Shown: one piece after another, positions 1-56,632 of the stretch
How the letters are laid out: every line of letters starts with the position of its first letter
Position numbering within the stretch: position 1 is the stretch's first letter
Assembly: GCF_014229965.1 (NCBI RefSeq)
Contig: NZ_JABGBW010000008.1
Coordinates: 1 to 56,632 of the forward strand
DNA from: Peptostreptococcus canis
Lineage (GTDB): Bacteria; Bacillota; Clostridia; Peptostreptococcales; Peptostreptococcaceae
Reading direction: 5' to 3'
DNA length: 56,632 nucleotides
Made by a program: the position numbers and the translations under genes
Notes under the pieces: generated by a model
The model's input: only the letters and a program-made list of their open reading frames with translations
Database searches by the model: none
Told to the model about the DNA's origin: nothing

Positions 1-351
1 TGTCTGAGGCATTGGACCGTCTGTTGCTGCAACAACTAGTATAGCTCCGTCCATCTGAGCTGCTCCTGTTATCATGTTCTTTACATAGTCGGCATGTCCT
101 GGGCAGTCAACGTGAGCGTAGTGTCTTTTTGGTGTTTCATATTCAACGTGAGCTGTTGATATTGTGATACCTCTTTCTCTTTCTTCTGGTGCCTTATCGA
201 TATTTGCGAAGTCTACCGCTTCTCCTAGCTTATACTTTTCATATAATGTCTTTGTTATAGCCGCTGTTAATGTTGTCTTACCGTGGTCAACGTGTCCTAT
301 TGTACCGATATTAACATGTGGCTTACTTCTTTCAAATTTAGCTTTTGCCAT
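1..351 (-). CDS. tuf: Elongation factor Tu, N-terminal 117 codons (3' part outside window)
   Basis: EF-Tu is the GTPase that delivers aminoacyl-tRNA to the ribosomal A site. The minus strand reads from ATG at 351-349 and stays open to position 1, so only the start of the G domain is present. Visible motifs are the P-loop GHVDHGKT, the switch I segment ERERGITI and the G3 motif [15 protein letters not shown] ribosome binding site sits just upstream. It follows fusA in the str operon order but also has its own promoter and a leader hairpin, which fits the high EF-Tu demand of growing cells. The truncation is caused by the window edge, not by mutation. Confidence 0.97.
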
Positions 352-395
352 TTTAAATTTCCTCCCTATAAGAATATAAATATGTTTATTTATCG

Positions 396-416
396 GGGAG
401 ATGATTGACATCTCCC
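396..416 (-). promoter_or_regulatory. Hairpin in the tuf 5' leader
   Basis: A perfect 8-bp stem, GGGAGATG/CATCTCCC with a 5-nt loop, lies between the tuf promoter and the tuf ribosome binding site. On the minus strand it is not followed by a T-run, so it is more likely a leader structure (stability or processing) than a terminator. No function is assigned. Confidence 0.5.
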
Positions 417-446
417 TATTTTTACAAAAATTGTAAATCCTTTATT

Positions 447-475
447 AGTATATCACTTTTTTATGTGTATTTCAA
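447..475 (-). promoter_or_regulatory. Sigma-A promoter for tuf
   Basis: On the minus strand: TTGAAA, 17-nt spacer, TATACT, with TG one base before the -10 (extended -10). It lies between fusA and tuf, so tuf can be transcribed apart from rpsL-rpsG-fusA. Confidence 0.8.
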
Positions 476-527
476 CGTTTCATAGAAAAACAATACATTT
501 TATAAAAAACTTTATTGATTTTCTAAA

Positions 528-2594
528 TTACTTTCCTTCAATTATCTTTTTAGCTACTGAAGCAGGAACCTGAGAATAGTGATTAAATATCATTGTATAA
601 GTGGCTCTACCCTGAGTAGCAGATCTTAAATCAGTCGAATATCCAAACATTTCAGATAGCGGAACGTGAGCTTTAATTACCTGTGCTCCATTTCTAGCTT
701 CCATTCCCTGAATCATACCTCTTCTAGAGTTTAAATCACCCATAACATCACCCATGTAATCTTCCGGAGTAACAACTTCGACCGCAAATATCGGTTCAAG
801 TAATACTGCATTCCCCTTCTTCATGGCTTCTTTAAATGCCATAGATGCTGCCATCTTAAAGGCCATTTCTGATGAATCGACTTCGTGGTAAGAACCATCA
901 TATAATTCTACACCGATATCAACAACCGGATATCCGGCCACGATACCTGACTGCATAGCCCCCTGAATACCCTGATCAACAGGACCAACATATTCTTTTG
1001 GAACAGATCCACCAACAGTCTTGTTTTCAAACTTGTATCCTTCGCCTGGTTCAAGTGGATTAACTCTAATCTTAACATGACCATACTGTCCTCTACCACC
1101 TGACTGCTTAGAATATTTATGCTCAACATCAACAGGAACTGTAATTGTTTCTCTATATGCAACCTGAGGAGCACCTACATTAGCTTCTACCTTGAATTCT
1201 CTTAAAAGTCTGTCAACGATAATTTCAAGATGCAACTCACCCATACCACCTATAATAGTCTGACCAGTTTCACTATCAGTTCTGACTGTGAAAGTAGGAT
1301 CTTCTTCAGCAAGTTTTTGAAGTGCAACACCCATCTTTTCCTGAGCCGCCTTAGAAGCCGGTTCAATAGCAACAAATATAACAGGTTCTGGGAATTCCAT
1401 AGATTCAAGAACTATCGGATTAGCCGGATCACAAAGTGAATCACCAGTAGTAGTATCCTTTAGACCTACTGCTGCAGCTATATCTCCTGCATAAACTTCA
1501 GTTATTTCTTCTCTTGTATTAGCGTGCATCTGAAGAATACGACCAATTCTTTCTCTCTTGTTCTTTGTAGCATTTAATACATAAGAACCGGATTCTAATT
1601 TTCCTGAATAAACTCTAAAGAAAGCAAGCTTTCCTACAAACGGGTCAGTCATGATCTTAAATGCCAAAGCTGAGAATGGTTCATCATCAGAAGCATGTCT
1701 TTCACTTTCTTCGCCATCCGGAAGTATACCTTTTATAGATTCTATATCTGTTGGTGCAGGTAAGTAGTTAATTACAGCATTTAATAATAACTGAACACCC
1801 TTATTTCTATATGCAGTACCACAAAGAACAGGGTTCATTTCACACGCTATTGTAGCTCTTCTTATAGCTGCTACTAATTCTTCTTCACTTATTTCTTCAC
1901 CTTCAAGATACTTCATCATAAGATCTTCATCAGTTTCAGCAACTGATTCAATCATCAACTCTCTATATTCATTAGTTTTATCCAGCATGTCATCAGGTAT
2001 TTCTGTAACTTCTATTTCAGTACCTTCATCATTTTTATAAATGTGAGCTTTCATAGTTATAAGATCAATAATACCTGTAAAATTATCTTCACTACCTATA
2101 GGAAGCTGTATTGCTACAGCATTAGCTTTCAATCTGTCTTTCATCATTCCTACAACATTTAAGAAGTCAGCTCCCTGTCTGTCCATCTTATTAACAAACG
2201 CTATTCTAGGAACTCCATAAGTTTCAGCCTGTCTCCAAACATTTTCTGACTGAGGCTCAACACCACTTCTAGCACAGAAAACTGCAACAGAACCGTCAAG
2301 AACTCTAAGAGATCTTTCAACTTCAACTGTAAAGTCGACGTGTCCTGGAGTATCTATTATATTTACTCTGTGTCCATCCCACTGACAAGTAGTAGCCGCA
2401 GAAGTAATTGTGATACCTCTTTCCTTTTCCTGATCCATCCAGTCCATCTGAGATGCACCGTCATGTGTTTCACCTATTTTATGAGTACGACCGGCATAGA
2501 ATAAGATTCTTTCAGTAGTTGTAGTCTTACCAGCATCTATGTGGGCCATTATACCTATATTTCTAGTCTTTTCCAATGGAAATTGTCTAGCCAT
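528..2594 (-). CDS. fusA: Elongation factor G
   Basis: EF-G is the GTPase that drives ribosomal translocation and, with RRF, ribosome recycling. The 688-residue product has the usual length. The G domain shows AHIDAGKT (17-24), the switch I motif [18 protein letters not shown] near residue 82 and the NKMD motif. Domain IV carries [10 protein letters not shown] and the C-terminal domain V is intact. An AGGAGG site precedes the ATG. It lies 39 bp downstream of rpsG in the conserved rpsL-rpsG-fusA-tuf order. This is the canonical copy; a divergent paralogue lies at 40640-42565. Confidence 0.98.
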
Positions 2595-2633
2595 CTTTTT
2601 CCTCCTTATATCAATAATACTAAAAGACAGCTC

Positions 2634-3197
<564 letters not shown>

Positions 3198-3291
3198 CTA
3201 TAATCAATTGCTGTTATCCAGCTGTATTATTTGCTCAACTTAATGGCTTGAACCTACCTAATGCTAAAAAAATCTTATTTGTTATTTCTTA

Positions 3292-3714
3292 TTACTTTTT
3301 AGCTTCTTTCGGTCTCTTAGCACCGTACTTAGATCTTGACTGTCTTCTCTTGTCAACACCTGCAGTATCAAGAGTTCCTCTTAAGATATGATATCTAACC
3401 CCTGGAAGGTCCTTTACTCTACCACCTCTTATAAGAACAACACTATGTTCCTGTAAGTTGTGACCTTCACCCGGAATATAAGCAGATACTTCTATCCCAT
3501 TTGTCAATCTAACTCTGGCAACCTTTCTAAGGGCTGAGTTTGGTTTCTTAGGTGTTACCGTCTTAACTGAAGTACAAACACCTCTTTTTTGTGGAGCACT
3601 CAGGTTAGTAGACTTCTTATAAAGAGAGTTATAACCTTTCTGAAGTGCTGGAGCAGTAGATTTCTTTTCTACAGCTTTTCTACTCTTACGAACTAATTGG
3701 TTGATTGTTGGCAT
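3292..3714 (-). CDS. rpsL: 30S ribosomal protein S12
   Basis: S12 is part of the decoding centre and the classical streptomycin-resistance locus. The 140-residue product starts [13 protein letters not shown] and contains [15 protein letters not shown] and [11 protein letters not shown]. The two lysine sites linked to streptomycin resistance look wild type by eye. The start at 3714 follows AAAGGAGGTGCAGTTG; an in-frame ATG three codons earlier lies too close to that site. It is the first gene of the str operon here, with a promoter and a ~150-nt leader. rpoC is not immediately upstream, so the cluster is separated from rpoBC at this point. Confidence 0.97.
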
Positions 3715-3864
3715 CAACTGCACCTCCTTTTTTAAAATTTTCGATCTTCATCAGTGACCGCCAACCATTCCAATATGCACCGCATATTGATTAATTGTTT
3801 TGATGCTTTTAGTATTCTACTAAAAAATGTAATCCTAACAATTTCCCAGATTACATACCTTATT

Positions 3865-3893
3865 ATTTTATCACTTTAAATATTTAGTGTCAA
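3865..3893 (-). promoter_or_regulatory. Sigma-A promoter of the str operon
   Basis: On the minus strand: consensus TTGACA, 17-nt spacer, TAAAAT, with TGA directly before the -10. It implies a leader of about 150 nt before rpsL. Confidence 0.85.
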
Positions 3894-3988
3894 TTGCTTT
3901 TTTACAAAAAACAAGATTTTGTAATGTTTCTGTGCATCTCAAACATTAAATTTAGTATTCTTATTGGAATAAATTTATGTTATATTAA

Positions 3989-3997
3989 TGATATAAT
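3989..3997 (+). promoter_or_regulatory. Extended -10 promoter upstream of the capA-like gene
   Basis: TGATATAAT lies about 60 bp before the capA-like start. No good -35 is found at 16-18 nt (TTGGAA is 22 nt away), so it would rely on the TGn extension. Confidence 0.55.
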
Positions 3998-4056
3998 CGG
4001 AATTTATAATTATATTTTATAAGTTTACCATTTATATGAATTGTAGGAGGAAAATC

Positions 4057-5238
4057 ATGGACATCAAAGACGATAAACATTTAATTATTATCACTTTTTT
4101 AATTGTACTGGGATTCATAGGTTCTATCCCATTTATTTTTTCGGACTTCAAAAATCATTCCACTTCCAGTAGTTCTGCCGATAATATAAAAAAAGTAAGT
4201 TTTGTTGGAGTTGGAGATAATCTGATACACGACACAATTTATAAACCTGCAGATTATAAGGAAGGAATCTATGGAGATGGAAAATATAATTTTAATTATC
4301 TTTATGAAAATATAAAATCGGAAATAAATAAATACGATCTAAAGTATATTAATCAAGAATCAATAGTAGCAGGAGACGATTTCGGAATAAGCACTTATCC
4401 AAAATTTAATACCCCGGAAGATATAATACCCGCTCTTAAAAAAGCCGGTTTTAACATAATAAATATGGCTAACAATCACTCTCTGGATATGGGAGAAAAC
4501 GGAATTATAAATACAATAAAAATCTGGAATAATACAAATCTTTACCACGTTGGCCTTTATAATTCGGAAATTGATAGAAATACACCATACATAATAGAAA
4601 AAAACGGAATTAAAATAGCTTTATTATCCTATACATATGGAACAAATGGCATGTTGCCAAGTAAAAACTATATGGTTCCATATCTAAACGAAGAAAATAT
4701 AGTAAAAGATGTAAAAAAAGCAAAATCCATGGCGGATTTCATCCTGGTATCAGCTCATTGGGGAGAAGAAAATATAGAAGATATAGATGGCTATCAAAAA
4801 AAATACTCGGCATTATTTAATGAACTGGGTGTAGATGTCGTGCTTGGAACACATGCTCATAGAATTCAGAAAGCAGAATGGTTGAAAAATAAAAATGGCA
4901 AAAAAACTCTTATATATTACGGTACCGGAAATTTTGTCCATAATATGCTCACTTCCAAAACTTACCTCGAAGGAATGGCATCCTGGACATTTGTGAAAAA
5001 TGGAGAAAAAAAATACATAGATAATCCTAAATTCACCCCTCTGGTCTTTCACTTAGAAAGAGGACCTTATGGATATGAAGGCTCAGTTTACAGATTGGAC
5101 AAATATCCAATGGAACTGGCAAATAAACATATAGAAATGTGGGGAAATGGGAAGTACCATATTAATATGTACAAACAGACAGTAGAAAAATTAATACCGA
5201 AAGAAATGATAGATATGAAAATAGTGCAAGAAAACTAA
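4057..5238 (+). CDS. CapA-family metallophosphoesterase-like membrane protein
   Basis: The 393-residue protein matches the PGA_cap/CapA family, a calcineurin-like fold linked to poly-gamma-glutamate capsule synthesis or anchoring. It has one N-terminal membrane segment (about 9-32) followed by an extracytoplasmic domain. Visible family motifs are VGVGDNLIHD, INQESIV, NMANNHSLDMG, SAHWGEE, GTHAHRIQ and YYGTGNF. The ATG at 4057 is chosen because AGGAGG lies 6 nt upstream; an earlier in-frame ATG at 4036 overlaps that site. It starts a plus-strand run with an aminopeptidase and an exporter. No capB or capC is in view, so a capsule role is not established and another surface phosphoesterase role is possible. 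Confidence 0.85.
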   Translation: MDIKDDKHLIIITFLIVLGFIGSIPFIFSDFKNHSTSSSSADNIKKVSFVGVGDNLIHDTIYKPADYKEGIYGDGKYNFNYLYENIKSEINKYDLKYINQESIVAGDDFGISTYPKFNTPEDIIPALKKAGFNIINMANNHSLDMGENGIINTIKIWNNTNLYHVGLYNSEIDRNTPYIIEKNGIKIALLSYTYGTNGMLPSKNYMVPYLNEENIVKDVKKAKSMADFILVSAHWGEENIEDIDGYQKKYSALFNELGVDVVLGTHAHRIQKAEWLKNKNGKKTLIYYGTGNFVHNMLTSKTYLEGMASWTFVKNGEKKYIDNPKFTPLVFHLERGPYGYEGSVYRLDKYPMELANKHIEMWGNGKYHINMYKQTVEKLIPKEMIDMKIVQEN

Positions 5239-5285
5239 ACACACTTGTGATATTATATAAATTAGACTTATTGGAGGAATTTTAT

Positions 5286-6512
5286 ATGAATTTAAATGAA
5301 AGAATTGACAAATTTGCTGAACTTGCTATCAAGGTAGGCGTGAATATCAAAAATGGTGAAACTCTCTTGATAAGAGCGGATGTAGAAGCTGTAGACTTTA
5401 CCAGAAGATGTGTAAAAGAAGCCTATAAAGCTGGTGCAAAGCATGTATACGTAGAATATTCGGATGAGGTAAATACCAGAGAAACATATCTAAATGCTCC
5501 TAGTGAATCGTTTGATGAATATCCACAATGGCAAGCAGACAAATACACTGCAATTGCCAAAGAAGGCGGTTCATTTTTATCGATAGTTTCGACAAACCCG
5601 GACTTGATGAAAGGAGTAAATCCTGATAGAATAGGTAGGTTCCAAAAAATATCAGGTCACTACTTAAAGGAGTGGAGATCATATACCCTATCCGATAAAG
5701 TAAAATGGTCTATAGTTGCTGTTCCCTCTATAGCTTGGGCAAAAAAAGTACACCCTGAACTCGATGAAAAAAATGCTGTAAAAGAATTATGGAATAATAT
5801 ACTGGACTGTTCAAGAATTACAGAAAATCCGATTGAAAACTGGAATGAACACAACAAAATGCTAAAAAAAAGAAAAGACTTTCTAAATGAAATGAATTTT
5901 AAGGAATTAAGATACAAATCTTCAAAAACAAATCTAGTAATAGGATTACCTGAAAATCATAATTGGTTAAGTGGAGCTTCAAGTGATCCAAAAGGAAATC
6001 CATTTAATCCAAATATACCTACAGAAGAAATTTTCGGTATGCCTCATAAAGACAAAGTTGACGGCGTTGTTTACAGCACCAAACCGCTTGTTTATGCGGG
6101 TAGCTTAATAGATAATTTCTGGATAAAATTTAAAAATGGGAAAATAGTAGATTATGATGCGGAAATAGGAAAAGAAAATCTAAAAAATCTTATAGAAACT
6201 GATGAAGGATCTACAAGACTTGGAGAAGTGGCACTGGTACCATATAACTCTCCTATTTCTCTTAAAAATATCATTTTCTACAATACTTTATTTGATGAAA
6301 ACGCATCTTGCCATTTGGCAATAGGTGCCGCCTATTCGACTAATATAATTGATGGTGCAGAAATATCTGAAGAAGACAAAGATTCAGTCGGCATGAACTC
6401 AAGTATTACTCATGTGGATTTCATGATGGGGGACAAAGATTTAAATATAATTGGAATAAAGCAAAATGACGAAGAATTCCAAATCTTTAAAGATGGAGAT
6501 TGGGCATTCTAA
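5286..6512 (+). CDS. M29-family aminopeptidase (AmpS/PepS type)
   Basis: A cytosolic metallo-exopeptidase that removes N-terminal amino acids from peptides; M29 enzymes use a co-catalytic metal pair. The 408-residue length is typical. Candidate metal ligands are Glu in NIPTEE, Glu in RLGEVALV, His in ENASCHLAIG and His/Asp in THVDFMMG, all in the C-terminal half as expected. The ATG at 5286 is preceded by TTGGAGGAATTT; a start at 5247 would place this site inside the gene. It follows the capA-like gene by 47 bp and precedes an MFS gene by 24 bp, consistent with one operon. A role in peptide catabolism fits an amino-acid-fermenting anaerobe (inference). Confidence 0.9.
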   Translation: MNLNERIDKFAELAIKVGVNIKNGETLLIRADVEAVDFTRRCVKEAYKAGAKHVYVEYSDEVNTRETYLNAPSESFDEYPQWQADKYTAIAKEGGSFLSIVSTNPDLMKGVNPDRIGRFQKISGHYLKEWRSYTLSDKVKWSIVAVPSIAWAKKVHPELDEKNAVKELWNNILDCSRITENPIENWNEHNKMLKKRKDFLNEMNFKELRYKSSKTNLVIGLPENHNWLSGASSDPKGNPFNPNIPTEEIFGMPHKDKVDGVVYSTKPLVYAGSLIDNFWIKFKNGKIVDYDAEIGKENLKNLIETDEGSTRLGEVALVPYNSPISLKNIIFYNTLFDENASCHLAIGAAYSTNIIDGAEISEEDKDSVGMNSSITHVDFMMGDKDLNIIGIKQNDEEFQIFKDGDWAF

Positions 6513-6536
6513 AACTTATATAAAACGGAGGTTTAG

Positions 6537-7973
6537 ATGACAGTAGAAAAAAAATTAATTGCATTTGCTATTTTTGCATGCACATTTATGGGGGCTGTAG
6601 AAATCACCATAGTGACAACTGCAATACCATCAATCGTAAAAGACCTAGACGGATTCAATTTATCCAGTTACCTGTTCTCTATTTATCTACTGACATCGGC
6701 AATTGCGACAACAATTTTTGGTAAATTGTCAGATTTATATGGTAGAAAAAAACTTTTACAATTATCTATCATCATATTTTTAGCAGGATCTCTTCTTTGC
6801 GGTATCTCTAGAAGCATGATATTTTTAATTTTATCAAGAGGTATACAGGGGCTGGGTTCCGGAGCCATAAATACATTATCCATGGCCACGATAGGAGATG
6901 TATTCGAAGTGGAAGAAAGAGCCAAGATACAGGGTTATAACTCAACAGTATTTAGTATAGCGGGATTAATTGCTCCAGTCATAGGAGGAATAATGCTAAT
7001 AAAATTATCCTGGCACTGGATATTCCTGATAAATGTACCAATAGGAATATTAAGTATGATATTAATTCATAAATCATATAACGCAGTAGAAAGTAGAAGT
7101 AACGAAAAATTGGATTTAAAGGGCCTTTCTGTATTAACTATATTCATTGTATTTTTAATTCAGGCAATGTCGGCATTGGAAAAACACCCATTTCTAAGTT
7201 TCAATGTAGGCGGACTTTTAATAATATCAATCATTACACTTATTATATTTGCTAAAATAGAAAAAAATGTAGAAGCCCCAATAATACCTTATAAGCTTTT
7301 TTCAAAAGAAATGTTTGTAATCATGGTAATTTGCTTTTTGAATTCATCAATACTAATAGCAATGGATGTTTATAATCCTTCTTTTATGCAAAGCATACAG
7401 GGGCACTCTCCTATAATGTCAACAGTACCTATAGTACCTATGTCATTATTCTGGGTATTTTCTTCATTCCTGCTGTCAAAAGTAATAAAAAAATACAGCA
7501 CAAAAATAATTCTATCAGTAAGTCTACTCGTGCTAGCTATAGGATGTTTTGGACTTACACTGCTTAGACCGGAAAGTCACCCACTGTGGATGGGATTTTA
7601 CGCCGCTATAATAGGTCTTGGATTCGGAGGAAGTTTTAATATGCTGCTATTTGTAGTACAAGAAACGGTCTCAAAAGAAAATATCGGTATAGCATCCGGA
7701 GCGGTTGCTTTTATTAGAACACTTGGTCAAACACTAGGTATAAGTGCATTTGGTCTGATATTAAATAATATAGTATCCGACTACTTTAAAAAATTTAATA
7801 TGAATATAGACACTTCCACTATATTGACAAACACCGGTATTAAAAAATCGGACATAGTACAATCACTATTTATAGGATACAATAAAATATACATTACCTG
7901 CTTTATCGTAGGTATTATATGCGTATTGCTGGCATTTATGCTACCTTCCAGCAAAAAACTTAATAGTTATTAA
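6537..7973 (+). CDS. MFS drug/solute exporter, DHA2 (14-helix) type
   Basis: A 478-residue integral membrane protein with about 14 hydrophobic segments, typical of the EmrB/QacA group of proton-coupled exporters. Motif A is seen as GKLSDLYGRKK after the second helix, and the motif C-like segment GLIAPVIGGIM lies in helix 5. Helix 1 contains the family-like VTTAIPSIV. ACGGAGG precedes the ATG. Substrate cannot be told from sequence. The gene lies between an aminopeptidase and a GRAM-domain gene in the same direction; no dedicated repressor is adjacent. Confidence 0.88.
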   Translation: MTVEKKLIAFAIFACTFMGAVEITIVTTAIPSIVKDLDGFNLSSYLFSIYLLTSAIATTIFGKLSDLYGRKKLLQLSIIIFLAGSLLCGISRSMIFLILSRGIQGLGSGAINTLSMATIGDVFEVEERAKIQGYNSTVFSIAGLIAPVIGGIMLIKLSWHWIFLINVPIGILSMILIHKSYNAVESRSNEKLDLKGLSVLTIFIVFLIQAMSALEKHPFLSFNVGGLLIISIITLIIFAKIEKNVEAPIIPYKLFSKEMFVIMVICFLNSSILIAMDVYNPSFMQSIQGHSPIMSTVPIVPMSLFWVFSSFLLSKVIKKYSTKIILSVSLLVLAIGCFGLTLLRPESHPLWMGFYAAIIGLGFGGSFNMLLFVVQETVSKENIGIASGAVAFIRTLGQTLGISAFGLILNNIVSDYFKKFNMNIDTSTILTNTGIKKSDIVQSLFIGYNKIYITCFIVGIICVLLAFMLPSSKKLNSY

Positions 7974-8035
7974 ATTGACTTTTCCACTTATAAAGATTAA
8001 TATAATAAATGGAATACTTAATTAGGAGAGATAAT

Positions 8036-8593
8036 ATGAGAACAGACACTTTAAAGCAGATAATAGCATCAATAATCGTTGGACTTCTCTTTGCCGTACC
8101 ATTAAATATAAGCACTTATATGAAAAAAGGTCCCGGAGAAACAATAGGACAATTCCTTTATATGTTTTCAATTCTGGCGGCCACTTATTTTCTTACAGGT
8201 ATGATAAACAACAGACGAGGAAGAAAAACTTCCAATATGAGAATTTTTGCTAAAAAAATGAGAAATGAAGGAATCTTAAAATTGGATGCATCATCAGATA
8301 TATTGGAAATTGGTGAAAGACCAAAAAGAGGTTGGCTATACTTGACAGATACTTTTGTCATATTTACAGGAAATCCGGATCCTGAACTTATAGAAAAAAA
8401 ATCGGTAAAAATACCTCTTTCTAAAATTTCTAAAGTAGAAAGATTCAAACCTACATTTCTTACTAACGACGGAATTAGAATTAAACTTCAAAAGGGTCAA
8501 CAATATGAGGTATGTGTAGGAAATACTCAAACTTGGATAGATAGCATTATTGAAGGTGCTAATAAAAAACAAAACAAAAAACATAAATCATAA
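8036..8593 (+). CDS. Small membrane protein with a GRAM/PH-like domain
   Basis: The 185-residue product has two predicted membrane helices (about 8-28 and 40-58), then a basic cytosolic part. The C-terminal region reads as a GRAM/PH-like beta domain, with RGWLYLTDTFVIFTG, IPLSKISKVERF and a terminal helix NTQTWIDSIIE. These domains often bind lipid or act in membrane stress proteins. The start at 8036 follows TTAGGAGAGATAAT; an earlier ATG at 8009 has no binding site. It is the last gene of the plus-strand run. Function is unknown. Confidence 0.72.
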   Translation: MRTDTLKQIIASIIVGLLFAVPLNISTYMKKGPGETIGQFLYMFSILAATYFLTGMINNRRGRKTSNMRIFAKKMRNEGILKLDASSDILEIGERPKRGWLYLTDTFVIFTGNPDPELIEKKSVKIPLSKISKVERFKPTFLTNDGIRIKLQKGQQYEVCVGNTQTWIDSIIEGANKKQNKKHKS

Positions 8594-8671
8594 CCACTGG
8601 TCAAACGGGTGGTTTGCACAAGAGCTATAATCCCGAGGGTTCCAGGGTTGACTCGAAAATCCATTCTATGC
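8594..8671. other. GC-rich intergenic patch next to the abiE pair
   Basis: About 70 bp here are close to half G+C, against roughly 30% in the flanks. It opens with an imperfect hairpin (AACCAC/GTGGTT at about 8593-8615), which could weakly terminate the plus-strand operon. The remainder codes for nothing recognisable. The composition change beside a toxin-antitoxin pair suggests the edge of an acquired segment or a relic mobile-element end; this is inference. Confidence 0.35.
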
Positions 8672-8717
8672 AAAAAATTATCCACCGAAAGCAAGATTCA
8701 CTTTACCTTCGGTGGAT
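8672..8717 (-). terminator. Terminator of the abiE operon
   Basis: A perfect 10-bp stem ATCCACCGAA/TTCGGTGGAT (8680-8689 with 8708-8717) is followed on the minus strand by ATAATTTTTTG, just after the toxin stop codon. Confidence 0.8.
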
Positions 8718-8732
8718 ATGTGGACTTTTGAA

Positions 8733-9620
8733 TCAACCTCTTTTACTCTCTCTAAAATCAACCTTTGACTCATCGCTACCATTAATTTCTACTTTTTCAG
8801 ATAATATCTTAACAACCTCTATCACATCTAAAAAATCGAGTTCTTTTATATATGGATTATCTTTTATATAAACTTCCCACAACTTTTTTAAATAACTATC
8901 TTCTTTAATATCATTTATTATTTCTTTTTCCTCTTGAATGAAGGATATACTATTTCTTTTTCGTGCAGTTAATAAAATAGCCTGTTTAAGAACAGCAAAA
9001 TCAATCTCTTCTTTTCGTAAATGATATAGGCTATATAAATCATAAAAATCTCTCATTCTTGTTGTAGATATATTCCTTTTTATAACACTTTCATATTTTT
9101 CCGCAAGTATCGTTTCAATAGGATATGCAAGAACTCTAAGTCCTTCTTCTTGAAACATACAAGGATATACATATTCTATTTCTTTTGGCGTAATTACATC
9201 TCCTGTTGTAATATCAATTTTCATTGCATTTCTTATTTTTCCAAAGATTGCAATTAGATGCACTCTAAAATTTTCATACTCATCTTCTTCTCGAATATAA
9301 GTTATATCAGTGACTTCAAAACATATTCCATCATCGACTTTTATGTCTAAAATTTCTAAAACTATATTTTTTATGACATCTTCTTTCAAAGGAATTCCTT
9401 TTACAGTAGTATCCATATCCATTGTTGTTCTATTATCTATACCAATCATTGAGGAGATTAACAATCCCCCCTTAATCACAAAATTAAATTTATATTTTGA
9501 ATGAGATAGTCTTTCTAAAAATCTCTCAAAGAAAAACATCTGCAAAACTTCTTGTGAACTTAAATTTTTACTTTTTGCGATATTTTTTACTTTGCCTTTC
9601 AAACTCTCTGAATTCATCAT
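8733..9620 (-). CDS. abiEii: AbiEii-type nucleotidyltransferase toxin
   Basis: The 295-residue product belongs to the AbiEii/AbiGii family, nucleotidyltransferase toxins of type IV toxin-antitoxin and abortive-infection systems. The signature is present: VIKGGLLISS followed by TTMDMDTTVKG, the acidic pair expected to hold metal and NTP. A later RNISTTRMRDFYDLY segment is also typical of the family. The ATG at 9620 starts one base after the antitoxin stop, and its GGAGGTG site lies in the antitoxin 3' end, so the genes are translationally coupled. Known relatives act on tRNA or other cellular targets and protect against phage; the target here is unknown. Confidence 0.9.
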   Translation of the reverse strand: MMNSESLKGKVKNIAKSKNLSSQEVLQMFFFERFLERLSHSKYKFNFVIKGGLLISSMIGIDNRTTMDMDTTVKGIPLKEDVIKNIVLEILDIKVDDGICFEVTDITYIREEDEYENFRVHLIAIFGKIRNAMKIDITTGDVITPKEIEYVYPCMFQEEGLRVLAYPIETILAEKYESVIKRNISTTRMRDFYDLYSLYHLRKEEIDFAVLKQAILLTARKRNSISFIQEEKEIINDIKEDSYLKKLWEVYIKDNPYIKELDFLDVIEVVKILSEKVEINGSDESKVDFRESKRG

Positions 9621-9621
9621 T

Positions 9622-10209
9622 CTATAGCACCTCCATATATTTTCTTATTTCATTTTCAACACCTAATATTCGACTATATTTAATAAGATTCCTCATGTTT
9701 TTTTCCTTACTGTTAAAATATCTGGTTATCGAATCTACAAATATTTGTTTATCAATGACATTTCTTTTTGAAACAATGTCACAAATACTTCTTTCCCTAT
9801 CATAACATTTTACTTCATTTCCAAATATAGTTCGCACTACTGTTATTCCTAAATCAAAGTTTTCTTTTTTTACATAATGCACCTTAATATTTTTCATTCG
9901 CTTTTTTATATGGTTAACATTATATCCTTGTGGAACGCTAATATGAAAAAAATTCGGAATTCTATCGCTAAGTCCTAACAAAAACAATGCCGTATGAAAT
10001 GAAAATACAACTTTTTCATTATTAAACGATAGCAGTGCAAACTCATCATCTATATCATTTTTTTTCTTATATACTCCATTTTTTACTCGTTCAAGTTCTC
10101 CTTTATTAACAAGTTCAGCAAGTTTATATCTCTTAATACCAAGTTTTTCTGCTTCTTTATTTGTAATGAACCCCTGTTTTTTTAAATATTCATTTAAAAT
10201 ATCCATCAT
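9622..10209 (-). CDS. abiEi: AbiEi-type antitoxin / transcriptional autoregulator
   Basis: The 195-residue product has the N-terminal winged-helix domain of AbiEi antitoxins (about 5-50: GFITNKEAEKLG, LVNKGELERVKNGVY), then a C-terminal region of the same family. In characterised AbiE systems this protein represses its own promoter and counters the toxin without stable protein contact. It is first in the pair, the usual order. A GGGGGGTGAT site sits 6 nt before the first of two adjacent ATG codons. A terminator at 10275-10308 isolates it from the upstream flavodoxin, so it must use its own promoter in the short AT-rich gap. Confidence 0.88.
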   Translation of the reverse strand: MMDILNEYLKKQGFITNKEAEKLGIKRYKLAELVNKGELERVKNGVYKKKNDIDDEFALLSFNNEKVVFSFHTALFLLGLSDRIPNFFHISVPQGYNVNHIKKRMKNIKVHYVKKENFDLGITVVRTIFGNEVKCYDRERSICDIVSKRNVIDKQIFVDSITRYFNSKEKNMRNLIKYSRILGVENEIRKYMEVL

Positions 10210-10274
10210 ATATCACCCCCCGACATTTACGCTTTTATTATATAATATTAAAGAGTATATGTAAATAAACGAGC

Positions 10275-10308
10275 AAAAAAATAACCGGTGCAGCCCAAAG
10301 ACCACACC
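10275..10308 (-). terminator. Terminator after the flavodoxin gene
   Basis: On the minus strand GGTGTGGTC, loop TTTG and GGCTGCACC form a 9-bp stem with three G-U pairs, followed by TTATTTTTTTGC. Confidence 0.75.
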
Positions 10309-10324
10309 AATCATATTCTACTTT

Positions 10325-10873
10325 TTAAAGCTTTTCAAGCTCCTCTTCCATCTTCAATCTTTCATTTACCCTTGATGAACAATATGCTATATCATCTTCA
10401 TTTACATGTTCTCCTAATATCTTATATTTAAGCAAATTTTTTTCATCTAACATATGGGCTTTAAAAGCTTTTTCACCAACAGATTCCGCCTTCATATGTT
10501 TTATGCCTTCAAGAACTCTAACATCTATTTTCCCATTGCATAAGAAATATCCTATCATTTTACAACTTTCATGGATTAATCCAACCATGTTTCTAGAACA
10601 GTTCTCTCCATGCTCGGAATCCGGAAAATGGCCCATTGTTCCAAATAAAAATACCTTTTTATTTCTTAAATTTGATATAAACTCTTTCATTTCCTTATGT
10701 GGAAATGATTTATCAATCCAAAAACCTGAAATCACGACATCATAATCATCTATGTTTGGATTTTCCTTAATGTTAAACAAAGATTTTTCAAACCCCTGAA
10801 TTTTATCAAATATACCTTTTGCCAATCTTTCTGTATTGCCTGAAAGAGATCCATAAACAACTGCTACTTTCAT
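10325..10873 (-). CDS. Flavodoxin-family protein
   Basis: The 182-residue product has a flavodoxin-like FMN-binding N-terminus: YGSLSGNTERLAKGI at about 8-22 matches the phosphate-binding loop. Further features are SGFWIDKSFP (about 49-58) and FGTMGHFPDSEHGENC (about 77-92), which resemble a redox-partner subgroup of flavodoxins; the bilirubin-reductase partner BilS is one possible relative, but this is from memory and not tested. The C-terminal 50 residues are helical and acidic. Its promoter is overlapped by a Fur-like palindrome, which fits flavodoxin replacing ferredoxin when iron is scarce. It is divergent from an AraC regulator and has its own terminator. Confidence 0.82.
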   Translation of the reverse strand: MKVAVVYGSLSGNTERLAKGIFDKIQGFEKSLFNIKENPNIDDYDVVISGFWIDKSFPHKEMKEFISNLRNKKVFLFGTMGHFPDSEHGENCSRNMVGLIHESCKMIGYFLCNGKIDVRVLEGIKHMKAESVGEKAFKAHMLDEKNLLKYKILGEHVNEDDIAYCSSRVNERLKMEEELEKL

Positions 10874-10919
10874 TTTATTTCCTCCAAAATTTAATTGTAT
10901 TTTACAAAACCCTATTTAT

Positions 10920-10947
10920 ATTTTAACATACACATAATTATTATCAA
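10920..10947 (-). promoter_or_regulatory. Flavodoxin promoter overlapped by a Fur-like operator
   Basis: On the minus strand: TTGATA, 16-nt spacer, TAAAAT. The 15-mer at 10932-10946 reads TGATAATAATTATGT, close to the 7-1-7 Fur consensus TGATAATnATTATCA, with a full left half and five of seven right-half bases. It covers the -35 and spacer, so bound repressor would block polymerase. Fur versus PerR or another Fur-family regulator cannot be told. Confidence 0.5.
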
Positions 10948-11013
10948 TTATATATTTTTATCAATTATTACACTATATTTAGTTTTTGATTTATTTTTTA
11001 ACTCATGTCTTTA

Positions 11014-11022
11014 TGATATAAT
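11014..11022 (+). promoter_or_regulatory. Extended -10 promoter for the AraC-family gene
   Basis: TGATATAAT lies 32 bp before the start codon; the only -35 candidate at 17 nt is a T-run. Confidence 0.5.
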
Positions 11023-11054
11023 CAATATATGACTATTATACAAAGAGGTGAATT

Positions 11055-11762
11055 ATGAACGAAATACTATTAAAATTAGATAAAGAATTTGATATAGATA
11101 TAAATATAAATTATAAAACGGTCTGTGAAATATTAATAAAAGGAGACATAGGTGAAGCCAAAAAAGAATTTCGTACTTTAACAAAGAAATACTTTAACAG
11201 CAATAATATTCTAATATATAGAATTTTCCTTAATAGTTTGGTATATGCAATATTTCATTATGTTTTATATACGCATGATATATCCTTATATAATAGCTGT
11301 CATCATTGCACCATAGCTATGCACAAAGATATTACAAAGGATGATTTTTTGCCTATTTCCGATAGTATAATAGAAACATATTATAATGAAATGCTGGAAA
11401 AGGGCATAATTGTTGTAAATCCTTTCCTGAAAAATGTATTCGAGTATATAGACGAAAACCTTGATAAACCAATTGGACTTGACCATATGTCCCAGGTCAT
11501 ACATGTAAATAAAAGCTATCTGTCACAATTATTCAAAAATAAAACCGGTATGACCTTCAGTACATATGTAAATAATAGAAAACTCAACAGAGCCAGAGAG
11601 CTTTTAATCAAAACAGATTTAAGCGTACCTGAAATAAGTAGAGAATGTGGATATAAAAATCCTAATTACTTTTCCACAATCTTCACAAAAAAAATGGGCA
11701 TATCTCCGGGAAGTTTCAGAAAAAACAGCTCTGTACTACCCGCTCATACTGAAAAAGATTAA
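11055..11762 (+). CDS. AraC-family transcriptional regulator
   Basis: The 235-residue protein ends in a standard AraC double helix-turn-helix domain (about 135-230): VNKSYLSQLFKNKTGMTF is the first motif and SVPEISRECGYKNPNYFS the second, with the terminal GISPGSFRK. The N-terminal 130 residues are all-alpha in appearance, contain the Cys/His cluster NSCHHCTIAMH, and match no sensor domain I recognise. The cluster could bind metal or haem, which would fit the neighbouring iron-type operator; this is inference. It is divergent from the flavodoxin, the usual arrangement for a local regulator and its target. An AGAGGTGA site precedes the ATG. Confidence 0.87.
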   Translation: MNEILLKLDKEFDIDININYKTVCEILIKGDIGEAKKEFRTLTKKYFNSNNILIYRIFLNSLVYAIFHYVLYTHDISLYNSCHHCTIAMHKDITKDDFLPISDSIIETYYNEMLEKGIIVVNPFLKNVFEYIDENLDKPIGLDHMSQVIHVNKSYLSQLFKNKTGMTFSTYVNNRKLNRARELLIKTDLSVPEISRECGYKNPNYFSTIFTKKMGISPGSFRKNSSVLPAHTEKD

Positions 11763-11831
11763 TATTTATATAATCAAATTAAATTTGTAATTAATATTAT
11801 ACACAAATCCACAGAAATGAGGTGAATAAAG

Positions 11832-12548
11832 ATGTTTGATGTGATTATAGTTGCAGCAGGTTCCGGAAAAAGAATGAATCTGGATAAAAATAAACAACTT
11901 TTAAAAATAAAAAACAAACCTATACTGGCATGGTCAATAGAACAGTTCTATAATAATGATAGAATTGACAATATTATAATAGCAATCAGAGAGCAAGACA
12001 GAAATGAAATAAATGATATTTTGAAAGAATATAATTTTGAAAACATACACCTTGTGCCTGGAGGAAAAGAAAGACAAGATTCTATCCATAATTGTATAAA
12101 CAAATTGGATGAACTTCTAAAAAAACAAGTTGGCTATACTTATACTCAAAGTGATAGATACCTCATAATACATGATGGTGCCAGACCATTTATAGATAAA
12201 GAAATAATAAATAGAACTATTGAAGAAACAAAAATTCATAATTCAATTTGCATAGGTGTACCATCAAAGGATACGATAAAAATAATAGATGATGAAAAAA
12301 TAATTTGTCAAACCCCTAAAAGAGAGTCGTTATGGTGTGCTCAAACACCCCAATCTTTTAGACTTGACATTATATTTGGTGCATACAAAAACGCATACGA
12401 AAAAGGATTTATCGGAACAGATGATGCATCTCTAGTTGAAAATATGGGTTCTAAAGTAAAAATGGTTATCGGAAGTTATGAAAACATAAAGGTAACCACA
12501 ATTGAGGATTTAATATTTGCTGAAAATATAGCCAAAAACAGGCTGTAA
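11832..12548 (+). CDS. ispD: 2-C-methyl-D-erythritol 4-phosphate cytidylyltransferase
   Basis: Third step of the MEP isoprenoid pathway: MEP plus CTP gives CDP-methylerythritol and pyrophosphate. The 238-residue product shows the nucleotidyltransferase motif VAAGSGKRM (about 8-16) with the following KQLL lysine, the central IIHDGARPF motif, and the family segments IGVPSKDTIK, QTPQSFR and GTDDASLVE. An AATGAGGTGA site precedes the ATG. ispF follows after 139 bp, a common pairing. A Fur-regulated or AraC link to the upstream gene is not evident. Confidence 0.95.
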   Translation: MFDVIIVAAGSGKRMNLDKNKQLLKIKNKPILAWSIEQFYNNDRIDNIIIAIREQDRNEINDILKEYNFENIHLVPGGKERQDSIHNCINKLDELLKKQVGYTYTQSDRYLIIHDGARPFIDKEIINRTIEETKIHNSICIGVPSKDTIKIIDDEKIICQTPKRESLWCAQTPQSFRLDIIFGAYKNAYEKGFIGTDDASLVENMGSKVKMVIGSYENIKVTTIEDLIFAENIAKNRL

Positions 12549-12687
12549 ATACACTTAAAATAAAATTGCAATCACATTTTATTATATACAGATATTAATA
12601 CTATACATAAATCTTACTACGAAACTAAAAAAAATAAAAAATAATAAATTATTTACAAATACTTATAAATACTATTTGGAGGAAAAA

Positions 12688-13161
12688 ATGAGAGTTGGAA
12701 TTGGTTATGACGTACACAAACTGGTTGAAAATAGAGATTTAATAATAGGCGGTGTTAAAATTCCGCATGAAAAAGGATTGCTCGGACATTCAGATGCAGA
12801 CGTTCTTACACATGCTGTTATAGACGCCATATTTGGCGCATTGGCAGTAGGAGATTTGGGAAGCCACTTCCCTGATACAGATGAAAAATATAAAAATGCC
12901 GATAGCCTAAAACTTATGGAATATACTTACAAACTTATGAACTATATGGGATATAAAATAGGTAACATAGATTGTACAATAATAGCACAGTCACCTAAAA
13001 TGGCGCCCTATTTGGATGAAATGAAGGAAAATTTTGGTAAAATTTTAAATACTGATTTGAAAAATATAAATATCAAAGCTACTACTGAAGAAGGACTTGG
13101 ATTCACGGGAAAAAAAGAAGGTATTGCATCTCAATGTATATGCTTAATCCTTAAAAAGTAG
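12688..13161 (+). CDS. ispF: 2-C-methyl-D-erythritol 2,4-cyclodiphosphate synthase
   Basis: Fifth step of the MEP pathway, cyclising CDP-ME 2-phosphate with release of CMP; the enzyme is a Zn-dependent trimer. The 157-residue product begins [12 protein letters not shown], where Asp and His are metal ligands, and continues with [17 protein letters not shown], the third metal-ligand His. The substrate-loop motif GSHFPDTD and the terminal [12 protein letters not shown] are intact. ATG at 12688 is used because TTTGGAGG lies 6 nt upstream. It is followed by a strong two-tier terminator shared with the convergent CWB2 gene. Confidence 0.96.
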
Positions 13162-13280
13162 AATCTAATACATACACTCATATATAATGCATTTATATAT
13201 TTATTATATATATTTTTATATCACTTCTATTTTTTGAGCAAATTTATTTTTAAGCGAGCATTAAAAATGCATAGATAACA

Positions 13281-13345
13281 AAAAAATTAAGAATAACATC
13301 CTTCACTTTAATAAGTGTCAAGAGTTATTCTTAATTTTTCTTTTT
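13281..13345. terminator. Bidirectional two-tier terminator between ispF and the CWB2 gene
   Basis: A 16-bp perfect outer stem (13282-13297 with 13324-13339) encloses a small CACTT/AAGTG hairpin. A-runs and T-runs on both sides make it work for both convergent genes. Confidence 0.88.
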
Positions 13346-13361
13346 GAGTTAGCTCTACATT

Positions 13362-14408
13362 TTATTTAATTTTTAATAATTCATTATAAACCTGATTTGA
13401 AACGGATTTTTCTCCACCTATAATTATTACTTCTTTTATATTTTTGTTATTAACCAGGTAATCTCTTGTATCTTTATTCAATTTATTCGGTTGAGTAAGC
13501 AATACTACACCGCCTTTCGCATTGGCAACCACTCCTGATGATAACGCATCCGGGAATCTAGTTCCATCTACCAACACTACCGTTGTCGGATTAGTTTTAA
13601 AATACATTTTATACTTCTTCGCTATCTGTATTGCAGTTAAATATCTATCTCTTCCAGATATTCTTGAATTAACCGGATTAAATCCATCAGGGTAATTTAC
13701 TGCCCTGAACTTCTTAGGAACAGAGTTGTATCCTCCTATAATAAATCCATATTCCCAACCAATATTGTCTCCGATATCTCTTGGATAATCAAATAAATAG
13801 TATCCATATTTTCCAGCTGTTATTCCGGCAAATGGAACAACAGATAACAAATCCGCGAATTTATCTTTATTAATTAAAATAGTCGAACTCGTATCACCTA
13901 TTGTAGCATCATCACCGTATAAAATTTTGGCTATCTTCCAATTTATCATACCATCAAAAGAATCCCCATCGTCAATTTGTGATTCTGTTAAATAAAGTCT
14001 TTCATAATTTATATTTATATTTCTCAATTCTTGTTCCAGTTTTTTATTGACTTTTCTATAATCTCCAACTATATATATTTTTTTAACGCCCAATCTTTTC
14101 ATATCATCTATAGTGTATTGTGGCAATTTCTTGTTATCGTAAATGAAATAAGGAGCCTCTAATGCAGTCGCCATATAACTGGCACTTAAAGCCGTTTTAA
14201 AATCATCACCATATGCAATTACACCTAATTGCCTTGGATTTTTATTTATAAAGACACTTGAAGCAAAATATGCAGTTGCATATCTATTAGGACCAGAAGT
14301 TCTACTGACAGCAAATCTTCCCTCAGCATTTGATTTTCCAGAATTAGTGATTGATGCACCTGAAATAATCAAAAATGCTACTAAAATAATCGAAAATAAT
14401 TTTTTCAT
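13362..14408 (-). CDS. Secreted CWB2-repeat cell-wall-binding protein
   Basis: A 348-residue secreted protein: signal peptide at about 1-27 (lysines then a long hydrophobic run), and the remainder made of cell-wall-binding repeat 2 (PF04122) units. Typical signs are RTSGPNRYATA, VVLVDGTRFPDALSSGVVA and VIIIGGEKSVSNQVY. Three CWB2 units normally form one anchor that binds an anionic wall polymer, so this is little more than an anchor; no effector domain is visible. The start at 14408 follows AAGGGGGGAATAG; a longer ORF start at 14447 would bury that site. A 16-bp palindrome (14485-14500) lies upstream. Confidence 0.88.
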   Translation of the reverse strand: MKKLFSIILVAFLIISGASITNSGKSNAEGRFAVSRTSGPNRYATAYFASSVFINKNPRQLGVIAYGDDFKTALSASYMATALEAPYFIYDNKKLPQYTIDDMKRLGVKKIYIVGDYRKVNKKLEQELRNININYERLYLTESQIDDGDSFDGMINWKIAKILYGDDATIGDTSSTILINKDKFADLLSVVPFAGITAGKYGYYLFDYPRDIGDNIGWEYGFIIGGYNSVPKKFRAVNYPDGFNPVNSRISGRDRYLTAIQIAKKYKMYFKTNPTTVVLVDGTRFPDALSSGVVANAKGGVVLLTQPNKLNKDTRDYLVNNKNIKEVIIIGGEKSVSNQVYNELLKIK

Positions 14409-14542
14409 AACTATTCCCCCCTTAAATAAAAATATAAATACTATCATTGCATTACAATATACTTCTTACTTACTATATTATCATAAAATCACATGATTTT
14501 GATATTTATTTTTTAAATTTAGATAATTATTTTTCTGCACAT

Positions 14543-16234
14543 TTATAAATCCATCAATTCACTCATTTTTATAACCCTGTCACAAACCCCCATAGTAGAT
14601 TCTCTATGTGATACCAATACTATAGCTTTATCTTTTATTCCTTCTATCAAAGATTTAAGTATTATGGCTTCATTATGGGAATCCAAATTTGAAGTAGGTT
14701 CATCCAATAACAACAATTTACTATCAGTCAAAAAACATCTTGCCAAACCTATCCTTTGTCTTTCTCCCCCGGAAAAATTATCGCCAAGTTCAGAAACCCT
14801 TGTATTCAATCCGTTATCCAAACCGGATATATATTCATATATAGATGCTTTTTTCAAAGCCTCATTAATCTCCTGATCAGTAGCATCTTGTTTTGCAATT
14901 TTTAAATTATCCCTAATTGTACCGGCAAACAAAATTGTCGTCTGAGTCATATAATCAATATTATCGTAAATTGAATCTGTATTAATATCTCTCAAATTTA
15001 TTCCATTGACAGATATTGTTCCCTTTTGAGGATCCCAAAATCTCATCAAAAGTTTAAGAATAGTAGATTTACCACTACCACTTTTCCCCATAATTCCAAG
15101 AGTTTCACCTTTATTTATTTCTAAATTAATATTATCGAGAATCTTTACATTATCGTATGCAAATTCTACATTTTCTAACGCTATATTTTCAAGATCTACA
15201 TTGACTCCATCTTTCACTTTTTCAACCATTGGCTTTTCTTCCAATAAATTCATTACCCTATCTCCACAGGCAAGAGTTTGAGTAAGTGTTACCCCCAGAT
15301 TTGCAAGAGCAATACATGGACCAAATGTACTCATTTGAGTAAGAACAGCGATAAATCCCTGAGAAGGAGTAATCGCTCCCGATATAGCCAATTTAGTACA
15401 AACCAGTGCTTGAATTACAGAAAATACAATTATTATTGTATCTGTATTTCCCTGCAAAGAAGCCACTTGTTCTTTTAATTTCAACTGATGAACTAATGTT
15501 TCTTCTGTAGTATTTTCAATATCTTGTATTGCATAGTTTCCGGCATCATACTGAATAACCTCTCTAATCCCTCTTAGTTCATCCAAAAATTTACCATTTA
15601 AATATCCAATATTTTTTCTTATATTAACTCCAACATCCTTACTTTTAGCAGAAGCAATATATGGAACTATCACTCCTATTGTTATATATGATGCAATAGC
15701 CACTAAAGCGATAAGGGGATGAATATTTATAAAAAATATTGCCAAAACTATAGTAACAAAAAATGCTATCATAATCGGTGATATAGTATGTGCATAAAAA
15801 ACTTCCAACAACTCTATATCCCCCATTATAAGGGAAATTAACTTACCAGGATTTTCTCCCTCCAACTTTGCAGGTGCAAGTCTTCTCATAGCACTAAATA
15901 TTTGCCCTCTAATTTCAGCAAGTATTCTAAATGCTATATAATGATTGCAATACTGTTCTACATAGTGAAATACTCCCCTCAATATAGCACATACTACAAG
16001 AGCTTTAATATAAAAAGAAAACTCATATCCGCCAAACGGAAGATTAACAAATCCCCGACTTATAAAATCAGGAAGTAAACTCAACATCGCATATCCGCCA
16101 ATTATTCCGATACCAAATGACAAAATAAATCCGATTACCCCCAAGGTTATGGCCGCTAACATCTGTAATTTTAGAGGTTTGATCATTTTGACCATTTCCA
16201 CCATCAACTTGGCAGCATTCCTTCTGCTACTCAT
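14543..16234 (-). CDS. ABC exporter half-transporter, CydC-like
   Basis: A 563-residue fusion of a six-helix exporter domain (about 15-320) and an ATPase domain (about 335-560). Walker A is MGKSGSGKST (near 382), the signature is FSGGERQRIGLAR (near 486) and Walker B is LLLLDEPTS. Its ATG overlaps the last 8 bases of the upstream partner, so the two are co-translated and should form a heterodimer. The pair resembles CydDC thiol exporters, but no cytochrome bd genes are near. With a Fur-like operator on the promoter, a role in haem, siderophore or metal homeostasis is equally possible; the substrate is unassigned. Confidence 0.88.
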   Translation of the reverse strand: MSSRRNAAKLMVEMVKMIKPLKLQMLAAITLGVIGFILSFGIGIIGGYAMLSLLPDFISRGFVNLPFGGYEFSFYIKALVVCAILRGVFHYVEQYCNHYIAFRILAEIRGQIFSAMRRLAPAKLEGENPGKLISLIMGDIELLEVFYAHTISPIMIAFFVTIVLAIFFINIHPLIALVAIASYITIGVIVPYIASAKSKDVGVNIRKNIGYLNGKFLDELRGIREVIQYDAGNYAIQDIENTTEETLVHQLKLKEQVASLQGNTDTIIIVFSVIQALVCTKLAISGAITPSQGFIAVLTQMSTFGPCIALANLGVTLTQTLACGDRVMNLLEEKPMVEKVKDGVNVDLENIALENVEFAYDNVKILDNINLEINKGETLGIMGKSGSGKSTILKLLMRFWDPQKGTISVNGINLRDINTDSIYDNIDYMTQTTILFAGTIRDNLKIAKQDATDQEINEALKKASIYEYISGLDNGLNTRVSELGDNFSGGERQRIGLARCFLTDSKLLLLDEPTSNLDSHNEAIILKSLIEGIKDKAIVLVSHRESTMGVCDRVIKMSELMDL

Positions 16235-17966
16235 CTAATCCACCTCTCTTTCTATAACTTTCAAGTTCTTCCTGTCTGCTGAATAATGACTCATAATGTC
16301 CTTTTAGTTTCATCAATTCATCATGCTTTCCGGATTCAACTATCTCACCTTTCTTCAATACATATATATTATCTGCATTCACAACTGACTGTAACCTATG
16401 AGAAATATATATAACTGTCTTTTTCTTTGAAATTTCTTCTATTATTTTGATAATAACCTCTTCGGATTCTACATCTATATTCGAAGTAGCCTCATCAAAA
16501 ATATAAACTTGGGCATCGTGTAAAAGAGCTCTGGCAAGACTAAGTCGCTGTGCCTGCCCACCGGAAAGATTTTTTCCTTGTGAAAGAACTTCTGTATCCA
16601 AACCATCCAATTTGCTGAAAACTTCCCATAAACTCACTTTTTCCAGCACTTCAATCATTTCTTTTTCAGTGGCTTTGTCATTTCCAAGAATTAAATTTGA
16701 TCTAACAGTTCCCTGGAAAATATGACCATCATGAGTTATTCTTATTATATTTTTGCTAATTTCCCCTTTGGCAAGGGAGAAAACTTCTTTACTTCCATAG
16801 TAAATAGAATTCTTTGGTTGTCTATATTCACTTGCTATCACTGAAGCCAGTGTAGATTTACCACAACCTGAAGGTCCTACTAGAGCAGTCATTTCTCCTG
16901 ATAGAAATTTCATATTTAAATTCTTTAAAGCATGAGTACCATCCTGATAGAAATAGTCCATATCTCTAATAACAATATCTGAATTTTTTTCATACACTTC
17001 TTCTCCATATTCGACATCTTCGCTCTCATTCAAAAACTCCAACATCTTTTCACTGGCAGTTACTCCTGTCATAGCAATATGAAAAAGAGCCGTTAAAGTT
17101 CTCATTGGAACGAAAAAATCTGCAATTAAAAGAAATATAGCTATAAGTTGATAGTCCGATATATTACCTGTGACAAACTGATTAAGAGCCACTATTACAC
17201 CGGCTGCAGCGCCACCATATGCGATCCAATCTATAATCATAATGGAATTAAGTTGCATAGATAAAACTTTCATAGTCTCTTTTCTAAAACCTTCCGCCAT
17301 TTCATCCAGCTCTTTAGCCCTATATCCGTCGGCTTTAAATACCTTCAAGGTAGTTAATCCCTGTAAACTATCCAAAAATAAATTACCTACGTCTGCATAC
17401 TTTGACCAATATTTCTTCTGTACACCCTTCACTATTTTCAATATCAATAACAAAAATAAAGGTATCATAGGTGCTAAAACCAAAAGCACTACTGCAACCC
17501 ATATATTTATCGGTGCAATTACTAAAAATAAAATAAATGTAGATATAAAGCTATAATAAAATTGAGTAAGATAAGCACCAAAATAATTCTCCAGTTGCTC
17601 AACTCCCTCAACTCCCAAATGAACTATCTCCTGAGTAGTTAGTTTTTCCTGATACAAAGTTCCCATTGAAAGAACTTTCTCATATATAGCCTTTCTAAGG
17701 TTATGTTTCACCTCATGAATAACCAAACTGTTCTTCTGTGAAGCCAACCTAATACATACTTGTCTTACAATCAAGGATAATAATATCAATCCAAATGATA
17801 ACTTCAAATCAAATATATATTTATTTAGTATAAAGTATGAAAGGACAGATGCAAACATAAACGAAAACAATATATTAGCTAAAAGTCTAATACAGTTAAT
17901 AAATACCGCTTGTCCTATATACTTTCTCGTATTTCCGCAAAATTGAAATAATGCCTTTTCAACCAA
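16227..17966 (-). CDS. ABC exporter half-transporter, CydD-like
   Basis: The 579-residue partner of the downstream CydC-like protein. A six-helix transmembrane domain fills about 15-310; the ATPase shows LVGPSGCGKST (near 363), LSGGQAQRLSLARALL (near 467) and Walker B VYIFDEATS. The likely start is TTG at 17966, since TTGGAGGTGAT lies 7 nt before it; the open frame extends to 17987 but that would include the binding site. Its promoter region carries a Fur-like palindrome inside the -35/-10 spacer, so iron-dependent expression is likely if a Fur protein recognises it. Confidence 0.87.
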   Translation of the reverse strand: MVEKALFQFCGNTRKYIGQAVFINCIRLLANILFSFMFASVLSYFILNKYIFDLKLSFGLILLSLIVRQVCIRLASQKNSLVIHEVKHNLRKAIYEKVLSMGTLYQEKLTTQEIVHLGVEGVEQLENYFGAYLTQFYYSFISTFILFLVIAPINIWVAVVLLVLAPMIPLFLLLILKIVKGVQKKYWSKYADVGNLFLDSLQGLTTLKVFKADGYRAKELDEMAEGFRKETMKVLSMQLNSIMIIDWIAYGGAAAGVIVALNQFVTGNISDYQLIAIFLLIADFFVPMRTLTALFHIAMTGVTASEKMLEFLNESEDVEYGEEVYEKNSDIVIRDMDYFYQDGTHALKNLNMKFLSGEMTALVGPSGCGKSTLASVIASEYRQPKNSIYYGSKEVFSLAKGEISKNIIRITHDGHIFQGTVRSNLILGNDKATEKEMIEVLEKVSLWEVFSKLDGLDTEVLSQGKNLSGGQAQRLSLARALLHDAQVYIFDEATSNIDVESEEVIIKIIEEISKKKTVIYISHRLQSVVNADNIYVLKKGEIVESGKHDELMKLKGHYESLFSRQEELESYRKRGGLDE

Positions 17967-18025
17967 AATATCACCTCCAATTTTCAATATTGCACTTACC
18001 GGTATATTTTTTACCAGCTAATTAA

Positions 18026-18054
18026 ATAATATAATAATTGTTATCAATAAACAA
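18026..18054 (-). promoter_or_regulatory. ABC-exporter promoter with Fur-like operator in the spacer
   Basis: On the minus strand: TTGTTT, 17-nt spacer, TATTAT. The spacer contains TGATAACAATTATTA (18032-18046), matching six of seven bases in each half of the Fur 7-1-7 palindrome. It lies about 60-90 bp upstream of the CydD-like start. Confidence 0.5.
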
Positions 18055-18116
18055 CACATTTCATAAAATTCGCAAAAATAGTTAAAGATATTCCAACAAA
18101 ATTTAAAAAAGAACAT

Positions 18117-18188
18117 AAAAAAAGCGTCGACAATAATATTTTCCATTTCTCATCTTAGGACGACTATGGATATATTACTATCAACGCT
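18117..18188 (-). terminator. Conserved three-tier hairpin with U-tract (copy 1), after the Cna-B surface protein gene
   Basis: On the minus strand a 16-bp outer stem (with three G-U pairs) encloses TCCAT/ATGGA and a CGTC/GATG tip, ending in seven T. It begins 33 nt after the stop codon. The same fold and much of the sequence recur at 56437-56516. It should terminate transcription; the sequence conservation hints at an additional role. Confidence 0.75.
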
Positions 18189-18221
18189 AAATACTACTTA
18201 CATTAGATATTTTTTATATTA

Positions 18222-20708
18222 TTAGAAATATTCACTGTATCTTTTTCTATCTAATATGAATAACGCTAGAGAAGATATTAAAAGAATAGTTGCATAAGTA
18301 TAGATGTCATTTCCACTACCAGTCTGAGGAAGGAATCTGTTAACTACTATTTTGTCAACCTTATCATCTATTATCGTTGATCCATCCTGTGATTTTGGAA
18401 TATCCTTCGTATTTGTTATTACATAACCTTCTTTTTCATCTCCGGTTATCTTTGTACTATAACCCGATACCTTTTCTTCTTCCACCTTATACTCATTTGC
18501 CTTTTCATCAGTTATATTATCCACTACCGGCAGTTTTTCAAATTTTCCTGTCCAGTTGTTTTCTTTATTTAACTTCAGGCTCTTATCCGTCTTCTTTCCA
18601 TTTTTCAACAGATATACCGTAACTTCAGGTGCTTTATCGGATTCGATTCCATTCCATACCTTTGTAACTTTTACATCTATTGTCGACGGTACAAGCGGTG
18701 TCAATGGAATTTCCTTCGTATTTGTTATTACATAACCTTCTTTTTCATCTCCGGTTATCTTTGTACTATAACCCGATATCTTTTCTTCTTCCACCTTATA
18801 CTCATTTGCCTTTTCATCAGTTATATTATCCACTACCGGCAGTTTTTCAAACTTTCCTGTCCAGTTGTTTTCTTTATTTAACTTCAGGCTCTTATCCGTC
18901 TTCTTTCCATTTTTCAACAGATATACTGTAACCTCAGGTGCTTTATCGGATTCAATTCCATTCCATACCTTCGTAACTTTTACATCTATTGTCGACGGTA
19001 CAAGCGGAATTAATTCTCCTTGTTCTTTGTTAGTAATAACAAAACTTTCATTAGAATTCTTTGTATAACTTACTTTAAAAGTCTTTCCTTCCAATTCTAT
19101 TTTGTTATTTTCTTCTCCAACTTCTTTAACCGAATAAACGTACTCCTTTCCCTGATCATCCGAAAAATCTAAATCACTCCAAGTATAGTTTAATTTTTCC
19201 TTTGTCAAATCCACTTCTTCCAAAATAGGAGTATCATCTCTATATAATCTAACTTTAGTATTAATACCATCTAAAGGCTGATTATCCTTACTTAACCATT
19301 CCTTCTTTACACTTATATTTATTTTTTTCTTCTCATTTTCAATAGAAAATTTTACTCCTACTTTATCGCCTGATTTCATTTCAAAATCTTTTACGATAGG
19401 ATTTTCAGAATTATATTCTACCCATTTTGGAGCTTTTGTTTCTTTAACGCTGTAACTTTGAGGTTTTAAACCTTTAATGTTTGCAATTCCCTTATCATTT
19501 GTAGTTAATAATATCGATTTTCCTTTATTTACATAGGTCTCATTTTCTTTTACTTCTATATCCTGACCATCTTGTCTAGTTAATGTAAATTCAACGTCTT
19601 TTATTGGTATTTGAGTTCCCTTTATAAATTTCTCTATCTTAAGTTCACCCGGCTTTGTTCCCGATATCATACCACCTTGACGATTGATTTTTACTTTATC
19701 ACCAAACTGAGTAGGATCTAATTTCCAATCAGCTCCTCTTAATTCCGGATTCGATGTATTTTCTACATATTTGATATCTTCATTATTCATTGTTTCTTCT
19801 GTAATTTTTGAAGAAAGCCTTACGACAACTTCTGTATTATTTAATGTCGGAGTATATCCACCACCATAATTTGCATATTCCGGTATAGTTATACTTAAGT
19901 TTTGTCCATTAAATTCAATAACTATTCCAACTTCTCTTGCTTTTTGAATATTTACCCATCCTCCTGTATTTTGAAATAATGTGGCTAAATATCCACCCTG
20001 AAATTGAACAACATACGGATTTTTGTTTATTTTTTCCAAATCCCATGTCATAGTAGATGGTAAATTATCCGTTACAAAAAAGCTTGCACTTCCATCACTT
20101 TCATTTTTCGCTGCATTAAAAGTAAATACCCAATCAACGCTATTTCCAGTAGGATCTTCGGACACCTCTACACCCTTTTTACTATAAACACTAGTTGTGA
20201 CTCCTCCACCTTTTCTATAATCAACTCCTACAGTTTTTCTAGTTCCTTCGTATTCTATATAGATATTACCTTTTCCGTCTTGAGTCATGTCTCCATCATA
20301 AGTTCCTCTGATATTAAAATAAAAACTACCTTCAATATCATCCAGCTTAGCTGCCTCTTCATTAAAAACTAAAGTAGCCTTATTATCTGAAAACTCTACT
20401 TTTCCTAAGACTTGACCACCGCTAGATAGCGTTATTGGAGATGATGGCAACTTCACTTTTGCTTGATATGTACTAAAATTTATATCGCCCCTTTGATTTG
20501 CATAGACTTTTGTGCCAGATCCACCAAAACTTACTATTGCACTAAAATCTTCTCCATGATTAATATTCTCCTTGTCCAATTGAATTTCCTTAATAATCTT
20601 CTCCTCTGCAAATATGTTTTCCATATTTCCAAAAGCTTCGAGAAATATTGAAAAAAATAATGATACTGATAAAAATACGGATAAAAACCTTTTTACTCTT
20701 TTTTTCAT
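18222..20708 (-). CDS. LPXTG-anchored Cna-B adhesin
   Basis: An 828-residue surface protein. Residues 1-34 are a signal peptide. About 36-345 look like an adhesin (collagen-binding-like) beta domain, then a SpaA-type domain begins GELKIEKFIKG (about 348-450). Three Cna-B domains follow, the last two near-identical over 98 residues. The sorting signal LPQTG (near 792), a hydrophobic segment and the tail RKRYSEYF end the protein. Cna-B domains usually carry Lys-Asn isopeptide bonds. It is last in the pilus island, downstream of a sortase and separated from it by a structured terminator. It could be an ancillary pilin or a stand-alone wall protein. Confidence 0.88.
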   Translation of the reverse strand: MKKRVKRFLSVFLSVSLFFSIFLEAFGNMENIFAEEKIIKEIQLDKENINHGEDFSAIVSFGGSGTKVYANQRGDINFSTYQAKVKLPSSPITLSSGGQVLGKVEFSDNKATLVFNEEAAKLDDIEGSFYFNIRGTYDGDMTQDGKGNIYIEYEGTRKTVGVDYRKGGGVTTSVYSKKGVEVSEDPTGNSVDWVFTFNAAKNESDGSASFFVTDNLPSTMTWDLEKINKNPYVVQFQGGYLATLFQNTGGWVNIQKAREVGIVIEFNGQNLSITIPEYANYGGGYTPTLNNTEVVVRLSSKITEETMNNEDIKYVENTSNPELRGADWKLDPTQFGDKVKINRQGGMISGTKPGELKIEKFIKGTQIPIKDVEFTLTRQDGQDIEVKENETYVNKGKSILLTTNDKGIANIKGLKPQSYSVKETKAPKWVEYNSENPIVKDFEMKSGDKVGVKFSIENEKKKINISVKKEWLSKDNQPLDGINTKVRLYRDDTPILEEVDLTKEKLNYTWSDLDFSDDQGKEYVYSVKEVGEENNKIELEGKTFKVSYTKNSNESFVITNKEQGELIPLVPSTIDVKVTKVWNGIESDKAPEVTVYLLKNGKKTDKSLKLNKENNWTGKFEKLPVVDNITDEKANEYKVEEEKISGYSTKITGDEKEGYVITNTKEIPLTPLVPSTIDVKVTKVWNGIESDKAPEVTVYLLKNGKKTDKSLKLNKENNWTGKFEKLPVVDNITDEKANEYKVEEEKVSGYSTKITGDEKEGYVITNTKDIPKSQDGSTIIDDKVDKIVVNRFLPQTGSGNDIYTYATILLISSLALFILDRKRYSEYF
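18404..19007 (-). repeat. Tandem 309-bp repeat inside the Cna-B adhesin gene
   Basis: Two direct copies of 295 bp (18404-18698 and 18713-19007), offset by exactly 309 bp (103 codons), differ at only a handful of mostly silent positions. Each encodes one Cna-B domain (VTKVWNGIESDKAPEV onwards). The near identity indicates a recent duplication and a site where copy number can change by recombination. Confidence 0.92.
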
Positions 20709-20898
20709 ATTAATTCCCCCTCTTTTTAATGTATATTAAATTTTTTATAATTTATAAAATTCTTATAAAATCAAACTTCTGAATTAAACAAGAATTTATA
20801 TAAGACCCTTGATTTTTTTTCGTTATTATGTTATATTTAAGTTTATTTTTAAATTTTTTACCCTCTTTAAATATTTTTAAAACGCTTTTAATAAAATA

Positions 20899-20957
20899 AA
20901 CGCCTGTTATAATGCACAATTGTCCGTTGACAATTTGAAAGCATTATAACAGGCGTT
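20899..20957 (-). terminator. Two-tier inverted repeat after the third sortase gene
   Basis: A perfect 17-bp outer stem (20899-20915 with 20941-20957) encloses a perfect 7-bp AATTGTC/GACAATT hairpin with loop CGTT. On the minus strand it is followed by TTTATTTTATT. It likely separates the sortase transcript from the Cna-B adhesin gene, which then needs its own promoter in 20709-20890. Confidence 0.75.
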
Positions 20958-21008
20958 ATATTTATTGAGAATTAATATTACTTTTTTTTATTAAATTTAC
21001 ACAAAAAT

Positions 21009-21908
21009 TTAATCTTTTTTTCTTTTATTAATAAGTTTTTTTCTTATATACCATAATATTATAAAAATAATAAGTATAAAAGCCATCAACATATAATAAG
21101 TACTTCTACGGTGTGAAAGAGTTTCTTTCTTTTCTTTGTGTTGTACATAAGGTATTCTATGTCCTCTTACCAGTAATCTATGGGAATTTATCATATATGG
21201 GGTACAAGTCAAAAGAGTACAATAATCCTTATCGTTTTTTATCATTACCGGCTCAAAATTTGTAGGCTCAACCGTTTGTATATTATCTACTTCATATGCC
21301 AGCACTTTCTCTATATTATGAACGAAAAAAACATCTCCTTTTTTCATACGATTTAAGTTTCGGAACAACTTGGCTGTCGGCAATCCTCTATGTGCAGTCA
21401 AAACCGAGTGGGTTCCTTTTCCTCCAATCGGCAGAGAAGTTCCTTCCAGATGGCCTACCCCTTTTTGTAAAACAAACTCGGATGTTCCGGCATATATAGG
21501 AAGATCCTGATTAATTCTAGGTATATTTATATGACCTATCATCTCGTGTACTTCCAACATCCTCGCATATTCGGCCACGCCCTTCTTTTTTTCGGAATCA
21601 CTATAAGGATCCGATAATTTTGTCGGCTTTAAATAGTGATTATATGCATCTGCAAGTCTTATTCTCTTTTTGATTTCCTCTGAATTCAATTTACCTGTCT
21701 TCTCTTCAAAATGCTGCATCTCCTGATTGGACTCTATTTTATAATAGAATTGAGATACTACCGGATAAATCATTATAGCAAATCCTATAATAAATATAAG
21801 AATAAATGGCAAATAACTATTTTTCAATTTTTTAAGTTTATTGTTTTTGCTAATTACATTATCAATTCTCTGAAATATTTTATTAATTGAAGATTTATTA
21901 TTTTTCAT
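21009..21908 (-). CDS. Class C (pilin-polymerising) sortase, third copy
   Basis: A 299-residue membrane transpeptidase that joins pilin subunits through the sorting-signal Thr and a pilin-motif Lys. It has an N-terminal membrane helix (about 30-52), a class C lid motif (SDPYS), the catalytic His in LTAHRGLPTAKLF, the catalytic Cys in LLTCTPYMINSH with the Arg of HRLLVRGHR, and a C-terminal membrane helix with a basic tail. It closely resembles the sortase at 33299-34186 and follows the backbone pilin, separated by a terminator and a 20-bp inverted repeat. The GGAGGAGAATATCAT site sets the start. Confidence 0.95.
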   Translation of the reverse strand: MKNNKSSINKIFQRIDNVISKNNKLKKLKNSYLPFILIFIIGFAIMIYPVVSQFYYKIESNQEMQHFEEKTGKLNSEEIKKRIRLADAYNHYLKPTKLSDPYSDSEKKKGVAEYARMLEVHEMIGHINIPRINQDLPIYAGTSEFVLQKGVGHLEGTSLPIGGKGTHSVLTAHRGLPTAKLFRNLNRMKKGDVFFVHNIEKVLAYEVDNIQTVEPTNFEPVMIKNDKDYCTLLTCTPYMINSHRLLVRGHRIPYVQHKEKKETLSHRRSTYYMLMAFILIIFIILWYIRKKLINKRKKD

Positions 21909-21929
21909 ATATGATATTCTCCTCCATAT

Positions 21930-21987
21930 TTACAATTTTAGAATCATATAAATATTATGTTTAATTGATATGATTCTAAAATTGTAA
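21930..21987 (-). repeat. 20-bp perfect inverted repeat between pilin terminator and sortase RBS
   Basis: Arms 21930-21949 and 21968-21987 match perfectly over 20 bp with an 18-nt loop. It lies after the backbone-pilin terminator and directly before the ribosome binding site of the downstream sortase, with no T-run. It may protect a processed sortase mRNA end or bind a regulator. Confidence 0.7.
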
Positions 21988-21992
21988 TTTTT

Positions 21993-22019
21993 AAAAAGGG
22001 GTTTTAAAAACCCCTTTTT
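21993..22019 (-). terminator. Terminator after the backbone pilin gene
   Basis: AAAAAGGGG/CCCCTTTTT hairpin with flanking A- and T-runs, 36 bp after the pilin stop. Partial read-through would give less sortase than pilin mRNA. Confidence 0.85.
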
Positions 22020-22055
22020 AAATTACATTTATAATTGAATTAGATTTTACAATTC

Positions 22056-24047
22056 TTAAACTTCTTCAGCTCTTCTCTTTTTCATAGCGTATACTGAACC
22101 TGCCATGATTACAATACCTAAAGCTGTGAAGATTATAGTACCTATACCACCTGTCTGAGGTATAGTGACTTTTTTATTCTTTATTCGTGTAGCGTCATTT
22201 TTACCACCTAATTGCTGAGTTCCATAATCTATATCACCATTCTGTGTATAAGAATTTTCATCAACATCAAATTCTATTTTATCACTTCTTAAGGCATATC
22301 CTTCTGGAGCTTTTACTTCTTCTAAGTAATATTTTCCCTTAGCAAGTCCTGTCACTTCAAACTGACCTTTTTCATTTGAAGTATATTTTACTGCCTTGTC
22401 CTTTTGATTTGACCATTCAAAATCAGTTCTTGCTTTTATAAATGCTTCATCTCTTTTTTCTTTAGTATTTTTTATTTTTTCTTTTGCCTGAGTTCCTTCA
22501 TTTCCTTGTTGCTGAGTTTTTGTCAATCTATTATATTCATCTATTGCTGCTTGATAAGCTGTTTCTGCGTCATCATATGCTTTTCTCTCAGCAGACTGTA
22601 CACCAACCTCTTTCAATGTTAAATATTGTTTTTTATCATTCAATACAATAAATTCTGCACCAGCAAGAGATTTTATACCTCCTGAACTTACCACTCCATC
22701 ATCTGTTTTTACAAACTTTTTACCATAAGTATACACTTTTGGTGATTCTGGTTTTTCAGGAGTAGGATTTTCAGTATCTATTTTATTAGTAATAGTTAGT
22801 TCACCATCATTAGTTTTTTTATACTCTGGAGTATATCCGGAAATACGCTCAATCACTTGATAAGTTGTGTTTTCATCTAGACCTTCAAACGTATGGCTAA
22901 AATCTGTATTCATTTCCTTGTTCTGAATTTTAACTACTGAATCAACAACTTCTTTAGTATTGCTCTTAATTAATGTATAAACTACCCTTACACCTTCTGG
23001 TGGCACACCTTCTGCCCACTCTTTTTTAATTTTAATCTGTTTATTCTTTGGTGTTATATCTTTTGGTTCTATATCTTTCTGTGGTCTATTGTTATATGTC
23101 AATTTAATTTCATTTGTTTCAGGGTTATTTACAATAGCTTCGCCATTTATAGTAGCAGAATATTTGATAGTAATTACTACTTCACCTTGTTTAGCATCAT
23201 CTTCAAGTTTTTTAAGTCCCTCTGAAGTAAATTCAAGATTAAATCCATTATTATCTTCTATCAATTTATAATAGTTTGATGGCACATTATTAATTCCTGA
23301 TATAGTTAAATTCAACTTGCCCTTATTATAAGTAAGTCCTTTTGACATTATATCTGACCATCTTAATGTCTTATACTTCGCATCTTTAGGAATAGTAGTT
23401 TTTACAGTATATGGTACCTCCTCACCAATTGTTTTACTTATTTCTTTCTTTTTATCATCTATTGTTTTTTCCACTTTTGGCTTATTTTCTGCATTTTTAG
23501 GATATACATGTGCATGCTCAACTATTCCATCCTCAGTAACTAAAGGAAGTGTAATTTCAACCGGCACTGCTTTTGACGATGTAAGTACCTCTTGATTTTT
23601 TCCTATATACGTAGATTTTTCAGGAACTTCAACTATTTTATATTTTCCTGCAGGTAATTTTGATGTATCAAAATTTGCACCATTTGCTTCGGTAAGCATA
23701 CCATACGCTTGCTCTACGTCATCACCAACTTCTTGGCCTTGCTGATTAATCCATTTACCTTTTTCATTTTGCCATGCAAAGTAAACTTTTGGTATTTCTT
23801 CAAGCTTCTTATTTAATCCATTATTTTTAAGAAGCTCTTTCAACTGTTCCAAATTCTGAGTTCCGTTATAGCCTTTTTTCTGAATTTCAGCAGGATCCCA
23901 TCCCTTTAGTTCATCTTCTGTCATAAGTAATTTATGTACTGTAACTTTTTTTGTACCTTGTTCTTCAGCATTAACCTTAGACAAACTTGGCATTAATACA
24001 CCAACTGCCATTGCTAATGCTAAAAAAATTGATAATAATTTTTTCAT
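22056..24047 (-). CDS. Major (backbone) pilin, SpaH/EbpB-type, IPQTG-anchored
   Basis: The 663-residue product has a signal peptide (1-27), a first pilin domain starting KKVTVHKLLMTEDE, and the pilin motif VYPKN near 185, whose Lys should accept the sortase acyl bond. Two or three Cna-B-type domains follow, with an E-box (YYLEEVKAPEGYAL) and the sorting signal IPQTG, a hydrophobic helix and tail KKRRAEEV. A helical, charged insertion (about 490-545, AETAYQAAIDEYNR) interrupts the last domain. With class C sortases on both sides and the usual motif set, this is the best candidate for the pilus shaft. It has its own upstream region (24048-24280). Confidence 0.93.
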   Translation of the reverse strand: MKKLLSIFLALAMAVGVLMPSLSKVNAEEQGTKKVTVHKLLMTEDELKGWDPAEIQKKGYNGTQNLEQLKELLKNNGLNKKLEEIPKVYFAWQNEKGKWINQQGQEVGDDVEQAYGMLTEANGANFDTSKLPAGKYKIVEVPEKSTYIGKNQEVLTSSKAVPVEITLPLVTEDGIVEHAHVYPKNAENKPKVEKTIDDKKKEISKTIGEEVPYTVKTTIPKDAKYKTLRWSDIMSKGLTYNKGKLNLTISGINNVPSNYYKLIEDNNGFNLEFTSEGLKKLEDDAKQGEVVITIKYSATINGEAIVNNPETNEIKLTYNNRPQKDIEPKDITPKNKQIKIKKEWAEGVPPEGVRVVYTLIKSNTKEVVDSVVKIQNKEMNTDFSHTFEGLDENTTYQVIERISGYTPEYKKTNDGELTITNKIDTENPTPEKPESPKVYTYGKKFVKTDDGVVSSGGIKSLAGAEFIVLNDKKQYLTLKEVGVQSAERKAYDDAETAYQAAIDEYNRLTKTQQQGNEGTQAKEKIKNTKEKRDEAFIKARTDFEWSNQKDKAVKYTSNEKGQFEVTGLAKGKYYLEEVKAPEGYALRSDKIEFDVDENSYTQNGDIDYGTQQLGGKNDATRIKNKKVTIPQTGGIGTIIFTALGIVIMAGSVYAMKKRRAEEV

Positions 24048-24279
24048 TTTTTTCTCCTTTTTTCTCTTTCTTAAAATATAATTTATAGACTAGGTTAAAT
24101 AATAAATTGATAACCTGAATACACTTTTCTATTTTTTAGTTTCTTATATAAATTGATTTCAAATTAATTATTTAATGCTCGGTGAATCAATTTTATCCAA
24201 CCTAATCATTTATGTGATTAAAGCTGTATAAGATCTCTATCCCTCCTTCTTATTATCTACAACTTTAAATAATATTTCT

Positions 24280-24313
24280 CAGAATACCCAAATGAATTCA
24301 TCTGAGTATTCTG
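24280..24313 (-). terminator. Hairpin after the giant adhesin gene
   Basis: A long stem (CAGAATACCC with GAGTATTCTG extending to an AAATGAATTCATCT core) begins 8 nt after the stop codon. The following T-run is weak, so termination may be partial and allow read-through to the backbone pilin. Confidence 0.6.
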
Positions 24314-24320
24314 TTAAAAA

Positions 24321-27300
24321 CTAAATTCTACGTTTTTTTCTCATTATGAAAATTGAACTTATAGCCATTAATCCACCACCTATTACTGTGAATAGAAGGG
24401 TTCCTATTCCGCCTGTGTTTGGATATTCCACTCTCTTATTTTTTATTTCTATTGGTGATCCAAGCTCTATAGTGGAATTATTTGAATTTTCTTCATACAG
24501 AACTTGTTTTACACTATTTTTATCTCCTAATAGTTCAATTCTTCTATTTTCACTATCTATTCTTATTTTGTATTCTTTATTAGACAATTGGAAACCTTGC
24601 GGAGCTCTTATCTCTTTCAAAGTATATGTACCTGACTTAGTATTTACTGGTACTTCTATCTTTAATCCCTCTTTCTGAACTCTAGATGAATCATATTTTT
24701 CATAATCACTAGCTAAGTTAAATTCTTTTTCATCTTTTCCATTATTAAACTTAAGGTCTTTTATTTTTACTCCTAGTATCCCGTCTGATAGCTTCAATCC
24801 ATTTGAATCAGTTTTGATTATATAGAATTTCATAGGTTTACGTTTATTGATTATTTTGCAAACATTATTACTTATTTTATTATACTGAATATTTTCTATA
24901 TCTACATAATCTCCATTCTCTTTAACAGTGAATGTTATTATATTCCCGTCAATTTTTTCGAACCCTAGAGGAGCCTCTTCTTCTCTTACCACATATTTTC
25001 CCGGCTCAAGTTTCTCAAATCTAAATTTACCAGCCTCTCCAGTATGTCCTGATGAAACTATATAGTGTTCATTTTCTCTTAAATACTGAACATAACTATT
25101 ATTGACTTCTTTGTAAAGTCCGAATTTGGCACCATTTAAAGGTTGTTCTGTACCACTAATATCTTTATAGCACTTTTCAAGTTCAATATAGTTTTTCTTA
25201 TTCTGTATTTCTAAAGTATTTTGTTTTAATTCAATTTTATTGTCCTGTGTACTCTTTCCCTTATCATTATATAGCGGTTGTTTGTTATACAAAAGTTTTC
25301 CATCTTTTACGATTATTTTTCCAATGAAACCTTCTATTCTTTCATATCCTTTAGGTGGCTTAGTTTCTCTAAGCCAATATGTTCCATTAGTTAATCCATT
25401 AATAGTAACTTCTCCATCGCCATTAGTCATCCATTCTGAAACACCTTTAATTATTACTTCTTCTGTAGGATTATTTTTATCTGGTCTGGAATCATTTTTA
25501 TATATTTTAAATGTTGCTCCCCTTAAAGGTTTTTGGGCACTTTCATTCCCTTCATATTTGAATAGAGTTAAATCTACGGCTTGAGGATGATTTATAATAA
25601 TAGTATTTTTATCATTATTTGTTTTCTTATCAATTATGTTTCCATCTTTATTTACCGTAAATGTTGCAACGGGCTGATTATTATTTGGTGTGATAAATCC
25701 TTCAGGGGCTTTAGTTTCTATTAATCGATATTTACCCGGTGCAAGTTTCTCCATTTGGATTTTTGCTTCTAGATTATTAGAAGTAATATTTTTATATCTA
25801 TCAACATCTTTCCATGTATTCGTCGACTCTTCTTTTTGAAGTTTAAATATTGCTCCTCCTAATGGCTGTCCTATGCTACTGACTTTGGTAAATTCAACAT
25901 TATTTGGTTTATTTTTTACTTTCACCACAGGTATTTCTCTATTTATAATATCTGTATTTCCCTCTCCATCAGTATCAATTATAGGATCATATCCGTTTGG
26001 AACTCCTTTTTCTATAACTCGATATTCATAAATTTCACCATTATTATTAAAAGGTATTAAATCATTAAATGTATGGGTAAATTCCGTATTGGATATATCT
26101 TTAATCTTTTTTCGTATATATTTGTCTGCAATATCTTTATATTCTTCGTCTCCTTGACCTTTTATCTTTCTTTGAAGTTGGAAAGTAATTTCGTCGTTAG
26201 ATGTTTTTTCACTCTGATTTTGCCATCTCTTTTTCAATTTGACATTTTTTAAAGTAGCTGATATTGCCGGTTCTGGGAATTTCCATTTTATATTATTATG
26301 TTGCCAGTGAGGCGTTAAAGTCGCACTTTCATTTGTTTTATAAAATTCACCAGATTTAATGTTTCCATTTTCTATATCCAAATGAACTTTATATGTAATT
26401 TCACAGTGTTCGTTTTCTCCAATATACAGATTTGATATAGTCAATTTTTTTTCATTTTTATCATAGTTTTTGTACACATATTGAGTTATATCATCATCCA
26501 AAACTCCGTCTTTAAAGCCTTTTATATCATAACTGTTTTCTTCAAAAATTACCTTCTCACCAATTTTATCTTCAATACTACCGTATTCAATAGTATCCAT
26601 GTCTATTTTTTCCAAAATCTTTGTAAGATTGTCACTTAATAAATCTACATTTGTTGTATCATAGTAATAATCATCTCTTGATGACATCTTTTTCATAGAA
26701 TCAGTTGCTGTTTTCTTATCTATTCCTTCCTTTTTGCCATCTATCTCAATACCTACTGTGTGTATCTCTACGCCTTTTTCCTTGAGATTATTACATGCAT
26801 ATTCACACGTAGTACCATGATTATTAATAGTATAATGTCTCACTTTGTATTCTTTTTCGTATTCTTTCTTCGATTTTCTTTTTAAAGAATACTCTTCTCC
26901 ATTACCTTTTGTCTTTTTCTCATCAGATGAAAATTCGACATTAGGTCTAAATGAAACATCATCATAAGCATCTATTATCATTGGAGAATATGTAGGAGCT
27001 CCATCAGTTACCACAATCACAAACTTTCTATCATACTTATTTCCCGACTCATCAAGCAACTTCCGAGCTCTAACCAATGCTGCTGCAGTATTTGTTCCAT
27101 GAGCAGCTTTTATATTTTTTGACTTTGGTAAAGCTTTTATGAAAGTATCTGCACTTGAAGTAAAACCATCAGTACATGCATTAGGGACTGTTTCATAATC
27201 CCTATCCTTATGATTATAATGTTCCTCGCCATCAAGTACATGATTACTGTATGTAACAAGAGCTGCTTCTACATTTTCATTACTCAGAAGAGTTCTAATG

Positions 27301-30300
27301 AATTTACTTGTGGCTGTATGTGCTTTACTATATCTGTCATTAGTATACATGGATCCGGAATTATCATATACCACGACTACCCCTATTTTATTTTCTTCTT
27401 TTATAGTATTACCTTTTACTTTTAAGTGAACTATATATTCACCAGGTTTCTTTGTAGGTTCAAGATATTTGTTTACTCCGGCAACATCCACTGATTTTCC
27501 TTTGAAATTTCCTTTGTAATTATAAAATCCATCCGTTATTTTAGGATTTTTATATTTTTCTCCTGTTCTTCCACTACTAGAATCCTGATACGTAAAAGAA
27601 GGATTAGGTTGAGCATTTTTATTATACAATCCATCCATGCTATTGCCACTTCTAGAGACTGGAATAATATTTCCCCTATAAAGTGATTTTAAACTTCTTG
27701 GTATATTATAAGAACTTGGGCTGGCACTTCTAAACCGTCTCTTACCGCTTTCTTCTGATGAATCTAGCGAATAAGATTTTGATGACTTAGTCGATTTTTC
27801 TACCCTGGTAAATCCATCCTTATCCACTGTTACGGTCCATTTATCAGTGGTTCTTATATATCCTGCTGGAGAACTCACTTCTTCTAACGTATAACTTCCT
27901 TCCTCTAGCTTTTCATATGTTATCTTTGGTGTTCCTTCTCCACTGGTTGGTTCAACTTGTTTACCGGTTTTGTCGTTCGTTAATTTAAATTCTGCGCCAC
28001 CTAAAGGTTTCCCTTTATCATCTTCTTTTTCGATTATAAACTTTCCATATCTTTTAACCGGATGATTTACTACTGTTATCTCGGGAATTTCTTTATTTGT
28101 GATGGTTATGTTATCCCCTTCCTCATGAGTTGTAGGTTCATATCCTACCGGTATGTTAGTTTCTATGATTCTATAATTATAAATTTCCCCTTTATTATTA
28201 AAAGGTGGTAGATTTTTGAATGTATGTTCAAAATCTCCATCGGAAATATTCTTTGTGACATTTTGACTACTAACATCCTTATATTTACTATCATCTTCTG
28301 CTGATTTTTTTCTCTGAAGTTGGAAAGTTACAGTTCCATCCTGAGGCTTACTACCATTTTGTTTCCTCCATTTTTTAGTTAATTTTATATCCCTAAGTTT
28401 TGCAGAAATCGCCGGTTCTGGAAATCTCCAGTTAACATCTTTTTTGCCATATGGCTTTAAAGTAGCTTTTCCATTAGTTGGATACATATTTCCCGATACA
28501 AAGTTGCTATCCTCTATTTTCAGATTAACCTTGTATATCAATTCGCACGATTCATCTTTGCCAAGAATTAAGTTACTAACCTTAAATTTTCGATTAAAAT
28601 TGTCATACTCGACTCTAGCTCTTGTAGACACATCAGAGGCTTCTATTCCATTTCTGTATTTTTTTAAATCATATCCCGAATTGCTATTATATTCTACTTG
28701 ACTACCCAATGGGTCGTTTATTTCACCTTCATTTACGGTCTTATGATTAAGATCTACAAGTATCCTATCCAAATTTTTCTTGATATCACCTATTTTATTA
28801 CTATTAAAATACTTACCTGGATTGGCAATACCTCTCATTACATTATGTGCATCTTCTTCTGTTGCACCTTTTTCCGCTGCAATCAAAATACCTACCGTAT
28901 ACATATCGATTCCTGCTTTTTTATTGATTTTAGCTTGATGTATAGTGGCTTGCCCATGATTTTCTATCCATACTCCATCGTATGAATGATAACTACCATT
29001 ATCTAATGGAAATCTGGAACCATTCCCATATTTTGGTCCGTAGTCCAACTGAGGTATTCCAGCATATTCAACGGCAGGTGAAAAAGTAGGTATACCATCC
29101 GTAATAGTTATAATAACTTTTTTGTCAAAATGAGAATTTCTTAAAAGCTCTTCTGCCTTTTTTAATCCAGAAGCAGTATAGGTTCCAGCTTTTTGATTGT
29201 TTGGTTTTGTTGGACTTCCAGGCATTTTATTAATAATATTTTCCGGATCGTTAGTAAATTCAAAATGAGAATAATCATCATACCAACCTTCTTTATGATT
29301 ATGTCCATCAAATAAGTCGCCTCCAAAGGTTACTAGAGCGGCCTGAACATTATTATTATTTGGATTTAAAATCTCCCTTAAAAATCCTTCTGTTGCTTCT
29401 TTTGCAACTTCAAATCTACTGTTACTGTTCCAACCATTGGGACTAAGACTCATGGAACCCGAGTGATCATATACTATTACTATTCCTAAACTATTTTTTT
29501 CTTCTATAGTGTTACCCCTTACTTTTAGGTGAACTTCATACTCACCGGGCTTATCTGTAGGTACTAAATACTTATTGATCTCAGCTACATTTGTACTACT
29601 ATACTTGTCTCTTCCTCTATATTTGTACCAATCACCTTCATTAGTGCTTTTGTACTTTTCATTTTTTCTTTTGTTTTTAGTAACGTCTTTCTCAGAATAG
29701 CTAAAGTTAGGACTTGGAGAATTGTCTCTAGGATATAATTGATTAATATCTAGCTCGCCTGCACGTGCAGGATTAATATTTATAAAGTTAAATCCATTAC
29801 TATCAAATAGCCCTCTTACAAATCTCGGCAGAATATAAGAACTCAAATCAGCACTTCTAAATTGCTTTTCAGCACCTCTTTCTGATGAGCTTTGTGAACG
29901 AGATTTTTTTGACTTAGACAATTTTTCTTCTACTTTAGTAAATCCATCCTTGTCTACTGTTACAGTCCATTCCTGATTGGTTTTTTCGTATCCGGCTGGA
30001 GGAGTTTTTTCTTTTAATGTATATGTACCTGGATCCAGATTTTCGAAAGTTATTTTCGAACTTCCTTCTCCACTAGACGGAACTATTACCGATTGATTAC
30101 TGTTGTTTTTCAATTCAAAAACTGCACCATCTAAAGCTTTCTTACCGTCGGTCTTATTGATAATAAACTTCCCTTTTCCCTTTTCAGAAATTGAAGTTTC
30201 TTTTTTATTTATTATCTCTAAAATAGGAGTATCCATTGTTCCGCTATTAGTATTATCTCCTATAATAGTCTTTCCATTGTTTTCGACTTTTATATTCCAA

Positions 30301-32366
30301 GTTTCTTTGGACTTCGTATATCCTCTAGGAGATTCTATTTCTTCCAAAGTATAATTTCCTGGAGAAAGGTTTTCAAACAAAACTTTTCCTCCATTAGAAG
30401 ATGTTTTTTCTTCATTATATGAAGTTCCTACTCCCGTTAATTTAAATTTTGCATTATCCAAAAATGAACCACTATTATTTTTCTTATGTATCATAAATCT
30501 TCCCTTATTGAAAGATTCTTTAGGATATTCAATTGTCTTTCCTGTAAAATCTGAACGATGGGATTCTCCCTCTATTGAAATATTTTCTGCAACGATTGTC
30601 CCATTAATATTGTGTTCTATTTTCACATTCGCCCCCGGAGCAAAAATCATTCCGGTAACAGCACCTTGATTTGATATTTCTCCTTTATAGATGCCATCTT
30701 CTTTAGATGAATCATAAAAGTTCCAAATAACATTTCCTTTTTCCCATTCTCTGACCTGACCAGTTGATGCTGTTGTATTGTCAGTATATTGTATAATTGA
30801 ACTAGGTATTTTAAATGAATTTGTTCCTTTTAAATCAACATTTATGATTAATGTTTCATTCGTTCCTTTTTTAAAACCGTTTATGTCCATATCCGCGATA
30901 TATCCACTGTAATAATCTTTAAAAGCAGAAAAATTTAAATTTAATACATTCAAGGATTTATTATTCTCTCCTTCAATTCCAACTTCTCTTATATATTTAT
31001 TGTTATTGTATGATTGACTATATTTAACATCTATTTTATCTGTATTTTTATAATATCTAAATTTTTGATTAATTCTTATTGCTTCTTTTTTCACGTTTTC
31101 TAAACTAATAAACTCTTTTTTATCATCTTGCCATAATCTGGGATTATAATATTCTCTCTTAGGCTCATTTAGTTTCCAATCATTTAAAGACCATGAATAC
31201 CCATTATCAGCCCCTCCAACTCTAATTCCCTTACCAACAACTAATATAGAATCTCTATGACCACCTGCAGTAATTGAATTATGTGTTTCTATATTTTTTA
31301 TATAACTTACTTCCTTCAAATTCTTAGTGCCAAAGTTACTTTCATACTTAAGTTTATTAGTTAATATATTACCATTCGTATGAACCTTTGTTGTTACCGT
31401 TCCAAATCCTACAAGGTGAAACCCACCCATAATTCCTAAGGGATTATCCTTATTTTCTTCATAAAATTCAGTCTTTTCATATATAGATGAAGCATCGACC
31501 AACTTTTGATAAAACTCACCATAATTTTCGTCATCATCATAGTCACTACCATAATTATAATAATATCCATTTGCTTTCAAAGCAAAAGGAATATTTCTTT
31601 TCTTTGGCTTAGCCACTAAATTACTTGATGAATCAGAACCGATTTCCGGATTTGTAGTTGGAGATACATTTCCCTTTAATTCATCTCCACCTTTATTTTT
31701 TGATTCTTCTTTATTAAACTTTTCGTTATTAGAATCTTCTGAAGTTTTTAGGTGGTCAATAATTTTTTTAGGGTTAAAATGTCTCCATTCTTCCAAAACC
31801 CCCTTTTCAATCATTGAACTAATATCGGAATCAGATAATTCTGCATAATCATAATAGTATCCCTGATCCGTATATATAACTATGGCAAATACATCGCCAT
31901 TAGTTATTTTTTGAGGTTTAGGATTTTTTATCTGTTCTAACTGTAGCTCTGAAATCAAAATATCTTGCTTTTTATCCTTATCTTTAGAGCTTACTTCTAA
32001 ATCTATTGATTCAAAATTTTCATTACGTTCACATACAGTATCCATATTGCTGGAAACAATATTGTATCCTAGATTCTTCAAATAATTTGTACTAGATTCT
32101 GTGAGTTTTAATGATTTTTGATGAATCAGTTTAATATGACTAACTTTCACATCTTTTGCTTCTAATTTAAATTTCAGGTTATTTTCTTTATCTTTCTCAA
32201 TTTTTATTACCTTATTATTTCTTTGTATATCTTCATGAAATTTCAATTTCTCATTCGTTTCATTTCCAAATACCAATGGTACTTGTAAGGATTGAAAGAT
32301 TAATTGAAAAATTAATAAGAATATGAATAATAGTTTGAATTTTTTTATTAACTTTTTATAGTTCAC
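24321..32366 (-). CDS. Giant pilus-tip-like adhesin: anchor-A domain, two VWA domains, many SpaA/Cna-B domains, YPNTG anchor
   Basis: About 2,681 residues. After the signal peptide and a unique region, a choice-of-anchor-A-like domain occupies about 305-600 (ends GESHRSDFTGK). Then come two SpaA-type domains (about 624-810), VWA 1 with MIDAS DHSGSMS near 963, a Cna-B domain (about 1322-1418), another SpaA-type domain, VWA 2 with DNSGSM near 1665, a Cna-B domain and four more SpaA-type domains, ending in YPNTG, a membrane helix and KKRRI. VWA proteins with these partners are usually pilus tips that bind host ligands. GTG at 32366 is preferred (AAGGAGGG upstream, clean signal peptide); ATG at 32396, overlapping the sortase stop and behind GAGGGTGA, is a credible alternative. 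Confidence 0.92.
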   Translation of the reverse strand: MNYKKLIKKFKLLFIFLLIFQLIFQSLQVPLVFGNETNEKLKFHEDIQRNNKVIKIEKDKENNLKFKLEAKDVKVSHIKLIHQKSLKLTESSTNYLKNLGYNIVSSNMDTVCERNENFESIDLEVSSKDKDKKQDILISELQLEQIKNPKPQKITNGDVFAIVIYTDQGYYYDYAELSDSDISSMIEKGVLEEWRHFNPKKIIDHLKTSEDSNNEKFNKEESKNKGGDELKGNVSPTTNPEIGSDSSSNLVAKPKKRNIPFALKANGYYYNYGSDYDDDENYGEFYQKLVDASSIYEKTEFYEENKDNPLGIMGGFHLVGFGTVTTKVHTNGNILTNKLKYESNFGTKNLKEVSYIKNIETHNSITAGGHRDSILVVGKGIRVGGADNGYSWSLNDWKLNEPKREYYNPRLWQDDKKEFISLENVKKEAIRINQKFRYYKNTDKIDVKYSQSYNNNKYIREVGIEGENNKSLNVLNLNFSAFKDYYSGYIADMDINGFKKGTNETLIINVDLKGTNSFKIPSSIIQYTDNTTASTGQVREWEKGNVIWNFYDSSKEDGIYKGEISNQGAVTGMIFAPGANVKIEHNINGTIVAENISIEGESHRSDFTGKTIEYPKESFNKGRFMIHKKNNSGSFLDNAKFKLTGVGTSYNEEKTSSNGGKVLFENLSPGNYTLEEIESPRGYTKSKETWNIKVENNGKTIIGDNTNSGTMDTPILEIINKKETSISEKGKGKFIINKTDGKKALDGAVFELKNNSNQSVIVPSSGEGSSKITFENLDPGTYTLKEKTPPAGYEKTNQEWTVTVDKDGFTKVEEKLSKSKKSRSQSSSERGAEKQFRSADLSSYILPRFVRGLFDSNGFNFININPARAGELDINQLYPRDNSPSPNFSYSEKDVTKNKRKNEKYKSTNEGDWYKYRGRDKYSSTNVAEINKYLVPTDKPGEYEVHLKVRGNTIEEKNSLGIVIVYDHSGSMSLSPNGWNSNSRFEVAKEATEGFLREILNPNNNNVQAALVTFGGDLFDGHNHKEGWYDDYSHFEFTNDPENIINKMPGSPTKPNNQKAGTYTASGLKKAEELLRNSHFDKKVIITITDGIPTFSPAVEYAGIPQLDYGPKYGNGSRFPLDNGSYHSYDGVWIENHGQATIHQAKINKKAGIDMYTVGILIAAEKGATEEDAHNVMRGIANPGKYFNSNKIGDIKKNLDRILVDLNHKTVNEGEINDPLGSQVEYNSNSGYDLKKYRNGIEASDVSTRARVEYDNFNRKFKVSNLILGKDESCELIYKVNLKIEDSNFVSGNMYPTNGKATLKPYGKKDVNWRFPEPAISAKLRDIKLTKKWRKQNGSKPQDGTVTFQLQRKKSAEDDSKYKDVSSQNVTKNISDGDFEHTFKNLPPFNNKGEIYNYRIIETNIPVGYEPTTHEEGDNITITNKEIPEITVVNHPVKRYGKFIIEKEDDKGKPLGGAEFKLTNDKTGKQVEPTSGEGTPKITYEKLEEGSYTLEEVSSPAGYIRTTDKWTVTVDKDGFTRVEKSTKSSKSYSLDSSEESGKRRFRSASPSSYNIPRSLKSLYRGNIIPVSRSGNSMDGLYNKNAQPNPSFTYQDSSSGRTGEKYKNPKITDGFYNYKGNFKGKSVDVAGVNKYLEPTKKPGEYIVHLKVKGNTIKEENKIGVVVVYDNSGSMYTNDRYSKAHTATSKFIRTLLSNENVEAALVTYSNHVLDGEEHYNHKDRDYETVPNACTDGFTSSADTFIKALPKSKNIKAAHGTNTAAALVRARKLLDESGNKYDRKFVIVVTDGAPTYSPMIIDAYDDVSFRPNVEFSSDEKKTKGNGEEYSLKRKSKKEYEKEYKVRHYTINNHGTTCEYACNNLKEKGVEIHTVGIEIDGKKEGIDKKTATDSMKKMSSRDDYYYDTTNVDLLSDNLTKILEKIDMDTIEYGSIEDKIGEKVIFEENSYDIKGFKDGVLDDDITQYVYKNYDKNEKKLTISNLYIGENEHCEITYKVHLDIENGNIKSGEFYKTNESATLTPHWQHNNIKWKFPEPAISATLKNVKLKKRWQNQSEKTSNDEITFQLQRKIKGQGDEEYKDIADKYIRKKIKDISNTEFTHTFNDLIPFNNNGEIYEYRVIEKGVPNGYDPIIDTDGEGNTDIINREIPVVKVKNKPNNVEFTKVSSIGQPLGGAIFKLQKEESTNTWKDVDRYKNITSNNLEAKIQMEKLAPGKYRLIETKAPEGFITPNNNQPVATFTVNKDGNIIDKKTNNDKNTIIINHPQAVDLTLFKYEGNESAQKPLRGATFKIYKNDSRPDKNNPTEEVIIKGVSEWMTNGDGEVTINGLTNGTYWLRETKPPKGYERIEGFIGKIIVKDGKLLYNKQPLYNDKGKSTQDNKIELKQNTLEIQNKKNYIELEKCYKDISGTEQPLNGAKFGLYKEVNNSYVQYLRENEHYIVSSGHTGEAGKFRFEKLEPGKYVVREEEAPLGFEKIDGNIITFTVKENGDYVDIENIQYNKISNNVCKIINKRKPMKFYIIKTDSNGLKLSDGILGVKIKDLKFNNGKDEKEFNLASDYEKYDSSRVQKEGLKIEVPVNTKSGTYTLKEIRAPQGFQLSNKEYKIRIDSENRRIELLGDKNSVKQVLYEENSNNSTIELGSPIEIKNKRVEYPNTGGIGTLLFTVIGGGLMAISSIFIMRKKRRI

Positions 32367-32388
32367 CTTTTCTCCCTCCTTTACAAGT

Positions 32389-33306
32389 TTAATCATTGAT
32401 TTTCACCCTCTTTTCTCTAATGCGAGCATTATAGATAATAAAAATAATCTTAATTATCAGTCCAATAGCTATTATAAACGAAACAATAGCCGTAAAATTT
32501 AATGCCCTTTTTTTCGCATTTACATCTTTGTCCACCGACTGCTTTTCTAAATCCTTGTCTATATCCTTTACTAATTTGTTTTGGTAATTTTTTTCATTTT
32601 TATGGTCAAAAGATTTAGATGTGTTCACTCTTCTGAAGTTAACCAGTAATCTTTTCCTGTTCGTCGGGTAAGGAGTACAAGTTAAAAGAGTTACAACATC
32701 TTCATTTTCCATAATATTTAACTTATCTTTTTCTGACGGGAAAATTTCCTCACTACTAAAAGCTCTGTATTCCAATCTTTTTCCAAAACTATATATGTAT
32801 AACATGTCTCCCTTTTTTACCCTGTCAAGATATCTAAGCATCATTCGTCTATAGTACCCTCTGTGTCCGGCTATTACTGATCTACTGTTGTTTCCTCCTA
32901 CGGGCAAAGATGTTCCGTCAATATGTGCCAAACCTTTGGATAAGTTTTCCTCGCTGGCTCCCAAATATAACGGCAGCTTTTCTCCAAGCCTGGGTATTAT
33001 GACAAATCCGTATATATCATCTTTGAATTTTGGAATATCATTTTTGGTTTCATAATTTTCCACAGAAAAGGGATCAACCATGATAGAGTTATTTTCAACT
33101 ACTGATTTATTGTATTTGTCTATTGATTTTTCTAGTTCTTTTGATTTTTTCGGATTTATATTTTCCAGATTTTTTTGATATATTTCAGTTTCTGTTTTGG
33201 TATCATAATTGGATTTCAATATTTGAACATATGGTGCCATAAATATTATGATTCCAACTAGTACTATCACCAGACCAAATATCTTTCTTTTCTCAACCTT
33301 AGTCAT
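32389..33306 (-). CDS. Class C sortase, second in the pilus operon
   Basis: The 305-residue product has N- and C-terminal membrane helices (about 9-29 and 270-292), lid motif VDPFS, catalytic His in IAGHRGYYRRMM and catalytic Cys in LLTCTPYPTNRKRLLV. It differs from the other two sortases around the active site (RGYYRR rather than RGLPTA), which suggests a different substrate, perhaps joining the giant adhesin or the base pilin. Its ATG overlaps the preceding sortase stop by 8 bases, and its own stop overlaps or abuts the adhesin start, so the three are translationally coupled. Confidence 0.94.
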   Translation of the reverse strand: MTKVEKRKIFGLVIVLVGIIIFMAPYVQILKSNYDTKTETEIYQKNLENINPKKSKELEKSIDKYNKSVVENNSIMVDPFSVENYETKNDIPKFKDDIYGFVIIPRLGEKLPLYLGASEENLSKGLAHIDGTSLPVGGNNSRSVIAGHRGYYRRMMLRYLDRVKKGDMLYIYSFGKRLEYRAFSSEEIFPSEKDKLNIMENEDVVTLLTCTPYPTNRKRLLVNFRRVNTSKSFDHKNEKNYQNKLVKDIDKDLEKQSVDKDVNAKKRALNFTAIVSFIIAIGLIIKIIFIIYNARIREKRVKIND

Positions 33307-34186
33307 TCCCTCTCCTTTCCTTCTCAGATTTATTATGTTTTTTCTTATTAACTATCTTTTTTCTTATATATATCGCCAATATTATAATTATTGGTAATGC
33401 TATCAACATTATCTTCTTCCAGTTCCTTACTTTACCTTCCATTGTTTCTTTTTTATCTTTGGCCTTCACGTATGGAATTCTATGCCCCCTTACCAAAAGC
33501 CTATGAGAGTTTATCATATATGGCGTACAAGTAAGCAATGTAACGTAGTCGTGATTTTCACTGATCATTAAATCCTGAAATTCACTTGGTTCAATAACTT
33601 TTTTACTGTCTATCTGATATGCCAGAGGTTCTTTTATGTTGTAAACATAAAATGTATCTCCTATTTGTAATTTATCTAAATCAGTGAATAACTTTGCAGT
33701 CGGCAATCCTCTGTGTGCCGTTAATACAGCATGAGTATCCGGACCGCCTACCGGTAAGGATGTTCCTTCCAGATGTCCTACTCCTTTTTGAAGAACTTTT
33801 TCAGATGTTCCCGCATATATGGGTAGGTCTATATTTATTTTTGGAACTTTTATATGTCCCATTTTTTCATTTATTTCAAGCATTCTGGCGTATTCTTTTC
33901 TTCCCTCTTCTTTTTGCTTTTTTGAATAGGGATCCCTATATCCCGTTCCGCCGGATATTAGAGAATAATTGTATGCTTTTGCCAAATCTATTCTTCTATT
34001 TATTTCTTTGATGTCCAGTTTTGATTTTCCAGCTTCAAAGTCATTTATTACTGATGTAGAATTTATTTGATAATACATTCTACTTATCACCGGATAAGAT
34101 AATATTCCTAATCCTATCAAAAATATAAATAACAAAAGATAGTCGCCAAATGTTTTTTTTCTTTTCTTATTTTTTTGCTTGCTCAT
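33299..34186 (-). CDS. Class C sortase, first in the pilus operon
   Basis: The 295-residue product has a membrane helix near 11-33, lid motif RDPYSKKQ, catalytic His in LTAHRGLPTAKLF, catalytic Cys in LLTCTPYMINSHRLLVRGHR, and a C-terminal membrane helix with a lysine-rich tail. It is a close paralogue of the sortase at 21009-21908 (shared PIYAGTSE and LQKGVGHLEGTSLP). It follows the small pilin by 48 bp; that gap contains a 15-bp palindrome (34204-34218). Pilus polymerisation is the expected role. Confidence 0.95.
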   Translation of the reverse strand: MSKQKNKKRKKTFGDYLLLFIFLIGLGILSYPVISRMYYQINSTSVINDFEAGKSKLDIKEINRRIDLAKAYNYSLISGGTGYRDPYSKKQKEEGRKEYARMLEINEKMGHIKVPKINIDLPIYAGTSEKVLQKGVGHLEGTSLPVGGPDTHAVLTAHRGLPTAKLFTDLDKLQIGDTFYVYNIKEPLAYQIDSKKVIEPSEFQDLMISENHDYVTLLTCTPYMINSHRLLVRGHRIPYVKAKDKKETMEGKVRNWKKIMLIALPIIIILAIYIRKKIVNKKKHNKSEKERRGND

Positions 34187-34234
34187 TCCAACTCCATTTT
34201 CAAATGATGTTACATCATTTTCATTTTTGTCATA

Positions 34235-35218
34235 TTATTCTTTGATTCTATATACATATGTTCCCATCAACATCATTGCGATTCCTGCAATTGAAAATAA
34301 GTATATCTGCACGTCTCCTGTCTTGGGAATTACAATTTTTTTCGAACCGCCATCTAAACCGGGCGTTTTTATGATATCACCTTTCCCGGGTTCAACAGGT
34401 ATAAGTTTATTCACTATTCTTGAAATACTTTCACTTTCATCAGCTTTATTTGTTATTTCAAATTTATATGGTTCTTTTAATAATACGTAACCTGTTGGAG
34501 CATTAACTTCTACAAGGTAGTAAATACTGGGTTTTATTCCCTTTACTTCAAACTTACCGTCACTACCTGATTCCACCACATAATCTTTGCCATCTTTCTT
34601 GACTCTTATATATTCACCTTTTTCTTTTTGTGTAATCAAAAATTTTGCTCCAGGCAGATATTTGATACTATTTTCCGAATCGTCGGTTTTTACAAATTTT
34701 TTACTTCCGTATTCAGGTTTTTGAGGTAGTATACTTGCCTTTGGAAATACATGATCCACTATTTTCCCACTATCATCTACCATAGGCATTATGATTACAA
34801 ATGACATTACCTTTATATTTTTATTGTTGCTTATTTCTCTTGCATAGTAGATGCCCTTTTTTATATCTTTTATAGTTGTTTTTCCTTCTTTGTCCGTTTT
34901 TTCTGATGTATATGTGTTTTTATACATCTTGTCTAAATCTTCTATGCTTTTATCTTTTAAATCTTCCACAATTTTGCTTGTATCAGACGTTTCTTCATAG
35001 TTTTCACTTATATTCCATAATTTAAAAACCAATCCCTCACAAGGAGTAGTTCCCTTTAATTCATTTATCAACTTTTTATCTTCATTACCAAATACGCTAA
35101 TCGTCAATGTATATCCTTCAGCATATACTCTTGATAAAAAAGAAAATGCAATCATAAATATAAAAATTATTGCGAAAAAACTATTTGCAAACTTCTTTTT
35201 ATGAAAATTTAAATCCAT
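34235..35218 (-). CDS. Minor (probable base) pilin, IPKTG-anchored
   Basis: A 327-residue secreted protein: signal peptide 1-34, a first pilin domain (about 35-170) and one SpaA/Cna-B domain (about 175-275: KKFVKTDDSE, YYLVEVNAPTGYVLL). The sorting signal IPKTG precedes a membrane helix and the tail RIKE. The pilin-motif position reads HVFPKAS, so a sortase-reactive Lys may be kept. Small single Cna-B pilins at the head of such operons usually form the base that a housekeeping sortase attaches to the wall; that role is inferred. It is the first gene after the operon promoter. Confidence 0.88.
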   Translation of the reverse strand: MDLNFHKKKFANSFFAIIFIFMIAFSFLSRVYAEGYTLTISVFGNEDKKLINELKGTTPCEGLVFKLWNISENYEETSDTSKIVEDLKDKSIEDLDKMYKNTYTSEKTDKEGKTTIKDIKKGIYYAREISNNKNIKVMSFVIIMPMVDDSGKIVDHVFPKASILPQKPEYGSKKFVKTDDSENSIKYLPGAKFLITQKEKGEYIRVKKDGKDYVVESGSDGKFEVKGIKPSIYYLVEVNAPTGYVLLKEPYKFEITNKADESESISRIVNKLIPVEPGKGDIIKTPGLDGGSKKIVIPKTGDVQIYLFSIAGIAMMLMGTYVYRIKE

Positions 35219-35335
35219 AATATACCTGCCTCTCTATTTTTAATCTCTATTTATCCTCTATAAAATTCACCTTTCAAAAACCTTTTGAGTACTAATTTAT
35301 TTTAAACCTATTATAATTTACTCTTCAATATTTTT

Positions 35336-35364
35336 ATATTACCATTATTTTTTATTTTTTTCAA
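35336..35364 (-). promoter_or_regulatory. Pilus operon promoter
   Basis: On the minus strand: TTGAAA, 17-nt spacer, TAATAT, with TGG directly before the -10. It lies about 120 bp upstream of the base pilin start. The -35 abuts a GGTAGGAATTACC palindrome that could be an operator. Confidence 0.65.
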
Positions 35365-35650
35365 GGCGGTAATTCCTACCATTTCGTTTTTTAATATTAG
35401 TTTTCTTTAATAAAACAATAGTATAAAGCTTTCGTTTTTTTATATTATAAAAAAGTCACCTTATATAAAATACATCAATTTTTATGCAAATGCAATGCAT
35501 TTTTTGTTTTTTTTAAAAAAACTTAAGATTTATCTTTTATTTTAAATTATATTTTGATTTAATAAATCATTTAAAATACAGATATTATACTAATTATTTA
35601 TTCTTTATTAAAGCATTAATAAAGCAATTATTTATATTTTTTTTGAAATA

Positions 35651-35706
35651 AAAAAAATAACCATTATTATTATAGGTAACCGAAGTTAAATATAATAATA
35701 ATGGTT
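35651..35706 (-). terminator. Terminator of proS
   Basis: A 16-bp perfect stem (35659-35674 with 35691-35706) encloses a small TAAC/GTTA hairpin and is followed on the minus strand by ATTTTTTT. Confidence 0.85.
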
Positions 35707-35775
35707 TTGAAAATCTCTTTAATTAAATAAATTCTATATTAAATTATAGTTATAATTCTTACTATTGATAATTTT

Positions 35776-37221
35776 TTAATATGCCTTAGCAAATATTACC
35801 ATGTGATCTGCTTTTTCTCCACTGTAGAAACAAGTATCTCCCAAGTTTTCCTGTTCAAAAGGAATTACTCTTATTGTAGCTCCTGTTAATTCTTTGATTT
35901 TTGCTTCGTTTTCAGCATTTTCTTTCCACATTACCTTGGCAAATCCCTTTTTGTTTTCTATAATATCTACAAATTCGTCCATATTGTTAGCTACATATAT
36001 TCTTTCATCCCTATATTTCTTTGCCTTACTAAATAAATTGTTCTGAATATCGTCTAGTAGCTCGACCACTGATTCGGCAATGCCATCTAATGATAATTCA
36101 CTCTTAGTAAGTTCATCTCTTCTAAATGCAAGTGCTTGATTTTTTTCAATATCCTTAGGACCTATTTCAATTCTTACCGGTATACCTTTCATTTCTGAGT
36201 CATTAAACTTATATCCCGGACTATAGTTGTCTCTATCATCCACTTCTACAGAAATTCCTTTAGATTTGATTTCAGAAGCAATTTTGTCTACTACTTCCAT
36301 TACTCCACCTTTATTTGCAGCAATTGGAACTATTACGACCTGAGTTGGAGCCATTTTTGGAGGCAGTACAAGCCCTCTATTGTCGGAATGAACCATTATA
36401 AGTCCACCTATAAGTCTGGTAGATATTCCCCAGGAAGTATGGTATGGATAAGCTATATTTCCTTCTCTATCGGAGAAAGTAATATCAAATGCCTTAGTAA
36501 AATGCTGTCCCAGGAAATGAGATGTACCTGACTGTAGAGCTTTACCGTCATGCATCATTGCTTCTATTGTATAAGTAGAATCCGCACCTGCAAATTTTTC
36601 GCTTTCAGATTTCTGACCGTCAATTACAGGTATCGCCATCAAGTCTTCAGCAACTTTTTTATATATTTCCAACTGTTGCAAAGTTTCTTTCATGGCTTCT
36701 TCAGCAGTTTCATGTATAGTATGCCCTTCCTGCCATAAGAATTCAGATGTTCTTAAGAAAGGTCTGGTAGTTTTTTCCCATCTTACAACTGAGTTCCACT
36801 GATTATATAAAAATGGTAATTGTCTATATGAGTTTAGCCATTTAGCATACATAGTACATATAATTGTCTCGGATGTAGGTCTGACTGCTAATCTTTCTTC
36901 TAAAGTTTTGTTTCCTCCCTGAGTTACCCAGGCAACTTCAGGAGCAAAACCTTCAACGTGCTCGGCTTCTTTAGTTAATAAACTTTCAGGTATTAATAGC
37001 GGGAAATATACATTTTTATGTCCTGTTTCTTTAAATAAGTTATCCGCATAATCTCTTATCTTTTCCCATAGAGCAAAACCATAAGGTCTGATTACCATAA
37101 AGCCTTTAATAGGTGCATAGTCAACTAACTCAGTTTTAGTTATTACATCAGTATACCACTGTGCAAAATCGTCTTCCATTTTCGTAATGTCTTCAACAAA
37201 TTGTTTTTCATTCTTCGCCAT
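35776..37221 (-). CDS. proS: Prolyl-tRNA synthetase, archaeal/eukaryotic type
   Basis: Charges tRNA-Pro with proline. At 481 residues, without the ~180-residue editing insertion of the common bacterial form, it belongs to the short archaeal/eukaryotic-type ProRS found in some anaerobes and parasites. Class II motif 2 is seen as RPFLRTSEFLWQEGHT, the mid-catalytic HFLGQHFTKAF segment is present, and motif 3 is GGLIMVHSDNRGLVLPP. The C-terminal domain ends KADHMVIFAKAY, with a terminal aromatic as in relatives. GGAGG precedes the ATG. A T-box leader (37277-37507) controls it. Confidence 0.96.
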   Translation of the reverse strand: MAKNEKQFVEDITKMEDDFAQWYTDVITKTELVDYAPIKGFMVIRPYGFALWEKIRDYADNLFKETGHKNVYFPLLIPESLLTKEAEHVEGFAPEVAWVTQGGNKTLEERLAVRPTSETIICTMYAKWLNSYRQLPFLYNQWNSVVRWEKTTRPFLRTSEFLWQEGHTIHETAEEAMKETLQQLEIYKKVAEDLMAIPVIDGQKSESEKFAGADSTYTIEAMMHDGKALQSGTSHFLGQHFTKAFDITFSDREGNIAYPYHTSWGISTRLIGGLIMVHSDNRGLVLPPKMAPTQVVIVPIAANKGGVMEVVDKIASEIKSKGISVEVDDRDNYSPGYKFNDSEMKGIPVRIEIGPKDIEKNQALAFRRDELTKSELSLDGIAESVVELLDDIQNNLFSKAKKYRDERIYVANNMDEFVDIIENKKGFAKVMWKENAENEAKIKELTGATIRVIPFEQENLGDTCFYSGEKADHMVIFAKAY

Positions 37222-37276
37222 TTCTAAAATCCTCCTAAAAAATTTTAAGTATACAGCCTTTAAAGGACAAAAGAAA

Positions 37277-37507
37277 AGCCTTTCATCTCTTAAAAGAGAC
37301 GAAAGGCTGTTAGTTTCCGCGGTACCACTCTCATTAGCTATAGTTTTAGCTCACTCAAAAGAATATAACGGTTCAAACCGTGAGAATTTTTACCTCCCCA
37401 AGCTAAAAGGCTGGTTCGCTAGAGTCGATTTGGAATCTCTCACCACCGATTCCTCTCTGAAAAATCTAATCAAGTTACTTTTCCTTTATTACTGCCACTA
37501 TTAATAT
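37277..37507 (-). promoter_or_regulatory. T-box riboswitch (proline) upstream of proS
   Basis: The minus-strand leader has stem I (CAGAGAGG, GGTGGTGAGAGATTCC), a specifier region GCGAACCAGCC with candidate proline codon CCA at 37414-37412, the T-box core GAGTGGTACCGCGG (about 37317-37330) and an intrinsic terminator AGCCTTTCGTCTCTT/AAGAGATGAAAGGCT (37277-37308) with T-rich 3' end. Uncharged tRNA-Pro(UGG) should stabilise the antiterminator and turn on proS. Confidence 0.95.
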
Positions 37508-37514
37508 AGTCATT

Positions 37515-37543
37515 ATGATATAATATTTTTTTATAAAAGTCAA
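37515..37543 (-). promoter_or_regulatory. Promoter of the T-box/proS transcript
   Basis: On the minus strand: TTGACT, 17-nt spacer, TATCAT, immediately before the T-box leader. Confidence 0.75.
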
Positions 37544-37592
37544 TATATACCTGTTTATTAATATGTCTGATATAAAATAATATTTTTTATGA

Positions 37593-38684
37593 TTACTTTT
37601 CTTTTATTTTTGCGAATATCATACGACCGGCCGGTGTTTGAAGTATTGATGTGACGATTACATTCATCGTTTCTCCTATACAGTCTTTTCCATTTTCTAC
37701 GACTATCATGGTTCCATCATCAAGATATGCGACACCCTGCTGATTTTCTTTTCCTTCTTTCACAATAGTGACTATCATTTCTTCTCCAGGTATAGCTATT
37801 GGTTTTACGGCATTGGCAAGCTCATTTATATTCAAAACTTCAACCCCTTGAACCTGGGCTACCTTATTAAGATTATAGTCGTTTGTCACCACCTTGCCAT
37901 TTAATACGGATGCCAATTTTAGTAATTTGATATCTACTTCCGCTATATTTTCAAAATCCTGACTTGTTACTTCCACATCTATATTTCCCTCTTCCTGAAT
38001 CAGGTTCAGAATATCAAGACCCCTTCTACCCCTGACTCTTTTCATATCGTCTGCGGAGTCGGCAATGTGTCTTAGTTCATCCAAAACAAATTGCGGTATT
38101 ATAAGTTTCCCTTCAATAAATCCCGTTTTGGTGATGTCTGCTATTCTTCCATCTATTATCACCGATGTATCCAATATTTTAGGTGGAATTTGTTTTTTAT
38201 TTTTTCTTAGTTTTTCAATTTCTTTGTCTTTTTTTTCACCAAAATTTCTATGTTTCAGGAAATTTACAATTTCAGTCTTACTTCTGATACCTATCCTTAT
38301 TCCCATCAAACCGAATATAATATATATTATTATTGAAATAACGGGACCTACTATAGAAATTTTTTCGATAATATTTGCAATTTGAGTGGCTATTAAAAAT
38401 CCGATTAAAAGTCCTATTGAACCAAGTATAATGTCTACCTGTGAATATACGGACATTTCTTTATCAAATTTAATTCCTAACTTCTTTAATTTTTTGCTTA
38501 TACCCGGTTCTGCTATAAATAATATTATTCCAAATATCAATCCCAAACATATTCCGATAGCATATCCATACTTGGGATTTCCAAATTGCAATTCTTTAAA
38601 TGGCTTCATCAGTGATAGATAAAGCGTAGTGACTATTGCAAAACCGATAATCGCTAATAAAAATCTCTTTATTTTTCCTAGCAC
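37593..38684 (-). CDS. PIN-TRAM domain membrane protein (YacL family)
   Basis: The 363-residue product has four predicted N-terminal membrane helices (about 5-150), a cytosolic PIN domain (about 170-285: PKILDTSVIIDGRI with an active-site Asp, TNDYNLNKVAQ with further acidic residues) and a C-terminal TRAM domain (about 295-360: EGKENQQGVAYLDDGTMIVV). PIN domains are Mg-dependent RNases and TRAM binds RNA; YacL proteins often lie next to radA or ispD, as near here. The start is likely GTG at 38684, since AAAGGAGTG lies 6 nt upstream; the open frame extends to 38735 through the binding site. Its physiological RNA target is unknown. Confidence 0.9.
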   Translation of the reverse strand: MLGKIKRFLLAIIGFAIVTTLYLSLMKPFKELQFGNPKYGYAIGICLGLIFGIILFIAEPGISKKLKKLGIKFDKEMSVYSQVDIILGSIGLLIGFLIATQIANIIEKISIVGPVISIIIYIIFGLMGIRIGIRSKTEIVNFLKHRNFGEKKDKEIEKLRKNKKQIPPKILDTSVIIDGRIADITKTGFIEGKLIIPQFVLDELRHIADSADDMKRVRGRRGLDILNLIQEEGNIDVEVTSQDFENIAEVDIKLLKLASVLNGKVVTNDYNLNKVAQVQGVEVLNINELANAVKPIAIPGEEMIVTIVKEGKENQQGVAYLDDGTMIVVENGKDCIGETMNVIVTSILQTPAGRMIFAKIKEK

Positions 38685-38983
38685 AAATTTCACTCCTTTC
38701 CTGATATAATTAGTTATACTTCTTATCAAGAGCATTAACGCTTATATGAGTCCTTATAAATATGAAATTATATTAATTGACGCCGGCTCTTTTACAAAAA
38801 ATAAACTAAAATTAAAATATCTGTGTAAATCATATTAACTATCAACTGTACTAATTTTAACTTATTTACTTTAAATAATACTAATCCAAAATTGATTAAT
38901 AATATCTTCTTAAATGCTATTTTACTAGAAAATCCTTAATAAAAACTATCTAAATACTATTTTTAACAAAAAAAATTAAAAAA

Positions 38984-40363
38984 TTATCCACCTAATACTT
39001 CATAAATAGCTTGTCTTAAATTTGAAACCGGTACAATTTCAATGTTGTAATCTTTTGCGAAATCCTCGGAGTAATTTCCACGTGGAATCACCATTTTTGA
39101 AAAACCTAACTTTTCACATTCCACGATTCTTTTTTCAATAAAACTCACAGTTCTTAATTCGCCTGTAAGACCTATTTCTCCCGTTACTGCAACACTTGCA
39201 TCTATTGCAATGTTTTTAAAACTCGATGCTACCGCCAATGCTATCCCCAAATCCATAGACGGCTCACTGATTCTTAGCCCGCCTATAATATTTACAAAAA
39301 CATCCTGATTCTGAATTTGCATTCCTACTACTTTTTCCAGAACGGCTAATATCAATGCTACTCTATTGTTATCTACCCCGGTTGTAGTTCTTCTAGGGTA
39401 TCCAAAATTAGTAGGTGCCACAAGTGCCTGTAATTCCAATAACATGGATCTTGTTCCCTCTACGGTAGATACAATTACTGAACCCGATACATCCGTTGGT
39501 TTTTCCGAAATTAAAACTTTGGATGGATTTTCCAGTTCTACCAAACCATCACTTTTCATTTCAAATACTCCCAATTCATTTGTGGATCCAAATCTATTTT
39601 TCACTGCTCTAAGTATTCTATACGTGTTATATCTTTCACCTTCAAAATACAACACCGTATCAACCATATGCTCCAGTAGTTTGGGTCCTGCCAAAGATCC
39701 TTCTTTTGTTACGTGCCCTACTATGAATGTAGATATGGCATTTTTTTTGGAAATTTTCATAAACTTTGACGTTGCCTCTTTTATCTGGCTGACTGTTCCC
39801 GGCGCCGAATTGATTTCAGGATTTATCATAGTTTGAACAGAGTCTACTATTATTACATCCGGTTTTACGTCTGAAATTACTACTTCAATCGCCGAAAGAT
39901 TATTCTCCGTGTATATATATAAATTATCAGAGTCTACATTCAATCTTTTCGCTCTCATTTTTATCTGATTTTCACTTTCTTCTCCAGATATATAAAGAAC
40001 TTGTTTTCCACTCTTTGCAATATTATCCGATACTTGTAATAGTAAAGTCGATTTTCCAATACCGGGATCCCCGCCTACTAATATCATTGAACCCGGAATT
40101 ATACCACTTCCAAGCACCCTGTCCAATTCGGGTATATTAGTAGAAAAACGCTCTTCTCTATTAATTGTAATGGAGTTTATCTTCACCGGTTTGATATTTG
40201 ATTTCAAAGCCGCATTTGCCATAGCTTGAACTTTAGGATTTATTTTCTCTTCAATTTCTTCCACAAATGTATTCCACTGTAAACATTCCGGACATTTTCC
40301 CAACCATTTTGGATTTATATATCCGCAATTTTGACATACATATTTAGTCTTTATCTTTGCCAT
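38984..40363 (-). CDS. radA: DNA repair protein RadA
   Basis: RadA is a RecA-like helicase that aids branch migration during recombinational repair. The 459-residue product has the N-terminal zinc finger (CQNCGY...CPEC, about 10-30), Walker A VGGDPGIGKST (near 95), the RadA-specific KNRFGSTNE motif, and a C-terminal Lon-protease-like domain (DLGIALAVASS, TGEIGLTGELR). The ATG at 40363 matches the family start MAKIKTKYVCQNCGY; GTG at 40378 overlaps the AGGGGG site. It is in the same direction as the PIN-TRAM gene, 299 bp upstream of that start. Confidence 0.96.
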   Translation of the reverse strand: MAKIKTKYVCQNCGYINPKWLGKCPECLQWNTFVEEIEEKINPKVQAMANAALKSNIKPVKINSITINREERFSTNIPELDRVLGSGIIPGSMILVGGDPGIGKSTLLLQVSDNIAKSGKQVLYISGEESENQIKMRAKRLNVDSDNLYIYTENNLSAIEVVISDVKPDVIIVDSVQTMINPEINSAPGTVSQIKEATSKFMKISKKNAISTFIVGHVTKEGSLAGPKLLEHMVDTVLYFEGERYNTYRILRAVKNRFGSTNELGVFEMKSDGLVELENPSKVLISEKPTDVSGSVIVSTVEGTRSMLLELQALVAPTNFGYPRRTTTGVDNNRVALILAVLEKVVGMQIQNQDVFVNIIGGLRISEPSMDLGIALAVASSFKNIAIDASVAVTGEIGLTGELRTVSFIEKRIVECEKLGFSKMVIPRGNYSEDFAKDYNIEIVPVSNLRQAIYEVLGG

Positions 40364-40593
40364 AGAGTCTAACAACACCCCCTTAAATTTAGCTTAAAGT
40401 CTATTTTTACATTATATCACAAATACACAACAATATGACTTAATAGTTTTAGACTAATTCAGTACCGATTTTAAACTAATTTTGGACTTATTACATACTT
40501 ATTTTGGATTAATTTCATATTTGACATCAATATTTACTTCTGTAATATTTGCTTTTCTAATATCAATATTTGCTTCCCGTTTTTTATTTAATT

Positions 40594-40626
40594 GTAAAAA
40601 GGGCTTAACCTTTACGATTAAACCCT
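40594..40626 (-). terminator. Terminator of the EF-G paralogue gene
   Basis: On the minus strand AGGGTTTAA and TTAAGCCCT form a 9-bp stem (one G-U pair) followed by TTTTTAC, 14 nt after the stop. Confidence 0.8.
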
Positions 40627-40639
40627 CTTTGTATTTTAT

Positions 40640-42565
40640 TTATTTGTTTGCTTCAGCAATTATCTTTTCGCTTGCACTTGCAGGTACTTCAGCATAACTA
40701 TCGAATTCCATTTCAAAATATCCTCTACCTTGTGTCATGGATCTTAGGTCAATTGCATATTTGAATGTTTCTCCTTGTGGAGCCAGAGCTTCCAAAATCT
40801 GTTTGCCTTTTCCATTGGATTCCATACCTAAGATTTTACCTCTTCTCTTGTTCATATCTCCCATTACATCTCCCATATATTCTTCAGGAATTGTAATTGT
40901 AAGTTTCATTACTGGTTCAAGAAGTACGGGTTTTGCTTCTTCCATACCCTTTTTAAAGGCTATTGATGCCGCCATCTTAAAAGCCATTTCTGAGGAATCG
41001 ACATCATGATAAGAACCATCGTATAGAACGGCCTTAATATTTGTCACAGGATATCCGGCAAGAACCCCCTTAAGCATAGAATCTTTCAATCCCTTTTCTA
41101 CTGCCGGTACATAAGATTTTGGTACAGAACCCCCGAATAGTTCTTCTGAAAAATCAAATTCATCATCACTTCTGGAGAATCTTATTTTTACATGACCATA
41201 TTGCCCATGTCCTCCCGATTGTTTTTTATGTTTACCTTCAACATCAGAGCTGCCTTTTATCGTTTCTCTATAAGCAACTTTAAGGTCATTTAAATCTACA
41301 TCCAATCCGAATTTGTCTTTCATCTTATTTATCAGTGTTTTAATGTGAAGCTCACCCTGTCCTCCTATTAACGCCTGATTTGTCTCGATGTTTCTGAAAT
41401 AATCTAGTGTAGGATCCTCTCCGACTAGTCTGGAAATCACGTTTGCCATTTTATCTTCATCATTTTTGTTCTTTGGAGATACAGCATAATAAATCTGTGG
41501 TTTAGGGAATACTATTTCAAAATCGGCTTCTCCATCTCTCTGAGTGGATATTGTATCTCCCGTTGCCAAACCGGTTACTTTTGTGACTACGATTATGTCG
41601 CCTGCATAAGCTTTTTCAAGCTCTATCAACTCTCCGCCTCTAATCGTATATATATTTGATATTTTTTCTTTATTCGAAGTTCTAAAGTTAAAAAGTTCTG
41701 TATCCTTGGAAATTGACCCTTGAGTTATTTTTATATATGATATTTTTCCAATGAATGGATCTATAAAAGTTTTGAATACCGTTCCTTTAAAAGGACTATC
41801 AATATCTGTGTATGAAGGATCTATATAATTTTCCAAAGATGCTAATATTTCAGCAGTTCCGATATTATTTATTGTAGAACCGGAAATAACGGGTATTATA
41901 TCTCCTCTTTTGATTCCTATAGTAATACCATTTCTAATTTCATCTTCAGTAAGTTCTTCACCTTCAAAAAATTTTTCCAAATAGTTATCGTCTGTTTCAG
42001 CTATCAATTCCATTAATGCATCATATGCCTGCTTTGCCTGAATTCTAAATTCTTCGTCCAATCCTTCATAGTTTTCAAAAACATTGTGCAATTTCACAAA
42101 TTTTCCATCCTTGAATTCCGGAGAAATCATTGGCACTATCTTATTTTCAAATTTATTGTTAAGCATTTCGATTACATCTTTGTATCTTGCTTTTTCATTA
42201 TCTATTTTATTAATGAACATTATTTTAGGAATACCTTCAGTAAGTTCTAGAGCTTTTTCTGTACCTACTTGAACAGGATCAGTAGCATCAATTACTATTA
42301 TTGCAGCATCACTTGCTGATAATGCAGATACCATATCACCTGAAAAATCAGTATAGCCCGGAGTATCTAAAAAATTAAATTTAAATCCCTCATACTCAAC
42401 CGGCATAAGCCCCATGCTATATGTCATCTGTACATTGTTACTTAATTTGGGAATCTTATTTACATTAGCTGCATGAGCAATTGTTTCCAAAAGATTCGTT
42501 TTACCACAGCCACTGTGTCCCAAAACGGAAATATTTCTTATTTTTTCACTTTTATAGACTTTCAT
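40640..42565 (-). CDS. EF-G paralogue (translation-factor GTPase) with shortened switch I
   Basis: The 641-residue product keeps EF-G's domain order: G domain with VLGHSGCGKT (14-23), DTPGYTDF and NKID, then domains II-V with [11 protein letters not shown] and [14 protein letters not shown]. It is about 45 residues shorter than fusA at 528-2594. The region between the P-loop and G3 lacks the ERGIT motif and is about 15 residues shorter than in the usual second EF-G of Firmicutes; only QMTYS remains. Such paralogues are widespread in clostridia, but their function is not settled (recycling, stress or ribosome protection). It is monocistronic with its own terminator. A tetracycline-resistance protein is unlikely on sequence. 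Confidence 0.9.
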   Translation of the reverse strand: MKVYKSEKIRNISVLGHSGCGKTNLLETIAHAANVNKIPKLSNNVQMTYSMGLMPVEYEGFKFNFLDTPGYTDFSGDMVSALSASDAAIIVIDATDPVQVGTEKALELTEGIPKIMFINKIDNEKARYKDVIEMLNNKFENKIVPMISPEFKDGKFVKLHNVFENYEGLDEEFRIQAKQAYDALMELIAETDDNYLEKFFEGEELTEDEIRNGITIGIKRGDIIPVISGSTINNIGTAEILASLENYIDPSYTDIDSPFKGTVFKTFIDPFIGKISYIKITQGSISKDTELFNFRTSNKEKISNIYTIRGGELIELEKAYAGDIIVVTKVTGLATGDTISTQRDGEADFEIVFPKPQIYYAVSPKNKNDEDKMANVISRLVGEDPTLDYFRNIETNQALIGGQGELHIKTLINKMKDKFGLDVDLNDLKVAYRETIKGSSDVEGKHKKQSGGHGQYGHVKIRFSRSDDEFDFSEELFGGSVPKSYVPAVEKGLKDSMLKGVLAGYPVTNIKAVLYDGSYHDVDSSEMAFKMAASIAFKKGMEEAKPVLLEPVMKLTITIPEEYMGDVMGDMNKRRGKILGMESNGKGKQILEALAPQGETFKYAIDLRSMTQGRGYFEMEFDSYAEVPASASEKIIAEANK

Positions 42566-42817
42566 ACGTGCACCTACCTTATAATTATTATTGGCTTTTA
42601 CTAAAAATGTCTTTTTAAATAATATTATTTTCTATCGTCATAGCGAATAATTTATTGAACGGCAAATTCAGCAAAAAACACCAATTAATATATTATTCTA
42701 CATATACCTGTAAAAATCCTTCTAAATTTTCTAAATTTTTTAAATTTTTTGTTACAAACATATTCACAGTATGTAAGATAGTAAATTTTGACATCCAGAG
42801 CAACTATTTATATATCA

Positions 42818-45800
42818 TTACATATCTAATAGCCTATCTACAATCAAATCAGATACACTATTTTCTCCTCCTACTACAATCATCTCTTTTATATTCTTTT
42901 TAGCGATAGTATTGACAATTGAGTTTGACATATTCTTGGAACTCACTAATTGTATTGGTGCTTTTTGAATTGCTGCAATCCCGCCAATTACCAAAGCATC
43001 GGCAAAATTTTCTCCTGTTGCAATAAACATTTTTTCTGCATCTGGATATGCAAATTTCATAACATTAAGCGCTGTTTCATAGCGATTAGCCCCATATAGT
43101 CTCTTTTTCATAAATACGCCCGATTCTATATCTTTACCTACAGAACTATATCCTCCTACTATAAAAGTCTCATCGATATTTAAATCGGATAACACTCTTC
43201 TTATTTGATCAGGTATTTTATTATGTTGAACCAATAATATAGGCATATCATCTCTTGCAGCCATTGATGATGCAGTCAATGCATCAGAGAAATTTTCACC
43301 TGAAACCACTACAGCTGATTTTTTGGAACCTGTAATTGATACGATTTTTTTTGCAACTTCACTTGAAGTTTCATATCTATTACTTCCTGATATCCTTTCT
43401 ACATTGCTATCGAGCTTTCTTAATTCCCTTTCAGTATTGCTACTTACCGAACTATTTCCTCCAATTATTATGCTGTTAGTTGCACCTAATCTTAAAATTT
43501 CATTTTTCACATCTTTTGAAATTCCATTCGATTTAGTAAGTAATATCGGTGCTTTTAAAAGTTTCGATAAAGTTGCCGCAGAAAGAGAATCCGGATAATC
43601 CTTGTCAGTCACTATTATTACCGTATCCGAAATTTCAAAATATTTTTTTGAAATTTCTACAGATGTTTTTATTCTGTCTTTTCCCATAATTCTAATTTTA
43701 TTTCCATTAGAATCTTTTTTTATCTCTTCCTTCTTATCCTTTTCTATATCGTTTTCCGGCTTTATTGGGTCTGGGTTTGGTTTTATTGGGTCCGGGTTTG
43801 GTTTTATTGGGTCCGGATTTGGTTTTATCGGATCTGAATCGTCAGAATCCTGTATATCTTTAGCCTCTTTATCATAACCAACAGTTGATCTAATCATAAG
43901 TGAACCTTTTTTATTGCTAATATCTTTAAAAGATTTGAAATAGCCACCGTCGACTGAATATGAATGGTTTATCTGATCTTTTGCAGTAGAATCGATACCA
44001 ACCACAAAAGATTTATTAGCATCAGGTTCTACTATTACATAATATGGTTTATCTATTTCAATATTATATCTCTCAAGATTAACAATAGTATCTCCAAGAG
44101 GATCTATGCTTGAAATCCTTGTACTTGGTAGTAAGGTTTTCATACGTTTGTTGTTGTTAAATGTCACTATAGATAATCTGGCTGAATTTGAAGTATGTTC
44201 ACTACTGCTGATAAATCGTATTTTAACATCGTTAACAACCCCTTTTTTCTTTGGATTAAAACGAACTGCAACAGCTTTCTCACCTGAACTACCTACTATC
44301 TGATTTTTTTTATCTCCTTTATTTGCCTTACCATTGTCATAATATAATTCTTCTGATAATTGACCTATTTTGTCTTCCAATATCACTTCCAATTCTTTTG
44401 AATCTTCATTTAAAATGATTTTTTTGTCATAAAATTTGTATCCCTTTTTAAAAACTCTTATTGTATATTCACCTACAGGAATATTTTTTATATCAAAATT
44501 TCCCGTATCATCTGTTAATTCAATTCCCGTATCGTCATCTTCTACAAGATATACAGTAGCATTTGAAATAAGACTTCCATTTGAATTTTTTACAACTCCA
44601 GTCAAATTTTTTCTCAATTTTTCTTTTAAATCAAAGTCGATTTTGGTAGATTCATTTTTATTTATTTCAATTTCTTTAGTTTGACTTTCATAGCCATATG
44701 CTTTACAAGTCAATGTAATTTTCTCTTCTGCAGGATATTTTAAGAAAAATTCTCCCGTGCTTGAATTACTCTTAACGCTAATATCAGTACCGACTATAGA
44801 AATTTCAGCTTCTATCGGATTTCCATTAGATGTTATTTTCCCGGAAATAGTTCCGACATCTTTATCCAAAGCTCTGTTTACTGCTGCATAAGCATTTACT
44901 ATACCATGTCCATATCCATGATTCGGGCTGGTAGTATATATCGAATCTGTAGCGGGAGTAGCTGTACTTTCCAATATTTTTTGTATATCTTTATCATCCA
45001 AGCTGGATTTTGCCGATTTGACAAGTGCTGCTACTCCGGATACATGAGGAGCCGCCATTGATGTTCCACTCATATATGCATATGATCCCTTTACAGAAGA
45101 CCGAACCCGTACACCCGGTGCAGATATTTCTGGTTTAACTGTTGTTACATCATTAAATGGCGAAGGTCCTCTTTTTGAAAAAGATGCCAAAGCTCCATTT
45201 CTATCTACAGCCCCTACTGCCAATGATTCAAGATATGATGCCGGAGTTACAATACTTCCCGGACCCGGTAATGATTCACCGGGCATCTGGTTTCCCGCTG
45301 CAAATACAGGAAGTATATGAGCTTCTCTCCATCTTTTTACCGTTTCTCTAAACCATGGATCTTTGCTGTAGCTGGATCCTCCCCATGAATTATTTATTAT
45401 TTGAGGTGCATTTGCCGGATTTCCTCCGGGAGCCAACATCCACTCTGCCGCTTTTATATAGCTGGAAGCATATGTGTTATGAATAGTATTATCAAAAATC
45501 CTCGCACTTATCCATTGAGAATCAGGGGCAACCCCTATCTGATTGTATTTTTCTCCATCTTCTGCTATTTCTGAACCAAGAATAATTCCCATACAGTGCG
45601 ATCCATGCTCCATATCTGATACGTCTTTGGGATTTTTATTAGTTTCTAATGCATCAAAATAATTTTCGTCACTATATTCGACTTTGTCAGTTAAGTTATT
45701 ATATCCTTTAAATTTTTTCCTTAGTATCGGATGCTGTGCATCAACGGCTGAATCCATAATGCCTATTGTAACACCTTTTCCGGTTATACCTTGTTTCCAT

Positions 45801-46399
45801 GCCATATCAGCACCGATATTTTTTATGTTCCATTCAATTTCATCATTAGAACTGGATAAATTTTGTCTATCTACTACAGGAATAGGATTGTCATGTTCAA
45901 TAGTTTCATTTATATCTATTTTTGATATTTCAGGATTCGATGCAAGTTTTTCAATAGTATGCTTTTTTGCTATCAAGTGTATACTATTGACAATATAAAA
46001 ACTTTCGAATTCCCTGACATTCCCTGATTTTTTCTCATATTCAAGCCAATTCAATATATTATCTTGACTTTCCACAGCAGTTTGTGATAATTCAGCTATA
46101 ATTGCTTTTCTTTCCTTATCATCCTGAGGTTCATCGTTTTTCATTGATGCACTTAATTTCTTTGCTTTTAATATGGATGCCTCATCCTTAAGATATATCA
46201 TAACATCAAAAAAATCTTTTTCTTTATTTAACTCATCCATTAATTCTTTTGTGATGCTTGATTTATCTATTATTGCATTTATACTCGTGCCTTCAGTCGT
46301 TTCAAAATCTTCTGCCAGTGAAATAACTTTTCCACTAGTAAAAACAATTGCAGCTGTTAATGCTAAACTTATATAACGATTAAATATTTTTTTTCGCAA
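42818..46399 (-). CDS. Secreted subtilisin-like (S8) protease with CWB2 wall anchor
   Basis: The 1,193-residue product has a signal peptide (1-29), an inhibitor-like propeptide (about 45-165), and an S8 catalytic domain with Asp in GIMDSAVDAQHP (near 214), His in DMEHGSHCMG (near 265) and Ser in GTSMAAPHVSG (near 445). Two carboxypeptidase-regulatory-like beta domains follow (about 515-680), then a jelly-roll-like region, a DPIKPNP repeat linker (near 855-880) and three CWB2 repeats (about 905-1193). TTG start at 46399, 7 nt after AAGGAGG. It is second in an operon 31 bp behind a larger CWB2 protein. Wall-attached proteolysis of host or own surface proteins is the likely role. Confidence 0.92.
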   Translation of the reverse strand: MRKKIFNRYISLALTAAIVFTSGKVISLAEDFETTEGTSINAIIDKSSITKELMDELNKEKDFFDVMIYLKDEASILKAKKLSASMKNDEPQDDKERKAIIAELSQTAVESQDNILNWLEYEKKSGNVREFESFYIVNSIHLIAKKHTIEKLASNPEISKIDINETIEHDNPIPVVDRQNLSSSNDEIEWNIKNIGADMAWKQGITGKGVTIGIMDSAVDAQHPILRKKFKGYNNLTDKVEYSDENYFDALETNKNPKDVSDMEHGSHCMGIILGSEIAEDGEKYNQIGVAPDSQWISARIFDNTIHNTYASSYIKAAEWMLAPGGNPANAPQIINNSWGGSSYSKDPWFRETVKRWREAHILPVFAAGNQMPGESLPGPGSIVTPASYLESLAVGAVDRNGALASFSKRGPSPFNDVTTVKPEISAPGVRVRSSVKGSYAYMSGTSMAAPHVSGVAALVKSAKSSLDDKDIQKILESTATPATDSIYTTSPNHGYGHGIVNAYAAVNRALDKDVGTISGKITSNGNPIEAEISIVGTDISVKSNSSTGEFFLKYPAEEKITLTCKAYGYESQTKEIEINKNESTKIDFDLKEKLRKNLTGVVKNSNGSLISNATVYLVEDDDTGIELTDDTGNFDIKNIPVGEYTIRVFKKGYKFYDKKIILNEDSKELEVILEDKIGQLSEELYYDNGKANKGDKKNQIVGSSGEKAVAVRFNPKKKGVVNDVKIRFISSSEHTSNSARLSIVTFNNNKRMKTLLPSTRISSIDPLGDTIVNLERYNIEIDKPYYVIVEPDANKSFVVGIDSTAKDQINHSYSVDGGYFKSFKDISNKKGSLMIRSTVGYDKEAKDIQDSDDSDPIKPNPDPIKPNPDPIKPNPDPIKPENDIEKDKKEEIKKDSNGNKIRIMGKDRIKTSVEISKKYFEISDTVIIVTDKDYPDSLSAATLSKLLKAPILLTKSNGISKDVKNEILRLGATNSIIIGGNSSVSSNTERELRKLDSNVERISGSNRYETSSEVAKKIVSITGSKKSAVVVSGENFSDALTASSMAARDDMPILLVQHNKIPDQIRRVLSDLNIDETFIVGGYSSVGKDIESGVFMKKRLYGANRYETALNVMKFAYPDAEKMFIATGENFADALVIGGIAAIQKAPIQLVSSKNMSNSIVNTIAKKNIKEMIVVGGENSVSDLIVDRLLDM
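43758..43836 (-). repeat. 21-bp tandem repeats encoding the DPIKPNP linker
   Basis: Three and a half near-identical 21-bp units (43758-43778, 43779-43799, 43800-43820 and a partial) encode DPIKPNP heptapeptides between the protease and its wall anchor. Proline-rich spacers extend a domain from the wall; copy number is likely variable between strains. Confidence 0.9.
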
Positions 46400-46430
46400 A
46401 ATTATGCCTCCTTAAATCGTCTAATTTCAT

Positions 46431-49400
46431 CTAAAGTGACTTTATGATATTTCTAATAGTTTCACTGACTGAGCTTTTTCCACCTAGTATTATCGTATCT
46501 TTTATATTTTTAGATTTAATATATTCTTTCTGACCTTCTGATATATTATTTCCAACTAGTTGAATCGGAGCCTTTTTACCGGCCGCTAGTTGCGAACCTG
46601 ATAATGCATCAATCACTTTTTCATCTGTGCCAGCTGAAATTAGAATACTATTTATCTCTTTATAAAGTCTTTCTGATATTTTTAGCGAAGTTTCATATCT
46701 ATCTTTTCCTGATATTCTAGATGTATTTTTTACGATTTTACTAATTTTATTTTCAATATTTCTTGAAATTGAGCTTGTTCCGCCTATGATAATCACTTCA
46801 TCAGCATTCTTTATCAAATCCATATCTTTATCATCTATACTTATTCCATCTGATAAGATCATGCCAAAATTGTTTTGAGCACAATATCCCGATATAGAAA
46901 TGGCATCAGCATAATTTATTCCATTTACAACCACATATTTTTTAGATTTTAAAGATGATTTTTGTAAAAGTTTTTGTGCAGTTTTATATCTGTTGCTTCC
47001 ATAAATTCTTACAACATCTATTCCCATAGTCTTTAGTTTCTCATCTACGTCCTTACCTATAGTACTATATCCTCCTACAATAGACACCTCTTTAACTCCT
47101 AATCTTCTAATTTCATCTAATGTTTCTGTTGGTATGCCTTTTTTATTTGCTAATAATATAGGTGCATTTATTGATTTTGCATAAGTTGAAGTGGCAAGAG
47201 CATCTATCGGTGTTACTCCTGATGCAATAACCGCTTTGTCATTTGTTTTTGGGAATAATACTTCGCTTATTTTAGCTGCTGTTGCATATCTATTTTTTCC
47301 TTCTATGCTCTTAAATTCCTTGACCTTATCTTCTTTTAAATTTAATAATAACTTAGCCTCTTGTTCAGAATTCATAGCAGGTATAAATATTTTTATTCTT
47401 ATTTCTTTTTCTATTTTGCCCGATTTGCTAAATTTAAATGTATTGTTACCATCCTCACTCTTTATCAGAGATGCTTCCTTGTAATCTTTACCATCGAGAT
47501 ACCATAATCTTGAAACACTTGATTTTGACTCTGACAAGGCTGCTCTTTTTTGTGGACCATCATATTTCTTAAAAGTCAATTCATAAGTAGATTCATTCTT
47601 TTCCTTATTATACATTGCTTTTATTGACTTATTTAGTAAGAAATCATTTGCCATAGATATCTTACCATCTTTTGTTTTTATCTCACTTTTTATTTCATTT
47701 AATTTTTCTTCCTGTTTTTTATCTTCTGATGAATTAAATGTATCAATTGCAGTATCAAGTTCTTTTACTGCAGCTTCTATTTCAGAATTTTTAGTAGCAC
47801 TATTTAATTTTGATACTGCTTTTTCAATAGCACTTCTTAATGTGGCAAAGGCTTTATCTGTTTTATTTCCGATTTTTATTTTCTTAGCCGTTTCAATTTT
47901 ATCTTCAAGAGGTTTTTTATTTAAGTTAGGAACTTCTTCTTTCTTTATAAGTAGTTTCTCGGAAGCTTCTATAGCTTTTTCGTATTTACTGCGTTCATCA
48001 ATTCCTTTTTCTTTTTTTGCTCTTTCAACATACTCTTTTGATTTTTTGACTTCCGCTTTTAAATCTTCCACAGAATTTTCTTTATACTCTCCGCTGTTTA
48101 TTTTTTCTTCAGCTGATTTTATTTTTGCTTCTAAAACCGAAACATCATATCTTAAATGTTTAATTGTCTCGCTTAGTAATTGAGCATTTAATTTATTTAC
48201 TTTTTCTGCATCTACTTTACTTTCTCCTAATGCATTCAAAATCTCTTCACGTTGGTTTTTAATATATTTTTTTGCGTTATTTATACTTTCGGAAGTAAAT
48301 TTTCCAGATAATTCATCTGATTTCAAATCCGCTTCAGTCTGATTTTTAGTATTCTCAGAAGTTATATATAGGTCTGCTAAAAGCTTTGCACTGGCAAGAT
48401 TATTAAAAGCAGATTTAACATCCTGTTCTGTAAAATCTATTTTATTTCGAACTTCTTTGGCTTTTTTTAAGTTATTTATCAAAGCCGTATATGCTTTATC
48501 TGACATTATATTTTTCCATGAAGAATAATACTTTTCGTTTACAGAATTAATCAATGCTATTAATTCTTTTTTGTCAACTTCATTTTCCGAATACCCTTCT
48601 GATTTTCCATCATAATCAATCCTCAATAATATATTATGACCATGAACCTCCTCTTTAAAAACAGGACTCGCTGATTCTGAATAAATATGTAAATCCTTAG
48701 TCGTTCCATCAACTGGTATTTTCACTTTGGATGGATATGTATATTCTTTTGTAAACGATTCATGTGACATAGTTATTTTTGATTGTTTCAATACTTCAAC
48801 ATCCATTTTATTAGAATTTTTATCATTATCTTTATAATAATATAACTTACTTATGACCCCAGTTGGTTGACTATCAGAGTTATACATAGGATTTAATTTC
48901 AATGTTAAAAAGTTTCCATCTTTATCCGTTGTAAGTTTTGCCCTGCTTACTAATGTTGTACTAGCATGTGAATCTCCAGAAGCATCTTCTTTTAAAAATC
49001 TAACATTTACAGTATACGTCTTTGAAACTTGAGTTTCTGATTTTTGAACAAGTTTTCCTTCTAATTCTGACAATTTTATTATAAAGGCATCAATTTGCTC
49101 TTTTGATAAATCTTGAGAAATAACGTTTTCAATTTCAATAATAATATTATTTATCGCATCCAAACTCTTATCAGTGTATTTTTCGCTTAATACCCATTTA
49201 TTATATTTATTTTTAGCCTCTTTAAGTTTTTTATTTAACTCTGTTTTATCTGACGGTTTATTAGGTTCTTCTAAATAATCTTCTTTAGAATCATAATCAA
49301 CAATCAATTTTTCAAAAGATGTTGTTTTAATAGATCCATCTTTATAGTAATAATCTATTTGAACCGGAATACTTTCTGTCTGACCATCCACATTCAAAAC

Positions 49401-51305
49401 GATTTGAGTTGGAGTATCAATTTTTTTATTCCAAATATTTACTAACTCTTTTTTAATAACATCAGCACTGCCAAATACATTACCTTTTCCAGTATAACTT
49501 AAAGATTTAACTAATTGTTCAATTTCTCCGTTATTATATATAGGTTTTAAATCTATATATAATTTTTTAGTTTTTCCATTATTGGAAATCTCATATTTCA
49601 CTTTTGTATTCAAGAATTCCTTGTATAAGCTATCACTTTTGCCTGTATCATTTTTTAAATCTATATTTACCAAATAAACAGCATCATTTTCTTTCTCCTT
49701 ATCTTCATAATTTTCAGTAATTTTTTCTTCTAATTTACCATCTTTTCTTTCTAGAGAATTTATGGCTTTTTTTAGTTTTTCAAATAGAGGTTTTGTATTA
49801 TTATCTAATGTCTTTTTTTGTTTAGCAGTTTTTATCCACTTTTCAGACTCTTCTTTTACTGTTATAAATTCTGCTAGTGCACTATTTGCTTTATAATCTG
49901 ATATGTTTTTCTCCTCAGCTTTTTCCAGTAGTTTTTCCAATTTTTTAGTATTATATCTTAAAAATAATATACTTGCATTTCCAATGGTTTCTATATCAGT
50001 AGTAAGCTTCATTAAATTACTATTTTCCATAGATTTATTTGTCTCATTTAGTAAATCTCGAATTTTATTTAGACTTTGGTTTGTATACGTTTTTTCATCA
50101 TAAAAACCATCATCTATATTTGATTTTTGCAATGAAATTTTTGTTCTAAGTATTTCCTTAATAGTTTCCTTATATTCAGCTTCATATATAGGCTTTACTA
50201 TTTCATACATTTCTGTTAGATTTTCTCTATCTGGAGTCTGAATACTTTGAAAGGTTTTAAGCTCCTTAACTGCATCACTAATTTTTTTCTGTTGCACTGG
50301 ACTATCCATATGAGAATTTACATAGTCATTTCCTCTATTTATCCACTCCTTTATTCTATTTGAACCCTCTCCTTTTCTTCTTTGAGGATTATCATTCTGA
50401 AAAATAAATTTGCTATAATCCATTTCTATTCCAAAAGGAGTATTTAAAGTATGCTCCTGACTATTTTCATCTACGTATTTAAAATTTGTTATTACTAATT
50501 GATTTCCCTTAATCTCTCCGGGAATAGTTACATAAAATAATGGTGTATGATTATCAGCACTTGGTCTTAATATTTCTACCTTAGGATTTATACTAGCTAC
50601 GCCATTTACAGATAATGATTTTATTTCTTTTACTTTATCGGTATTTGCCGACATTATCATTTCTATATTATTTCCTGATTTGTAAATCTGAACAGTAGAA
50701 CCAAATAATTCCTTTAATTCATTATTTTCTTCTGTTTTCTCAAATAAATCCTGAGCCGGATTAAACTGACCAAGATTTTTTAAATTGAAAATCTTGAAAT
50801 TGCCAGTTGTAGTTTCATAAAATCCATCTTTTTTCAATTCATTTCCTAAATCAAAACAATATGCTTTTTTATATTGATACAGTTCATTTATAGCATTTTT
50901 AGCCTGGTCTTCCGTATAGTTATCCACATTATTTTTATGATGTTGAGCTAATTGCCAAACTAAATACCATGAAGTTGCTTCTACTGCCTCTTTTGTTAAC
51001 TTATTTCTATCTGAGTAAACATCAAAAGGAGTACCATTATCAGTCGTCCTTATAAATGGTGTTCCTATATATCTGTGCACAAGCTCTTTATTATTCAGCA
51101 TCTCATCAATTAATTTATTTAATTCTTGTTTTGTTTTTTCAGTTATTTCTGTTTCTTGATTATTTGATTGCATGCTAAAAACAGAGTTATCTACACCATC
51201 ACTATTTTTTATTGCAAAACTAGGAGCTACAGCACTACTAGTCATCATTAAAGATAATGTTATTGATAACATTTTTTTATTTAATTTACATTTTTTATTT
51301 TTCAT
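46431..51305 (-). CDS. Giant CWB2-anchored surface protein with FIVAR-like helical and NEAT-like beta segments
   Basis: The 1,624-residue product has a signal peptide (about 1-32), a unique N-terminal region (about 45-300), alternating helical segments resembling FIVAR modules (for example KELIALINSVNEKYYSS, TDKAFATLRSAIEKAVS) and three beta-rich segments of about 110-130 residues (near 545-670, 762-895 and 1215-1320). These resemble NEAT haem-binding domains in pattern (YTVNVRFLK...KVKIPVDG...ILLRIDY), but identity is not proven. Three CWB2 repeats (about 1330-1624) end the protein. There is no LPXTG. It is first in an operon with the protease downstream, behind a strong promoter and a ~200-nt leader. 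Confidence 0.85.
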   Translation of the reverse strand: MKNKKCKLNKKMLSITLSLMMTSSAVAPSFAIKNSDGVDNSVFSMQSNNQETEITEKTKQELNKLIDEMLNNKELVHRYIGTPFIRTTDNGTPFDVYSDRNKLTKEAVEATSWYLVWQLAQHHKNNVDNYTEDQAKNAINELYQYKKAYCFDLGNELKKDGFYETTTGNFKIFNLKNLGQFNPAQDLFEKTEENNELKELFGSTVQIYKSGNNIEMIMSANTDKVKEIKSLSVNGVASINPKVEILRPSADNHTPLFYVTIPGEIKGNQLVITNFKYVDENSQEHTLNTPFGIEMDYSKFIFQNDNPQRRKGEGSNRIKEWINRGNDYVNSHMDSPVQQKKISDAVKELKTFQSIQTPDRENLTEMYEIVKPIYEAEYKETIKEILRTKISLQKSNIDDGFYDEKTYTNQSLNKIRDLLNETNKSMENSNLMKLTTDIETIGNASILFLRYNTKKLEKLLEKAEEKNISDYKANSALAEFITVKEESEKWIKTAKQKKTLDNNTKPLFEKLKKAINSLERKDGKLEEKITENYEDKEKENDAVYLVNIDLKNDTGKSDSLYKEFLNTKVKYEISNNGKTKKLYIDLKPIYNNGEIEQLVKSLSYTGKGNVFGSADVIKKELVNIWNKKIDTPTQIVLNVDGQTESIPVQIDYYYKDGSIKTTSFEKLIVDYDSKEDYLEEPNKPSDKTELNKKLKEAKNKYNKWVLSEKYTDKSLDAINNIIIEIENVISQDLSKEQIDAFIIKLSELEGKLVQKSETQVSKTYTVNVRFLKEDASGDSHASTTLVSRAKLTTDKDGNFLTLKLNPMYNSDSQPTGVISKLYYYKDNDKNSNKMDVEVLKQSKITMSHESFTKEYTYPSKVKIPVDGTTKDLHIYSESASPVFKEEVHGHNILLRIDYDGKSEGYSENEVDKKELIALINSVNEKYYSSWKNIMSDKAYTALINNLKKAKEVRNKIDFTEQDVKSAFNNLASAKLLADLYITSENTKNQTEADLKSDELSGKFTSESINNAKKYIKNQREEILNALGESKVDAEKVNKLNAQLLSETIKHLRYDVSVLEAKIKSAEEKINSGEYKENSVEDLKAEVKKSKEYVERAKKEKGIDERSKYEKAIEASEKLLIKKEEVPNLNKKPLEDKIETAKKIKIGNKTDKAFATLRSAIEKAVSKLNSATKNSEIEAAVKELDTAIDTFNSSEDKKQEEKLNEIKSEIKTKDGKISMANDFLLNKSIKAMYNKEKNESTYELTFKKYDGPQKRAALSESKSSVSRLWYLDGKDYKEASLIKSEDGNNTFKFSKSGKIEKEIRIKIFIPAMNSEQEAKLLLNLKEDKVKEFKSIEGKNRYATAAKISEVLFPKTNDKAVIASGVTPIDALATSTYAKSINAPILLANKKGIPTETLDEIRRLGVKEVSIVGGYSTIGKDVDEKLKTMGIDVVRIYGSNRYKTAQKLLQKSSLKSKKYVVVNGINYADAISISGYCAQNNFGMILSDGISIDDKDMDLIKNADEVIIIGGTSSISRNIENKISKIVKNTSRISGKDRYETSLKISERLYKEINSILISAGTDEKVIDALSGSQLAAGKKAPIQLVGNNISEGQKEYIKSKNIKDTIILGGKSSVSETIRNIIKSL

Positions 51306-51510
51306 TTTTCCTCCTATAATTTTAATATATTTTTAATTAATATTGTTTATCTTTATCATGTGTTTCCTAAAAAAAATCTCATTATCTTATTCCTTTCTTT
51401 CTTTGTTTTAGAAATTTTCTCAAATTTAATCACCATACTATATTGCTTTCATATTTAATTAATAATATGCTGTATATAATATAGATAATCACTATTATTT
51501 CACATTCTGT

Positions 51511-51539
51511 AGTATATCATAATTAATAACACATATCAA
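51511..51539 (-). promoter_or_regulatory. Promoter of the CWB2 surface protein/protease operon
   Basis: On the minus strand: TTGATA, 17-nt spacer, TATACT with TGA before the -10. Confidence 0.8.
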
Positions 51540-51601
51540 TTGTTTTTATCTGAACATAAATACACGTTTTAAATCACTTACCTTATCATTTATCATCCAA
51601 T

Positions 51602-51641
51602 ATAAAAAGCCCATTTCTGAAATAAATCAGAAATGAGCCTT
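51602..51641 (-). terminator. Terminator of pyc
   Basis: On the minus strand AAGGCTCATTTCTGA pairs with TCAGAAATGGGCTT (G-U pairs in the lower stem) and is followed by TTTTTATA. Confidence 0.88.
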
Positions 51642-51755
51642 CACTTAATAATAAATCGTGTTATAGATTAACATATTTAATTTAATTTAATTTAATTATA
51701 TTTTATATAATTTTTGTATTTTAAATTCTACTTACAATACTATAACAGTAAAACC

Positions 51756-54700
51756 CTACTCTTCAATTGAATCAAGTTGCATTAATAATTGCTTATCTAT
51801 AACCATATCATTTACATCTACAAGTACTTTGCTTATCTTTCCGGCAGCTTTTGCAACTATATTAGTTTCCATTTTCATGGCTTCAATAACTATCAGCGGT
51901 TGATTTTCGACCACTTCATCCCCAGCTTTTACAAGTATCTTCACAACTTTACCAGGTATGCTTGCGCCAATTTGATTAGGATCATTCATATCTGCCTTTT
52001 CAACATTTACTACCTTACCTGAGTAGTTGTTGTCTTTTATATCTACATCTCTTAGCATACCGTTTAGTTCAAATGTAAGAGTTCTCATACCATCTTCTTT
52101 TGGTTCTGCGATATCTACTAATTTAATAGTAAGATTTTTACCTTCCTCAATTTCAACTTCACATTCTTGACCGATATTTAGTCCATAGAAAAATACATCA
52201 CTTTCCAATTCACTGACATCATTATAGTCATGAATATGTGTAATAAAATCTTCAAATACTTTTGGATATAAAGCATAGCTTACAAGTTGTCTTTTTGTTG
52301 GATCTTTCATTCCCAAATCTTCAATTAAGTGCTTTCTTATAGCATCGAAATCTTCATCCGGTAATAATGAACCGGGTCTTTCAGTTATGGCCGGTTCACC
52401 TTTTAACACAACTTCTTGCAGCGCCTTTGGAACACCTCCCATAGGCTGTCCAATCATCCCTTTACAGTAATCTACCAGTGAATCCGGGAATGATAGATTT
52501 TTACCTTCTTCAATTATATTTTCTTCAGTTAAGTTGTTTTTAGTCATAAATATTGCCAGGTCTCCAACTACTTTGGAAGAAGGAGTAACTTTTATAATAT
52601 CTCCAACTACTCTATTTGCAACTTTATAATTTTCCTTAACTTCTTCAAATCTATTAACCAGACCTAAGCTATCAGCTTGAGGTTTTAAGTTTGTATACTG
52701 ACCACCTGGAATTTCAAAATCGTAAATTTCAGCATTTGAATTTATTAAATCACTTTCAAATTTATAGTATATTTTTCTCAAATCCCTATAATATTTTCCT
52801 AATTCATTATATCCAAATATATCTATTTCGGGATCTCTTTCTGTAAATTTTAACCCTTCAATTACTGCATTTAATGATGGTTGAGAAGTAATTCCTGCCA
52901 TAGATTCAAGTGCAGCATCTACTATATCTACTCCTGCCTGAGATGCCATCAATAAAGTAGAAACACCATTACCACTTGTATCATGAGTGTGCAAATGAAT
53001 TGGAACACTTATATTTTCCTTAAGTGCTTTTATAAGTTCATATGCGGCATAAGGTTTTAGTAATCCTGCCATATCTTTAATTCCAATTATGTCTGTTCCA
53101 GCCTCTTCTAATTCTCTGGCCATATTTACATAGTAGTCTATAGTATATTTATCTTTATTTGGATCTAATACATCTCCGGTATAGCACATAGCTGCTTCAA
53201 CTATTTTTCCTGTTTTTTGCGCTATAGAAATAGATTGTTTCATATTTTCAACCCAGTTAAGTGAATCAAATATTCTAAATACATCTATTCCTGAATCGGC
53301 ACTTTGTTTGATAAATTCTTCAATTACATTATCCGGATAATTTTTATAACCTACTGCATTTGAAGCTCTTAAAAGCATCTGGAAATTGATACTAGGTATT
53401 GCTTCTCTTAATTTGTGAAGTCTTGTCCAAGGAGATTCTTTAAGAAACCTATATGCGACATCAAATGTAGCTCCTCCCCACATTTCCAGTGAGAACATAT
53501 CTTTTTGATAATATTCAGTAGCTTTTGCTATGTTCATTAAATCAAAAGTTCTAAGTCTAGTAGCTATCAACGATTGATGTGCATCTCTCATGGTAGTATC
53601 TGTAAAAAGAAGTTTCTTTTCTTTCTTTATTTCATCCAAATATTCCTTTTTTCCAATTCTTAATAATTTTTCTCTACTACCTTCAACCTTTTTAATATCC
53701 CTTATTCTAGGTTCGTATAAGGCATCAAAACTTTTTCTTTCTTCACATTTATTATCGTTTACTACTACATTACCGATAAATTTAAGAAGTTTTGTACCTC
53801 TATCTTTACTTTCTTTTATGTCAAATAGTTGAGGATTTTCATCTATAAATTTAGTAGAACACTTTCCTTCTTTAAATTGAGGATCTAATAATACATTTAC
53901 AAGAAAACCTACATTTGTCTTGACCCCTCTTACTCTCATTTCTTTTATAGATCTTACCATTTTGTTAATAGCGCCTTGAAAGGTTCTGTCATATGATATA
54001 GTTTTTACAAGTAGTGAATCATAGTATGGACTGATTGTCGCACCGGTAAATCCATTGCCTCCATCTAGTCTAATACCTGCTCCTGATCCCGATCTATATA
54101 CCTGTATTTTTCCAGTATCCGGCATAAAATTCTTCTTTGGATCTTCTGTAGTTATTCTACATTGTATTGAATATCCCCTTAACTGAACATCTTCTTGAGA
54201 TTGAATGTCTATTTCAGGATCAGATAATTTATGTCCTTGAGCAATCAAAATTTGACTTTGAACAATATCCACTCCCGTAACAAGTTCTGTAACAGTATGC
54301 TCTACCTGTACTCTGGTATTCATTTCAATAAAGTAATAGTTTCCATGCTTGTCCACTAAAAACTCCAAAGTTCCCGCACTGCTATATCCTACATGTCTTG
54401 CTATTTTAACAGCATCTACACAAATTTTGTCCCTTAATTCTTTTGGCAAAGAAAACGCAGGCGCATGTTCGATTATCTTCTGATGTCTTCTTTGAACAGA
54501 GCAGTCTCTTTCATATAGATGAACTATATTTCCATGCTTATCACCTAATATCTGAACCTCTATATGTTTAGGATCTTCAATATATTTTTCGACAAAAATT
54601 AGATCCTCTCCAAATGCTTTTCTTGATTCACTTCTGGCATTTTCAAATTCAATTTCTAAATCCTGTGGACGATGAACTATTCTCATACCTCTACCACCGC

Positions 54701-55199
54701 CACCATTAGAAGCTTTCAGCATTACAGGATAGCCGATTTCCTCAGCCACTCTTTTTGCCTCTTTTATAGTTTTTAATGACTTTTCCACTCCCGGTATAGT
54801 TGGAACACCTGCTTCATGGGCAACTATCTTGGAATTTATTTTATCTCCCAGTCTTTCCATTATTTCCGAATCCGGTCCAATAAAGGTAATTCCATTTTCC
54901 TCACATTTTCTAGCAAATTCCGCATTTTCTGATAGGAAACCGTATCCCGGATGTATTGCATCTACTTTTTTTCTCTTTGCCAGTGATATAATACCTTCTA
55001 TATCCAGATATGCATCTACAGGACCTTTACCTTCACCAATTAAATAAGATTCATCTGCTTTAGTTCTAAAAAGGCCATATTTATCTTCTTCACTGTAAAT
55101 ACCTACACTTCTAATTTGAAGTTCTGCACAGGCTCTAAAAATTCTTATGGCAATTTCACCTCTATTGGCTACTAATATCTTGTTAAATTTTTTAAGCAT
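51756..55199 (-). CDS. pyc: Pyruvate carboxylase
   Basis: Biotin-dependent enzyme that carboxylates pyruvate to oxaloacetate, feeding gluconeogenesis and amino-acid synthesis. At 1,147 residues it is a full single-chain enzyme: biotin carboxylase (about 1-450, with ILVANRGEIAIR, GGGGRGMR and EMNTRVQVEHTVTE), carboxyltransferase (about 530-810, FTDTTMRDAHQSL and the metal-binding HLHTHDTSGNG), and a C-terminal biotinyl domain (about 1075-1147) with the biotin Lys in EAMKMETNI. GGAGG lies before the ATG. It is monocistronic with its own promoter and terminator; there is no birA in view. Confidence 0.98.
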   Translation of the reverse strand: MLKKFNKILVANRGEIAIRIFRACAELQIRSVGIYSEEDKYGLFRTKADESYLIGEGKGPVDAYLDIEGIISLAKRKKVDAIHPGYGFLSENAEFARKCEENGITFIGPDSEIMERLGDKINSKIVAHEAGVPTIPGVEKSLKTIKEAKRVAEEIGYPVMLKASNGGGGRGMRIVHRPQDLEIEFENARSESRKAFGEDLIFVEKYIEDPKHIEVQILGDKHGNIVHLYERDCSVQRRHQKIIEHAPAFSLPKELRDKICVDAVKIARHVGYSSAGTLEFLVDKHGNYYFIEMNTRVQVEHTVTELVTGVDIVQSQILIAQGHKLSDPEIDIQSQEDVQLRGYSIQCRITTEDPKKNFMPDTGKIQVYRSGSGAGIRLDGGNGFTGATISPYYDSLLVKTISYDRTFQGAINKMVRSIKEMRVRGVKTNVGFLVNVLLDPQFKEGKCSTKFIDENPQLFDIKESKDRGTKLLKFIGNVVVNDNKCEERKSFDALYEPRIRDIKKVEGSREKLLRIGKKEYLDEIKKEKKLLFTDTTMRDAHQSLIATRLRTFDLMNIAKATEYYQKDMFSLEMWGGATFDVAYRFLKESPWTRLHKLREAIPSINFQMLLRASNAVGYKNYPDNVIEEFIKQSADSGIDVFRIFDSLNWVENMKQSISIAQKTGKIVEAAMCYTGDVLDPNKDKYTIDYYVNMARELEEAGTDIIGIKDMAGLLKPYAAYELIKALKENISVPIHLHTHDTSGNGVSTLLMASQAGVDIVDAALESMAGITSQPSLNAVIEGLKFTERDPEIDIFGYNELGKYYRDLRKIYYKFESDLINSNAEIYDFEIPGGQYTNLKPQADSLGLVNRFEEVKENYKVANRVVGDIIKVTPSSKVVGDLAIFMTKNNLTEENIIEEGKNLSFPDSLVDYCKGMIGQPMGGVPKALQEVVLKGEPAITERPGSLLPDEDFDAIRKHLIEDLGMKDPTKRQLVSYALYPKVFEDFITHIHDYNDVSELESDVFFYGLNIGQECEVEIEEGKNLTIKLVDIAEPKEDGMRTLTFELNGMLRDVDIKDNNYSGKVVNVEKADMNDPNQIGASIPGKVVKILVKAGDEVVENQPLIVIEAMKMETNIVAKAAGKISKVLVDVNDMVIDKQLLMQLDSIEE

Positions 55200-55237
55200 A
55201 TTATTACCTCCACTTTAATTATTTCATTAATGTTTCT

Positions 55238-55266
55238 ATTATATCGCAATATGACTTTATTTTGAA
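55238..55266 (-). promoter_or_regulatory. Promoter of pyc
   Basis: On the minus strand: TTCAAA, 17-nt spacer, TATAAT, about 40 bp upstream of the start codon. Confidence 0.7.
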
Positions 55267-55558
55267 TAGTATTTTTTAAATTTTTTCATATGTTAATTAA
55301 TTTTTTACAATTTTTTAAGTTTAATTAAATTTTTTTATCAACCAGTTTAAAAAGAAATTTTTACAATATATTTTATTCGTAATATATAATTTCTTAAATG
55401 CACTAAATATTATACTATTCTTTATTTTCAGTGCATAATATTCATTACTATATTATAACTTATTTTGTGGAAAAATTCGATATTATAACGAATTTTTTTA
55501 ATGTAATAGATTATATAATTCGACATTTTATTCTAATTGAATTCTTTTTTCAAATATA

Positions 55559-55588
55559 TTGACTTTTTGAGTAAAAATATAATATATT
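55559..55588 (+). promoter_or_regulatory. Promoter of the selenocysteine peroxiredoxin gene
   Basis: TTGACT, 18-nt spacer, TATATT, about 64 bp before the ATG; the -10 could also be an overlapping TATAAT with a shorter spacer. Confidence 0.6.
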
Positions 55589-55651
55589 TGTATTATCTAT
55601 AATAATAATTGGGTATATAGATATTAACTATAAAAATTGGAGGTTATTAAT

Positions 55652-56371
55652 ATGGCAGAAGAAAAAAAACCATTTGGCTGTGGCTCAAAAAGCACTCCAA
55701 AAGAAAATATTGATAAAGTAGTTGAAGAAAAGAATATTATTGAAAAAGAGAAGGGAGTAAAGAAAATGTTACAAATAGGAAGACCAGCTCCGGATTTCGA
55801 AGTTCCGGCATATCACAATGGAGAATTTACAAATGTTAAACTTAGCGATTATAAAGGAAAGTGGGTTTTACTTTGCTTTTACCCAGGAGACTTTACATTT
55901 GTCTGAGCTACTGAAGTATCAGCAGTTGCTGATAGATATAAAGAATTCCAAGAGCTTGGAGTTGAAGTTATCTCAATGAGCGTTGATAGCGTATTTGTTC
56001 ATAAAGTATGGAATGATACTGAACTTTCTAAAATGGTAGATGGAGGAATTCCATATAAAATGGGTTCTGATGCCGGCGGAGAAGTAGGTAAAATATATGG
56101 AATTTATGATGAAGATGCCAAAGTAGATACAAGAGGTAGATTTATAATAGATCCTGATGGAATTGTTCAAGCATTTGAAGTACTAACTCCTCCTGTTGGA
56201 AGAAATGTGTCTGAAGCTTTAAGGCAAGTACAGGCATATCAACATGTAAGAAAACATGGTGGAAGTGAAGTTACTCCTTCAGGCTGGCAACCTGGAAAGA
56301 AAACATTGAAACCTGGTCCAGATTTGGTTGCTAATGTTTGGAAACACTGGACAGTAAAAGATGCAAAGTAG
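55652..56371 (+). CDS. Selenocysteine-containing peroxiredoxin (in-frame UGA at codon 85)
   Basis: A thiol/selenol peroxidase of the AhpC-type peroxiredoxin family, 239 codons with UGA (55904-55906) read as Sec. The frame is identical on both sides: GDFTFV before the UGA and [14 protein letters not shown] after, so UGA stands exactly where relatives have the peroxidatic Cys in FTFVCPTE. A SECIS-like hairpin follows. The ATG at 55652 follows TTGGAGG by 8 nt; TTG at 55637 is part of that site. The N-terminus carries an extra ~37 residues with Cys10 (FGCGS) ahead of the usual [13 protein letters not shown] start. The C-terminal motif reads EVTPSGW, where typical 2-Cys enzymes have EVCPA, so the resolving Cys is missing. 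The Sec machinery must lie outside the window. Confidence 0.93.
55904..55934 (+). promoter_or_regulatory. UGA codon with bacterial SECIS-like hairpin
   Basis: Ten bases after the UGA, TATCAGC and GCTGATA (55917-55923, 55928-55934) form a perfect 7-bp stem with loop AGTT, extendable to 8 bp. Position and a G/U-bearing apical loop fit a bacterial SECIS recognised by SelB. Confidence 0.8.
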
Positions 56372-56436
56372 AGAATTAAGTAAGTAATTAATATAAAACT
56401 ACTTAAACTTTTAATAGTTATTCAAGTCTATAATTT

Positions 56437-56516
56437 ATAACGTTGATAGTAATAAAAAAATCCATGATCATCAGTCAGATGAAAATGGAAAAATTGCTAT
56501 CGGCGTTATTTTTTTT
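56437..56516 (+). terminator. Conserved three-tier hairpin with U-tract (copy 2), after the peroxiredoxin gene
   Basis: A 17-bp outer stem (56437-56453 with 56493-56509, four G-U pairs) encloses TCCAT/ATGGA and a CATC/GATG tip, ending in eight T. It shares CGTTGATAGTAATA, TCCAT and ATGGAAAA with the element at 18117-18188, with compensatory changes in the stems. It starts 65 nt after the stop codon. Confidence 0.78.
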
Positions 56517-56533
56517 AGAAAAAATTAGTTTAT

Positions 56534-56557
56534 AAAAAACTCCGGAAAAATCCGGAG
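56534..56557 (-). terminator. Terminator of the rRNA operon
   Basis: CTCCGGA/TCCGGAG (56540-56546 with 56551-56557) has a 4-nt loop and is followed on the minus strand by six T. Confidence 0.88.
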
Positions 56558-56562
56558 CTTGT

Positions 56563-56632
56563 CACGTAGCTACGTCCTATTCTCCCGGGCAGCTTCCCGC
56601 CAAGTACCTTCAGCGCTAAAGAGCTTAACTTC
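56563..56632 (-). rRNA. rrf: 5S ribosomal RNA, 3' part
   Basis: The minus strand begins GAAGTTAAGCTCTTTAGCGC and continues GGTACTTGGCGGGAAGC, GGGAGAATAGGACG, the conserved core and 3' half of 5S rRNA. The 5' half lies beyond the window. The exact 3' end (about 56561-56570) is estimated. 5S is presumably last in an rrn operon running convergently to the peroxiredoxin gene. Confidence 0.93.

Follow-up and report, generated by a model that had tools for sequence, protein, structure and literature searches.

Among the closest known systems to the gene described here are the selenoprotein peroxiredoxin annotated as prxU in Peptoclostridium (Eubacterium) acidaminophilum DSM 3953 (WP_084481301.1), and AhpC and the typical 2-Cys peroxiredoxins. 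The 2-Cys enzymes have the same fold and active-site frame but, unlike the protein described here, they carry cysteine in place of selenocysteine (Sec), a proline after it and a C-terminal resolving cysteine, and they lack a cysteine-bearing N-terminal tail. PrxU purified from E. acidaminophilum was reportedly described in 2001 as a protein of 203 residues with selenocysteine at position 47.

We analysed a stretch of 56,632 nucleotides of Peptostreptococcus canis DNA, referred to as the window at its full length, in which a reading frame interrupted by UGA encodes a protein 61% identical to P. acidaminophilum PrxU over query residues 1–238. Judged from the sequence comparisons below, the window gene is very probably prxU and its product a selenoprotein peroxiredoxin, that is, a fresh member of a known selenoprotein family. 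Beyond this assignment, we suggest with a probability of about 0.6 that PrxU genes are two-in-one: a single message might give a tailed and a tail-less selenoperoxidase, the tail cysteine replacing the lost C-terminal resolving cysteine and the ratio of the two starts setting the number of subunits per ring able to resolve oxidized selenium, be it their own or that of a neighbour.

The UGA codon and the capacity to decode it

The features of the gene and its upstream region that bear on this assignment are as follows.

55559..55588, + strand: promoter-like TTGACT-18-TATATT, weak, in AT-rich DNA
55652..56371, + strand: long form of prxU, 239 residues with Sec85 when TGA is translated as U, computed mass 26.6 kDa
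55904..55906, + strand: UGA codon, putatively read as selenocysteine at the peroxidatic position (U85), from the translation and the same codon in relatives
55917..55934, + strand: SECIS-like hairpin UAUCAGC-AGUU-GCUGAUA, 7 bp, G in the loop, 17 nt from UGA to loop

Read from the sequence, the UGA is the sole in-frame interruption of 55652–56371. The first-pass annotation had claimed that one frame across it gives a complete AhpC-type peroxiredoxin, and both flanks indeed match AhpC-TSA separately, with 46 bits before the codon (55652–55903) and 40 bits in the downstream open reading frame (55976–56371). The whole protein scored 396.3 bits with the PrxU model NF040737, an NCBIfam equivalog (cut-off 270), and 191.6 bits with the AhpC equivalog TIGR03137, below the cut-off of 272, in agreement with the earlier view that the gene adds a member rather than a new class. 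An AlphaFold model of the long form, computed from 43 input sequences (the window protein and 42 of the other 81 distinct genes introduced below), had a mean pLDDT of 85.9, with values below 50 for residues 1–32 and of 81–98 per ten-residue block from residue 41; a 2-Cys peroxiredoxin was its best structural match in the comparison with the PDB. The UGA does occupy the position of the catalytic cysteine, as had been noticed, but the motif around it is FTFV-UGA-ATE, with alanine where AhpC has proline, and not the UPTE implied by the wording of the first-pass annotation.

Relatives were collected from 139 loci, of which 128 gave a tblastn match and 97 had U at the site, leaving 82 distinct genes with the window included. 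UGA stands at the identical codon in all 82, and the residues from it onwards read UATE in 65, UPTE in 14 and otherwise in 3. The remaining 31 matches comprised 27 cysteine-containing relatives, all of the CPTE-type AhpC kind, and four loci without a readable motif (L035, L064, L073 and L139). Since 82 distinct genes share the UGA at one codon, it is not a sequencing error.

The hairpin begins 10 nt after the UGA and has 7 bp, much as first described. Bacterial SECIS elements have a G in a small loop, according to PMC1088965, and the window hairpin, lying just after the UGA, likewise has a G in its AGUU loop. With a z-score of −1.96 for the 60-nt fold and six of 200 shuffles equally stable, the window hairpin is only mildly unusual by itself, so that the comparison with relatives carries the weight. 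At least six of its seven pairs are present in 71 of the 82 Sec genes versus none of 24 cysteine homologues; the other 11 Sec genes have fewer than six at this exact place, and a shifted hairpin was seen in five folded tail-less UPTE-type genes (L029, L080, L082, L086 and L138). Among 81 unique sequences, one pair covaries as UA (35), AU (22), CG (7) and GC (6) and a second as AU (57), UA (8) and GC (7); mismatches also occur, each of the seven pairs being present in 67 to 81 of the 81 sequences. For 80 of 82 Sec genes, the fold after the UGA is lower in energy than the average of that gene's synonymous recodings (mean −9.7 vs −6.8), with significance (p 0.05) reached in only 13 of 82 taken singly, and the same test on the cysteine homologues placed 16 of 24 below their mean (−4.1 vs −3.2). 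As far as these alignments and folds indicate, the putative SECIS element is conserved with paired changes.

Between the window gene and that of Peptostreptococcus russellii, the 154 codons after the UGA differ at 10, 4 and 78 sites at codon positions 1, 2 and 3, respectively, a pattern that indicates purifying selection downstream of the UGA. Together with the conservation of the UGA and the hairpin, it argues that the frame after the UGA is translated. A UGA that is a true stop or a misread TGC or TGT, with the two pieces as remnants, is extremely improbable and was dropped: open reading frame calling with a 100-residue cut-off does recover the downstream fragment 55976–56371 alone, but the UGA shared by 82 distinct genes, the conserved hairpin, the selection on downstream codons and the full Sec machinery of the genome contradict it.

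This machinery had been proposed as a check on the selenoprotein reading, and selA, selB, selD and a tRNA-Sec with anticodon UCA were all found in the window genome (2.06 Mb, 100% complete), with selD-selA-selB clustered. The tRNA-Sec model gave three matches above the cut-off, the best of which was confirmed with ARAGORN. The selD gene (L066:11054–12106, minus strand) has a UGA of its own, KAGG-UGA-AAK, at codon 17 from the ATG. The tRNA-Sec is followed by a gene for a 637-residue fusion (L067:9406–11601) of a Dph6-like ATP-pyrophosphatase (about residues 5–187) with a cysteine desulfurase domain, which also matches the selenocysteine lyase model SclA below its cut-off; this fusion possibly serves selenium supply.

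Among nine genomes of the genus, SelA was found in eight and PrxU over its cut-off in two, the single genome without a SelA match (G003) being listed as 100% complete. In a draw of 247 genomes from the order, PrxU was present at E ≤ 1e-70 in 50, and 49 of these exceeded the family cut-off. SelA occurred in 47 of these 50 vs 139 of the 197 others, as compared by eye from the lists (Fisher p = 0.0004, uncorrected for kinship), and the three PrxU genomes without SelA are 63, 79 and 88% complete. A class-wide draw yielded 14 of 391 genomes passing the PrxU cut-off. Sec peroxiredoxins had been described to us as known from some anaerobic Firmicutes; the family is indeed known, but it is not confined to that phylum, the matches listed including records of Deltaproteobacteria, Thermovirga, Calditrichaeota, Neomarinimicrobiota and Acidobacteria. 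The two Peptostreptococcus copies have different neighbourhoods, and a mobile origin of prxU was considered but not adopted; for the genus counts of prxU and SelA, loss and transfer are both possible.

Promoter-like sites such as the one upstream of prxU were seen 16 times in a 1433-base stretch, with 7.9 expected (sd 3.1). Short AT-rich inverted repeats overlap this site and, judged by eye, possibly represent the site of a peroxide regulator. Elsewhere in the window, a T-box leader (37292–37501, minus strand) lies just upstream of the prolyl-tRNA synthetase gene (35776–37221), and two EF-G-type genes occur on the minus strand (528–2594 and 40640–42565), the second a shorter paralogue of 641 residues well under the tetracycline-protection cut-offs. 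The contig end (56545–56632) resembles, by eye, a 5S rRNA gene in reverse orientation; it gave no Rfam match at the gathering threshold, perhaps because it is cut off at the contig end.

The N-terminal cysteine tail and the internal start

The selenoprotein interpretation of the first-pass annotation is thus supported by the machinery, the UGA of 82 genes, the hairpin and the selection on the frame. A conserved cysteine tail and an internal start within the same frame had escaped notice; their elements in the window are given below.

55639..55643, + strand: Shine-Dalgarno GGAGG of the first start (ATG 55652), read from the sequence, anti-Shine-Dalgarno energy −10.0
55679..55681, + strand: codon of the tail cysteine C10 (FGCGSK), the conserved cysteine of the N-terminal extension
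55750..55757, + strand: internal Shine-Dalgarno-like GAAGGGAG, anti-Shine-Dalgarno energy −8.2
55766..55768, + strand: internal ATG (M39), proposed second start, for a short form of 201 residues with Sec47

Of the 82 genes, 70 encode an N-terminal tail in which a cysteine is conserved, mostly within the motif GC-x-RP, and which is followed by an internal start. These tail-bearing genes were chosen by the cysteine motif; a motif-free count, covering the 72 genes whose upstream frame is open for at least 25 codons, found a cysteine 20–45 codons before the core in 70. In most genes, a methionine sits at the junction of tail and core, 46 codons before the Sec codon. The cysteine tail is absent from 11 of the 82 genes and is therefore not essential to the PrxU family.

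We estimated the strength of the internal site by pairing the 16 bases at −20 to −5 with the 16S tail. The count covers 69 of the 70 tail-bearing genes, L046 having no methionine there, and uses whichever methionine is closest to the core. In L134 and L018 the true start probably lies elsewhere; these two genes were retained. The mean over the 69 genes was −10.6 kcal/mol vs −4.9 for synonymous recodings of the same peptides, and 68 of the 69 genes, as well as 33 of 33 groups at 85% identity, fell below their own synonymous mean; 34 genes reached p 0.05 singly and 35 missed it. An energy of −8 was reached at 65 of the 69 internal starts, L018, L126, L132 and L134 being weaker, versus 2.6% of 2350 other internal ATGs in the fetched loci. 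Averaged over 10-mers, the energy peaked (to −9.2) for those starting 21–12 bases before the ATG and ranged from −2.2 to −1.2 further upstream, with a smaller bump (to −4.1) just downstream of the ATG. In a later-fetched set, five of five tail-bearing genes with the ATG had a site of −11.1 or better. The window site, at −8.2 kcal/mol, is moderate and not better than its own recodings (p = 0.52), so that the two-start claim for the window copy rests on its relatives. Taken together, the internal ribosome-binding site and start appear to be kept beyond coding need across the PrxU family.

These internal sites and the upstream starts lead us to think that both starts are used, and the family probably makes a long and a short form. 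In the open-access literature searched, we found no mention of a second start in PrxU.

A reading in which the short form alone counts is quite unlikely; in it, the internal start would be the ancestral start of AhpC, and the frame upstream a leader peptide or a poorly used extension. The AhpC matches do begin at the equivalent place, by eye, and the short form computed for P. acidaminophilum has exactly the 203 residues and Sec47 reportedly given in 2001. Against this, all 70 tail-bearing genes have an upstream start whose Shine-Dalgarno energy is −6 or better, a lenient count in which the best candidate start was taken, and the tail stays in frame and keeps its cysteine mostly within GC-x-RP. 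The Clostridium sticklandii protein is also annotated with Sec84 of 240 residues in PMC3091704.

Use of the long form alone, with the linker and its methionine kept for protein reasons and GGAGG a by-product of Lys-Glu-Glu codons, is rather unlikely as well. The linker is rich in lysine and glutamate, the RefSeq entry for the P. acidaminophilum gene begins at the long start, and the window is among the 35 genes that miss p 0.05 singly; however, the near-uniform shift below the synonymous mean in genes and groups does not fit a coding by-product, and the genes differ in the peptide through which they encode the motif (KEE, KEV, KGE, RRE, KRG and REG). Three genes without the aligned methionine have GTG (L046, L134) or TTG (L146) instead, each preceded by AAGGAGG, suggesting that the start function was kept and the residue was not. 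Furthermore, a site of −8.5 or better precedes the same ATG in 10 of the 11 tail-less genes (L138 has −1.6) and in four of four from the later set. We therefore retain the use of both starts as the preferred reading.

One metagenome-assembled Tissierellia bacterium (L048:2840–2990, identical with L141; genome G619) carries another UGA immediately behind the tail cysteine, MTEELKVSC-UGA-GVEP, with a 6-bp hairpin of loop GGUG 17 nt after it. None of six tail-bearing family relatives shares this codon, which might either encode a second Sec, forming a Cys-Sec pair, or break the long form.

Resolving thiol and proposed mechanism

In the mechanism we envisage, SelB and Sec-tRNA(UCA) would decode UGA 55904 as selenocysteine under the guidance of the hairpin at 55917–55934, and the selenol at residue 85 would reduce peroxides within the predicted AhpC/Prx1-type fold, a chemistry taken over from the family. 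The C-terminal resolving position (the E-V-C-P-A-x-W region) is threonine in the window protein, EVTPSGW. Cysteine occurs there in only three of the 82 genes, L053 and L059, which are also tailed, and L062, which has no tail; L086 has a cysteine two residues beyond the usual position. With the usual resolving cysteine gone, a different thiol has to resolve the selenenic acid; C10 on the flexible tail, thioredoxin directly, or the following cysteine might be candidates.

55874..55876, + strand: codon of C75, 10 residues before Sec, candidate resolving thiol, cysteine in 79 of 82 genes

That C75 rather than the tail C10 is the resolving thiol seems possible, if doubtful. The conservation of this cysteine extends to eight of the 11 tail-less genes, and phenylalanine or valine takes its place in the cysteine-type AhpC matches listed; in the model, however, C75 lies inside a predicted strand (residues 71–76), which we take from the fold to be buried. 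Resolution by the tail cysteine remains our preferred reading. The tail cysteine of the long form could reach the oxidized selenium, while the short form, with Sec47, whose production the family-wide internal ribosome-binding site suggests, would rely on C75, on the tail of a neighbour or on thioredoxin. Tailed and tail-less subunits could thereby coexist and mix in one ring.

The prxU gene of the window is ordinary for its family, and simple open reading frame calling would split or drop such a gene. A conserved internal start, if true, would help to explain how a peroxiredoxin without the usual resolving cysteine completes its cycle, and the two-start layout makes it possible to ask directly whether isoform mixing is a way in which cells tune selenium peroxidases. 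A single start in a database, whichever one it is, may be half the answer.

Comparison with known systems

Outside the window, the closest prxU is found in P. russellii RT-10B (L040); it is 82–85% identical to the window gene, has the same layout of tail and internal start and is identical around the UGA to L011 of the congener genome G004. Its neighbourhood differs: alignment with the window covers the gene plus about 75 nt of upstream sequence (55578–55651) but not the flanking genes, and the only alignment beyond this is to a window gene at a distance of 42 kb, with a 69% match.

P. acidaminophilum prxU (L019), like the window gene, has Sec at the same site, a cysteine tail and an internal ATG, here after AAAAAGGAGG. 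It lies on a megaplasmid with other neighbours, and its internal ribosome-binding site is stronger than that of the window (−11.8 vs −8.2), with p = 0.37 singly against its recodings. Its two computed forms are a short one of 203 residues with Sec47 and a long one of 240 residues with Sec84, the start used by RefSeq being that of the long one. The seleno-peroxiredoxin CLOST_2406 of C. sticklandii, compared through the printed description in PMC3091704 rather than by sequence, fits this long form.
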